Shown here: positions 1-45,059 of the stretch, one piece after another
How positions within the stretch are numbered: the first letter of the stretch is position 1
Layout of the letters: every line of letters starts with the position of its first letter
Origin: a virus
Reading direction: 5' to 3' (one strand)
IMG/VR virus record: IMGVR_UViG_3300035698_021798
Coordinates: 1 to 45,059 of that record
Length of the DNA stretch: 45,059 nucleotides
Made by a program: the position numbers and the translations under genes
The notes under the pieces: model-generated
The model's database searches: none
What the model saw: the letters and a program-made list of their open reading frames with translations, nothing else
Told to the model about the DNA's origin: nothing

Positions 1-279
1 ACAAGAACCAGTTTTTATCTTCTTCTTTTTCTTCCTTTGTGCTACATAGGCTTTCATTATATTATGTATTTGTATGTTACTATAATGTTTCTTTGCTTTT
101 TTGATAGCCTTAAACTCACCGTTCTTGGCTACCCTTGCTACTAGCTTAAGTTCGTATTGTACCTCAGTGCATTTTCTTTTGCTCAGACCACAAATAGGTC
201 CCTTACGGAATGAGCAGGGAATTTCCGAATATCCAGCTTGGTAGTTTTTGCAACCATACACACACTTTAGTTTTGCCAT
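1..279 (-). CDS. Cys-rich basic small protein, N-terminal part (runs off left edge)
   Basis: Ninety-three codons are open from an ATG at 279 down to base 1 with no stop. The start is preceded by an AAGGCG-like ribosome site. The first 35 residues carry cysteines at about positions 6, 10, 22 and 30, which could bind a metal. The rest is lysine-rich (a KKKKK run near the edge), suggesting nucleic-acid binding. I do not recognise the family. The last codon ends exactly at base 1, and the fragment entering at the right edge (44970-45059) continues in the same frame, so the full protein would be 122 residues if the molecule is circular. It lies at the end of the leftward early arm. Confidence 0.6.
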   Translation of the reverse strand, partial: MAKLKCVYGCKNYQAGYSEIPCSFRKGPICGLSKRKCTEVQYELKLVARVAKNGEFKAIKKAKKHYSNIQIHNIMKAYVAQRKKKKKIKTGSC

Positions 280-292
280 GCGTTCGCCTTTA

Positions 293-409
293 TTATTTTA
301 TCAACCCTAATAGGGTATAGATTAAACACAATGCGACCATAACAGCCCAATACATACACAACACTATCCGGAGCTTTTTGTGGCTGAAAACCCACGCGAA
401 CAACTGCAT
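293..409 (-). CDS. possible 38-residue membrane protein
   Basis: A short frame starts at ATG 409 and ends 14 bases before the next leftward gene. Its second half is a continuous hydrophobic segment (WAVMVALCLIYTLLGL), so it would be a single-pass inner-membrane peptide. No clear Shine-Dalgarno site precedes the ATG. The same frame stays open much further upstream, so a longer product (for example from about 520) is possible, but that part conflicts with a more protein-like frame on the other strand. Confidence 0.3.
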   Translation of the reverse strand: MQLFAWVFSHKKLRIVLCMYWAVMVALCLIYTLLGLIK

Positions 410-411
410 GA

Positions 412-666
412 GTGTTTTCAGAAATGAACTCAGGAATATATCAAGATTGTAGTTCAATTGATGAAATTCGCAATTCACTGTATTCTGAGCTCGGCATAGA
501 TGTGTTGGTTTCTTTTTCATTAGTATATCCAGACCATGAATATGAGATAGTGTATGATCGAAAATGTTATGTGTCCGACGATGAAGCCGAAGAGTGTGCA
601 TACACAGACTGCAATGAATCGGAGAAGGAAATGCGCGATACGGTTGTGCGTTGTTTCGAGATATAA
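412..666 (+). CDS. possible acidic hypothetical protein
   Basis: This frame opens at GTG 412, with an ATG at 424 as alternative, and encodes about 80-84 residues. The product is acidic, with several cysteines and a YEIVYDRKCYVSDDEAEEC stretch that looks like real protein. It points against the flanking leftward genes and has no good ribosome site. It occupies a stretch where the opposite strand gives only unconvincing protein. No family is recognised. Confidence 0.38.
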   Translation: MFSEMNSGIYQDCSSIDEIRNSLYSELGIDVLVSFSLVYPDHEYEIVYDRKCYVSDDEAEECAYTDCNESEKEMRDTVVRCFEI

Positions 667-671
667 TGTTC

Positions 672-980
672 TCATATTTTGATTTTATCCTTTTTAAAGA
701 AGCAGTAGTATTTCGACTCTTCGGCAAAGAGACGAATGATCTCCGGATAGGCTTTTTCAAATAATGGTTTTTTAGGGAGAAGATTGTATGCTATTTTAGA
801 ATAGTGCTGAAGCCAGATCTGAGCGCGTTTGTGCTTTATGATCTGAGAGGTTGCGTTGAACACTTGATCTGTGAGAGCGATCTTGAGACGCGAGTCGAAC
901 GACCCATGAATGAACTCAAGGAGATTGAGGCGCTGAGATTCTGAGAGGGCTGATTTTGCAGGTTGTGTTGTTGCGTTCAT
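672..980 (-). CDS. hypothetical protein, 102 aa
   Basis: The start ATG overlaps the stop of the receiver-domain gene upstream (TAATG), so translation is probably coupled. The product has a polar N-terminus (about 15 residues), a helical middle and a basic tail ending KKDKIKI. I see no motif and do not recognise the family. It is cotranscribed with the zinc-finger/receiver gene, so a joint role is possible but unproven. Confidence 0.6.
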   Translation of the reverse strand: MNATTQPAKSALSESQRLNLLEFIHGSFDSRLKIALTDQVFNATSQIIKHKRAQIWLQHYSKIAYNLLPKKPLFEKAYPEIIRLFAEESKYYCFFKKDKIKI

Positions 981-1585
981 TATAAGTAATCCTTTATGTG
1001 GGTGATGTCCGTTTTATCTATAATGGTGCATGGTCTGTTGATGATGCGCTGGAGCTCTTTTGCGCCGACACTGTTTGATGTGTGAATTATGATCTTGAAA
1101 GTGTTGTCCATTCTTGCAATGGCGTACGCGATGGGCTCGGTTGTCAGCTTAGGGTCCATGTTTGACATTTGATAATCGAGAATCACATAATCGATTGCAG
1201 TGTTTGGATCTGTGAGGTGTTGCAAGGCTTCTCTGTTTGTTGTTGCAGGAATGACAGTGTCCTGTTTGAGTTTACGAAGGTAATAATCTTGTATGGCTTG
1301 ATCATCATCAACAACTAATATGGTGTGTGACGATACTCGGATCAATTCATTGGTGTTAAGTTCTTGACCATCTGCAAGACGTACGAAGTTCGGAGATAAG
1401 ATTTCAGTTACGGTATAGAGATCATCAGAGACTCCGCCTTGAATACAAACCTTAGACCATTTACGGATCACCATGTCGTTTCGATCTAACGCAAATTGAA
1501 TCATGAATCCGGTTCCTTTACACGCATCGCAATTCCTTGTTCTATCTAATTGACCATTGCATACCGGACACTTTGTGTCGCTCAT
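980..1585 (-). CDS. zinc-finger protein fused to a response-regulator receiver domain
   Basis: Residues 6-26 hold two CxxC pairs (C6, C9, C19, C22) in the CxxCxG...CxxCKGTG pattern of DnaJ-type zinc fingers. Residues about 38-84 look like a small SH3/KOW-like beta module. Residues about 87-201 form a receiver domain: the acidic cluster D93-D95, the phosphoacceptor D137 in YVILDYQM, T169/S170 in IIHTS, and K191 in IIDKTD all stand where receivers need them. The domain should therefore be able to take a phosphoryl group from a histidine kinase, but no kinase or DNA-binding output domain is encoded. It belongs to the first genes read from the leftward promoter, so it may tap host two-component signalling early in infection (inference). 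Confidence 0.72.
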   Translation of the reverse strand: MSDTKCPVCNGQLDRTRNCDACKGTGFMIQFALDRNDMVIRKWSKVCIQGGVSDDLYTVTEILSPNFVRLADGQELNTNELIRVSSHTILVVDDDQAIQDYYLRKLKQDTVIPATTNREALQHLTDPNTAIDYVILDYQMSNMDPKLTTEPIAYAIARMDNTFKIIIHTSNSVGAKELQRIINRPCTIIDKTDITHIKDYL

Positions 1586-1587
1586 TC

Positions 1588-2103
1588 TTAAACCTCCATT
1601 TTTGAAAAGTTGACAACCGCTTCTATAAAAGCACGCATCGGAACGCTGTATGATTTTGTTTCTAAATCTCCAAAGCGTCCTCGCGTTTCAATATCAACTA
1701 TAATCGCTCCAGAGGAAGCATACACGGAAATTTTTCTATAAATGTCAGAGTCGTCTCCGATACGTTTATGCCGGTTGACTTGTTTAGATGTCACATTTGA
1801 AACATCAAGTATATTAAGATCGTCATCCAATTCAGCTTCACACACTAGCTTCTTTGATTCGCTCATGATGCTTGTCGCTTTCACTCTGTTTACTTTGCCA
1901 TTTATTCCACCATCTCCACCATCTATATATAAACCCTTTTTCGATAGTGAGCCCAAAACACCGGAAAAGGATTTATTCCCGGCAGACTTACAATTGTTTA
2001 ACCAACACCAACTGTAATCCAAATCAAACTCACACTGCCCGTCGTTAGTATCTAACAACTCACTTAAAACTTTCTTTTCTAATTCCGTTAATTTAATTTT
2101 CAT
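1588..2103 (-). CDS. hypothetical early protein, 171 aa
   Basis: First gene downstream of the leftward promoter and its structured leader. An AAAGGAA ribosome site precedes ATG 2103, and the next gene starts only 2 bases after its stop. The N-terminus (KLTELEKKVLSELLD) resembles the first helix of a small helical domain. A glycine-rich turn (DGGDGGINGK, near residue 65) suggests a beta-rich middle. No known domain is recognised. Position suggests an immediate-early host-takeover or regulatory product. Confidence 0.6.
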   Translation of the reverse strand: MKIKLTELEKKVLSELLDTNDGQCEFDLDYSWCWLNNCKSAGNKSFSGVLGSLSKKGLYIDGGDGGINGKVNRVKATSIMSESKKLVCEAELDDDLNILDVSNVTSKQVNRHKRIGDDSDIYRKISVYASSGAIIVDIETRGRFGDLETKSYSVPMRAFIEAVVNFSKMEV

Positions 2104-2135
2104 GTATGCGTTCCTTTGATCAGTTTAGGTTGGGG

Positions 2136-2186
2136 AAATAAAAAACGAAGAGACATGAGAGGAACGAGCTCACAGTGGTCTCTTCG
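2136..2186 (-). terminator. apparent intrinsic terminator/attenuator in the early leader
   Basis: Read leftward, CGAAGAGAC (2186-2178) pairs perfectly with GTCTCTTCG (2154-2146). An inner 5-bp stem (GTGAG with CTCAT) follows after a 4-base bulge. The hairpin is followed at once by a U-rich run (TTTTTTATTT, 2145-2136). It lies between the leftward promoter and the first gene, so it would cut transcription before the gene unless read through. The apical loop is complementary to an upstream leader segment. Confidence 0.55.
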
Positions 2187-2254
2187 GGAATAAATAAAAA
2201 CTCTCCTCGCCCAGAGTCTTTTGATTGATTAGATTTGAACTGCCTGCTCGTTCC
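2161..2254 (-). promoter_or_regulatory. long-range pairing between leader and terminator loop (pseudoknot topology)
   Basis: GGAACGAGC (leftward RNA, 2254-2246) is perfectly complementary to GCTCGTTCC (2169-2161). The second element is the apical loop of the terminator hairpin at 2146-2186. The order of the four arms makes an H-type pseudoknot, or two exclusive folds. This could set how often transcription passes the terminator. Pairing is seen directly; function is inferred. Confidence 0.5.
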
Positions 2255-2297
2255 GCTGTTCATTTGATTTGTCCTGTCTTTATTTAATTACATCTAA

Positions 2298-2326
2298 AGT
2301 ATAACAAGTATTTTTCGCGCTGTCAA
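2298..2326 (-). promoter_or_regulatory. strong leftward sigma70-type promoter
   Basis: On the minus strand TTGACA (2326-2321) and TATACT (2303-2298) are separated by exactly 17 bases. The -35 is perfect and the -10 differs from consensus by one base. Transcription would begin near 2291 and run left through a leader of about 190 nt into the early genes. Host RNA polymerase should recognise it without phage factors. Confidence 0.8.
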
Positions 2327-2594
2327 GGGGTCTAAGATAAATTCTTTTTGTTTTCAATTACTCACTTATGCTACCAAAAGCGAAAACGTAATGCAAGCAA
2401 TATTTGTCGTCGAGGAATTGAGAAGTACCGTCGAGAAAAGCATATAAAAAATAATTTAAGAAATATTTTGATGGAGGGAGGCAATTCGCTTTGTGAGGAG
2501 AATCCGTCGAGACGATGGTATGAATGCATTGATTTTTCAATAGGAATATAACAAAAAACCCACAAACACATTGAAAAGTGAATGGGAAACAAAA

Positions 2595-2733
2595 CGTAGA
2601 TCAGAGGAAGGGGGGGTATGGGTATATAGTTATTGAGTTCTTTTCTTTTTTCTTTTTATTAAAATAAAAAAAATATACGCTTTACATATAAAGGACACCT
2701 ATATGGGTACACCCCCCCTAAACATGATCTACG
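2595..2733. repeat. 35-bp imperfect inverted repeat flanking a 69-bp AT-rich core
   Basis: Arms 2595-2629 and 2699-2733 match at 25 of 35 positions as inverted copies. They share CGTAGATCA outermost, a run of seven G (seven C on the other side) in the middle, and ATATAG innermost. The core is a pyrimidine tract followed by an A-rich tract. It lies between the divergent arms, where a replication origin or a major operator would be expected. No target duplication is seen, so it does not look like an insertion. This stretch also holds no convincing gene. Confidence 0.6.
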
Positions 2734-2783
2734 ATTACTATTTGATTGAGAAATGAGTGTGTTTTGTCGCAAATCGAGTGAAA

Positions 2784-2811
2784 TTGAGTGAAAATGTTTA
2801 GTTAGTATTAT
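2784..2811 (+). promoter_or_regulatory. candidate rightward promoter for the late arm
   Basis: TTGAGT (2784-2789) and TATTAT (2806-2811) are 16 bases apart, about 120 bases before the first packaging gene. The -35 lies within a tandem repeat, AAATCGAGTG then AAATTGAGTG (2771-2790). A second, weaker option is TTGTAT with TATCAT 17 bases later, near 2855-2885. Both are far weaker than the leftward promoter, as expected if late transcription needs help. Confidence 0.35.
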
Positions 2812-2930
2812 TAGATATATCAGGGTGTGGGGGTAGTGGCAGTGATCTAGGATACTTGTATTGAGTGGGTGCATTTGGTATCATGGCGGTGTTGATATAA
2901 ATACATTGATGCTAGCAAAGGAGGGCTTTG

Positions 2931-3335
2931 ATGCGGACGGTAAGACGTAAGGCAACACTCAAACGTAATGCCAAAGGGATCGCGAATCTCATTCCGTTTA
3001 AAAAGAACGACCCGCGCATCAATAGAAATGGTCCACCAAAACTCCCACCGGAAGTCAAAGCCTTAAAGAATTTAACCACAGAAAAGTTTATAACTGATTT
3101 TAATGATCTACTCGTAAAGTCTCACAGAGAATTGTGGGACATCGCTTATAGTGTAGATGAACCAATACTCAGAGTGTATGTCGCTCGCTGTTTAGTTCAA
3201 GGAAAGATGCATGGGGATTACTTTATGTTAAATATGATGCTCGATCGATTGATTGGCAAGGTAGTGCAGCCGATCACAACGCCACCAAAAGAGCCTTTGA
3301 TCGTAAGGATTGACGGTATAGACGCAAAGCTTTAA
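2931..3335 (+). CDS. terminase small subunit-like protein
   Basis: Probably recognises phage DNA and recruits it to the large terminase subunit. ATG 2931 is chosen over TTG 2928 because a strong AAAGGAGG site sits 6 bases upstream. The N-terminus is very basic, followed by FKKNDPRINRNGPPK (about residues 24-38), the DUF5681-like motif common at the start of such proteins. The rest is predicted helical. At 134 residues it is short for the family. Its stop overlaps the start of the large subunit (TAATG), and it is the first gene of the rightward arm. The call rests mostly on this position and the N-terminal motif. Confidence 0.65.
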   Translation: MRTVRRKATLKRNAKGIANLIPFKKNDPRINRNGPPKLPPEVKALKNLTTEKFITDFNDLLVKSHRELWDIAYSVDEPILRVYVARCLVQGKMHGDYFMLNMMLDRLIGKVVQPITTPPKEPLIVRIDGIDAKL

Positions 3336-4618
3336 TGAGTATAGGATCTTTGATACTAACTGCGAAACAGATCGAAGCCACCAATCTTATGGCAACATAT
3401 CAAAATGTGTTGCTTGAGGGAGGGAGTCGATCAGGGAAAACGTTGATCTTTCTCAGAAATATGATCATCAGAGCAATGCACTATCCAAACACTTGGCATG
3501 TCGCGCTTCGATTGCGGTTCAAGCACGCAAGACAATCACTGTGGAATCAAACAATGCCAAAGTTGGTGCAACTGATGGGGTTATCCGGTCAGTTCAAATA
3601 TAATAACTCAGATTTGATGATGACGTTCCCTCACACAGTAAAAGGAGTGAAGTCAGACTCATACATACTCGTTGGAGGTCTTGACGACAAGGTTCGAGTG
3701 GAGAAGATCCTTGGAAATGAGTTTGCAACAATTTACGTCAATGAAGCGTCTCAGATTGCATACGATTCAGTGGAAACATTGATGACTCGACTGAATCCAC
3801 CGAAGGGTGTGCCTCCACGGTTCTGGCAAGATTACAATCCACCGTCGAAACAGCATTGGGGATACAAGGTATATCATGACAGGAAGTTTCCAGATGGCAG
3901 GATTGTTCCGGCGGATGATTTCAAATGGTTGAAATTAAATCCAACGGATAATGAAGAGAACATCTCAGAGACGTTGATCAAAACATTGAGTAATCTGTCA
4001 GGAGCAAAGCGCATTCGGTTTTTAGAAGGTGGATATTCAAGTGATGACGGAGCTCTTTGGAAACGCAGATGGATTAAGTATAAGATCGCTCCAGCAACGC
4101 TGATCAGAGTTGCGATTGGTGTTGATCCTTCCGGAAGTCTCGAGGGAGATGAGATAGGGATCATTGTTGCAGGCATGGACCGCGATAAAAATATCTATAT
4201 AATGTACGACGGAAGTTTGAACGGATCACCGAAGGAATGGAGTGACGGGGTACACGCAGCTTATAGAAGATTTAAGGCAGATGTAGTTGCGGCAGAAAAG
4301 AACTTCGGTGGAGACATGGTTGAAGCTGTGATCACTCAATTTGGGGATAATGATGTTAATGTAAAGCTAGTGAATGCAACGAGAGGAAAAGCAGTAAGGG
4401 CTGAACCGGTTGCGGCACTGTACGAGAAAGGCAGAGTGTTTCACACAGAGCCTTTGACAGCGTTAGAAGATGAGATCTGCACATGGAAGCCAGCGGATAT
4501 TGACGGTATAGATAATAGGATGGATGCGTTGGTTTGGGCTGTGACGGAATTGATGTCAGACGAGTTCGGCGAGGCTGCCGAGGAAATTTATGAAAACGGA
4601 GTGGATAACTTATGGTAA
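3335..4618 (+). CDS. terL: terminase large subunit (packaging ATPase and nuclease)
   Basis: Drives DNA into the prohead and cuts it at the end. Residues 29-36 are a Walker A loop (GGSRSGKT). TIYVNEAS (132-139) is the Walker B strand with catalytic glutamate E137. The C-terminal half has RNase H-like nuclease features: D264 in IGVDPSG, an acidic AAEKNFGGD around 319-327, and NRMDALVW near 404. Length (427 aa) is normal for terminase_3/6-type proteins. The gene overlaps the portal gene by 7 bases. The call is firm. Confidence 0.93.
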   Translation: MSIGSLILTAKQIEATNLMATYQNVLLEGGSRSGKTLIFLRNMIIRAMHYPNTWHVALRLRFKHARQSLWNQTMPKLVQLMGLSGQFKYNNSDLMMTFPHTVKGVKSDSYILVGGLDDKVRVEKILGNEFATIYVNEASQIAYDSVETLMTRLNPPKGVPPRFWQDYNPPSKQHWGYKVYHDRKFPDGRIVPADDFKWLKLNPTDNEENISETLIKTLSNLSGAKRIRFLEGGYSSDDGALWKRRWIKYKIAPATLIRVAIGVDPSGSLEGDEIGIIVAGMDRDKNIYIMYDGSLNGSPKEWSDGVHAAYRRFKADVVAAEKNFGGDMVEAVITQFGDNDVNVKLVNATRGKAVRAEPVAALYEKGRVFHTEPLTALEDEICTWKPADIDGIDNRMDALVWAVTELMSDEFGEAAEEIYENGVDNLW

Positions 4619-6108
4619 AACCTAAAGAGATAAATATCGTAGAACATATCAAGGAGAATGGGGTGGACGCAATCTCCGAAGCTTATCGGGACCCTTTAAC
4701 CGACGGACCTTGGTACAAACTCGGAGGAGAAGACAGTGCGAAAGAGTTATCTGACACAGACCGCTCTATATTATTAAAGAACAGCCGAGACCGGTATTGG
4801 AAGACATCAGAAAGCCGGTGCTTAATTGAAAGCGCTGTTCATTATGTTATAGGCAGAGGGGTTGTGTATCATGCCGATGATGAGAATCCGAAAGTGCAAG
4901 AAACACTCGAGAAGTTTTGGGGTGATCCAAAGAACTTGATGGAGCTGAGACAAAAAGAGATCGTGAGAAGGGTTCTCCGAGATGGAGAGGCGTTCTTGCG
5001 TTTCTTTGAGGATGCAGTTGGATCCTGTTACATTAGATTCGTTGAGCCTGAGCAGATCACGAAGATTGTGAAGGACCCCAACGACGCTGAGACCGTCAAA
5101 GAGTATAGGAGAGAGTGGGTGCCTGCTGGTGATTCTACCACAAGCAAAGAAGTGATTCTCGACAAAGATATGATACATATTAAACTCAACGTTGATATGA
5201 ACATGCAACGAGGTCGTCCTTATATAGAGCCGAGTATTCGTAGGCTCATTCAATTAGATCAATTTGTTGAGGGAAGGGTGCGCAAGAATAGAATTGCAGC
5301 CGGACACATCCTCGAGAAGATCTTAAAAGGCAAATCAGCGACGCCAACCGCTGTAACGAAGACCTCCAACGCAATGAGTGACGCAGACACACCAACCGGA
5401 ACATCTACCGCAGCAAAAAAGATGCCGAAGCTCGGATCTGTTATCGTTCATAATGAATCAATTGAATATAAGTGGTGTAATCCAGAGATCAGAGCTGACG
5501 ACAGCAAACAAGATGGTCGACTGATCAAATTGTCTGTGTTGGCAGGAGTAACCGCTCCAGAGTTCTTGCTTTCAGATGCATCCAACGCAAACTACGCCTC
5601 AACACTTGTATCAGAGAATCCGTATGTTCGTAGCATAGAGGATATGCAGGATACGTTTCAAATATACTTTCAAATGGTCCTCACGAAGATCATAGAGCGT
5701 GCAATGGCGAAAGGTATTATCCCAAAAACATCGACGGAAACAACATTGAAAGAGAATGCGTTGCTTCGTTGGTTGCCTAAAGCTTTAAAGCATGATTGCA
5801 GAATAAAAGAGCTATTGTCGAAACCACAAGTGGAATCTGTACCGACGAAAACAACCACTGCTATTGAGTTTCCTCCTATGGTCCACAGTGATCTCGAAGC
5901 CGACACTAAAGCGTATCAAGTCCACTCTATGATGGGTTGGGCTGATGATAGTACCCTCGCAGGGAAGCTGGGTTATGATTATGACAAGGAACAGGAAAAG
6001 ACTCAACGCCGAGAGAAAGAGAATGGCGAGGATAAGGAGAATGACAAGGATCCTGACAATTTTGAGGCGGGCAGAAAAAAAGAACTTGAAGACGGAGCCG
6101 AGGAATAA
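4612..6108 (+). CDS. portal protein
   Basis: Forms the ring at the capsid vertex through which DNA passes. The protein (498 aa) has the usual portal layout: an N-terminal segment, then LIESAVHYVIGRGVVY (about 66-81), a core with the DGEAFLRFF and YIRFVEPEQI motifs, a long helical stem, and a charged disordered tail rich in Glu, Lys and Asp after about residue 460. It follows the large terminase and precedes the minor head gene, the standard order. Confidence 0.9.
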   Translation: MVKPKEINIVEHIKENGVDAISEAYRDPLTDGPWYKLGGEDSAKELSDTDRSILLKNSRDRYWKTSESRCLIESAVHYVIGRGVVYHADDENPKVQETLEKFWGDPKNLMELRQKEIVRRVLRDGEAFLRFFEDAVGSCYIRFVEPEQITKIVKDPNDAETVKEYRREWVPAGDSTTSKEVILDKDMIHIKLNVDMNMQRGRPYIEPSIRRLIQLDQFVEGRVRKNRIAAGHILEKILKGKSATPTAVTKTSNAMSDADTPTGTSTAAKKMPKLGSVIVHNESIEYKWCNPEIRADDSKQDGRLIKLSVLAGVTAPEFLLSDASNANYASTLVSENPYVRSIEDMQDTFQIYFQMVLTKIIERAMAKGIIPKTSTETTLKENALLRWLPKALKHDCRIKELLSKPQVESVPTKTTTAIEFPPMVHSDLEADTKAYQVHSMMGWADDSTLAGKLGYDYDKEQEKTQRREKENGEDKENDKDPDNFEAGRKKELEDGAEE

Positions 6109-7526
6109 TGCCTATAAAACCACAGAGTGAGAAACAATCTCATTTAATGTTCTTGAGATACCAAACGGAGCTTGAGGACATCACAGCAACGTTGCACAAG
6201 AATGTGGAAAGCTCTTTGAATACAATACTTGCACGAAACACTGGAATGGATGGGAAAGTTCCTACTGCGAAAGTTAAACTCATCGTAGATAAGTATATGC
6301 ATAATGAAATGGTGAAGTTCCGCACAGAGTTAAGTCAACAAATCAAGTTGGGTGTGTCGGACTCATCTCAATTAGGTGTCAGATCAGTTGTAGCCGCAGT
6401 TGCCCCTCACAGAAAGATTGGTGCGAAGGTTTGGACAAACATGTCAGATAAAATTCGCAAACGCATCATCAATCTCAGAGGGGTCGATGGTCTCAAGCTG
6501 TCTGAGAGAGTGTGGAAGCTGGCAAACGACAATGAGCATCAACTCAAACGCATTGTTGCCGGAGATATTCTCCAAGGCACCTCAGCTGATAAGATAAGTC
6601 GAAACATTAGAAGCTTTCTCCTAAAACCAGAGACCGCTCGAGGGAGAATGAAAGATCTGTTGAAGGTGGGACAGGGTGTTTATAAATCAGCGTATAAGAA
6701 CGCAGTTAGAGTGGCAAGAACAGAAACGAATCGAGCATATATAGACGGACAGAAAGACGCAGCTGATGAGTTCGATATGAAACTGAAATTCCAAGTGTCT
6801 GGAATCAACGTTTGTGACATCTGCACAGGTTACAATGGAAAGATATATGATCCAAAAGATTTCCCCGCTCCGGTCCACCCTCATTGCATGTGCCACGGGT
6901 TGACGGTACTGCCAGAAGCAGAAGCGGCTGCATTAGCTACTCCAGCACCAGAGGGATCTGGGGCAGTGATTCCTAAGGCGTCAGATTTAACTCCTGCGGA
7001 GAAGCGATCACGATATGAGAGTTCGTTGGGAAGCGCACAACGTGACATTTTAAAGAGGACTGGAAATAGATATGAAAGTTCAGAGCAAGTGTCTCAGAGC
7101 GGTGTCCGGATCTCACAGAAGAGCGGTGGAAAGTCGAATATTAAGTTTACAAGGCAAGAGGTCATTGCAATGAAAGACAACACCTTCATTCACAATCATC
7201 CACAAAGCTCGTCATTGAGTTTAGCTGATGTTATGATCTCGAGACATGGGAATGTTGCTGAGATGAGAGCGTTGGCTCCAAAATCAGCGTTTGGATCCAA
7301 GGTGTACTCACTCAAACGACCCGCAGCTGGTTGGAACAGTATTTCAGAAGAGCGTTTAAAGAGCGTTTATAGAGCAGCTGACAAAAGGGTGCATCGTCTC
7401 AATACAATAAAGATCTCACAGGATTATTCATATATGGAAAAGGCAAACAAGCTCCATCACCACGAAGTGTGGACGGAAGTGAGTCAGAAGATCAAGGGGT
7501 TTAATTATAGCATGGAGGATTTATAA
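6108..7526 (+). CDS. Mu F/SPP1 gp7-type minor head protein with C-terminal HNHP domain
   Basis: The first about 275 residues are a phage head morphogenesis protein. VARTETNRAYIDGQ is the family's helix motif, and a CDICTGYNGKIY...HPHCMCHG segment near 240-265 supplies the typical Cys/His cluster. After an Ala/Pro linker, a second domain (about 295-472) contains FIHNHPQSSSLSLADVM near residue 359. This HxHP...SxxD arrangement recalls JAB/JAMM-like metallopeptidase domains attached to phage and toxin proteins. The spacing is one residue shorter than the canonical JAMM motif, so activity is uncertain. Minor head proteins of this type are packaged in a few copies, so the extra domain may be delivered or act in assembly. 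Confidence 0.85.
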   Translation: MPIKPQSEKQSHLMFLRYQTELEDITATLHKNVESSLNTILARNTGMDGKVPTAKVKLIVDKYMHNEMVKFRTELSQQIKLGVSDSSQLGVRSVVAAVAPHRKIGAKVWTNMSDKIRKRIINLRGVDGLKLSERVWKLANDNEHQLKRIVAGDILQGTSADKISRNIRSFLLKPETARGRMKDLLKVGQGVYKSAYKNAVRVARTETNRAYIDGQKDAADEFDMKLKFQVSGINVCDICTGYNGKIYDPKDFPAPVHPHCMCHGLTVLPEAEAAALATPAPEGSGAVIPKASDLTPAEKRSRYESSLGSAQRDILKRTGNRYESSEQVSQSGVRISQKSGGKSNIKFTRQEVIAMKDNTFIHNHPQSSSLSLADVMISRHGNVAEMRALAPKSAFGSKVYSLKRPAAGWNSISEERLKSVYRAADKRVHRLNTIKISQDYSYMEKANKLHHHEVWTEVSQKIKGFNYSMEDL

Positions 7527-7669
7527 TGGTAGATGAATTCGATAAAGTCGAGCAAGACTTTAAGGACCTAAACTCTGGAAAAAAGAAAACTATCTCTATC
7601 GACAACGAATTGGAGAAGGATGTATATACGAAAGAAGGTGTGAAAAAATCGCAAGGAGAAAACGCATGA
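7526..7669 (+). CDS. small charged protein, 47 aa
   Basis: A GGAGG site (7514-7518) precedes ATG 7526, which overlaps the stop of the minor head gene. Its own stop overlaps the protease start (GCATGA). The product is hydrophilic, rich in Asp, Glu and Lys, without motif or membrane segment. The tight coupling on both sides and the good ribosome site make it a credible gene. Its role is unknown; a small capsid assembly factor is possible. Confidence 0.6.
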   Translation: MVDEFDKVEQDFKDLNSGKKKTISIDNELEKDVYTKEGVKKSQGENA

Positions 7670-8979
7670 AAATAAACGTCAAAGATCTACCGGATACAAG
7701 TTTCGCATTCATCGATGCCGAAAAGATGAGGCACTTTCCTTTTAAAGATGCCAGTGGCAAAATCCACGTTGAGCTATTGCAGGAATCGCTCTTGGCTGCT
7801 GCAACACACCCTTTGGGAGCCACAGCCATTCCAAAGTTAAAAGCGGCTGCTAAAACCGCAAAGATAGGCGAGTACGCTGACAATTGGAAAGGTGGCGAGG
7901 GCTATTTCACTGCACAATGTCAATTGACAAGCCTTCGAGAGCAGTTGGAAACTAAACCAAAGAACAAACCCAACGACGAAAAGCGAGAACTGGTCATTCC
8001 ACTGCTCGTTGAGGGCTGGGGCAACGAAGTTGACAACAACTACTACACCCCCAAGGCAGTGACGGAATCCGCTAGCTATTTGCAGTCACGACGGAAGATG
8101 TATCTCAATCATCCGAAGGTTGAAACGGATTCGAGAGATCTCCGCGATTGGGCTGCATCTATTCAGGAAACATGGGTTGATAAGTTGGCGGATGGCAGGA
8201 CAGTTGCATTGGGGAGAGTCAAGATCCTCGACAATTGGTTGTGGGAAAGATGCAAATCAGCACCTGAAGAGATTGCAGACTCAATCATTGGGCGAGGAAA
8301 AGCAAGGAAGGGCGATGTAGATGGAAGATCGGGCAATATCATCGAGAGTATCGAGTACGTTCGATCATGCGATTTTGTTGACTACGGAGGCAACGTTCCG
8401 TTTGGTATGGTTGACTTTGTAGAAAACGAAGGTGGCAGACAAAATAAACAGGAGGACAATGAAATGCTTATAACGGACATCACGTTTGGAATGTTGAAAG
8501 AAGGACGTCCAGAGCTCGTCGCTGAGATCGTAAAAGGCGCAAGCACTGGTATCGCGGAGAAAGACACAAAGATTGGTGCGCTGGAAACTAAACTCAAGGA
8601 AACTGAAAAGGTAAACCTTGAATTAAAGAACCAGATCGACACACACAACGTCAAGGAAGCTGCGATCGTAAAAAAAGAATTGATCGCAAATGCGCTCAAG
8701 GAATCGAAGCTCCCTGACAATGCAAAAACAGAAGTATTCTCAGAAATTCTGATGAACTGTCAGGAATCAAAATCAGTTGTTGCCGGAAAAGAAGTTGTTG
8801 TCACAGTTGCAGAACAAGTTAATGCTCTCATCGCTGATCGTGCGGCTATCCTCGGAAAAGGTGAGCCAATTAAAGGCATGGGTGAAGGTGCGAATATGAG
8901 CGAGGAAGATACTCAGAAAGCATTCAATCAAGGCATGTTCGGAATGGAAGAGCCTAAGAAAAAAGAAGATGAAAAATAA
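7666..8979 (+). CDS. head maturation protease fused to scaffold
   Basis: Residues 1-65 match the DUF6582-like module often found at the front of phage prohead proteases (LPDTSFAFID, then RHFPF and KLKAAAK). Residues about 105-255 are the protease: KMYLNHP supplies the expected His region, SIIGRGKA the likely Ser region, and SIEYVRSCDFVDYGG the terminal strand motif. Residues about 267-437 are charged and coiled-coil-like, as in scaffolds, and a strong internal start makes this part separately. The order protease, decoration, major capsid fits. Confidence 0.8.
   Translation: MKINVKDLPDTSFAFIDAEKMRHFPFKDASGKIHVELLQESLLAAATHPLGATAIPKLKAAAKTAKIGEYADNWKGGEGYFTAQCQLTSLREQLETKPKNKPNDEKRELVIPLLVEGWGNEVDNNYYTPKAVTESASYLQSRRKMYLNHPKVETDSRDLRDWAASIQETWVDKLADGRTVALGRVKILDNWLWERCKSAPEEIADSIIGRGKARKGDVDGRSGNIIESIEYVRSCDFVDYGGNVPFGMVDFVENEGGRQNKQEDNEMLITDITFGMLKEGRPELVAEIVKGASTGIAEKDTKIGALETKLKETEKVNLELKNQIDTHNVKEAAIVKKELIANALKESKLPDNAKTEVFSEILMNCQESKSVVAGKEVVVTVAEQVNALIADRAAILGKGEPIKGMGEGANMSEEDTQKAFNQGMFGMEEPKKKEDEK
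8464..8979 (+). CDS. scaffold protein from internal in-frame start
   Basis: Within the protease gene, AGGAGG (8450-8455) sits 8 bases before an in-frame ATG at 8464. The flanking AGGAGGACAAT is the same element found before the capsid and tail-tube genes. The product would be the last 171 residues: a GALETKLKETEKVNLELKNQ coiled coil and a charged tail. This is the arrangement of lambda C/Nu3, where the scaffold is the protease C-terminus made alone. The ribosome site is seen; separate production is inferred. Confidence 0.65.
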   Translation: MLITDITFGMLKEGRPELVAEIVKGASTGIAEKDTKIGALETKLKETEKVNLELKNQIDTHNVKEAAIVKKELIANALKESKLPDNAKTEVFSEILMNCQESKSVVAGKEVVVTVAEQVNALIADRAAILGKGEPIKGMGEGANMSEEDTQKAFNQGMFGMEEPKKKEDEK

Positions 8980-9024
8980 GTAAGCTTTAGAATAGATTCA
9001 AAATAAAAGTAGGAGGAAATTAAT

Positions 9025-9978
9025 ATGTCACAGCAAAAAAAGAACTACGCTTACAGTGGTGATTTTATGGTATACATCCCCAAGAACTCCACTGGTATCG
9101 AATCCGGCGACGTTGTTGTTATGCCTCGGAAAGCGGACCCCCAATCTCGAGCAAATTTAGGTGTGCTCGGTCGGATCAGTCCAATTGCCTCGGCTAACGA
9201 CGCACGCTTGTCCGTTGGTGTTGCAGATTCACCGTTCTCGACGGATACAGTCGGGACAACGTTATACGCGGCTCCAACCGCCAAACAAGCTATCCCTGTT
9301 TATAAGAAGGGTGTGTTTCAGTTGGCGATTGTGTCAACTTCTGGGAATGCCGGCGATCTGATCGGTTACTCTTCAGGAGCAAGCGGTGCACAGCTTTTCG
9401 ATATTGTCGACAAAGTATCTCAGGCTGTCGGAACACTCACAAAGAGTTTCTCCGGTGCAACTGCGAACGATGTCCAGTATGTCAAGCTGATTGAGAAAGC
9501 TGAAGTTGGTTTGGATCTCGCATTCTATTTGGACAATCGTGTCCTCAATGATTGTACGGTCAAACCTATTTCCGGTGCAACGCAATCCGCTGTTATGATC
9601 GGTTATACTTTCACAGGTAACCGCGAAGGACAGGTAGTTGTATTGAAAGGGAAATATTTCCGTTTAACACGGGACACAACCCTTACTCATGCAATCGGTT
9701 GGACTGGTGGTGCGGCTTCCGCATGGAAGGCGGCTATGGTTGTAGCTCGTTCAGGTGGGTTCGCATTTCGCACTTGCTCAGGCACAAAAACAACACTTGC
9801 AACTTTCTTGACTTCTGGAATGACAGCAGCTTATTTCACGCCGCTGACTCAGTCTTCAGGAGAGGTCGCGATTGGTTATGTTGTATTTGGATCAGCAATA
9901 ACGAAAGCAACCGCAGGTATGATTTTCAACTTGAGAGGGATCTCGAGATTACCTGTCGGCAATGGTTTCGGTCTGTAA
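9025..9978 (+). CDS. probable head decoration protein
   Basis: The gene sits between protease/scaffold and major capsid, where lambda gpD-type decoration proteins are encoded. A strong AGGAGG site precedes ATG 9025. The 317-residue product is beta-rich, with many Gly, Ser, Thr and Ala and few charged residues. There is a GDVVVMPRK element (28-36) like the first strands of DUF2190-type proteins, and repeated GATA/SGA segments. No catalytic motif is visible. The family assignment is not certain; position and composition carry the call. It is followed by a long hairpin and then by two glycosyltransferase-like genes, so it is a candidate glycan acceptor. Confidence 0.5.
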   Translation: MSQQKKNYAYSGDFMVYIPKNSTGIESGDVVVMPRKADPQSRANLGVLGRISPIASANDARLSVGVADSPFSTDTVGTTLYAAPTAKQAIPVYKKGVFQLAIVSTSGNAGDLIGYSSGASGAQLFDIVDKVSQAVGTLTKSFSGATANDVQYVKLIEKAEVGLDLAFYLDNRVLNDCTVKPISGATQSAVMIGYTFTGNREGQVVVLKGKYFRLTRDTTLTHAIGWTGGAASAWKAAMVVARSGGFAFRTCSGTKTTLATFLTSGMTAAYFTPLTQSSGEVAIGYVVFGSAITKATAGMIFNLRGISRLPVGNGFGL

Positions 9979-10000
9979 AAATTAAAAATGGGAATGTTCC

Positions 10001-10037
10001 GAGGGTGGTCAGGGTTATCCTTTACCTGACTGCCCTC
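10001..10037 (+). other. intergenic RNA hairpin without U-tract
   Basis: GAGGGTGGTCAGG (10001-10013) and CCTGACTGCCCTC (10025-10037) form a 13-bp stem with two G-U pairs and an 11-base loop. No U-run follows, so it is not a standard terminator. It could stabilise the 3' end of the decoration mRNA or reduce expression of the glycosyltransferase genes downstream. Confidence 0.55.
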
Positions 10038-10057
10038 ACCCCAAAAGGATATTATGA

Positions 10058-11095
10058 ATGTTGACAGATAGACAGAACAAAACAGTCGAATACATTGGCA
10101 AGCAAGTAAATCGCAAGACGAGAGAGGCGAACGACAAGGTGTGGAAGAGAAACATCCTTCTCAACAAATCTCTTTATATTCAGGGGAACCCTTTACCAAA
10201 AGGACTCATCGCTTATTTAGTGGGAGCGGGTCCAAGCTTAGATAAGAATGTGGAAGATTTAAAAGAAGTAGGATCTCGTGGAGCTGTCGTCGGAATTGAC
10301 GCAAATCTCCGATATCTTTTGCAACATAAGATCTCGCCGGAGTATTGTGTAAGCCTTGACGCATCGAATAAGATCTGGAAGATGGTGAAGCCTGTTATTC
10401 AATACACAAAGAATATAACGCTCGTCGCTAACATAGCGTCGAACCCAAAATTGATCAAGAATTGGCTCGGTCCTATTTTCTTTTTCAATTCAGTTCATCC
10501 TCGCATTGCAAGCAAGTCAGAAGAGTTTTTCGCAAGCTCTCGATACGCTGTTGCAAAGAAAGATGTCAAAGCGGGAGAGGAATTGATATTTGACAAAAAC
10601 TATCGACTTGTTTTTCCGGGGGTTTTGATTGAGTTACCGTGCGGGGGAAATGTAACAACTACCGCGCACGCTTTTTGCATGCAAGTTTTAAAAGCACAAA
10701 ATATTGCTTTGGTTGGTCTTGATTGTAGCTGGGAAAATGATAGTCATTTTTATGCAGGGCAGGAGCACGGAGCTAACATCAGAGCGCGGGTATTGAATGA
10801 GCAACTTCTCACGCATCTCGATGGAAACAAGAAGCGCGTGCGAACCAACTTCAGTATGCATTCATTTAAGTCATGGCATGAACAGGTTGCGCTTCAGCAA
10901 CCGTATACATGCATCAACGCTACTGAGGGCGGCATCGTAGGTATCGACGATAAAGGAAATCAAGAGCCCTTCATCGGCTTTGCGCCACTTAAAGAAGTAA
11001 TCGCGAACTATTCACCCAAGAATGACAAAATAAAGCGTGAAATCAAATTCCCTAAAGCTAAAAGGGAGCGGAAATCCGCAAAGGTAGAACAATGA
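10058..11095 (+). CDS. Maf/DUF115-type glycosyltransferase-like protein (copy 1)
   Basis: Residues 55-64 read VGAGPSLDKN, the nucleotide-binding signature of the MAF_flag10/DUF115 family. ISPEYCVSLDAS (92-103), GPIFFFNSV (about 138-146), CGGNVTTTAHAF with VGLDCSW (about 195-225) and INATEGG near 288-294 are further family blocks. Family members move CMP-activated pseudaminic or legionaminic acid onto Ser/Thr of flagellin. The archaeal relative MptE is a pterin diphosphokinase, so the annotation could also read that way. A CMP-sugar synthetase and a NeuB homologue in the same operon favour sugar transfer. The C-terminal about 25 residues are a basic tail. It overlaps copy 2 by 4 bases. Confidence 0.75.
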   Translation: MLTDRQNKTVEYIGKQVNRKTREANDKVWKRNILLNKSLYIQGNPLPKGLIAYLVGAGPSLDKNVEDLKEVGSRGAVVGIDANLRYLLQHKISPEYCVSLDASNKIWKMVKPVIQYTKNITLVANIASNPKLIKNWLGPIFFFNSVHPRIASKSEEFFASSRYAVAKKDVKAGEELIFDKNYRLVFPGVLIELPCGGNVTTTAHAFCMQVLKAQNIALVGLDCSWENDSHFYAGQEHGANIRARVLNEQLLTHLDGNKKRVRTNFSMHSFKSWHEQVALQQPYTCINATEGGIVGIDDKGNQEPFIGFAPLKEVIANYSPKNDKIKREIKFPKAKRERKSAKVEQ

Positions 11096-11913
11096 AAGAC
11101 TCAGTTGAATCACGAACCATGCGAACACTTGCGAGGATGAAAGACATTTGGGAGGCGAATATCGTCGCAAACAAACCTCTCATCAAGCAGGATGCGAGTG
11201 TTTTATGGAATGACTTTGAGAAGATCGATGGTATCTTAATTGCTGCGGGCGCAAGTTTAGCAAAATCAATACCGCAGATCGCTGAGAGAGCTCGGTCTTC
11301 GATACGCACAGAGATATGCGCTGTTGATATGGCTGCAAAATATTTGATTGACAATGGGATCCGCCCTGACTACGTGGTGTGCTGCGAGGGAAGAGCGGAA
11401 GCAGTGAAAATGTTTGATTTTGATTCAACGATGCCTTTGATTTGCGATGTAGCAACACATCCAGAGATCGTTAAAAACTGGAAAGGACCGATCTTCTTTT
11501 TCGTTATAACTAATTTTTGTATTGATTTAGATAATGATCGACAAACATTCATTGAGCGCCATCGAAAATTAAGTGGGGTGGCGACTTCATTAGTAGTAGG
11601 CGGAAATGTAGGCTCAGCTGGATTGTCGTTTTTGCTTTCAGTTAGGAACTGCAAAAATGTTCACCTCTATGGACATGATTTTTCATGGGAAAAAGGTGGT
11701 GACTTTTATTGTGGAGGAGTTAGAAAAGAAATGGCTCAGAGAAGAGTTGACACAGAAACAAAAGCAGGAACTTTGTATGAGAAAAGAGACATGCACGGAA
11801 ACGACGTATTGACCAATATGAGTTTTGAGACATTCCTTGATTGGTACAAAGAAGTTATGCGGATGTATCCGGATGTTATTATAAATCATACGAATGCTGG
11901 GTTGTTATATTAA
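11092..11913 (+). CDS. Maf/DUF115-type glycosyltransferase-like protein (copy 2)
   Basis: A 273-residue relative of the gene before it. The glycine-rich loop is altered to AAGASLAKS (51-59) where copies 1 and 3 have GAGPSLDKN. The later blocks are kept: IRPDYVVCCEG (about 89-99), NWKGPIFFF (about 128-136), VGGNVGSAGLSF and LYGHDFSWE (about 167-200). The divergent loop may mean a different donor or a non-catalytic partner subunit. The start overlaps the stop of copy 1 and the stop lies just before the capsid gene, so it is made with the capsid. Substrate is inferred. Confidence 0.7.
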   Translation: MKDSVESRTMRTLARMKDIWEANIVANKPLIKQDASVLWNDFEKIDGILIAAGASLAKSIPQIAERARSSIRTEICAVDMAAKYLIDNGIRPDYVVCCEGRAEAVKMFDFDSTMPLICDVATHPEIVKNWKGPIFFFVITNFCIDLDNDRQTFIERHRKLSGVATSLVVGGNVGSAGLSFLLSVRNCKNVHLYGHDFSWEKGGDFYCGGVRKEMAQRRVDTETKAGTLYEKRDMHGNDVLTNMSFETFLDWYKEVMRMYPDVIINHTNAGLLY

Positions 11914-11936
11914 AAATAAATGAGGAGGACAATATC

Positions 11937-12902
11937 ATGTTTAAAAGTTTAAAAGAAGCTGCAACCAGAGCTGATTTCCCGAAGTTGATGAGCTCTGGTA
12001 TGAAACTGAAGATGATGGATGTGTACAATAAAGTCGAAAGCGAATACGAGAGAGTGGTGAGTTTCGAGACCAGCACGAAGGACAAAGAAACATATCCATC
12101 TCTCTCAGGAACCGCAGATCCTAAGCAAGTTCTCGAAGGTGAAGCGTTCAAGGAAGATAAGGTAGCCGAGATGCAGGATGTTGACATAACCAACTATAAG
12201 TTCGGAAGACTTATGGGTATTACGCGCGAAATGACAAATGATGATCAAACAAAAAAGGTCAAAAATTTGCCCGGAAATCTCGGTAAAGTTCATAAGAACT
12301 ACGAGAATAAAGTTGTGTTTTCTGGTATCGTCGGAGGGAGCACCGCAGCTACCTGCTATGATGGGCTCGCAATTTTCACCACGAACCATCTCAACAGAAA
12401 AGGCGGAGCAGCTGTTGCTGGAAATGATAACATCTACACCGGCGTAACAATGTCGGCAGGTGCTATCGTCATCGCAATGGACATGATAGATAGTTGGACA
12501 GGGCTTGATGGAGAAGAGATCACCGTGAATGGTGTATCAATTCTTTGTTCCATGCGTTTATCGTACACCGCACGATGGTTGATGTCTGATTCAAGCATAC
12601 CCGGATTTGCAGCAGGAGTTTTCGGACCGGCAAGCACTCAACCGTTTGCTGGAAAAGTTCCGATGCCTATGCTTTCAGTTAATCCGTCGAAGTGGCTGAC
12701 GAAAGTTGGCGGAGCTGCACTTGATTGGTACATTCAAACCGACGTTCCGGGCTGGGTGTTTCAATGGCGCGATAAGTTAGAATTATACGCCGAAGGAAAT
12801 CTCTCGCAGTCTTGGTTCGAGCGTGAAGTGATGCGCTGGAAATCTCGTGTGAGATTTGGTTTTAAAAATATTGATTGGCGTGCAATGTTGAAAGTAAGTT
12901 AG
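11937..12902 (+). CDS. major capsid protein (Mu gpT-like)
   Basis: ATG 11937 is chosen over the upstream in-frame start at 11841 because GAGGAGGAC (11922-11930) sits just before it and the 11841 start lies inside the preceding gene. The 321-residue product follows the Mu gpT major head subunit pattern: FGRLMGITREMTNDD (about 92-106), KVHKNYENKVVF, a T/G-rich middle, and the C-terminal RVRFGFKNIDWRAM. Size and position after protease, scaffold and decoration fit. A 23-bp hairpin follows the stop. It is the leading candidate for the glycoprotein in the sugar model. Confidence 0.85.
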   Translation: MFKSLKEAATRADFPKLMSSGMKLKMMDVYNKVESEYERVVSFETSTKDKETYPSLSGTADPKQVLEGEAFKEDKVAEMQDVDITNYKFGRLMGITREMTNDDQTKKVKNLPGNLGKVHKNYENKVVFSGIVGGSTAATCYDGLAIFTTNHLNRKGGAAVAGNDNIYTGVTMSAGAIVIAMDMIDSWTGLDGEEITVNGVSILCSMRLSYTARWLMSDSSIPGFAAGVFGPASTQPFAGKVPMPMLSVNPSKWLTKVGGAALDWYIQTDVPGWVFQWRDKLELYAEGNLSQSWFEREVMRWKSRVRFGFKNIDWRAMLKVS

Positions 12903-12907
12903 TGAGA

Positions 12908-12958
12908 CAAATGATTCTCCGTCGGTGAAATAAAGATTTCATCGGCGGAAATCATTTG
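12908..12958 (+). other. long hairpin after the capsid gene
   Basis: Bases 12908-12931 pair with 12936-12958 over 23 base pairs, with one bulged C, two G-U pairs and a 4-base loop (AAAG). The stem is A/T-rich at the base and GC-rich in the middle. No U-tract follows, so simple termination is unlikely. It may protect the 3' end of the abundant capsid message or be cut by RNase III. It ends about 13 bases before the next ribosome site. Confidence 0.7.
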
Positions 12959-12982
12959 AAATTTAAACGAGGAGGTTTGTAT

Positions 12983-13438
12983 ATGGGTCACACAGTTAAG
13001 ACGAAAGATCTGCAAGTTGGTATGAAAGTTGTTGCACCTATTGTAGGAGTTAAAGGCGACATCAAAGTAAACAAGGGGGAGATTTTAAGTAAGGGACACG
13101 TTGACAAACTCAACACATGGAAAGGTGTTGACGCTGCAAATCCAAAAGGCATTGAAGTGGAAAGTTCTCGCGCATCTGGATCTGCACTGCCATCTGTCGT
13201 TGATAAACCATGGGAAAGCCCGATCGTTCAAGCGAACTCTAAAAAGAAATTGCAGAGTTCTTCCAGAGTTCCGGGAATTTACGACGAGAACGGAAAGTTG
13301 TTGAATCCAAGCCCTCTCGAAAGAGAACTTGAAGCGCGCGAAGCTGCTCGAAAAGCCGAAAGAGAAAAGAGTGCTGCTGCGAAAAAGAAAACGAAAAAGA
13401 AACTCAAAGTGAGACTCAAAGCGAAAAAGAGAAGATAA
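12983..13438 (+). CDS. small basic protein with DUF3391-like N-terminus
   Basis: ATG 12983 follows GAGGAGG by 7 bases; the longer frame from 12956 starts inside the hairpin and is rejected. Residues about 4-62 (TKDLQVGMKVVAPIVG, then KGEILSKGHVDKL and GIEVE) resemble the small beta module DUF3391 seen before HD-GYP domains. The last about 45 residues are an Arg/Lys/Ala/Glu stretch ending in a strongly basic KAKKRR tail, which could touch DNA. Position just after the capsid gene suggests a head or connector component. Function is not known. Confidence 0.55.
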   Translation: MGHTVKTKDLQVGMKVVAPIVGVKGDIKVNKGEILSKGHVDKLNTWKGVDAANPKGIEVESSRASGSALPSVVDKPWESPIVQANSKKKLQSSSRVPGIYDENGKLLNPSPLERELEAREAARKAEREKSAAAKKKTKKKLKVRLKAKKRR

Positions 13439-13439
13439 T

Positions 13440-13760
13440 ATGTCTAAGATAATAACAAGACACACTACACTGGATCCAAAGATCGCTGAGCTCGAGAATT
13501 TAGTTGTATCATTTATTGACAGAGCAATAAAATTTGACATCGAGCTTGGGCGATCAAAAGTTAATTTCTTTTCGTCAGATTATGAGAGCGTCGCGAAAGA
13601 TATAGATCAGTTTAGAAAAAAAGGGTTTCGAGTATTTATGGGTGGGGGAAATATTTTCTTTTTTAAATTAAAAAAGAAGTTAGCTGGCACCAAAGCGATT
13701 TGCATACAAGCTCGGGGCATGGCAAGGCGTAAAATTCTAATCAAGGAGATGACTCAATGA
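13440..13760 (+). CDS. hypothetical protein, 106 aa
   Basis: Starts 2 bases after the preceding stop and overlaps the CMP-sugar synthetase gene by 4 bases. The predicted fold is mixed alpha/beta, with VSFIDRAIKFDIELG as a helix and a basic C-terminus (ARGMARRKILIKEM). A GGGNIFFFKLKKK turn lies near residue 67. No family is recognised. Coupling to the sugar genes may be no more than operon packing. Confidence 0.55.
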   Translation: MSKIITRHTTLDPKIAELENLVVSFIDRAIKFDIELGRSKVNFFSSDYESVAKDIDQFRKKGFRVFMGGGNIFFFKLKKKLAGTKAICIQARGMARRKILIKEMTQ

Positions 13761-14473
13761 TCTATTCGTTGATTCCAGCAAAGATGCATTCAAGAAGACT
13801 ACCGAACAAGAACACATTTTCATATATGCTCGGAGACAAGCCCCTCATCGCTCACACCATCGAAGCTGTCAGTAAGGCTGGGCTGCGTCCGATCGTATTC
13901 ACTGATGAGCCCAATATAAAAAACACCTATGGTGCCACGATCGCTCAGCGACCGGCAGAAACAACGCTTCCGCGCGCGACCATGCGCGAGGTGATATGTG
14001 CATTCATCAAGCACATCGACGCAAAACCAACCGACACAATAGTCGTCACATACCTGACATGCCCTTTTAGGTCCTCAACAAGTATCGGGCACGCACTTCA
14101 GCAGTACACATACTCTCAAAGCAACAGCTTGCAGTCACTAACAAAGGTTGATTATCGTCCCTATGGACTGATGCGCCGCAAGTATGAGCATGAGTTTGAG
14201 TGCGTATTGCCTCAGGGAGGAATCTATCAGCAACAGAATACTCCACCGCTTTACAAAGCGAACGGAGCGATCTATATTTTTGGGGTCTCAGAGTTAGAGA
14301 AATTAAACGATCAGTTGTTTAATGATAAGACTATCGGGTATGTATTAGATGATTGTGAGGGATTAGATCTCGATACGGATCTCGACTGCATGCTTGCAGA
14401 GAAAATACTTGAGAGGAGGGCTTGTGAGAATTCTGCTGATAAATTGTCCGGTACGCGAATCTGCGAAGCCTAA
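13757..14473 (+). CDS. neuA: CMP-nonulosonate (sialic acid-type) cytidylyltransferase
   Basis: Activates a nonulosonic acid with CTP to give the CMP-sugar used by glycosyltransferases. IPAKMHSRRLPNKN (6-19) is the CTP-binding signature of the NeuA/KdsB/PseF fold. TYLTCPFR (98-105) replaces the usual QPTSPLR. NGAIYIF (169-175) and GLDLDTDLD (202-210) supply the late substrate and magnesium sites. At 238 residues it has normal length. Which nine-carbon sugar it uses cannot be told from sequence. It opens a five-gene overlapping cassette and overlaps the radical SAM gene by 50 bases. Confidence 0.85.
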   Translation: MIYSLIPAKMHSRRLPNKNTFSYMLGDKPLIAHTIEAVSKAGLRPIVFTDEPNIKNTYGATIAQRPAETTLPRATMREVICAFIKHIDAKPTDTIVVTYLTCPFRSSTSIGHALQQYTYSQSNSLQSLTKVDYRPYGLMRRKYEHEFECVLPQGGIYQQQNTPPLYKANGAIYIFGVSELEKLNDQLFNDKTIGYVLDDCEGLDLDTDLDCMLAEKILERRACENSADKLSGTRICEA

Positions 14474-15683
14474 TCTCGTTCCTTTAGGGGTTGGATATAT
14501 TGCAAGTGCATTAAGAGAGGCGAAGCATGAAGTAGATATCCTTGATATTAATGCGCTGCGGTGGAATAAAGATCGAGTTGAGTACTGGCTCAGAATGGTA
14601 CACAAGGATTTCGATATGTTTGGGATCTCTGGAATCATAACAACGTATGCATATCAGAAATGGCTCATCTATCTCATAAAGAGTATGTCTTTCCGCCCTA
14701 TTGTATGTGGTGGAGGATGTGCATCTGTGGCAGGGGACCTGTTGCTTGAGCACGGAGCGAATAAAATCATCAAAGGTGCTGGAGAGAATGAAATGCTTGA
14801 GTACGTTGGCAGCAATCTCCGGTATAATAATATAGATGAGATCCCATTCCCAGCTTGGCGTGGCTTTGATATGAGCACATACCTTCCAAATGCGATTTGG
14901 GGTGCAGACAGTGGGAACAGCTCGAATGTTGCAATACACGAAGATATGAAGGGCATCAGACGAAGTGTGAACGTGGTAACGAGTCGAGGCTGCCCTTTCA
15001 AGTGTCATTTTTGTTATGACCTATTCGGACAGGTGTATCAGCAAAGAAGTGTGGAGAATGTTATCGCTGAACTAGTCGAGTTGAAAAATAAATACATAAT
15101 CGATTTCGTTGGATTCGTCGATGACAATATGTTTGTCAGCAAAAAGTGGGTGTTGAAGTTCTGTGCGCAAATGAAAGAGCTGAATCTGCTATGGGGTTGC
15201 CATGCGCGCGTGAACGAAGTTGATGAAGAGATCCTCTCCGCAGCGTTTGACTCAGGCTGCCGATGGATCGGATATGGTATCGAAAGCGGATCTCAAAAGA
15301 TGTTAAATTTAATGAATAAGAAAGCGTCCGTTGATCAAGGACAGAAAGCAATCGAGATGACGAGAGATGCAGGGATATACCCAAACACTTCGTTCATTTA
15401 TGGATTTCCGGGAGAATCAAAAAGTACCGTCGATGAAACAATAAGTTTTTGCAATTCATTGAGGATAAAACCAAGTTTCTTTTTTGCAATTCCATATCCG
15501 GGATCAGAGCTTTTTAAATCAAATTCATTAAAGATAGTGTTGAGGATGGGCGGGTTTGAAAGATTTATTGAGCAACTAGGAGACGCAAAGGACTTCGTCA
15601 TTAATCTGACGGATATGCCTGACACTAAGTTTTTTAAGATGAAAGAGCATTTAAACAAAGGGGTGAATCAATGCACGCATTAA
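14424..15683 (+). CDS. B12-binding-type radical SAM enzyme
   Basis: GTG 14424 is chosen because AGGAGGG sits 3-4 bases upstream. Residues 1-130 form the cobalamin-binding-like Rossmann domain (LGVGYIASALREAKHEVDIL, then GGGCASVAGD and GAGENE). Residues about 180-380 are the radical SAM barrel with C190, C194 and C197 (CPFKCHFC) for the 4Fe-4S cluster, and YGIESGSQ and FIYGFPGES as later strands. Such enzymes methylate or rearrange unactivated carbons. In this cassette it probably tailors the sugar or its precursor. The exact reaction is unknown, and the classical DxHxxG cobalamin motif is not evident. Confidence 0.82.
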   Translation: MRILLINCPVRESAKPNLVPLGVGYIASALREAKHEVDILDINALRWNKDRVEYWLRMVHKDFDMFGISGIITTYAYQKWLIYLIKSMSFRPIVCGGGCASVAGDLLLEHGANKIIKGAGENEMLEYVGSNLRYNNIDEIPFPAWRGFDMSTYLPNAIWGADSGNSSNVAIHEDMKGIRRSVNVVTSRGCPFKCHFCYDLFGQVYQQRSVENVIAELVELKNKYIIDFVGFVDDNMFVSKKWVLKFCAQMKELNLLWGCHARVNEVDEEILSAAFDSGCRWIGYGIESGSQKMLNLMNKKASVDQGQKAIEMTRDAGIYPNTSFIYGFPGESKSTVDETISFCNSLRIKPSFFFAIPYPGSELFKSNSLKIVLRMGGFERFIEQLGDAKDFVINLTDMPDTKFFKMKEHLNKGVNQCTH

Positions 15684-16258
15684 AAGTTGTGCCGAATATG
15701 GAAAGGATCTATATCGACAGAAAAGACTTCTACGGAAAAGCAACTGTCAAGCGCCATCTGGAAAGATATCGGTGGGTGCTCAAGAATACAAAGGAATGCG
15801 ACATCGCTTTGGATCTCTGCTGTGGAAGTGGGTACGGTACGCACATGATTTCAAAGAAAGCGATGAACATTGTTGGGGTTGAAATTGATGAGACTGCGGT
15901 CGCGTTTGCAAAGCAAACATACAAAGAACGAAACCTTGAATACCGGAGAACAGATCTCAATGATCCATTCTCCCTCGGAGAACAAGCGAGATTTGATCTG
16001 GTTATATGGGTAGAGGCGATTGAGCATTTCACGCCTGAGCAGATCTCAGATATTTTACCCAGAATTAAGGATCTCCTCTCTCCTGACGGTAAACTATTGA
16101 TCACCACACCAGACCTTGCCTCGTCGGATGGTATGAACAAGTACCATCTCCACGAATATAGCGTGGACGAGCTCAAGGCGTTGATTGGTTATTATTTCAC
16201 AATAAAGAGCACTACTGTGAAAGAAAAATTCATCTATATGATAGCGAGGCAGAAATGA
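15671..16258 (+). CDS. class I SAM-dependent methyltransferase
   Basis: ALDLCCGSGYG (46-56) is the SAM-binding motif I and VGVEIDE follows as the acidic second strand. LVIWVEAIEHF is motif IV-like and LSPDGKLLITTP the strand after it. The N-terminus (KRHLERYRWVLKN) is typical of methyltransferases in glycan clusters. It overlaps the radical SAM gene by 13 bases and the NeuB-like gene by 4. It may O- or N-methylate the sugar made by the cassette (inference). A methyl cap would change recognition by host or predator lectins. Confidence 0.8.
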   Translation: MHALKVVPNMERIYIDRKDFYGKATVKRHLERYRWVLKNTKECDIALDLCCGSGYGTHMISKKAMNIVGVEIDETAVAFAKQTYKERNLEYRRTDLNDPFSLGEQARFDLVIWVEAIEHFTPEQISDILPRIKDLLSPDGKLLITTPDLASSDGMNKYHLHEYSVDELKALIGYYFTIKSTTVKEKFIYMIARQK

Positions 16259-17142
16259 ACACATCATTCAGAATAAACCAACACATCATCGATGAACAGC
16301 ATTCGGCATACATCATTGCAGAGATCGGTATCAATCACAATGGCAGCATGGACCGTGCGTTCGAGATGATTGACGAGGCGAAGAGGTGTGGTGTTGATTG
16401 CGTGAAGTTTCAGAAACGCACGTTGTCAGCAATATACCCAAAGGACGTTCTCGATAATCCGCATTTGCATTCAATAGGTCTTGGCGTATATATTCCGATC
16501 CTGAAAGCTTCAGAGTTTACCTATGAACAGCACATTGAATTGAAAGCGTATTGTGAATCAATGGGGTTGGATTATTTATGCACACCATTTGATGTTGCAT
16601 CAGCTGTGATGCTGGAGATCATTGGTGTTTGCGCATATAAGATAGGTTCGGTGTCGTTACCGAACAGAGAGTTGCTCGATCGTATAATCTCATGTGGAAA
16701 GCCGATCATCTTATCGACAGGCATGTCAAAGTGGGAGACTATCCTCGAGGTGCACGAATATTTAAAAGCTAAGAAATCTCAGTACATGTTTCTGCATTGT
16801 GTGTCAACATATCCGGTAGATTTTAAAGACTGCAATCTTCGGATGATCGCTAAACTCAAAGAGCTAGGTGTTCCTGTCGGGTACAGCGGGCATGAGAGAG
16901 GCATTGAGATCTCAGTGTGTGCCGCTGCAATGGGCGCATGCATCATTGAAAGGCACTTCACTCTCGATAGAACTATGCAGGGTCCTGATCACGCTGCAAG
17001 CCTTGAGCCAACCGGTATGAAAAAGCTCGTCGAGCATATCAAGGCGTTTGAACTTGCAAAAGGCGATGGGGTTAAAAAAATAACACGCGGCGAACAAATT
17101 GTGATGGAATCTCTGGGAAGAGATCCACTGGGGGGCGAGTAA
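16255..17142 (+). CDS. neuB: NeuB-like nonulosonate synthase lacking the SAF domain
   Basis: Condenses phosphoenolpyruvate with a six-carbon amino sugar to give a nine-carbon acid. Family residues are kept along the barrel: IAEIGINHNG (21-30), VKFQKR (50-55), CTPFD, KIGSVSLPN, LSTGMS (153-158), HCVSTYP (181-187), and the metal ligands H213 in YSGHERG and H234 in IERHFT, with E232 between. Typical NeuB proteins are about 340-350 residues and end in a SAF (antifreeze-like) domain that lines the partner's active site. This one stops at 295, just after ITRGEQIVMESL. Either the domain is dispensable, or another protein supplies it. Confidence 0.87.
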   Translation: MNTSFRINQHIIDEQHSAYIIAEIGINHNGSMDRAFEMIDEAKRCGVDCVKFQKRTLSAIYPKDVLDNPHLHSIGLGVYIPILKASEFTYEQHIELKAYCESMGLDYLCTPFDVASAVMLEIIGVCAYKIGSVSLPNRELLDRIISCGKPIILSTGMSKWETILEVHEYLKAKKSQYMFLHCVSTYPVDFKDCNLRMIAKLKELGVPVGYSGHERGIEISVCAAAMGACIIERHFTLDRTMQGPDHAASLEPTGMKKLVEHIKAFELAKGDGVKKITRGEQIVMESLGRDPLGGE

Positions 17143-17999
17143 TGTATTGGGGAGCCAAGGCACGATTTCATGATCTACAAAATGTGATGATCGAACTCAA
17201 ACCGGAGATGGTTGAGTTTCATCTCACTGATAACGATGTACGAACACAATCACTCGACGAGGGAACAGTTCATCCGACGGATTACTCCATTCATCTCCCA
17301 GAATATTGGGACGGTGTAATGATAGATCCTTGCGATTTAAAAACTTTAGATAAGAATATTGAAATCTATACTCAGTGTATTGACAAGGGGTTAAGTCTTT
17401 GGAGAAGTTTTGTGACGAATTATAAACGCATGAAAGTTATTATACATCCGGGAGGCTCAACTGTTGATCAAGTGAAGTTTCCGACGGGAGGTGAAGCTGA
17501 GAAGTACAAAGCAAATCTATATGCGAGATTCAACGCGTTTGTAATAAAACTCCGATCAATTCCTCGATTCAAAGATAAGATTGAATTGCTCGTCGAGAAC
17601 ATGCCACCGTTCCCTTGGTTTTATGGTGGGCAATATTACAGCGATATATTTTGCGATCAAATAGAGGTGTATAGATATTGCAAAGCGAATGGGGTTGGTT
17701 TTTGTTTTGACATTTCTCACATGGGTTTATATTGTAATCACACAGGGAAAAACTTACTTGCTGCGATTGATATTTTAAAACCCTATATGCGCCAGATACA
17801 CATCGCTGACGCTGAGGGAACCGCTGGAGAAGGTGTTTCGATAGGATCTGGAAATATCGATTTCAAAAAAGCGATTCCTGCATTAAAGAATATTGACGCT
17901 GCGATGATCCCTGAGCAAATGTGGGGGCACAAAAATAATTATGCAGAATTTAAAAAAACAATAGATGTCTGCAATAAATATAAAAACGAAGGGGCATAA
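17142..17999 (+). CDS. sugar phosphate isomerase/epimerase-like TIM barrel
   Basis: Belongs by pattern to the xylose-isomerase-like AP endonuclease-2 superfamily. Metal-binding residues line the strand ends: H102 in IIHPGG, E152 in LLVENMP, D190 and H193 in FDISHM, H220 and D223 in IHIADAE, E258 in IPEQMWG. In a nonulosonate cassette it may prepare or epimerise the hexosamine substrate for the synthase. Its start overlaps the NeuB-like stop (TAATG). No UDP-GlcNAc 2-epimerase is present, so this protein or the host must provide the precursor. Confidence 0.75.
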   Translation: MYWGAKARFHDLQNVMIELKPEMVEFHLTDNDVRTQSLDEGTVHPTDYSIHLPEYWDGVMIDPCDLKTLDKNIEIYTQCIDKGLSLWRSFVTNYKRMKVIIHPGGSTVDQVKFPTGGEAEKYKANLYARFNAFVIKLRSIPRFKDKIELLVENMPPFPWFYGGQYYSDIFCDQIEVYRYCKANGVGFCFDISHMGLYCNHTGKNLLAAIDILKPYMRQIHIADAEGTAGEGVSIGSGNIDFKKAIPALKNIDAAMIPEQMWGHKNNYAEFKKTIDVCNKYKNEGA

Positions 18000-18000
18000 C

Positions 18001-18267
18001 ATGGCACTAACAACTGAACAGATTGATGCACTTATAGAATCCGCAAGAGCGGCGCTTCAAACTGCGCTCGATTCACCAAAGCCGGATTATACCATCGGTA
18101 GCAAGACAATGAATCACGCTAGTTATATAAAAGTGATGCGTGAACAACTGCATGAGCTCTCTGGAATGCAAGCTGAGATCCCAAGCGAACAATCTTTTCA
18201 GTTTGATTCAGATATCAAGAGCAACGGTGACGATGATACCGAACTTCAAGGCGATGAAAATATATGA
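18001..18267 (+). CDS. small head-tail connector protein (gpW/DUF6148-like)
   Basis: ATG 18001 is chosen, after an AAGGGG site; the longer frame from 17965 overlaps the isomerase. The 88-residue product has an N-terminal helix (LTTEQIDALIESARAALQT) and a DYTIGSKTMNHASYIKVMRE segment typical of small phage connector proteins of the gpW or DUF6148 type. The tail is acidic. It overlaps the next connector gene by 4 bases (ATGA). Confidence 0.6.
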   Translation: MALTTEQIDALIESARAALQTALDSPKPDYTIGSKTMNHASYIKVMREQLHELSGMQAEIPSEQSFQFDSDIKSNGDDDTELQGDENI

Positions 18268-19094
18268 ACGATTATAAGGGCGACACCACCACTATTATAG
18301 ACGAATTCAAAGTTCGAGTGACTCAACGACGAACCGCAACCACATTCAACGATCGTGGGGACCCTGTGGACAGCTGGGGAATCGTAACGACAGCTGATAT
18401 CGAACTTCAGCCGATTAGTTTCAAAGATCTCGTCGGTGTTGAAAGCGGCATCAAGGAAATCACTACGCACATGGTGTATGGTTTCTATGATACTTCAGGG
18501 AACGCGCTGAGCGTGTGGATAGGTGATCGATTTTATGACAGTAAAAATAAGGTGTATGAGGTTGTGGCTTTAAATGAGTACCCAAATTCACATTTTGAGT
18601 ATATGTGCAAATACGTTGAGGGCAAAACTTCAACACAAGACTGGCTCGAAATAATGACCGCGCTTCTCAAGAATCAATATGATGGTGATGGTGTAACACT
18701 TAATTTCTCAACAACATACGCATTCCTCAGTGGATCGTCGATGGTCTTTTTAGATGGTGTGTTGATGGAAGAGGGATCCGGAGAAGATTACACAGAGGAC
18801 GCGGACCTCAAAGGCGTTACATTTACAACCGCTCCTGAAGATGATGAGAAGATTGAAATCCGCTATACGCGCGCGGCATTCTTTAAAAATAAATATACAG
18901 GCACAGGATCACAAACCAACTTCGACACCACATATCAATTTGAGGGTGGAACGACTCTGGTTTTTGTCGATGGAATATTGAAAGCGGCGGGAAGTGATTA
19001 CACTGAAGACAGTGACCTTCAAGGCGTTACGTTCACAACAGCTCCGACAGCGACGGAAAAGGTCGAGATCCGGTATTCCAAATATACCGCATAA
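18264..19094 (+). CDS. head-closure protein with two appended repeat domains
   Basis: Residues 1-120 look like an SPP1 gp16-type head-closure protein (VRVTQRRTATTFNDRGDPV, then WIGDRFYDS). Two tandem copies of a beta-sandwich repeat follow (about 140-206 and 209-276), each with FLDGVL/FVDGIL, then DYTED and GVTFTTAP, ending in EIRY. This repeat is common in phage fibres and surface proteins, so the connector probably carries exposed domains at the neck. The usual length of a closure protein is about 110-120 residues, so the rest is an addition. Confidence 0.65.
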   Translation: MNDYKGDTTTIIDEFKVRVTQRRTATTFNDRGDPVDSWGIVTTADIELQPISFKDLVGVESGIKEITTHMVYGFYDTSGNALSVWIGDRFYDSKNKVYEVVALNEYPNSHFEYMCKYVEGKTSTQDWLEIMTALLKNQYDGDGVTLNFSTTYAFLSGSSMVFLDGVLMEEGSGEDYTEDADLKGVTFTTAPEDDEKIEIRYTRAAFFKNKYTGTGSQTNFDTTYQFEGGTTLVFVDGILKAAGSDYTEDSDLQGVTFTTAPTATEKVEIRYSKYTA

Positions 19095-19104
19095 GAGGAA
19101 AACT

Positions 19105-20697
19105 ATGAAACTAAAACACATATTATTAATCACCGCAATGATAGGGATCTTTTCGCAAGTAGCTTTTGCGCGGTATGTTCCAAAAGCTAGAAATGTAGGC
19201 GTAAGCACCGCAACATTCGGACAGAATTTATCAGATACAGACACCACAGTTCAATCTTGTATGGATAAGCTCGACAATCTCTCGACAGGGGGAACTCCAT
19301 CTGCTAGCGATGTCACAGCTGGAACATTCGATAATGATGTGAAAATCACGTCTGGAAATATAGTAGCGGCTGGAACTGCCTCTGCTTCGACCTTTCTACG
19401 CGGTGACGGTACTTGGGGCGCAGGTGGCGACATGTCCAAATCAACTGACGGAGTTTATATCGCATTCTCTACATCAACAAACGCCACCAACATAGCGTCG
19501 AACGACGTTGAGATCTCAAATATTCATGGGTCTACTTCAGCGATTCAAACGCAATTATTAGAGGTAGCCAAATCAACCACAGCGTTACAAATTGAGATCG
19601 ACGCGCTTCCTACAACCGTAGAGGTTGCAGCCTCAACCACTTCGGCGGTTGTTGGATTAGCTACTTCAGTAGAGGTTGCAGAGTCGACGACATCCGCAGT
19701 AGTTGGGTATGCCACAGATCTGGAAGTCGCTGTCGCAACATCATCTATCAGGGCGGTTGATATATCAGGAGGAACTTTAGATCCAACGGTAGTGATAACC
19801 ACAGGAAACATCGCGGCATCCGGAACAGCTTCAGCATCTACATTCTTAAAAGGCGATGGCTCGTGGGGCGCGCCTGCGGGCGGGGGAGATATGACCGCCG
19901 CAACTGATGGCGTCAATATAGCTTTCTCAACTTCAACCAACGCAACTAATATTGCAGCGAACGCCGCTCAACTTTTAGTGGTTGCCACTTCATCCACTAC
20001 TATGCAAGCCGAGATAGACACTAACGATGTGGAGATCGCTGCGATCCATGGTTCAACTGAAGCAATTCAACAACAGTTATTGCAGGTCGCAGTTTCCTCG
20101 ACAGCTACTCAGGTGGAGGTTGACGCGAATTCAGCTCAGCTCCTTGAGGTAGCCAAATCAACCACAGCAGTGCAAGCTCTGATCGATGATCTACCAACAA
20201 AGGTAGAAGTGGCGGCATCAACAACCGCAGCGGTGGTTGGATATGCGACCAGTGTCGAGGTTGCCACATCTACAACAGCGGCAGTGGTGGGTTACGCTAC
20301 GAGTGTGGAAGTTGCCGCTTCGACCGCCGCAGCGGTAGCTAATTTTGAAAAGATATCGCTCGACAGAACGTATGCGATTTTCGGAGGAACTGAAACAGTC
20401 ACAACAACAGCAACCCGAATCTCTCCATTCTTTACCCAAGCCATCACAATCAGCACAATGAGCTTTTGCACTATCGGCGGGACCTTCGGCTCCGGAATGA
20501 TTGAAATGCGGCACTATACTGATATGACAACCGGCACAGACATCTGGGCGAGCGATCTAACTTCCACAGGAAACTGGATTGGAGCTGCCGCAGATGACTT
20601 CACCGTCCCAGCGGGCAATGCTCTATATTATGTTCCAACAGACTGGAGCGGAGCTGTAACGTTCGTTGAATTCAGGGGGTATGCGCTTTATGATTAA
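19105..20697 (+). CDS. fibre-like repetitive protein with Sec signal peptide
   Basis: ATG 19105 follows a GAGGA site; the longer frame from 18994 overlaps the previous gene. Residues 1-22 are a clear signal peptide with AFA before the cut. A module of about 150-200 residues then occurs twice, each copy with GTASASTFL(R/K)GDG(T/S)WG, the classical fibre motif, and FSTSTNATNIA. Between them lie many heptad-like units such as VEVAASTTSAVVG. The last about 110 residues form a beta domain. Composition is dominated by Ala, Ser and Thr, a good target for O-glycosylation. Export is odd for a virion fibre, so it may act at the host surface. Confidence 0.7.
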   Translation: MKLKHILLITAMIGIFSQVAFARYVPKARNVGVSTATFGQNLSDTDTTVQSCMDKLDNLSTGGTPSASDVTAGTFDNDVKITSGNIVAAGTASASTFLRGDGTWGAGGDMSKSTDGVYIAFSTSTNATNIASNDVEISNIHGSTSAIQTQLLEVAKSTTALQIEIDALPTTVEVAASTTSAVVGLATSVEVAESTTSAVVGYATDLEVAVATSSIRAVDISGGTLDPTVVITTGNIAASGTASASTFLKGDGSWGAPAGGGDMTAATDGVNIAFSTSTNATNIAANAAQLLVVATSSTTMQAEIDTNDVEIAAIHGSTEAIQQQLLQVAVSSTATQVEVDANSAQLLEVAKSTTAVQALIDDLPTKVEVAASTTAAVVGYATSVEVATSTTAAVVGYATSVEVAASTAAAVANFEKISLDRTYAIFGGTETVTTTATRISPFFTQAITISTMSFCTIGGTFGSGMIEMRHYTDMTTGTDIWASDLTSTGNWIGAAADDFTVPAGNALYYVPTDWSGAVTFVEFRGYALYD

Positions 20698-22252
20698 GAA
20701 ATCAGCACTAACATTGCTTTTATTATTTTCAATTTTATCTCCAGCACTAGGCGTTAGTTCCGGCACATTCACTATTGGTACAGGACAAGACTATCCAACC
20801 ATTTTCGCATTTGAGGCAATATTGGCTCCTGTATTATTGGGTTCTGTAACAGGGTATATAAATGTAAATTATAACGATACGACAGCAGTAATTTTTGCAG
20901 GCACAGTGACGAACACTACAAGCACCGTATCAATAATTTGTAACGAAGCATACCGAAGCACAGGAACTTTTGATACAAGTAAATTTTGGCTGAAAGCACC
21001 AAACTACACAAGCGCTATAACCATTCAATACGACAATGTTCTTATTGATGGTCTGCAAATAGAGAATGCCAGTACAGCAAATACAGGAACAAATATGTCA
21101 GCGTGCGTTAAATACGAATTTAATGGTGCAACAAATATAACTGTAAAAAATTGCCCACTTCGCGCTGCAAAAACTGAGTCGATTGGTTTAGCTTTTATGG
21201 TAGGAGAGGGGACCGCATACAACAACACGCTTTATGGGTTCATTCACGCAAATGGTGCAGGAGTGTATATTCGATATGTCGCAAACCCTGAGAATATTGA
21301 ATTGGATCACAATACAATAATAAAGTGCGGAACTGCGGTTAAGTTAAGTGCAGGAAATGGTGGAATGGTGATGAAAAATACGTTGTTTGCTGAAAATACA
21401 GTTGATGCCACGGGAACGTATGGTGCAGGAACAGACTACAACGCTTCAACAGGAACTATCGGTTACACTGTAACAGGTAGTGGAAACACTCACGACAAAG
21501 AAAATCAAACATTTACATTTATAAATACAAACTTATACGATTATGGGTTGTCAGTAACAGACATAGGTGCGATAGACTCTGGAGAAACATTGGATTTAGT
21601 GCAAGTAGATGCTAGAGGAACAGCGAGACCAACAGGCTCTGCTTCGGACATAGGTTCTGTGGAGTACCCATACATGGCAGGCTATTGGGGTGCGACTACA
21701 AGTGAACTCGGAATGAATAGCAATGAGGTCGGTGTTACTTCTATCACTTTTACGCAAGGTGGTACAATCACATCATTGTCGGCTCAAATGAGAAGTGCTT
21801 ACAGTACAACAGACGCAATATATAAACTCGCTTTATATTATGGTGGAGCTACTCCGGGTGCTTGGATAGTTACAACCTCGTCAAATGGTTTTGCTCCCGC
21901 AGGCACCACATGGGAAAAATTTGAAATGGATCCAACTTATGTAGCAGCGGGAGATTATTATATAGCGGCATTATCTCCAAACTCAGCGGGAGTTGTATAT
22001 TGGCAGAGAATAACAACAAGCGGATTATGGCATTATAAAACAAGCGTCACATACCCAAACTTTGACGATCCATTTGGTACTCCTACTCAAACATTAAATA
22101 GACAGTTTAGTGCGTATGCAACATATTATCCGTCGGACGCACCAGCTCCAGCAGCTCCACCTTTATATTTACCAATTCAGCTACTATATAATAAATTCTA
22201 CATCGAAGGAGAAACTCAATGGTCCAAGAAAAGCAGACTCGATTTACTTTGA
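20690..22252 (+). CDS. exported beta-helix (pectate-lyase-like) protein
   Basis: ATG 20690 (ATG 20681 is possible) is followed by a signal peptide (MIKKSALTLLLLFSILSPAL). Residues about 90-260 show right-handed beta-helix rungs (VLIDGLQIENA, ITVKNC, ENIELDHNTIIKC), the fold of tailspikes and polysaccharide lyases. SASDIGSVEY (about 315-325) is the motif that closes many secreted beta-helix proteins. A jelly-roll-like domain (about 330-480) and a short Pro-rich tail follow. It may bind or cut surface polysaccharide. Active-site residues cannot be named. The start overlaps the previous stop by 8 bases. Confidence 0.68.
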   Translation: MIKKSALTLLLLFSILSPALGVSSGTFTIGTGQDYPTIFAFEAILAPVLLGSVTGYINVNYNDTTAVIFAGTVTNTTSTVSIICNEAYRSTGTFDTSKFWLKAPNYTSAITIQYDNVLIDGLQIENASTANTGTNMSACVKYEFNGATNITVKNCPLRAAKTESIGLAFMVGEGTAYNNTLYGFIHANGAGVYIRYVANPENIELDHNTIIKCGTAVKLSAGNGGMVMKNTLFAENTVDATGTYGAGTDYNASTGTIGYTVTGSGNTHDKENQTFTFINTNLYDYGLSVTDIGAIDSGETLDLVQVDARGTARPTGSASDIGSVEYPYMAGYWGATTSELGMNSNEVGVTSITFTQGGTITSLSAQMRSAYSTTDAIYKLALYYGGATPGAWIVTTSSNGFAPAGTTWEKFEMDPTYVAAGDYYIAALSPNSAGVVYWQRITTSGLWHYKTSVTYPNFDDPFGTPTQTLNRQFSAYATYYPSDAPAPAAPPLYLPIQLLYNKFYIEGETQWSKKSRLDLL

Positions 22253-22509
22253 AAAAAACAGGTACACTCATACTCATCATAACCGCAGCGAGCGGATTTA
22301 TAAGTGCGCTCACCGCAACGAGATTTCAGGTAGAGAAACACACGGAGGAAATTGTTGAGTTAAAGAGCATTGACAAAGCAGTTCAAGAAGCCTGCACAGA
22401 GAATAAGATTTTGATCACAGAAGTGCGCACACATTACACCCACATATCTTCAGATCTCGCAGAGATCAAGGGGTATATGAAAAATAAACGCGTAAGGAGG
22501 ACGCCATGA
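22219..22509 (+). CDS. single-pass coiled-coil membrane protein (XhlA/holin-like)
   Basis: AAGGAG precedes ATG 22219 by 8 bases. A membrane segment (TLILIITAASGFISALTA, about 15-32) is followed by a coiled coil of about 55 residues with a basic end. This is the reverse of the XhlA order but similar in make-up, and resembles small phage holin partners. It overlaps the beta-helix gene by 34 bases and the spanin gene by 4, which suggests a lysis module. A tail chaperone or superinfection protein is the alternative. Confidence 0.5.
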   Translation: MVQEKQTRFTLKKTGTLILIITAASGFISALTATRFQVEKHTEEIVELKSIDKAVQEACTENKILITEVRTHYTHISSDLAEIKGYMKNKRVRRTP

Positions 22510-23021
22510 AGCTTATCGGGTTGATGCTGTTGGTGTTAAGCATGTTAGTGGGGTGCAAATCTCTTCCCGGCATTCCAAACATAAATATGGACAATCAATT
22601 GGTGAAGTTGCAAACAGAAGAGATGAATGCGATGAAAACAGAAATCGCATCCATGAAAAACACAATTGACGCGAATGCTGGAGTCATCACCGGATTGAAC
22701 AACACACTCAGTCAGGTCAATAAAACTATAACCTCAGGGAGAGACAATAACATCAATGATAGCAAATTGATGGAGAGGATCTTCGAGATGCAGGCTTCGG
22801 TCGAGGAGGCGACACTTAAAGCTGATAGACACAAAACTTATATGTGGTATGCGGTGTGTATTGCATTAATCTCTTTGCTGGGGACCAGTATTGCATTGAT
22901 GGGCACCCTCATCAAATTGATGATGAAATTTTTTACAAAGTACATGTTTTATAAAGAGCAAACATATATGAGAATAAAACCAGATGAAAGAAATGGATTA
23001 AAAGAATTGCAAAAAAAATAA
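22506..23021 (+). CDS. probable unimolecular spanin
   Basis: Residues 1-17 are a lipoprotein signal with lipobox LVGC and C17 as the lipid anchor, which places the N-terminus in the outer membrane. Residues about 30-110 are a coiled coil. A long hydrophobic segment (MWYAVCIALISLLGTSIALM, 113-132, extending a little further) is followed by about 30 basic residues, which would sit in the inner membrane and cytoplasm. This lipobox plus C-terminal membrane span is the u-spanin layout, used to fuse the two membranes at lysis. It implies a diderm host. The cytoplasmic tail is longer than in known u-spanins. Confidence 0.68.
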   Translation: MKLIGLMLLVLSMLVGCKSLPGIPNINMDNQLVKLQTEEMNAMKTEIASMKNTIDANAGVITGLNNTLSQVNKTITSGRDNNINDSKLMERIFEMQASVEEATLKADRHKTYMWYAVCIALISLLGTSIALMGTLIKLMMKFFTKYMFYKEQTYMRIKPDERNGLKELQKK

Positions 23022-23045
23022 ATAAACAAAAAGGAGTAAATCATT

Positions 23046-23450
23046 ATGAGTATAAAAAGATTTTCGTTTGTGATCACGTTTTTGATGGTGCTCGCCCTTG
23101 TACAGCTCGCACCAGTTGCGCAGGCAGCGACCGCATATCTAAGGCTCGGTGCAGTTGAGTTTTTAGTTCCTATCGATAAGAACATCGATGCGGTGGGGCT
23201 CTTCGACGCTATCCACGGTGATGGAATGGTTGGTGGTGAAACCGCTTTAGTTAGATATAATAATTTTGATTTTAATGGGGGAGCAGTGACTTCCTTTCTT
23301 GGAGAGGGTACGCCATACGCAAGCCTTGACTATGACTTTGCGGAAATCATTCCGTTTCTAAAAAAAGCGGACGTCGGTTTGTTTTATGGCTATGACTTTA
23401 ATATAAACGAATCAAGGGCAGGGTGGAAAGTCTCCATTCCTCTGGAATGA
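23046..23450 (+). CDS. small exported protein, 134 aa
   Basis: AAGGAG lies before ATG 23046. A signal peptide of 27 residues ends PVAQA. The mature about 107 residues are beta-rich, with KADVGLFYGYDFN and a C-terminal WKVSIPLE ending that resembles the closing strand of outer-membrane barrels. It is too short for a barrel alone. It could assemble with, or block, a host outer-membrane protein, for example to exclude other phages. I do not recognise the family. Confidence 0.55.
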   Translation: MSIKRFSFVITFLMVLALVQLAPVAQAATAYLRLGAVEFLVPIDKNIDAVGLFDAIHGDGMVGGETALVRYNNFDFNGGAVTSFLGEGTPYASLDYDFAEIIPFLKKADVGLFYGYDFNINESRAGWKVSIPLE

Positions 23451-23451
23451 T

Positions 23452-23874
23452 ATGAAGGAACCCGTGATCGGCGTGACTGAGCTGAATATGAACATGGCAA
23501 CTTTTGCCCGCGACGCAGTGCGGCTGCTTAATAAAGCGGCATTTAGTGGTGCTGTATTGATTCAAAATGAAGCGAAGTCTGGTCACGGACCTGATGCGCA
23601 CGCGCGTGGAAGGTATGAAGATAAAACATCAAATTTAACAAACTCGATCCAAGCAGAGAGACCAAAAACGTTTGGTGCGAAGATCATCAGTGTAATTGTA
23701 GCGGGACTTGAATACGCCGCACCGGTAGAGTTGGGCGGAACGTATAAACCTCCGAATGGGAAAGCGTGGAGGAGCGCAGCGTACCCTTTCATGTTTCCCG
23801 CGATGGAGAGTCAGAAACGATCGGTTTTAGATTTGGTGGTGCGTTTAATACAATCTATAAAGTGGGTGAACTAA
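23452..23874 (+). CDS. HK97 gp10-like tail/neck protein
   Basis: The C-terminal half has the family layout: YAAPVELGGTYKPPNGKAW and AYPFMFPAMESQKRSVLD (about 85-125). HK97 gp10-like proteins help complete the tail and join it to the head. Length (140 aa) is normal. It restarts the structural order after the exported/lysis block and precedes the tail terminator by one base. Confidence 0.75.
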   Translation: MKEPVIGVTELNMNMATFARDAVRLLNKAAFSGAVLIQNEAKSGHGPDAHARGRYEDKTSNLTNSIQAERPKTFGAKIISVIVAGLEYAAPVELGGTYKPPNGKAWRSAAYPFMFPAMESQKRSVLDLVVRLIQSIKWVN

Positions 23875-23875
23875 C

Positions 23876-24349
23876 ATGGACGTAATAAAAGAGATGATTT
23901 ACAAAGTTATGCGTGATGATTCAGAGGCTTCCGTTGGGCTCCGTGCCTTGCTTGATCAAACCTCCACGCCTTATGGAATATATAAAGCAGATCTCCCAGA
24001 CAATATGGATTTCTCCGCAGGAGTTAAATGTGTCACAATGTTTCAATTGACCGGAGAGTTTGACACCTCCATGCCTAGAGAAAACTTTTCAACAGTTGCA
24101 AAACAAGAAACGTATCAGATAACTGCGTGGGGAGGGGATGCGCTAGTCAGCTGCGATAAGATATTGGATCGCGTACGGTATTTGCTCGAGGGGAAACATA
24201 AAACAACCGACCCAACAACCAATGCGGCGGTGTTTAGCATCAAATGTGAATGGGAAGGTCCGGACCAGCGCGATATCGACTATCGCGTAAACCATAAATC
24301 AGCGAGGTTCCGAGTATGGCTACAAGATTTGACACTTGCAAAGATGTAG
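23876..24349 (+). CDS. tail terminator-like protein
   Basis: A 157-residue protein in the terminator slot, between the gp10-like and tube genes. The N-terminal helix (IKEMIYKVMRDD) and the later ETYQITAWGGDALVSCDKILDRVRYLL pattern recall DUF3168 and related terminators, which cap the tube and set its end. The call rests on position and this pattern. A glycosyltransferase gene starts 34 bases before its stop. Confidence 0.62.
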   Translation: MDVIKEMIYKVMRDDSEASVGLRALLDQTSTPYGIYKADLPDNMDFSAGVKCVTMFQLTGEFDTSMPRENFSTVAKQETYQITAWGGDALVSCDKILDRVRYLLEGKHKTTDPTTNAAVFSIKCEWEGPDQRDIDYRVNHKSARFRVWLQDLTLAKM

Positions 24350-25524
24350 ATCTAAACACAAGAGAGGATGTTTGCACGGTGCAAGCTATGCAATCAGATA
24401 AATTTACCGATGTTGGTGATTATCCGTGCGTTGTGTTTATCCAGAAAAACACAAACGATGTCACGTGGATCAAAGTTATTGGGCGAGCTGTTTGGACCAC
24501 AGACAGGATCCGCCTGAATCGAGATCTCTATTTGGTCGAAGAGCTTATCGATGGAGTCTGTAAAGTACACCGTGATGGTTTGGAAAGTAGTTTGTTAAAG
24601 CTGCAAAACATGGGGGTCACTATTGAGAAGGGCATAAAAGTTCCGGTAAAAAACGCACTCTCTCCGGAAGATAATTTCTTTGTTGATCAGTGGGTTGGAG
24701 TGTGGACGAAAAATGTATGTGAGAATTATCATAATTTGCTTAATGGGAAATCATTGAAACATCTGAAAGGTAAATACGCAGGGACCTCAGCGATCGTCGT
24801 TGGAGCTGGACCGAGCCTTGACAAGAATATTTATGAGCTTCAAGGCATCAATGCGGTGATCATAGCTACTGACAGGGCATACAAGCCACTCCTGAACGCC
24901 GGCATAGTGCCTGATTACGTTATAAGTGTAGATTGCCATGACACATTGATCATGGAGTATCTGGATAAAGTGGACAGCTCAGCGCACACGCTGATCTTAA
25001 ACTCTGCCTCAGATTATCAGATCTCAAAAGCGTGGAAAGGTGAGATCCTTTACTATAACATGAGCCACGCGGGGATGCAGTTTTGTGACAAAGTTTTACC
25101 ATTTTTATTTCCGAATTTGATGGCGGTCGCAAACGCTGGGTGTGTTGCAAACACCGCTGTGATAATAGCGAAGTGGCTTGGGTGTAGCAGATCGATATTA
25201 GTTGGTTGTGATTTCTCATACCCAGAGAAACGAATGTCTTGTAATATGTACGACTGGATTGATGGCAATTTTAAACAGCTCGCAGTTGATGAAGAGGAGC
25301 GGTTTAACAAGAGATCCGGAAAGATTAAAAAGAATGGGATATATACCTATCCACCGTTTTTAGATTACGAGGACACCATGAAAGTTCTGAGCAAGTGTCA
25401 AGACTTTGAAGTGATCAACGCAACAGAAGGTGGAATCATTGACAGCTTTCCGATGATGGAATTAAAAGACGCAAAGAAAAAATATTGTACTAAACCTGTT
25501 GGAGACTTAACGAGTAAAATTTAA
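24316..25524 (+). CDS. Maf/DUF115-type glycosyltransferase-like protein (copy 3)
   Basis: The longest of the three (402 aa). The first about 145 residues are an extra domain with beta-rich pieces (WIKVIGRAVWTTDRIRLNRD) not found in copies 1 and 2. IVVGAGPSLDKN (about 157-168), VPDYVISVDCHD (about 197-208), GCVANTAVIIAKWLG, VGCDFSYPE and VINATEGGI (about 375-383) are the family blocks. It lies between the tail terminator and the tube gene, 17 bases before the tube start, so it is likely to act on a tail protein and share the CMP-sugar made by the 13,757-17,999 cassette (inference). Confidence 0.75.
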   Translation: MATRFDTCKDVDLNTREDVCTVQAMQSDKFTDVGDYPCVVFIQKNTNDVTWIKVIGRAVWTTDRIRLNRDLYLVEELIDGVCKVHRDGLESSLLKLQNMGVTIEKGIKVPVKNALSPEDNFFVDQWVGVWTKNVCENYHNLLNGKSLKHLKGKYAGTSAIVVGAGPSLDKNIYELQGINAVIIATDRAYKPLLNAGIVPDYVISVDCHDTLIMEYLDKVDSSAHTLILNSASDYQISKAWKGEILYYNMSHAGMQFCDKVLPFLFPNLMAVANAGCVANTAVIIAKWLGCSRSILVGCDFSYPEKRMSCNMYDWIDGNFKQLAVDEEERFNKRSGKIKKNGIYTYPPFLDYEDTMKVLSKCQDFEVINATEGGIIDSFPMMELKDAKKKYCTKPVGDLTSKI

Positions 25525-25541
25525 AGAGGAGGACAAATATC

Positions 25542-26288
25542 ATGAGTGTGGAAAAAGAAAATATGTTGATCGGAACTGGCGAGTTGTATATCGGTGATGT
25601 TCGTATTGGCAATTTGAAAAACGTCAATTTTGTTTATACAAAAGAGATGGTTGAAGCAAAACCCGGAGATGGAATCAATATAGTCCGTCGGGATATAACC
25701 AAAGAGGGCGCAATCCTGACTGGAACTCTTTGTGACTTTGATATTAAAAAAATTCCGATGTTAATGGGATTGACGATGTCAACTTCACAATTGACTGGGA
25801 CAACCACCCTGCGCATCGCAGAGGAAGTCCAGCTCGGGGCAACAACCACAGCTGCAAAAACATTGACGGAAACTGTGGTGAGTACAACTAACGTGAAAGC
25901 GTTTTCGTTGGACTACAAAACTGAGTTCGTCAGGAATACGGATTATACACTGACAACTTCAGGTGCAACTGTAACAAAGTTGTTTCCGAAATCGTCAACG
26001 TTCAAAAGCAAGTATATGTTGGTTGTGTATGACTATACTGATGCGTCAGCTCTCAGAGCTAAGGTCGGTGGAAAAACTACGCATGAGGAACTTGAACTGA
26101 AATTCGTACACACCATGAGCAACGGTAAACGGATCCAGATCAATATCCCCAAAGCGCAAGTGACCAATGAGTTGAACATTCCTTTCAACGAGGATTCACA
26201 TACAACGATCCCAATTAGTTTCACTGCGATCGGTGATTACACTCAGGCAAAAGGTCAAAGATTATTCACAATAACAAAAGAGGCGTAA
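25542..26288 (+). CDS. major tail tube protein
   Basis: GAGGAGGAC (25526-25534) lies just before ATG 25542, nearly the same leader as the capsid gene. The 248-residue product is beta-rich and Thr-rich (several TTT/TTTAAK runs), with GTGELYIGDVRIGNL at the start and FTAIGDY near the end, as expected for a tube protein. It is followed by the frameshifted chaperone pair and the tape measure, the fixed order in long-tailed phages. The high Thr content makes it a possible glycan acceptor. Confidence 0.8.
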   Translation: MSVEKENMLIGTGELYIGDVRIGNLKNVNFVYTKEMVEAKPGDGINIVRRDITKEGAILTGTLCDFDIKKIPMLMGLTMSTSQLTGTTTLRIAEEVQLGATTTAAKTLTETVVSTTNVKAFSLDYKTEFVRNTDYTLTTSGATVTKLFPKSSTFKSKYMLVVYDYTDASALRAKVGGKTTHEELELKFVHTMSNGKRIQINIPKAQVTNELNIPFNEDSHTTIPISFTAIGDYTQAKGQRLFTITKEA

Positions 26289-26315
26289 AAATATTAGCAC
26301 ACGGGAGGGCGTACG

Positions 26316-26720
26316 ATGGTAGAAACAAATTTGGATAATTTTGTGGCACTGAAGGTATTCACAAAGCAGAAAGCAACGTTTGTTGTTGGCGAGAAGGAAT
26401 TCACCATGAAACCGCTCACACCAAAAAAACTATCAAAGATGGTTGAGTTGATGGAGTCGAGTGGGAAAAGTTTCAGTGAGGTTATTGAATTCAAAGAGGC
26501 TGTTGATTTTGGTTTGACAAAAGTCATTGAGCTTTTTGCGCTGATATTCGATGCAACAATAGATCAAGCTTTCGCAGATGAACACATCACGGTACCTTTG
26601 TGTTATGAAATTTGGGAGCACTTCGTTAAACTTAATCGGCTCGAGGCTCTATTACCTTTTTTTCAACAAGCCATAAGACTAACACTGTCAAAGGCGGTCA
26701 AAAAGGATCCAACGATCTAA
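26316..26720 (+). CDS. tail assembly chaperone, short form (G-like)
   Basis: The 134-residue helical protein begins VETNLDNFVALKVFTKQ and fills the lambda gpG position between tube and tape measure. It would coat the tape measure during assembly. Near its end a slippery site lets some ribosomes pass into the downstream frame. GGAGGG precedes ATG 26316. Confidence 0.75.
   Translation: MVETNLDNFVALKVFTKQKATFVVGEKEFTMKPLTPKKLSKMVELMESSGKSFSEVIEFKEAVDFGLTKVIELFALIFDATIDQAFADEHITVPLCYEIWEHFVKLNRLEALLPFFQQAIRLTLSKAVKKDPTI
26699..26705 (+). other. probable -1 ribosomal frameshift site
   Basis: The zero-frame codons are GTC AAA AAG, giving the heptamer C AAA AAG. After a -1 slip on AAA AAG the new frame has no stop from 26705 through 27016. 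The normal stop is at 26718-26720. Lambda and many long-tailed phages use a -1 shift at this exact place to make gpGT. The heptamer is weaker than G GGA AAG types because the P-site tRNA re-pairs on CAA. Confidence 0.65.
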
Positions 26721-27016
26721 TCGTTCCTTTTATATACCACACATTGATGGTTTCTTATGGCTGGACGATCGACTATATAAGCGAATGCGTAACGGTCCCA
26801 CAAATAGCGTTTTTACTTGCAGAAATCAAAGCACGTCCTCCTGTGTCTATTATGAGTTTCGGAATGGGCTCAGAAGCAACGAACTCGGATGAAGATGAGA
26901 AGATGAATTCGCAATTGAACAAGTTCGGTGACAAAGTGAAAAAGGTCGAGAGGTGGAAAGATAAACCCTCTGTGAAGTCAGTCATCAGACTCAAGGACAA
27001 GGTGAAACTCAAATGA
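26705..27016 (+). CDS. tail assembly chaperone, frameshift extension (T-like)
   Basis: This frame is entered by the -1 shift, giving about 130 residues of the short form plus 103 more (fusion of about 233). The visible part contains VSYGWTIDYISECVTVPQIAFLLAEIK, typical for the T segment, then a charged tail rich in Lys. Independent starts exist (TTG 26744, ATG 26747) but have no ribosome site. It overlaps the tape measure start by 4 bases. Confidence 0.65.
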   Translation, partial: GSNDLIVPFIYHTLMVSYGWTIDYISECVTVPQIAFLLAEIKARPPVSIMSFGMGSEATNSDEDEKMNSQLNKFGDKVKKVERWKDKPSVKSVIRLKDKVKLK

Positions 27017-29100
27017 ATATAGGGAATCTCGAAGTAGGCGTCGAACTTAATACCGCAAAATTGAATAGCGGTTTAAAGAAGTCGAAGGGCTCTGTCAGTG
27101 CTTTTTCTGTTGCTATCGGGCAAATCATGGCACAGATGGCGATGCGTGTCGGTCGTGCGTTCGTTGACATGGCGAAACAATCGATAAGACTTGCGTCTGA
27201 TATGGAAGAGACTGCCAGTAAATTTTCAGTGGTATTTCAGGGAATGGAGAAGGAATCTGAGCACGCCGCGAAGGTTCTGTCTGAGAGTTTTGGTTTCTCA
27301 GCGCTTGGAGCGAAAACGCTGCTTTCCAACACTGGAGATCTGCTTGCCGGTTTCGGATTCGCAACCAAAGAATCATTAAACTTGTCAATCCAAGTCAATC
27401 AACTCGCTGCTGATCTCGCGTCGTTCAGTAATTTCTCCGGAGGAGCTGAGGGAGCGAGTGTCGCTTTAACCAAGGCGCTATTAGGAGAAGCTGAATCGGT
27501 GAAGCTGCTCGGTATCGTCATCAATCAAGACACTCAAGAGTATAAAGATCTATTAAAATATTATATTGATGTAGAAGGGAAAACAAGAACACAAGCAAAA
27601 GCATACACTGCCCTCGCGCTGGCAACTAAACAATCTAAAAACGCAATCGGAGATTTTGCGCGAACACAAGAATCGTACGCAAACCAAGCACGTATACTCA
27701 CAGCGAATCTTGAAGATCTACAAGTTCAACTCGGCACATACCTTATCCCATCATTAACTAAGGTGGCTAAAACATTAAACACCGACGTCATACCTGCGCT
27801 GAAAGATTTCATCAATTTATTTCCAGACGCCATCGAGGGGATCAAGGAAGCAAACAAACAACTCACGAGCAATGTCGTGGTTGAACAATTCAAACGGATT
27901 CAAAAGGGGATCCTCGCACTTTCAACTAACACAACCAAAGAAATATTTGCACTTCGTCAGCGCAACAACAGGCATCGATTGAGTGAATTTAAAAAGACCG
28001 TTGACAAAGAAGTGAAACTCAACAAGCAAGGGAACAAACAGAAATCTCTTGATGATGAGCGTACAAAAGTAGCGGCGATGATCTCTTCAGGTCAGATATT
28101 TAATTTTGAACGAGATCTCAGCGCAAAGATCCGTAAAGAAAGCACGAAGATGGCGGAGTATAAGATCTCACAAGATGAGTACGCTCAGCGCAATTTCAAA
28201 GATGGGTGGAAGCAAGCACTCGCTGAAGTAAATGTTTCATTTATAAATTGGAAAGATGTGTTCACAGGAATATTTGATTCTTTCTCCGCAAGCTTGGCGG
28301 ATGTTTTTATGGGAGCAAATATCGACGACGCACTTGAGGCATTTAAAAGTGCAGTGCTTCGCATGTTCGCGGAATTACTCGCCGCAGAAGTAACCAAAAA
28401 GATTTTGGGTTTAGGGAAAAATATTCTTGCAAGTGTTGGACTTTCAGCAACGACCAGCGCCGCAACTTCAGTCGCAACCTCGGCTGCGGCAACAGCAGCA
28501 ACTTCCTCAGCTGCATCATCCGCAGCCGGAACAGGAGCACTCGCAACTGTGGCAGCTGTTGCATTGCCTGTCGCCGCTGTAGTTGCTGCGATAGCAGCCA
28601 TCGATGCTGGGTTCAACAGAAAATCAGACAGGCGACAAGGGTACTGGGATCAAGCTTATTATGACCGGTATGTGAAAGAATATACTGAGAATAATCTTGG
28701 AACACCTAAAGGCATTGAAGAGATGATCGCAAAATTTGGTTTTCAACAATATGGAGATAGTGACGAATTTGAGCCTGCGTATCGTCGAGTTGCGAAGTCA
28801 GAAGGAATTCCCGGATATAAAGATGGCGCAATGATTATGAAACCACAGCTTGCAAAATTTGCAGAAGCCGGTCCGGAACTTGCGCTGCCACTTAATTCTC
28901 CACAGACAATCAATGCACTGTCAAACGCACTCTCTCAGGCGATGGGGAATGGGCGCAATGCTGGAGTGAGCGCAAAGAATACAATCATCATAAACGCTGT
29001 TGTTAGAAACGACGAGGATTGGGATAAAGTTGTTAGAAGTAAAGTGATCCCCGCTTTAAATAGATACCAGAAAAAAACATACACGTCACCGTTCGTGTAA
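27013..29100 (+). CDS. tail tape measure protein
   Basis: Sets tail length and leads DNA into the cell. The first about 80 residues (GNLEVGVELNTAKLNSGLKK, then SDMEETASKFSVVFQGM) are the usual start. Long helical parts follow. A hydrophobic Ala/Val-rich block near 475-535 (ATVAAVALPVAAVVAAIAAI) may insert in the host membrane. The C-terminal part has FAEAGPELALPL. With about 0.15 nm per residue, 695 residues suggest a tail near 100 nm. Confidence 0.9.
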   Translation: MNIGNLEVGVELNTAKLNSGLKKSKGSVSAFSVAIGQIMAQMAMRVGRAFVDMAKQSIRLASDMEETASKFSVVFQGMEKESEHAAKVLSESFGFSALGAKTLLSNTGDLLAGFGFATKESLNLSIQVNQLAADLASFSNFSGGAEGASVALTKALLGEAESVKLLGIVINQDTQEYKDLLKYYIDVEGKTRTQAKAYTALALATKQSKNAIGDFARTQESYANQARILTANLEDLQVQLGTYLIPSLTKVAKTLNTDVIPALKDFINLFPDAIEGIKEANKQLTSNVVVEQFKRIQKGILALSTNTTKEIFALRQRNNRHRLSEFKKTVDKEVKLNKQGNKQKSLDDERTKVAAMISSGQIFNFERDLSAKIRKESTKMAEYKISQDEYAQRNFKDGWKQALAEVNVSFINWKDVFTGIFDSFSASLADVFMGANIDDALEAFKSAVLRMFAELLAAEVTKKILGLGKNILASVGLSATTSAATSVATSAAATAATSSAASSAAGTGALATVAAVALPVAAVVAAIAAIDAGFNRKSDRRQGYWDQAYYDRYVKEYTENNLGTPKGIEEMIAKFGFQQYGDSDEFEPAYRRVAKSEGIPGYKDGAMIMKPQLAKFAEAGPELALPLNSPQTINALSNALSQAMGNGRNAGVSAKNTIIINAVVRNDEDWDKVVRSKVIPALNRYQKKTYTSPFV

Positions 29101-29114
29101 AAAGGATCTCGCAC

Positions 29115-29786
29115 ATGGTAAATGAAATAATAAAAATTAATAACACAACCGCCCTCTCAGGACTCACTGTTGCAGGAGCGACGAAATATCACATGCGCGT
29201 GAGCCGGTATTATGATTTCTCAATCATTGATCATGAAGATAATACACTTACGGTTCCGACATATACGTTGGTCTTGTCACAGGGCGTGAACAAATATTAT
29301 TATCAATGGAAACATTACGCAACCACGTGGCAGAATTGGCACGAAGCACAATCGTTTCATCGTGTAACCGGTGGCGCAGATCTTGCGATCACTGACGCGA
29401 AGTGGATCATGTTTGAAGCTTCTGAGCGAGCTGACTTTGTATTGCAATTTATCTCAGCGCCTCAATACACATACACAGAGAGCCAGATGTATCGAACAGC
29501 TGAACGTAATTTGGCAGGAGATATTCTTTCAGAATACTGGACGACAAAAGGAAAGATACAATTAGACTTCGGATTCAGCAACACGATGTCGGTTGAAGAG
29601 AAAAATCAAGTGATGCGGTACTACGGAATGAACAGCAAAGATGTATATCTCGCTTGCGCGCCATCAAGTGGTGCAGGTTATTATCATAAAATCTGGAAAA
29701 TACATTTCATCGAAGCGCCGCAAATTCAAGTGTTGGATGGGAACGAGGAACGCTTGATTGTTTCTCTCATCCTCGAGGAGCGCTGA
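29115..29786 (+). CDS. distal tail protein-like
   Basis: Encoded directly after the tape measure, where Dit proteins lie. The 223-residue product has mixed beta pattern with MYRTAERNLAGDILSEYW and KIQLDFGFSN in the middle. Its stop overlaps the next gene's start. Dit rings connect tube and hub. The assignment depends largely on position; a general baseplate protein cannot be excluded. Confidence 0.6.
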   Translation: MVNEIIKINNTTALSGLTVAGATKYHMRVSRYYDFSIIDHEDNTLTVPTYTLVLSQGVNKYYYQWKHYATTWQNWHEAQSFHRVTGGADLAITDAKWIMFEASERADFVLQFISAPQYTYTESQMYRTAERNLAGDILSEYWTTKGKIQLDFGFSNTMSVEEKNQVMRYYGMNSKDVYLACAPSSGAGYYHKIWKIHFIEAPQIQVLDGNEERLIVSLILEER

Positions 29787-31459
29787 TGTCTGTCACAACT
29801 GAAATGGATCTGAAGGTTGGAGCACGACCAATCATAAAAGTTCAAATCACAACCTCAGGTGGTACGACTGATATATCAGCGTACCTCAAGAATATGGGTT
29901 CGTTCGACATCGAGAAAAGCAGACTCGGAGAGCAAGCGCTTGTTGCTGCTGGTGATATGATGTTCGTTTTGTCAAATCATGATGATAAATTCACAGAGCG
30001 CGTGGCTACTTCCGTATTCTACAGCACCGACTATATCGGATACGCGATCGATATTGATTATGGTTTTCGGAAAGATGATGGGACTACTGAGTATGTTGAT
30101 CAAGCTGTTTTCAAAGTCATGGAAATATATCTTTCGTCTGATAGCTCTGAATGCTATATCATCGGACGAGATAATATAGAGCATCTGAATAAATTCACTT
30201 TAAGTGTTCCAGCGAACGCACAGGTCCCAACGACCACAGGTAACACAGGAAACGGATATGTGACAGAGATTCAAACCAAACCTTTTGGAGCTGTCACAGA
30301 AAACTGGACGTTGACATGCACAACCTTGGGCGGTTCGGGTGTCGGAATATTCTCGGTTGTTGGATCTGTATCAGGAAATATTGGCAGCGCAACATCCAAC
30401 ACAGCGTTCTCGACAGGTTCTATGATACAATTCACCCTGTATGCCGGAACCACGCCATGGGCGGTCGGTGACACATTCACATTTTCCACTGTAAAGGGGA
30501 TAGAATTCACCGCAACGAACCCTGCAAAAATAATTTGGGCGCTACTCACTGGATATAATTACGATGCAGATACCACAGAAGACTGGCTCAAAAAAACACC
30601 TCAGTTGGATTCCACCCAGAGCGCAGCCAACACGGATATTGATTTCGCCTCATTCACTACCGCAGTGACAAACCTCGGCGCTACATTTAACTTGACCGGA
30701 TATGCTGCGACCAATACAAATTGCGCATCTATGATCTCAGATATATTGATTCACTTTTTAGGGTCTATATATGCTGATGAAATTGGAAAGATAACCCTCA
30801 AAACATACGCGCCAACTCTAGGCGCTGCGTGCCCGCGCATTTTCAGCGATAGTAAAAAAATCAGCTCTCTGAAATACCTTCGCTCATACGAGTCGATAGT
30901 GAACTCCGCAACGGCGAAATATAAAAAAACAGCGTCGTGGGCGTGGTCGGGTGAAGTGGAAACCACTGATGGAACATACACCAAAACAAACGCAGCGTCT
31001 ATCGCTACGTACGGAGAGAAAACGAAATCCATCGATACATATTGGCTCTCTGTGAGTAATGCCGCTATTCAGTGGGCGATAGATAGGATCGTTGATAAAT
31101 ACGCGAGTCCTGTTTTGACTTTAGAATTTGTTACTGGATCAGATGGGATCCTTCTTGCTCTTGGTGATATTATTCAGATCACAGACACAAAAACACTTCT
31201 CTCTCAACAAGCCATGGAAGTTTTTAATATAGGAAAAGATTTCACAGCTAAACCAACGCACATAACTGTTGGCTGCGATGACACAGGAACAACCGGCTGG
31301 AACTGGGGTTTCTGTGGGAGCAATATCGCAGAGACCGATCATGATTGGTCTGTTGCAGCTTCACAATCTTTCGATACTGCGACAGATTTAGAAAAGCAAT
31401 ATGCATACGCAAGTCAGACCGGCGGAGAAGGAACCCCGCCTGATTATTACGCAAATTAA
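29786..31459 (+). CDS. tail hub/tip protein (Tal-like)
   Basis: 557 residues after the distal tail gene. The N-terminal about 145 residues (VQITTSGGTTDISAYLKNMGSFDIEKSRLG) resemble the first hub domain. An inserted beta domain near 165-240 (FSVVGSVSGNIGSATSNTAF, GDTFTFSTVKG) is a type seen in several phage tail proteins. The remainder is hub-like, ending in a disordered stretch. It probably forms the tail tip to which the fibre binds. Confidence 0.62.
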   Translation: MSVTTEMDLKVGARPIIKVQITTSGGTTDISAYLKNMGSFDIEKSRLGEQALVAAGDMMFVLSNHDDKFTERVATSVFYSTDYIGYAIDIDYGFRKDDGTTEYVDQAVFKVMEIYLSSDSSECYIIGRDNIEHLNKFTLSVPANAQVPTTTGNTGNGYVTEIQTKPFGAVTENWTLTCTTLGGSGVGIFSVVGSVSGNIGSATSNTAFSTGSMIQFTLYAGTTPWAVGDTFTFSTVKGIEFTATNPAKIIWALLTGYNYDADTTEDWLKKTPQLDSTQSAANTDIDFASFTTAVTNLGATFNLTGYAATNTNCASMISDILIHFLGSIYADEIGKITLKTYAPTLGAACPRIFSDSKKISSLKYLRSYESIVNSATAKYKKTASWAWSGEVETTDGTYTKTNAASIATYGEKTKSIDTYWLSVSNAAIQWAIDRIVDKYASPVLTLEFVTGSDGILLALGDIIQITDTKTLLSQQAMEVFNIGKDFTAKPTHITVGCDDTGTTGWNWGFCGSNIAETDHDWSVAASQSFDTATDLEKQYAYASQTGGEGTPPDYYAN

Positions 31460-31472
31460 AAGGAGCTAACAA

Positions 31473-32417
31473 ATGGCATATTCAGATTATTCAGCGCATT
31501 GGTCGTATAAAGATTTGATCACATATCAGGATCTCAATCAGCTCGGAGAGAATGATAAAGCGCACGTTCATGATGGGACGGTCACCGCGGGAATTGTCTC
31601 GGCGGTAGATATCACAATGGCTGCAACGAATAAACTTCGATTTGATGGTGTAGGTGGAACCTCATATCTTTCAGAGGTGTCAAACGCAAACCTCGGAATC
31701 AACGCAATGAACGTTGGCATCGACGCAACGCTAAAGCTCTACCTCGATGGAAATGCTTGTGGAGGCACCACCTATTTTTCAGAGGTGAGTGATGGTAACG
31801 TTGGATTGAACAACGCAAATCTTGGGTTGGGCGCAACAACAAAACTATATCTTGATGGTGCAGCCTGCACAGGAAACACATACATCTACGAAGTCTCGGC
31901 AGACGTAGCATCGATAGTGGCTGGCGGCGCGAACAATATGGAGTTCAGAACTGCGTCAACTTGGGCGATTCAAGGCATCCGCTTTGGAGCTGATTCGACA
32001 AATAATCAGTTGAACAATGCATCAGCTGGGGCTGGAACAGCTACATTGTATATCGGCAACGCATCCATCACCGTGTCATCTGACAGGCGTATCAAACGAG
32101 GCATTGTTCCAACTTCGATGGTTGCACTTGACGCGATCTCAAAACTTCAGGTGAAAGATTTCATGTGGGACGATCCATCTGACAAAGCTATCAACAATAA
32201 AAACTCAAGAGGGATCTGGACAGGGTTGATTGCTCAAGAAGTGATTGACGTTGTTCCGTATGCGGTCAATGCGCCGCGCCCTGAGGGGAAAGAGATTGAT
32301 CACAAATCACCTGATCTCTGGGGTATGGAATATCACAACATGGTTCCGTTGCTCGTTAAAGCGATTCAAGAATTACAGGTAGAAGTTGCCATATTAAAAG
32401 AGGAGGGCGTGGTATGA
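31473..32417 (+). CDS. tail fibre with S74-type self-cleaving chaperone
   Basis: Residues 1-190 are a repetitive beta fibre (LRFDGVGGTSYLSEV, LYLDGNACGGTTYFSEV and similar units every about 35 residues). The C-terminus is a peptidase S74 intramolecular chaperone: SSDRRIKRGI (about 202-211) contains the Ser and Lys of the cleavage site, TGLIAQEVIDVVPYAV and NMVPLLVKAIQELQ follow. The chaperone helps the trimer fold and is then cut off. It is likely the receptor-binding fibre. Confidence 0.85.
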   Translation: MAYSDYSAHWSYKDLITYQDLNQLGENDKAHVHDGTVTAGIVSAVDITMAATNKLRFDGVGGTSYLSEVSNANLGINAMNVGIDATLKLYLDGNACGGTTYFSEVSDGNVGLNNANLGLGATTKLYLDGAACTGNTYIYEVSADVASIVAGGANNMEFRTASTWAIQGIRFGADSTNNQLNNASAGAGTATLYIGNASITVSSDRRIKRGIVPTSMVALDAISKLQVKDFMWDDPSDKAINNKNSRGIWTGLIAQEVIDVVPYAVNAPRPEGKEIDHKSPDLWGMEYHNMVPLLVKAIQELQVEVAILKEEGVV

Positions 32418-32602
32418 GAAAAAAGCTTGAACAGAGGTTGAACTTGTTGAAAGGTGTTGCAAAAGGTATGGAAATTGAGATTCAAGAGATCGACATGAGT
32501 CGCGGAGAGAAAGTGCGGTCCCTGCTTAAAACCGCAGGAGCAATTGAGGAAGTCACTGCGTTGATTGCGGAAGTAAAAGCGTCGGAGACGAAACCACAAT
32601 GA
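32414..32602 (+). CDS. small helical protein, 62 aa
   Basis: Starts within the fibre stop (ATGA) and ends within the next start. The product is helical and charged (KKLEQRLNLLKGVAKGMEIEIQEI), without a membrane segment. It could be a fibre assembly or lysis partner. No family is recognised. Confidence 0.55.
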   Translation: MRKKLEQRLNLLKGVAKGMEIEIQEIDMSRGEKVRSLLKTAGAIEEVTALIAEVKASETKPQ

Positions 32603-33087
32603 CACAATACCGGACCAGACTTTTGATTCTATTAATGAGATATCATCGATGGTTTAAGTCATTGAATTTGAAAAAGGGGTGTACATTTATGAAATTAAGA
32701 TTACAGCGATTGCACTATCGCGAGCACTACACGATCGGAAAGTTGTATCTGGATGACTTCTATATCTGCGACACGCTCGAGGATACATACCGAGATCTCG
32801 ACACACAAGAAAAGGTCCCGCATCAGACAGCGATCCCAGCGGGTCTATACGCAGTGGCATACTCATTCTCACATAACTTCGAGGTTGTGCTTCCGGAGAT
32901 TTTAAAGGTTCCACACTTCACCGGCATTCGCATTCACTCAGGGAACACAGACGCAGACACCTCCGGATGCATTCTGGTTGGGTCGAATAAGCGGCGCGGT
33001 GCGCTGATCAATTCGAGGGCTAAGTTTAAAACACTTTGCAAACTATTAAAGCGTTGCGAGAATGTCACACTTGAGGTCAAGCTCTAA
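32599..33087 (+). CDS. DUF5675 protein, possible endolysin
   Basis: IGKLYLDDFYICDTLED, then TAIPAGLYAV and GIRIHSGNTDADTSGCILVG (about 115-134) are the conserved blocks of DUF5675. The H-x-GN...SGC part recalls L,D-transpeptidase-type cysteine active sites. Its place at the end of the late arm and the lack of any other lysozyme suggest a wall-degrading role, which remains unproven for the family. ATG 32599 overlaps the previous stop; ATG 32689, after AAGGGG, is an alternative that removes the first 30 residues. The stop overlaps that of the opposing primase gene. Confidence 0.65.
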   Translation: MTQYRTRLLILLMRYHRWFKSLNLKKGCTFMKLRLQRLHYREHYTIGKLYLDDFYICDTLEDTYRDLDTQEKVPHQTAIPAGLYAVAYSFSHNFEVVLPEILKVPHFTGIRIHSGNTDADTSGCILVGSNKRRGALINSRAKFKTLCKLLKRCENVTLEVKL

Positions 33088-35126
33088 TCGAGTATGCCTG
33101 AGATCTTAAGCAAGCTCATGATGCTGTCGTCAATGCTCCAATAGTATTTTGAATTTTTACCTGTTCTCCGAACAACATTTAACAGATAGAGATCTTCGAG
33201 AAGACGAAACACTGTCGCAGATGGCAGTCTCGTAAATTCGGAGATCTCTTTTGTTTTGAGTTCATGCAAGCCATCTTCTTTTCCGGATCTATAAAGTGTA
33301 TATATGATAGAGATCAATCGGTCAGGGCAGGTGTGAAGCGCTACCTTACACATGCAGAGATACTCTCTCAGCCCCAACTCTTTGAGGTCTCGCATGATAC
33401 CGATCCCGATTCCCAACTTCATTAATTGTTTCGCAAGTCGTGTACCGACTTCCGTAGATGGCTTATATAAAACCTGCTGCGTGTAATTATCACGAACAAC
33501 AACTCCACGCATCTTCGCACAAAACTGAGCTAACGCAATAACTTTTTTGAGATACTGTTGTGGAAACTCCGGAAGTTTTTCATCAACATGTTTAGACATT
33601 ATACGAAACGCTGCGCCCTGCATCTCTTCTCGCATCACAAGTTCGTTGTTGATGTTAGCGAGCGCACGCATGATTTTTTTCTCTTCATTGATGTGCGTAT
33701 CAATTTGAATTCTATATTTTAAAAAGCGTTCACCGAGGCTTTGATGGATTGTTGAAAATGAATCGATGACCGGTGTCGTTCCTGCAAGGATCCCGAATTT
33801 ACTTGTGTATTCTCTGCGTAAACCGGTGCCGAATTGTTTCTCGGTTTTTCCGTCGTATACATCGCGAAGGATACCGAAGATCTCATCTCGCGCTGCAAAA
33901 TGCATCGATGTTATTGTTGTAAAATCTTTCAGCACCAAAATCTTTCCGTCGAGTTGAGGAATCAACGAAGGGTCTTTTCCTTCACTGCCCCATGTGTATC
34001 CAGAGATAAGTGAATGCGGTGTAAGTGATGTGAGACATGTAATCTGAATGCACTTCACTAAGCTCATTAATAGTTCAGATTTACTTCCACCCGGAGGTGC
34101 AACCAAGAATAACCAAACAGGATCTCCGCTGATATATAAATTCGCAAAAATAGATCCGAACATAATCTCGAGAACATGTTCATCAGGAAGATGCATCCAT
34201 TTTTGATAAACCGCAAATTCTTTTTCTAAGTCAAGATCACCCTCAACTACCTCAGGTGAATCTCCGTCAATGAGTTGTGCCTCAGGTGTGTCTCCTTGTT
34301 TGAGTCTCGGCGTATCAACGAAAAGTTTTTTTAAATTACGCCAACACCCATTGAGTTTTTTAACTTGAATTCCGTGTTTCACCCAGTCACGCAAATCGAA
34401 TCCTGTTGGGAGGCTATCCAACCAATTTATGAAGCTGATAGATCTAGCAGTTCCATTTAATAATTGATTGACCTTAACTTCTCCAGCCTCTCCTGCCTGA
34501 TCATTGTCGTACAAAACTTGAACGTCACAACCTCTGAAATGTGGGAGCCAATCTTTTTTGAATATCCCTGCGCCGGACACTGCCACAACTGCGCATGTGT
34601 CACTCATTTTAAGCTTGCCGAATAGCCATTCAAGCGCGATCCCATCCCATTCACCCTCACATAGGTATATCGTGCGCCTTTTCGCTATCCTGTGCGCATT
34701 CATGAGACTCTGAGTGGATCCTGCGGAGGCTCTGGTCTTCATTTTAAGCTTGTAGAGCCTTATATCGCAACAGCTATCTTTGCCATTGACAATGGGAATT
34801 GTGTAACGTCTGCCGATAGGGTCCCAACCAACCAGCCAACTTCTAAACGCACTCATCGGGATCCCGCGATCTGCGGACAACCGTTCGAGGTGTTTTCGGT
34901 TTGAGGTTTCATACAAATTCTTGTGGTACATCGATGCCAACCGATGCAATATATTTGGAATGTTTCCCTTCAACCCACAAGACTTACAATCCCACAGCCC
35001 TTTGTCTTTATTAATATAGAAGTGATCTTCTTTCCCACAAAAAACACAGTCAGTGATTATCTGATTGCCGACTTCTTTGTTTGCCCTGATATGGTGCTCA
35101 TCTAAGATTTTCAAAATCCCACTCAT
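33084..35126 (-). CDS. bifunctional primase-helicase-like protein
   Basis: Residues 27-50 are a primase zinc ribbon (C27, C30, C47, C50). IYLCEGEWDG (153-162) and VLYDNDQAG (204-212) are Toprim motifs with E157, D207 and D209. An ATPase part begins near 310, with the phosphate loop APPGGSKSE (343-351), which departs from GxxxxGK(S/T) at two glycines. DGKILVLKDFTT near 395 may be Walker B. The C-terminal about 90 residues are a winged helix (LKTKEISEFTRLPSATVFRL). The protein should prime and unwind DNA at the phage fork. It is the last gene of the leftward arm. Confidence 0.8.
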   Translation of the reverse strand: MSGILKILDEHHIRANKEVGNQIITDCVFCGKEDHFYINKDKGLWDCKSCGLKGNIPNILHRLASMYHKNLYETSNRKHLERLSADRGIPMSAFRSWLVGWDPIGRRYTIPIVNGKDSCCDIRLYKLKMKTRASAGSTQSLMNAHRIAKRRTIYLCEGEWDGIALEWLFGKLKMSDTCAVVAVSGAGIFKKDWLPHFRGCDVQVLYDNDQAGEAGEVKVNQLLNGTARSISFINWLDSLPTGFDLRDWVKHGIQVKKLNGCWRNLKKLFVDTPRLKQGDTPEAQLIDGDSPEVVEGDLDLEKEFAVYQKWMHLPDEHVLEIMFGSIFANLYISGDPVWLFLVAPPGGSKSELLMSLVKCIQITCLTSLTPHSLISGYTWGSEGKDPSLIPQLDGKILVLKDFTTITSMHFAARDEIFGILRDVYDGKTEKQFGTGLRREYTSKFGILAGTTPVIDSFSTIHQSLGERFLKYRIQIDTHINEEKKIMRALANINNELVMREEMQGAAFRIMSKHVDEKLPEFPQQYLKKVIALAQFCAKMRGVVVRDNYTQQVLYKPSTEVGTRLAKQLMKLGIGIGIMRDLKELGLREYLCMCKVALHTCPDRLISIIYTLYRSGKEDGLHELKTKEISEFTRLPSATVFRLLEDLYLLNVVRRTGKNSKYYWSIDDSIMSLLKISGILD

Positions 35127-35138
35127 TCGCTTGTCTCC

Positions 35139-37016
35139 TTATGGATTGATACGCACCTTTTTATCCCACGAACTGCTTGACGTAACTTTGTCTATTTTAA
35201 CATGAAGTTGTTTCACATCAGGAAATACACCGTGATGATTCTCCATGATGCTTTTTAACTTCAATAATAATGTTCTCGTTGCAAAACGACTTGGCAATCC
35301 AAAAATCAGTTCATCATGTAGTGTCATGACCAAACCACCGCCGATCTTTTTCGATTTGAAATAATCCGAGCATTCGATCATCTTTTCTTTGAGTAGATCC
35401 GCACAGGACCCCTGAACTTTATAATTTATTGCGCGATAAGAAGCGTCCTGATCCACGTATAATCTGCGACCATAGGCGTTGTGAATATATCCAACGCGCT
35501 CAACCAAGTCTGAGCAATCATCAATATACGCAGTCAGTGTTGGATATAGATCACTAAACTTTTTAATATACCCACGCGCTTCGTTGAGAGAGCACCCAAG
35601 CGCGAGACTTACTGCGCGAGCGCCCATCCCATAAATCCTACCAAAAAACATCACTTTCCCCCTGTCTCTCGAAGGTGAACTCTTGGAGGTTGAAAGTTCT
35701 TTTGCAACAATATCCTCGCCTTTTCCCCATATACTATTTGCGGTCTCAGTATGGAGATCTCTTCCAGCCAAAAGCGCATCCATCATCACTCGTTCCTGAG
35801 ATAAAAACGCAGCAGCATACACTTCGACTTGTGAATAATCAAAACAATACCACACATACCCTTTCTTTGGTCTGAATGGACCACGTGCTTGAACTGGTTT
35901 TATAGATCTACCCTCAGAGAATGCTGAGACATTTTGCAAGTTGGGTTTCTTACAGGAGAATCGAGCTGTTATAGCACCCATCTGTTGAAAGTTTGGATGC
36001 AACACCCAGTTCTCTGGATCAGTGTGATCAGATTCATCTTTGAACATCCCAAAAAAACTAGCGAGCGCATGCTCCGCAGCTTTGTAGCTGAGATACGCAT
36101 CGATGATTGGATGTTTTATTTGTATCAACAATTTTCCGGTCATTTTCTGCTTTCCGGTGGGTGTGAAATTGTTGCATGGAAGTTTTAGTTTATCAAAAAA
36201 TAATCCAGCCATTGCCGGTTTGGAATTCACGTTTATATCTTTGACCCCACCTAGGCGGCACAACTCTTTATAATGCAAAGCCGATTGATGTTTGTGGGTG
36301 TCGATTTCACGCTGTACAATTTTAGGGTCCAGCGTCACTCCCTGTTTCTCCATGGCGTAGGTGACATGCAAAAGCTTCAGCTCTTTCTCATATATGAAAC
36401 GCTGATCATCACTCGCATATAAACCCTCTAAAAATTCATACAATCTTTTTGTGCGCAAGACGTCCATGATAGCGTACTTCGCAACCTTCTTATGGTCGGC
36501 TACCATCCAATAGTCCGCGGCAACTGACTTTGAAAGTTTGTGCCCTTTCTTTTTTGCTATCGATCGCGCTTTCATGCATGCGCGTTTTAGATCTGTGAGC
36601 TCATCATCGTTCATTCCAAGCAGCTTGACCGTCAAAGGTTTAAGCCCATAAGTGGGAAGGTCGTTGTGATAACACTTCGTCATGAAAAGCGTGTCCTCAA
36701 CTCGTCCGTTGACGCTCAGCCCAATTGAATCGAGCATCCCAATATCAAACTTTGCGTTGTGAAACACTTTGGTGGTTGTGGGGTCCTCAAGAAATTTACG
36801 TAGACCCTCAACATCAGATTGATTGACTGTGACTTTGCGCGTGAAAGGATCTACACCCCAACGCACATAATAGCGTGTCTCAGCTTCGTCGTGCCAACAC
36901 CAACTGACAATGTATGGACGATCTCCGGTCCAAGGTGAAAGCCCTGTTGTCTCAGTGTCAACCGAAACGATCTTTGCATGAATCTTAAATTTATCTAATC
37001 TGACTTTTATACGCAC
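35139..37016 (-). CDS. family A DNA polymerase
   Basis: Residues 18-26 (SVDTETTGL) hold the exonuclease metal ligands D20 and E22; FHNAKFDIG and YAIMDVLRTKRL complete the 3'-5' exonuclease. The polymerase palm has AITARFSCKKPNLQNV, then motif A FDYSQVEVYAA with the first Asp, motif B RDRGKVMFFGRIYG (Arg and Lys spaced by 3, with Phe at the Pol I 762 position) and motif C LHDELIF. All key residues are present, so it should be an active replicase. Length (625 aa) is normal for phage enzymes without the 5' nuclease. Confidence 0.93.
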   Translation of the reverse strand: MRIKVRLDKFKIHAKIVSVDTETTGLSPWTGDRPYIVSWCWHDEAETRYYVRWGVDPFTRKVTVNQSDVEGLRKFLEDPTTTKVFHNAKFDIGMLDSIGLSVNGRVEDTLFMTKCYHNDLPTYGLKPLTVKLLGMNDDELTDLKRACMKARSIAKKKGHKLSKSVAADYWMVADHKKVAKYAIMDVLRTKRLYEFLEGLYASDDQRFIYEKELKLLHVTYAMEKQGVTLDPKIVQREIDTHKHQSALHYKELCRLGGVKDINVNSKPAMAGLFFDKLKLPCNNFTPTGKQKMTGKLLIQIKHPIIDAYLSYKAAEHALASFFGMFKDESDHTDPENWVLHPNFQQMGAITARFSCKKPNLQNVSAFSEGRSIKPVQARGPFRPKKGYVWYCFDYSQVEVYAAAFLSQERVMMDALLAGRDLHTETANSIWGKGEDIVAKELSTSKSSPSRDRGKVMFFGRIYGMGARAVSLALGCSLNEARGYIKKFSDLYPTLTAYIDDCSDLVERVGYIHNAYGRRLYVDQDASYRAINYKVQGSCADLLKEKMIECSDYFKSKKIGGGLVMTLHDELIFGLPSRFATRTLLLKLKSIMENHHGVFPDVKQLHVKIDKVTSSSSWDKKVRINP

Positions 37017-37036
37017 AGTTGATCCTTTTGTTTTAA

Positions 37037-37088
37037 ACTCTGTGGGGCAGGGCGGTTTTAAAATCCGCGCCTGCCACCCATTCAGAGT
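37037..37088 (-). other. hairpin between ssDNA-binding and polymerase genes
   Basis: ACTCTG (37037-37042) pairs with CAGAGT (37083-37088), and the enclosed GC-rich arms (GGGGCAGGGCGG against CCGCGCCTGCC) pair with small bulges around a TTTTAAAA loop. No U-run follows in the leftward direction. It could process the message so that the ssDNA-binding protein is made in excess over the polymerase. Confidence 0.5.
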
Positions 37089-37109
37089 GATTTTACTTCT
37101 TTGCTTTAC

Positions 37110-37871
37110 TTATCCAGCGACAGAGATCTGATCAACTGCCACACGGTACTTCTTTCCATTATGTGAAACAATCGCAGTGTCTTTTTCCTCTTCAAGGGTC
37201 ACGACTTCACCTTCAACCTCTTTCTTGTCGAGATTAAAAAACACAGGCATACCAACTTTCAACTCCACGCCGGCGCCATCATCGATGACCTTAGGAGCAT
37301 CCGCAACAAGCTCCTCCGGAACAACTTCAGCTTTTGCCGGAGTTGCTTTTGCCGGAGCCGCCTTGCCTTTCTTGGCTTTAGGTTTCGCTATCTCATCCAC
37401 AGGTTCCAGATCCTCAACTGGTTTCGCTTCAGAAGATCCGCCACCGATAGATCCGGTGCCGAGCACCTTTAAAATATAAACATTTTGAAACGTGCCACTG
37501 TCACCTTTTCCAGCTTTGGTTTTCAATTGGATTTTAACGATCGACCCAAGGATTTGCTTGATGTCCTCGTCGAGCGTTTCAGGATCATCAATCTCAAGAC
37601 CCAAACGAGACAGTGTGTTGACCGCAATCTGCACGCTCTGTTCACTATCCAATCCGGTATATAGGCGTTTTGTTTTGTTGACGAATTCACCTTCTTGAAC
37701 TTGGAATTCAATCATCATTTGCAGACGCCCACTTCCCTGAGACTCATTGACGTCAGTGTCGATGACTTTTGTCAGATACCTACCATCGTCGAGTTCATCA
37801 AAACCACCAGCTCCCTTGTTTTCGTTTGCTGTTTTCCACAACCCTTTCAAATTTTTCAACTTGCTGCCCAT
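37110..37871 (-). CDS. DUF669-like single-strand DNA-binding protein
   Basis: ATG 37871 is chosen because AAAGGAGG stands 8 bases upstream; the longer frame from 37907 lacks that. The N-terminal about 140 residues follow DUF669 (GGFDELDDGRYLTKVID, then GSGRLQMMIEFQV), a phage ssDNA-binding family. A Lys/Ala/Pro linker (about 150-190) leads to a C-terminal SH3/Tudor-like beta module (VGMPVFFNLDKKEVEGEVV). Neighbours are the polymerase and a Sak4-like ATPase, consistent with replication and recombination. Confidence 0.7.
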   Translation of the reverse strand: MGSKLKNLKGLWKTANENKGAGGFDELDDGRYLTKVIDTDVNESQGSGRLQMMIEFQVQEGEFVNKTKRLYTGLDSEQSVQIAVNTLSRLGLEIDDPETLDEDIKQILGSIVKIQLKTKAGKGDSGTFQNVYILKVLGTGSIGGGSSEAKPVEDLEPVDEIAKPKAKKGKAAPAKATPAKAEVVPEELVADAPKVIDDGAGVELKVGMPVFFNLDKKEVEGEVVTLEEEKDTAIVSHNGKKYRVAVDQISVAG

Positions 37872-37907
37872 AAGTGCATCCTCCTTTAGTTTTATATACT
37901 TCTGCAA

Positions 37908-38672
37908 CTACTTCTTACGGATCACCATACGTCTTCTTGCTTTTTGCATCGGTTGTGATTGTGCTGCAACCTCCTCTTTAGAATTGAACGCCTCAACAAA
38001 ATTAGTATACGCTGTTTCAACTGTGTCTCCCATATCCACCTTATTGACTCCGATGAAGTTTTGTGTCAACCGGCATCCTGCGTTGATCTCTTCGTTGCCT
38101 TTAATTTGGAGGAATCGCTTTCCACCATCATATCCGTAATAACCCCAAACATCGACCATAGGCTCAAGTATCGCGCGCCCTTGTTTTGAGAGGGTTGGAC
38201 TGATCAAATAAGAGTCACCCTTCAATCGTTTGATACTCGCTTCTTTAGCGTGTGAGATATAAACAACGCCCCTGCCAAGTTTTCCGAGAGCACTCACATA
38301 TCTCGCAAACTCATCTTTTACCAACTCATATCCCTTACCCCATTCCTCATCCGATGGGTGATCGATCGCAAGTCTTTTGCACATATAATCTGAGCAATAC
38401 TTGAACATCAAATCGACAGTGTCAATGATGATGGTCTTGAATCGATCCGTGTTTTGTAACTGAGCGTATACATCGATGAGGTCCGCCCACTTGTTGATGT
38501 CTGCACGGTAAATCTCTAAAGACTTGGCGCCCGGCTCGAACATTAAAAACAGTGCGTCTGGAAATTGTGCAGCCAATGACGTTTTTCCAATCTTCTCTCT
38601 CCCATATAAAAAGATGGTGTACTTTGCGAGATCTTTCTCTCTAACTGATTTCTTCGACGGTAAATTAACCAC
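37908..38672 (-). CDS. Sak4-like RecA-fold ATPase
   Basis: Walker A GREKIGKT (24-31) and Walker B IIIDT (81-85) lie in a single RecA-like domain, with YISHAKE as a sensor strand. This is the AAA_24/Sak4 type, phage recombinases that anneal or exchange strands with the ssDNA-binding protein. The basic C-terminus (KARRRMVIRKK) may bind DNA. It overlaps the nuclease gene by 8 bases, and the ssDNA-binding gene follows. Confidence 0.8.
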   Translation of the reverse strand: MVNLPSKKSVREKDLAKYTIFLYGREKIGKTSLAAQFPDALFLMFEPGAKSLEIYRADINKWADLIDVYAQLQNTDRFKTIIIDTVDLMFKYCSDYMCKRLAIDHPSDEEWGKGYELVKDEFARYVSALGKLGRGVVYISHAKEASIKRLKGDSYLISPTLSKQGRAILEPMVDVWGYYGYDGGKRFLQIKGNEEINAGCRLTQNFIGVNKVDMGDTVETAYTNFVEAFNSKEEVAAQSQPMQKARRRMVIRKK

Positions 38673-39657
38673 GAGACCCTCCTTGTTTTATTATGCAAAC
38701 TCTTTTTCTATTTCTTGAAACTTTTACACACACAGCTTTGCGCTTTCGCTCTTTCTTTCCAAAATTTGTGTAATTATTCATCGAGCATATCTGCAAGAAA
38801 TCACAGTTGCCATAATTATTTTCACACTTCGTTGTGTTGCAATACTCCGGAAGCTTTCCCTCTCTCCAGAGTTTATACTCAGCAAGGATTGGATTGAGCT
38901 CATCAGTAACCCACGCGTTATAATCCGCTTTTGAAATCAAGGTTTGAATGCGCTTGAAATAAAACTCAGGGCGGTCATTGATATCAACCTCGAATCGCTT
39001 TGCGAATTGTGCAACAGTCTCATCGACCTTCAACTTTCCCTCGAACTTTTTTGCTACATTATAAACCAACGCTTTTGGAAAGCGACCGGTTGCCATGTGA
39101 ATGGCGTGCAAATAATAAAAGGTTTGAAAGTCAATGTGCAACATATCAACGATGTCTCTGTTGATGCGCCCTTTTGTTTTCGTTTCAAAAACAAAAAGGT
39201 CCTTGCCTATTTCATAGATCCCATCGATATATCCATGAAGCACAATGCCACGATATGGAATCTCAAATTTATGCTCCAAAGAAATCCACTTTTTAGAGCC
39301 ATTGAAATCTGAAATGTGATGCCTGATATATGCTTTGATAAATACGGAAATAAGCGCAACATCGATCTCCATCTCAATGAGGATCTCTTTGCTTTGGACG
39401 AGACCTTGATTCTCCTCTTCCCATGTCTTGAGGTATGACGCCATCTCTTTATCTACGACCTCAGCTCTTGGGACAACATTCCTTTTCATGGAATATAACG
39501 TCACCAACTCCAGTATCGCATGGAACATCTTTCCGAATCTCAACGCCCTTGATGATTTCTTGAGGAACCAACCATCCAAAGCCAGTCGCGCTTTTTTTCT
39601 ACATTCCAGAAATCGGGAGATCCCTGAGTATGATATACGTATTAAATTCTCCGACAC
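38665..39657 (-). CDS. PD-(D/E)XK nuclease with probable iron-sulphur cluster
   Basis: HGYIDGIYEIGKDLFVFETKTK (141-162) gives D145, E158 and K160 of the RecB-family nuclease core, and DFQTFYYLHA is the following motif. Cysteines at 19 and at 273, 278, 285 and 291 match the split cluster of Cas4/AddB-type nucleases, which holds a 4Fe-4S centre. It likely resects DNA ends for the Sak4-like protein. It is not part of a CRISPR locus here. Confidence 0.82.
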   Translation of the reverse strand: MSENLIRISYSGISRFLECRKKARLALDGWFLKKSSRALRFGKMFHAILELVTLYSMKRNVVPRAEVVDKEMASYLKTWEEENQGLVQSKEILIEMEIDVALISVFIKAYIRHHISDFNGSKKWISLEHKFEIPYRGIVLHGYIDGIYEIGKDLFVFETKTKGRINRDIVDMLHIDFQTFYYLHAIHMATGRFPKALVYNVAKKFEGKLKVDETVAQFAKRFEVDINDRPEFYFKRIQTLISKADYNAWVTDELNPILAEYKLWREGKLPEYCNTTKCENNYGNCDFLQICSMNNYTNFGKKERKRKAVCVKVSRNRKRVCIIKQGGSRG

Positions 39658-40158
39658 TTAAAACCTCCCCTGAAGATATAGTCCTATCCCGTATGCGTCC
39701 CACAGATGTGTTGATTTGCCGAGCCACAAATGCGGCGGCATGATTTTTTTGCACCTCCTTATAGTTTCTGTTTTAGGTAATTGACCTTTCCACTCTTCAA
39801 CTGGAATAGGTTTGAATGTTGCAAGCGGAAATGTTGCACGGATGCAACCGATCAAATAAACCAATTTGAATATATCGCCTCGATTGATTGCCGCAATGCC
39901 AGCCGCGCTCCGGAATGCTCTGGGAAATTCGATGTATAAACGAACCACAGACATTCCGGATCTGCGAGCCCAGCCAGATATCATCATGGCGATGTCCATA
40001 GCTGAGAGGTGCCATGTCTCAAGTTTACTTGTGCAACTGAAATGATCAAATGCAATAAGCGGAATACCTTCACGCTCAAGGTTGTCACATTTCCACGCGA
40101 TCACACCTGTACCGCCTAATCCCGGATCTACTGTAAAATTTACATTTCTTCCTTGCAT
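39658..40158 (-). CDS. RuvC-like Holliday junction resolvase
   Basis: ATG 40158 is preferred over GTG 40164 because AAAGGAG sits 5 bases upstream. VDPGLGGTG (10-18) gives the first Asp (D11), YIEFP (76-80) the Glu (E77), and HLWDAYGIG (151-159) the last Asp (D154), the RNase H-fold triad. The enzyme should resolve branched replication intermediates before packaging. It overlaps the small gene upstream by 19 bases. Confidence 0.78.
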   Translation of the reverse strand: MQGRNVNFTVDPGLGGTGVIAWKCDNLEREGIPLIAFDHFSCTSKLETWHLSAMDIAMMISGWARRSGMSVVRLYIEFPRAFRSAAGIAAINRGDIFKLVYLIGCIRATFPLATFKPIPVEEWKGQLPKTETIRRCKKIMPPHLWLGKSTHLWDAYGIGLYLQGRF

Positions 40159-40364
40159 TTGCACTCCTTTGGTATTTCAAACACCCAACACACCCATTGA
40201 ATTGCAGGCATGCCTCGCATACACTTTTGTGTTTTTAATTTCTCGCCGATCTTAACTGAGTACGCCGAGAATCCATCTCCATCTTTTATGATGTGAACCT
40301 TCTCTCCGATTATTCTCGCTCTTTTTTGTGCTCGCTTAATTCTGCAAAAGTCACACACTTCCAT
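40140..40364 (-). CDS. small Cys-rich protein, 74 aa
   Basis: ATG 40364 follows an AAAGG-type site; the longer frame from 40448 overlaps the zinc protein in another frame. It starts MEVCDFC and ends CWVFEIPKECKCKEE, giving two possible zinc pairs at opposite ends, with a VHIIKDGDGFSAYSV beta part between. Function unknown. Confidence 0.6.
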   Translation of the reverse strand: MEVCDFCRIKRAQKRARIIGEKVHIIKDGDGFSAYSVKIGEKLKTQKCMRGMPAIQWVCWVFEIPKECKCKEEM

Positions 40365-40485
40365 TGAGCCCTTTCCTTTGCCCTGATCCTCCGCATGGAA
40401 TGCACGCTCCGCCTCTGCTTGATTTGCCGGAGCCTCCACACGCCACACACTTTGAGCTTGGTTTTTTTCTGATCTTAACTCGCAT
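40351..40485 (-). CDS. tiny DnaJ-type zinc-finger protein, 44 aa
   Basis: ATG 40485 overlaps the stop of the membrane peptide upstream (TGATG). CVACGGSG and CIPCGGSG (about residues 13-20 and 30-37) are two CxxCxGxG repeats, the zinc-binding unit of DnaJ. The rest is basic (MRVKIRKK). It may be a stand-alone zinc knuckle acting on host chaperones or nucleic acid. Another such motif is in the receiver protein at 980-1585. Confidence 0.6.
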   Translation of the reverse strand: MRVKIRKKPSSKCVACGGSGKSSRGGACIPCGGSGQRKGLNGSV

Positions 40486-40592
40486 CAATCTCTCAACTGA
40501 TCGTCTGTTTTGCAAAGCCAGCATCCCGCGGCTGCGAGAACAACTACGGTGACAATGGTTGCACCTATGAACCATAAAGCAGCTTCTAACAT
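40485..40592 (-). CDS. 35-residue membrane peptide
   Basis: GAGGAG precedes ATG 40592. Almost the whole peptide is one membrane helix (ALWFIGATIVTVVVLAAAGC), followed by a short polar tail. Starts and stops overlap both neighbours. Such peptides in phage early operons often target host membrane proteins. The role is unknown. Confidence 0.55.
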   Translation of the reverse strand: MLEAALWFIGATIVTVVVLAAAGCWLCKTDDQLRD

Positions 40593-40852
40593 GATTTTCT
40601 CCTCGGCTCCCAGTTATTGTACGTCTTACATCCTGAAAATGAGGCACACAAACCTTCACCATCTGAAGCTCCACACGTCGAACAGTCTTTCACCTCAGGG
40701 ACAGGCTTGACCCAATGAACGTAAACCCACTCCCCTCCAGCCGGTCCACAAAGTCTCGCGTTGTAATTTGCGTGGCACCCATTAAACATCTCTATGTCGC
40801 ATATTTTGCGCACGCAACTTTTGCAGCTCTTCACTCGGTTCCATGATCTCAT
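40586..40852 (-). CDS. Cys-rich protein, 88 aa
   Basis: Ten cysteines in 88 residues, including CKSCVRKIC, CSTCGAS and CASFSGC, point to several zinc sites or a disulphide-free knuckle protein. There is no signal peptide, so it is probably cytoplasmic and metal-bound. Its ATG overlaps the stop of the preceding gene. Family not recognised. Confidence 0.6.
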   Translation of the reverse strand: MRSWNRVKSCKSCVRKICDIEMFNGCHANYNARLCGPAGGEWVYVHWVKPVPEVKDCSTCGASDGEGLCASFSGCKTYNNWEPRRKSC

Positions 40853-41052
40853 CAGCTCAGCGCCATCGATAGGGTAACTCCGATCAACACAGCCAATAAA
40901 ATCGCGAGCGTCAACAAAAGAGCTTCCAGATCTTTATAAATTGGAACCAACTCATCGAGCATAGAACTAATCAGTGCAGGGTCCATGCCTTTCTTTCTGT
41001 TGATTGGGCTCGCATACGCACTTCCCAACGCTTCCTCTAACTTCTTTCTCAT
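40852..41052 (-). CDS. small protein with C-terminal membrane anchor, 66 aa
   Basis: A soluble, charged N-terminal half (MRKKLEEALGSAYASPINRK) is followed by a membrane segment LLLTLAILLAVLIGVTLSMA (45-64). It is a tail-anchored layout. The gene is coupled to the Cys-rich gene downstream (TGATG). Function unknown. Confidence 0.55.
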   Translation of the reverse strand: MRKKLEEALGSAYASPINRKKGMDPALISSMLDELVPIYKDLEALLLTLAILLAVLIGVTLSMALS

Positions 41053-41065
41053 ACAATCCTCCCTG

Positions 41066-42400
41066 TTATTTAATGTATCGCTTCAAAACCATTTCCCACA
41101 ATAGTTTAAAACTGAATTTCTTTTCTCTCAGGACTTCGAGAATATCAACCTCGATTGAATCTTCAAACAATAGATCTATATACGCCGGAGGAGAGATCCG
41201 TTCTGCGTGTGAGATACGCTTCTCTGATTGGCTTCGTTCCTCGGCACTATATGAATTCGTGAAGTATATTGCGGCTGATGCGTTATGAAGGTCGAGTGAA
41301 TATTGTCCGATCTTTGTTTGTAAGAGCATGACATCAGTCTCACCTCGTTGAAACGCTTGTTGTGCGAGCATCCGGTCATCCACTGTCATTGTTCCGTAAA
41401 GTGCGGCAACTCTGTATCCCGCATCCTCAAGAACTTTTTTGATCCTGCGCAAACCATCGTTGAACCTAAACCAGCAGATCACTTGTTCATCTTTATGCTT
41501 AGCGAGATACTCAAGCATCCAATCTTCTTTGGCTTTATTGATGATAAACTTCCACGCATACCCACTGGCGATCTTAGACAACCAGATTGACTGAGTCATC
41601 GCATACTTGGTTGTGAAAGCTTCGTTGTTCAGCTTGAGCTCAAAATGCTTGAGAATGCGCTCTGATTCTCTGATCTGAATTGCGTTCATCTTAAATAAAA
41701 CCTTTTCTCGGGTTTCCCTTGTATCCCATCCGGCACTCTTTTGTGACATGAATATTGTTTGCTTGTGTGTGAGAGCTTTGAGTTGATCATACACACCATA
41801 CCTTAGAACCCAATCATATTCAACTTGAATCATGTGCCGGCTTCTGAAATGCCAGAAGTCTTTACAGCCTAGGCACGAACCGTCTTTGAATATGAGCTGA
41901 GGAACCAACTCAACTATGCCCTCAGGGTTTGGAGTTCCGGAAAGCAAGATCTTGTGCGGAATCTTCTGATAATACTTCATCAAGGTTTTAGTTGTTCCAG
42001 ACGTAGGGTCCTTCATCCTGCTTGACTCATCAATGATGATCGCATCCCAATTGGCTAGGTGCAGTGGAACAGTCAATATTGTGGCAAGGCTCGCCATGTA
42101 CCAGCCATCTTGAGAGCTTGTGCACGCCTCTAGCTTGAGTTTCCGGCTGGTCAGGGCATAGATGGTCACTTTCTCAAAAGTAAGCTCCTTACGCCAGCTA
42201 ACCATCGCAGTTTTGGGGCACAGCACTAGTACGCGCCTCAGCTTCTTTCGGATGCAGTATTCAATTGACACCAAAGACTTGCCGAGGCGCATGTCCAGAT
42301 AGATAGCAGGGTCCTCAAACTTGAGAGCCCTTGCCAGCACTGGACGCTGCCATGCAAAGAAACTACGATTGCGATCAGGGATGTATCTGTGTGCTTTCAT
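41066..42400 (-). CDS. SNF2/DEAD-type helicase
   Basis: Motif I is LDMRLGKS (35-42), motif II is DESS (124-127), motif III is SGTP (154-157). The second domain has QVICWFRFNDGLR, ALYGTMTVDDR and a QSEKRISHAERI motif VI-like segment near 405. The order fits phage SNF2-like helicases that act on forked or branched DNA. DESS in place of DEAH is normal for this group. 444 residues is a compact form without extra domains. Confidence 0.85.
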   Translation of the reverse strand: MKAHRYIPDRNRSFFAWQRPVLARALKFEDPAIYLDMRLGKSLVSIEYCIRKKLRRVLVLCPKTAMVSWRKELTFEKVTIYALTSRKLKLEACTSSQDGWYMASLATILTVPLHLANWDAIIIDESSRMKDPTSGTTKTLMKYYQKIPHKILLSGTPNPEGIVELVPQLIFKDGSCLGCKDFWHFRSRHMIQVEYDWVLRYGVYDQLKALTHKQTIFMSQKSAGWDTRETREKVLFKMNAIQIRESERILKHFELKLNNEAFTTKYAMTQSIWLSKIASGYAWKFIINKAKEDWMLEYLAKHKDEQVICWFRFNDGLRRIKKVLEDAGYRVAALYGTMTVDDRMLAQQAFQRGETDVMLLQTKIGQYSLDLHNASAAIYFTNSYSAEERSQSEKRISHAERISPPAYIDLLFEDSIEVDILEVLREKKFSFKLLWEMVLKRYIK

Positions 42401-42402
42401 GC

Positions 42403-43128
42403 TTATTTCTTGCGCGCCTTTTTGATTGGCTTTGATTTCGATTTTGCTTTAGGTTTAGGCTTTGCGGTTGCTTTAGCTTTCGCTTTAGTTTTTGCGTCTG
42501 CCTCAGCAACAGATCCTTTTGCGGTTGATTTGAGTTTTACACGACCGAACAATCCGCGATTGTAATATCTGCGCATGTCACTGACACGGTCGAATGATTT
42601 GAGTTTGAGATCCGGAAACTCTCGCTTCATACGATCGGAGATATCTTTGTCCGTTCGCTTCGGTCTGCTGAGTTCGTTTCGCATCAGAATTGCGAACCAC
42701 GTTTTCCGAACACTGACGTGCGTTGTTCTGCCTACGCCTCGCATCTTCATTGGTTCGGATTTCTTTGCCTGCGCTTTGGTGTTAAGCAAGCGCTCACACA
42801 TATCTATTCCTTTCAAAGCCCTAGAATTATTTCTAGTTTGGACCCGCTTTGGTTTGGATTGCGGTTTTGCTTTTGCCTTTGGTTTGCTTTTTGGTTTAGT
42901 GTACACAACCTCTTCTGGCGGCAGCGTCACCACCTTTGTGAGATCCTCGATCTCTTCCGGCTCTTTAGAGGTGGTTAAATCTACAATCTCATCGTTCGTT
43001 TCCTTTAACATCTCATCGCTCCTTTGAATTTTATTTTTGATTCTGTCAGCGTTAGCGGAGTCGATGCTCGCCCTTTGGGCTTTAAGCACCAACCCGCAAC
43101 GCCTTTCACAAAATGTAAGCCTAATCAT
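42403..43128 (-). CDS. histone H1-like basic protein
   Basis: Two Lys/Ala/Pro/Ser-rich tails (around 79-95 and the last 40 residues, with repeated KAK and KPK) flank a folded core near 130-195 (TWFAILMRNELSRPKRTDKD, then FDRVSDMRRYYNRG). The tails resemble histone H1 and bacterial H1-like proteins, so DNA binding or compaction is likely. ATG 43128 overlaps the previous stop. ATG 43011, 7 bases after AGGAG, is an equally good start that removes 39 residues. Confidence 0.6.
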   Translation of the reverse strand: MIRLTFCERRCGLVLKAQRASIDSANADRIKNKIQRSDEMLKETNDEIVDLTTSKEPEEIEDLTKVVTLPPEEVVYTKPKSKPKAKAKPQSKPKRVQTRNNSRALKGIDMCERLLNTKAQAKKSEPMKMRGVGRTTHVSVRKTWFAILMRNELSRPKRTDKDISDRMKREFPDLKLKSFDRVSDMRRYYNRGLFGRVKLKSTAKGSVAEADAKTKAKAKATAKPKPKAKSKSKPIKKARKK

Positions 43129-43376
43129 GTGGGTACATCTATGCGGACATGATAATCACCTCCTGAACCAACCAGCCACACTACGACGAATCTAATCTCA
43201 GTTTTTCTCTTCGATCGATCGATCAAGCGTACGGTTTCGTAATGCTCCAAAAAGATATCTGCTATCTTAGGCAGGAGCTTTTGTGCCAAACGATTGGGCA
43301 CATGGATGATATAATGTGATTCGATCTGTCGCTCTATGATAACACCTTTGAGTTTGAAAAGATGTTCAATGTACAT
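43125..43376 (-). CDS. hypothetical protein, 83 aa
   Basis: Coupled at both ends to its neighbours (11-base overlap with the gene before, ATGA with the gene after). Predicted alpha/beta, with IIHVPNRLAQKLLPKIADIFLE as the main helix. It could be a ferredoxin-like small fold. No motif is recognised. Confidence 0.58.
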   Translation of the reverse strand: MYIEHLFKLKGVIIERQIESHYIIHVPNRLAQKLLPKIADIFLEHYETVRLIDRSKRKTEIRFVVVWLVGSGGDYHVRIDVPT

Positions 43377-44145
43377 TTTGTGTTTTTCGCTTCACCATCA
43401 TTCGCTTTGATGGGTTATTAAATGACTCATACATCTTTAATTTGATGGCAGTGTCTTCCTCAACTATACCAGCCGCAACACCGACCGGAGCTGTGTTGTC
43501 GACATAAGCGATGATGCTGCGTGTGCTTGTGACTCCATAAGTTGCTTTCGGAAACCTATTTTTTATCACATTAAGTTTATATTGATTGACTAAATACTTG
43601 AATTCACCATCAGTAAAAACGACGAATGTGTGATCGTTCACAGGTATGTTTATAGGTTTATCAGACACGCCAGCAAATCCTACTGTGTCGTCCGAGAAAT
43701 AGTTCTCGACAGTCACTGGCTTTGTTTTTTCATTTAAAAGGCGATCAATAACTTTCATAGATATTACAGCGCGACAATAAGCACTGTAATTGAATGCTTG
43801 ATTCTTTATTGATTTGGGCACATCGCCTTTAACGAGGGTAGTACCGTCAGAGAAATACCCTTTCGGCGCATTAACAAGGTTGTGCCGGAGATCTTCTTTG
43901 TTTGAGTGCAGCTGACCAACTCCTCGAGGCTTCGGCTCGACAGCTCCTCTCGTTATTCTCGCTTCATCCATCACCCTGCGTTTAAAAACAGTTAGCGCCT
44001 GTTTGTTATTGTTTATGTAAAATCTAGCTCCGTCGTTAGCTTGAAACGTGACACAACTCTGAGTGGTTCCTGTCAAAGGCGCCCTCTTTATAGCGAGCTC
44101 TATTTGTTGGACCCTGTCTCTTTTACTGATAGTTTCATCAATCAT
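43366..44145 (-). CDS. hypothetical protein, 259 aa
   Basis: The longest unknown in the early arm. A helical N-terminus, a middle rich in beta elements (HTFVVFTDGEFKYLVNQYKLN near 178-198), and a basic tail ending MMVKRKTQNVH are visible. No zinc or catalytic motif is clear. It overlaps the genes on both sides by 4-11 bases. Confidence 0.6.
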   Translation of the reverse strand: MIDETISKRDRVQQIELAIKRAPLTGTTQSCVTFQANDGARFYINNNKQALTVFKRRVMDEARITRGAVEPKPRGVGQLHSNKEDLRHNLVNAPKGYFSDGTTLVKGDVPKSIKNQAFNYSAYCRAVISMKVIDRLLNEKTKPVTVENYFSDDTVGFAGVSDKPINIPVNDHTFVVFTDGEFKYLVNQYKLNVIKNRFPKATYGVTSTRSIIAYVDNTAPVGVAAGIVEEDTAIKLKMYESFNNPSKRMMVKRKTQNVH

Positions 44146-44342
44146 GAGACCCCCATCTGGCTCTTGCAGAAATCGCAGAGCTCGTGTAATTTTCCGTCTT
44201 TAAATAGTAACGTTATAGTTTCAGAGACTTTGAAACATTCAGTGCAATGCAAGCGACGCCGGTTCTCTGAGGTTGTTGGTGGTGCCGAGATCCGGACATT
44301 GCGCCGGATGATGACTGGCTTCGGTTTGAGCTTAACTCGCAT
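44142..44342 (-). CDS. zinc-ribbon protein, 66 aa
   Basis: CTEC (33-36) and CDFC (56-59) form a four-cysteine zinc ribbon separated by a beta hairpin (LLFKDGKLHEL). The N-terminus is basic. GGGAG precedes ATG 44342. It probably binds nucleic acid or a host polymerase subunit. Confidence 0.62.
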   Translation of the reverse strand: MRVKLKPKPVIIRRNVRISAPPTTSENRRRLHCTECFKVSETITLLFKDGKLHELCDFCKSQMGVS

Positions 44343-44418
44343 CTTCAGGTTTTCTCCCTTCTATTATATCGATCCGTTTAAATATCAACTTGATCAGGCT
44401 TCTCTATCTTGGAGAGTT

Positions 44419-44721
44419 TCATTTTAGATTCTCAATGAGCCAATCGAGGCGGTCTGATTCTTCTTGTGATATAAACGTAAATAGCATTATTTTGTTTTTA
44501 AAACTATCTCCCCATAGCTTGTCGTATAAATCCCACACCAACTGCCATAGGATTTTAGGGTACTTATCATAAATTGCAAGAATATATTGATTGAAGTTTA
44601 AATCTCCATTTCTAAATTCCTCATCTTCTGGAAATTGTTGCCAAGAATAGCAATGTATATACGCATCATCCACCCCTGCCCTAATCTTGATAAGGTCAAG
44701 CACTTGCTTAGTTTTTGTCAT
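44419..44721 (-). CDS. hypothetical acidic protein, 100 aa
   Basis: Starts inside the previous gene (14-base overlap). Rich in aromatic residues (YAIYDKYPKILWQLVWDLYDKLW-like pattern, around 47-70), compact and acidic. No family is recognised. About 75 bases without a clear gene follow before the zinc-ribbon gene; only a 14-codon frame is present there. Confidence 0.55.
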   Translation of the reverse strand: MTKTKQVLDLIKIRAGVDDAYIHCYSWQQFPEDEEFRNGDLNFNQYILAIYDKYPKILWQLVWDLYDKLWGDSFKNKIMLFTFISQEESDRLDWLIENLK

Positions 44722-44926
44722 GACTTCTCCTCTGCCCTTTGTTTTTCAACAAGTAGGCGGTTATTTTACCACTTAACATATTAATTACTCCACTTACTAC
44801 ATAAGATAAATCATCTTCTCCACCCATTTCATCATTTTCTAAGTCAATCGCATAATCTAATAACTCTTTAGCATCGTCTAATAATGACTGAGCTTCCTTT
44901 AATTTTCCCATATCTAATATATTCAT
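44708..44926 (-). CDS. small helical acidic protein, 72 aa
   Basis: ATG 44926 follows AAAGGAG by 8 bases and is preferred over GTG 44932. The product is two acidic helices (LKEAQSLLDDAKELLDYAIDL) and a basic end. Function unknown. Confidence 0.58.
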   Translation of the reverse strand: MNILDMGKLKEAQSLLDDAKELLDYAIDLENDEMGGEDDLSYVVSGVINMLSGKITAYLLKNKGQRRSHDKN

Positions 44927-44969
44927 ACACACACTCCTTTAACCAATCCGAGCATTATATCTTTGTGGT

Positions 44970-45059
44970 TTATTTTAACGACTTAAAATACTTTATAGCA
45001 CCTAGATACTCTTTAAGATATTGTTTATTTTCTTTGTGTGTTTCCCTTACTCTTTTCTC
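44970..45059 (-). CDS. C-terminal part of a small basic protein (enters from right edge)
   Basis: A frame enters on a codon boundary at 45059 and ends at TAA 44970-44972 after 29 residues rich in Lys and Glu. It continues exactly in frame with the fragment at 1-279 if the ends are joined, giving a 122-residue protein. Confidence 0.5.
   Translation of the reverse strand, partial: EKRVRETHKENKQYLKEYLGAIKYFKSLK

Follow-up and report, generated by a model that had tools for sequence, protein, structure and literature searches.

We confirmed, in the leader of a putative early operon of a virus, a terminator-like hairpin whose loop is complementary to a segment lying upstream in the same leader. 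We read the arrangement as a transcription attenuator or switch of the early minus-strand operon, in which the upstream segment (arm a) would oppose the terminator, a tentative reading that we find plausible rather than probable. The element would then be a leader attenuator of a broadly known kind, set apart by having the terminator loop as the pairing partner. If real, it would gate what seems to be the entire early operon by RNA alone, with ribosome position read out through the terminator loop and not the stem, and would offer an easily testable design linking phage gene expression to host translation.

Layout of the leader and of the putative early operon

The 45-kb stretch of DNA analyzed here (45,059 nucleotides, hereafter the window) comes from a viral metagenome record, and its genes include those for a terminase, DNA polymerase A and a primase-like protein; the virus is most readily taken to be a tailed phage. 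Genes on the minus strand occupy 33–45 kb and 0.3–2.1 kb of the window, and a 128-codon minus-strand ORF spans the joined ends (1–279 and 45059). No end repeat was found in the window. The end-spanning ORF and the layout of the minus-strand genes indirectly suggest that the window is a circularly permuted, near-complete genome, with an early operon that starts at the promoter listed below; the operon would be early as judged by its gene content. The features of the leader, in the direction of transcription, are as follows.

2298–2326, minus strand: sigma-70-type promoter, TTGACA-17-TATACT, with an extended -10 TG (consensus match only, 11/12)
2272–2275, minus strand: Shine-Dalgarno sequence AGGA, located 8 nt upstream of the leader ORF's ATG (from sequence)
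2120–2263, minus strand: leader ORF starting with ATG, 47 codons (MNSGTSRQFKSNQSKDSGRGEFLFIPEETTVSSFLSCLFVFYFPNLN), holding all RNA arms
2246–2254, minus strand: arm a, GGAACGAGC, codons 4–6 of the leader ORF; single occurrence in the leader
2239–2243, minus strand: inner extension of arm a, GCAGT (complementarity and folding)
2196–2221, minus strand: weak nested hairpin with a U-rich 3' side, -8.0 kcal/mol, a possible pause hairpin (folding)
2178–2186, minus strand: 5' arm of the terminator-like hairpin, CGAAGAGAC, in a perfect 9-bp stem
2172–2176, minus strand: inner extension of arm a', ACTGT (complementarity and folding)
2161–2169, minus strand: arm a', GCTCGTTCC, within the loop of the terminator; single occurrence in the leader
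2146–2154, minus strand: 3' arm of the terminator-like hairpin, GTCTCTTCG, in the same perfect stem
2140–2145, minus strand: U tract, six U, then AUUU (from sequence)
2109–2115, minus strand: AGGAACG, Shine-Dalgarno region for the first early gene; its 7 nt can pair with CGTTCCT in the terminator loop
1588–2103, minus strand: first early gene, an ORF of 171 aa to which no family was assigned

An earlier note on this DNA had proposed a leader attenuator lying between a strong promoter and the first early gene. The promoter holds up, as does the 9-bp hairpin with a U-rich tail, and the geometry is the part of the attenuator reading that our results support: the sole minus-strand promoter match of at least 9/12 within 2100–2930 is followed by the only strong terminator-like hairpin of the window and then by the first early gene, with no further promoter of at least 9/12 in between. 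From the position of the promoter, transcription is expected to start near 2291. A search for a boxA-like site returned none that was convincing.

A terminator-like hairpin with a long loop

The hairpin lies on the minus strand, approximately 105 nt downstream of the expected transcription start. It combines a perfect stem (2186–2178/2154–2146) with a 23-nt loop and the tail TTTTTTATTT, at -15.3 kcal/mol, and it is unique in the window on both strands when defined by a perfect stem of at least 9 bp, a loop of at most 30 nt and a T-rich tail. Dinucleotide shuffling of the 188-nt leader produced a terminator-like hairpin of equal quality in 0.2% of cases, and control phage DNA (87 control loci) averaged about 2.2 of them per 45 kb. 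The terminator-like hairpin is probably real, and transcription is predicted to terminate there. Efficient intrinsic terminators generally have loops shorter than these 23 nt; within this loop, a weak inner stem can form.

The terminator loop is complementary to an upstream segment

The earlier note had also described the apical loop as perfectly complementary to an upstream segment. The match itself is perfect over 9 nt (arm a', 2169–2161, with arm a, 2254–2246), and it makes up part of the 23-nt loop rather than the loop as such. Past a 2 × 2 mismatch, the a:a' helix gains five pairs, one of them G-U, so that 14 of 16 positions pair, 13 of them as Watson–Crick pairs. Thus extended, arm a' takes up most of the loop; a single nucleotide separates it from the 5' arm of the stem, and six separate it from the 3' arm.

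How readily might such a match arise by chance? The earlier estimate of about 0.07 for a single 9-bp pairing agrees with our shuffles of the leader (188 nt, dinucleotide frequencies kept): 7.8% contained at least one, and two or more, which had been called improbable, occurred in 2.2%. The full arrangement of hairpin plus loop match appeared in none of 20,000 such shuffles. Controls on real phage DNA were less favourable: 0.8% of random 23-nt segments had a complement of at least 9 nt within the 105 nt upstream, 0.3% of random places had 13/16 complementary bases, as observed here, and 3 of 233 control phage hairpins (stem of at least 7 bp, at least five T in eight, loop of at least 9 nt) had a 9-nt complement between loop and upstream DNA. 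The energy of the a:a' duplex was matched by 0.03% of composition-matched shuffles and by 4.8% of random phage places, the latter because GC content varies in real DNA. Overall, the folding energy of the leader is ordinary (z = -0.62). Given the hairpin, the loop match is an event of roughly 1 in 100 to 1 in 300, uncorrected for the search that picked it, and the case for a pairing beyond chance is suggestive, not overwhelming.

These frequencies bear on the alternative that the leader carries an ordinary terminator, a short structured RNA or both, with a hairpin that halts some transcripts and a 9-nt loop match that is coincidental. The earlier note came from looking through a whole window for oddities; this and both the roughly 0.8% of such hairpins expected to carry a loop match and the share of leader shuffles with two or more 9-bp pairings speak for this account. 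Against it, the match reaches 13/16 bases and is placed where competition with the terminator is possible. We consider coincidence unlikely, while giving it real weight; if the loop match did arise by chance, the element is an ordinary leader terminator.

Exclusive helices or a pseudoknot

The earlier note had left the terminator as "pseudoknotted or switchable". In a nested folding model, a:a' and the terminator are exclusive helices, with probabilities of 0.999 and approximately 0.001, respectively, and with state energies of -36.5 kcal/mol (a:a') and -32.4 kcal/mol (terminator). Because arm a' is transcribed ahead of the terminator's 3' arm, a:a' has the chance to pair first; in the nested model, the probability of a:a' is 0.64 when the last transcribed base is 2164 and 0.999 when it is 2160, that is, before the terminator 3' arm emerges. 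Taken by itself, the nested model thus points to a switch in which termination is opposed by arm a, with two helices predicted to exclude each other in the transcript.

A pseudoknotted terminator, the other half of the earlier suggestion, also stands as sterically possible. Here, arm a would pair with the loop over 9 bp alongside the stem, and the pseudoknot would strengthen or slow termination or serve recognition by a ligand or a protein. Arm a' sits in the loop clear of the stem, and by geometric reasoning the linkers of 8 and 6 nt can span a 9-bp helix, which makes such a pseudoknot possible; a crude hand estimate puts the state with both helices at -37 to -42 kcal/mol. The same geometric reasoning on linkers indicates that the full 16-position a:a' helix is incompatible with the terminator stem: the leftover linkers would be too short, so the five inner a:a' pairs must open. 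The hand-estimated nature of the energies and the lack of an Rfam match to pseudoknotted riboswitches also weigh against the pseudoknot, and we rate it as a rather unlikely account that nevertheless deserves attention. Since it is sterically and energetically possible, the switch may run in either direction.

The position of arm a' also counts against the attenuator that we prefer. Unlike the pairing partner in a standard antiterminator, arm a' lies in the loop without overlapping the stem, so a:a' may leave the terminator unblocked; by the crude estimate above, moreover, the pseudoknot with both helices is about as stable as the a:a' state.

Predicted coupling to translation of a leader ORF

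The earlier note overlooked the 47-codon leader ORF. Because this ORF contains all the arms, ribosome-coupled control is the first option to consider; with a start codon and a Shine-Dalgarno sequence, but codon usage unlike that of genes, the ORF is a candidate for translation. When a ribosome footprint was masked at codons 1–11 in the nested model, the terminator formed with a probability of 0.97–0.99, and with the ribosome at codons 14–15 or 18–27 the a:a' helix stayed. On this model, ribosome position would therefore be coupled to the fold of the leader.

In the attenuator that we favour, RNA polymerase would start near the expected site and produce a leader whose arm a pairs with arm a' in the loop. 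The a:a' helix would pair first and, according to the nested model, oppose the terminator, giving read-through by default. A ribosome on the start of the leader ORF would cover arm a, leaving the loop free and the terminator able to fold; with a ribosome farther along, or none at all, a:a' would persist. Initiation of leader translation, or an RNA or protein that binds arm a, would then set the flow of polymerase into the early genes and may act as the regulatory signal. The leader might in this manner time the early operon, as had been suggested. We regard as distinctly unlikely the more specific proposal of a loop-gated early operon, in which ribosome loading on the overlapping ORF would decide whether arm a captures the terminator loop, and in which active host translation would bring about termination and impaired translation would open the early genes.

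Alternatively, the ORF might be a small protein gene heading the operon, with RNA structures that are incidental or that cause polarity only when the ORF is untranslated. The ORF has its own Shine-Dalgarno sequence, and 16 nt separate its end from the ATG that opens the first early gene, the spacing of a compact operon; an ORF of at least 47 codons with such a Shine-Dalgarno sequence occurred in 0.06% of shuffled leaders. Ribosomes trailing polymerase closely can block intrinsic terminators (PMC5021804). Against a small gene, the codon usage of the ORF scores below 99% of true-gene pieces and resembles that of a wrong frame, and its product had neither a family match nor a significant match among phage records. 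Nor does the peptide dictate the RNA pairings: if the ORF is taken as coding, synonymous draws gave 9/9 a:a' pairs in 0.005%, 9/9 stem pairs in 0.075% and both in 0 of 20,000. Pairings so seldom obtained mean that the peptide, if translated, leaves them without explanation, and we hold a small gene with incidental structures to be decidedly improbable.

Comparison with known leader systems

An Rfam search of the leader at gathering and permissive thresholds gave no gathering match and five sub-threshold chance matches only; no phage antisense RNA family, C4 (RF01695) included, was among the matches listed. Each specific known family with a testable defining feature differed from the leader in at least one such feature.

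Similar to the trp and his attenuators, the leader has a short ORF that overlaps alternative helices, and ribosome position selects the fold in the nested model. Unlike in trp and his, there is no regulatory codon run (no amino acid is repeated in a row in the leader peptide), the sign is inverted in that termination would be favoured by a ribosome at the start, and the ORF runs through the terminator.

In the pT181 and pIP501 repC/repR attenuators, an upstream segment opposes an intrinsic terminator, and antisense RNA on that segment permits the terminator (PMC4878617). The phage leader shares with them an upstream segment predicted to pair against an intrinsic terminator. However, their antiterminator ties up the 5' arm of the stem itself, whereas here the complement is wholly in the loop; and while they use antisense RNA, no opposing, plus-strand promoter-like site of at least 8/12 was found in 1951–2240.

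In the fluoride and ZTP riboswitches, a pseudoknot that forms during transcription competes with an intrinsic terminator or is invaded by it (PMC11077080, PMC10085676). The pseudoknot of the fluoride switch shares the base of the terminator stem, whereas here the loop is involved, and unlike for both riboswitches no Rfam match was obtained and no aptamer was recognised in the leader. The put RNA of phage HK022 is a structured RNA directly past a phage early promoter that affects termination (PMC9378689). Here, too, a predicted structured RNA is close downstream of a putative phage early promoter. Nonetheless, put consists of two adjacent stem-loops of approximately 70 nt, which act on polymerase and so affect terminators far away, whereas the predicted leader fold is one long-range helix plus a nested hairpin, not put-type adjacent stem-loops, with the terminator inside the structure.

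The leader also resembles two phage systems in having an early-leader segment complementary to both upstream and downstream sites. The C4 RNA of phage P1 shows the same kind of leader complementarity and early termination as phage P4. In P4 itself, an early-leader segment is complementary up- and downstream (CI RNA, seqA and seqC), with early termination (PMC4825925). Unlike P4 and P1, the window showed no sign of lysogeny among the scanned genes. A trans-acting RNA of the P4 type would be a short terminated RNA whose loop pairs with arm a or with the first-gene Shine-Dalgarno region of other leaders. The loop is indeed complementary to both an upstream site and a downstream Shine-Dalgarno sequence, as are CI RNA and seqA/seqC. 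Yet the pairing between loop and Shine-Dalgarno region (-11.9 kcal/mol) is weaker than a:a', extends over just 7 nt and may be chance; with no C4 match in Rfam and no lysogeny gene recognised among the scanned genes, we judge a trans-acting RNA very improbable. Lastly, repressor half-sites forming a DNA inverted repeat downstream of the promoter are scarcely credible: 15/19 bases of the repeat match, with arms 62 nt apart, but the arms are non-palindromic, and the rest of the window shows no enrichment of the motif (10 occurrences versus 7.7 expected, with one mismatch allowed).

Search for relatives

Relatives were sought in phage DNA, and also with the first early gene (in viral contigs, phages and genomes), with the DNA polymerase (in viral contigs), with the receiver-domain gene and with the terminase (in viral contigs and genomes, and by alignment). 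For the leader, these searches yielded a single contig, 100% identical, and no syntenic relative. The best terminase relatives (67% and less) lack the leader and carry different genes upstream. The closest of these (67%; L013, 4478–6529) has a long insertion bearing intein-like sequence near its C-terminal part, as seen by eye. A scan with the 16-nt arm returned seven contigs, one being the identical one; the other six, which did not match the window, are consistent with chance.

Other features of the window

The second early gene (980–1585, minus strand) encodes a zinc-ribbon/DnaJ-like N-terminus fused to a receiver-like domain (cREC_REC, E = 9.5e-08). Between the divergent operons lies a gene-poor region of 600 bp (2330–2928), possibly a replication origin, in which numerous imperfect repeats occur together with a pyrimidine tract and G-runs. 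The late gene block, on the plus strand, holds a nonulosonic-acid-like sugar module (13757–17999, 10058–11913 and 24316–25524) comprising genes for a cytidylyltransferase, a NeuB family protein, a radical SAM/B12 protein, a methyltransferase, a TIM barrel protein and three MptE-like (DUF115) proteins. This is unusual cargo for a phage, and possibly serves glycosylation of the virion or of the host surface.
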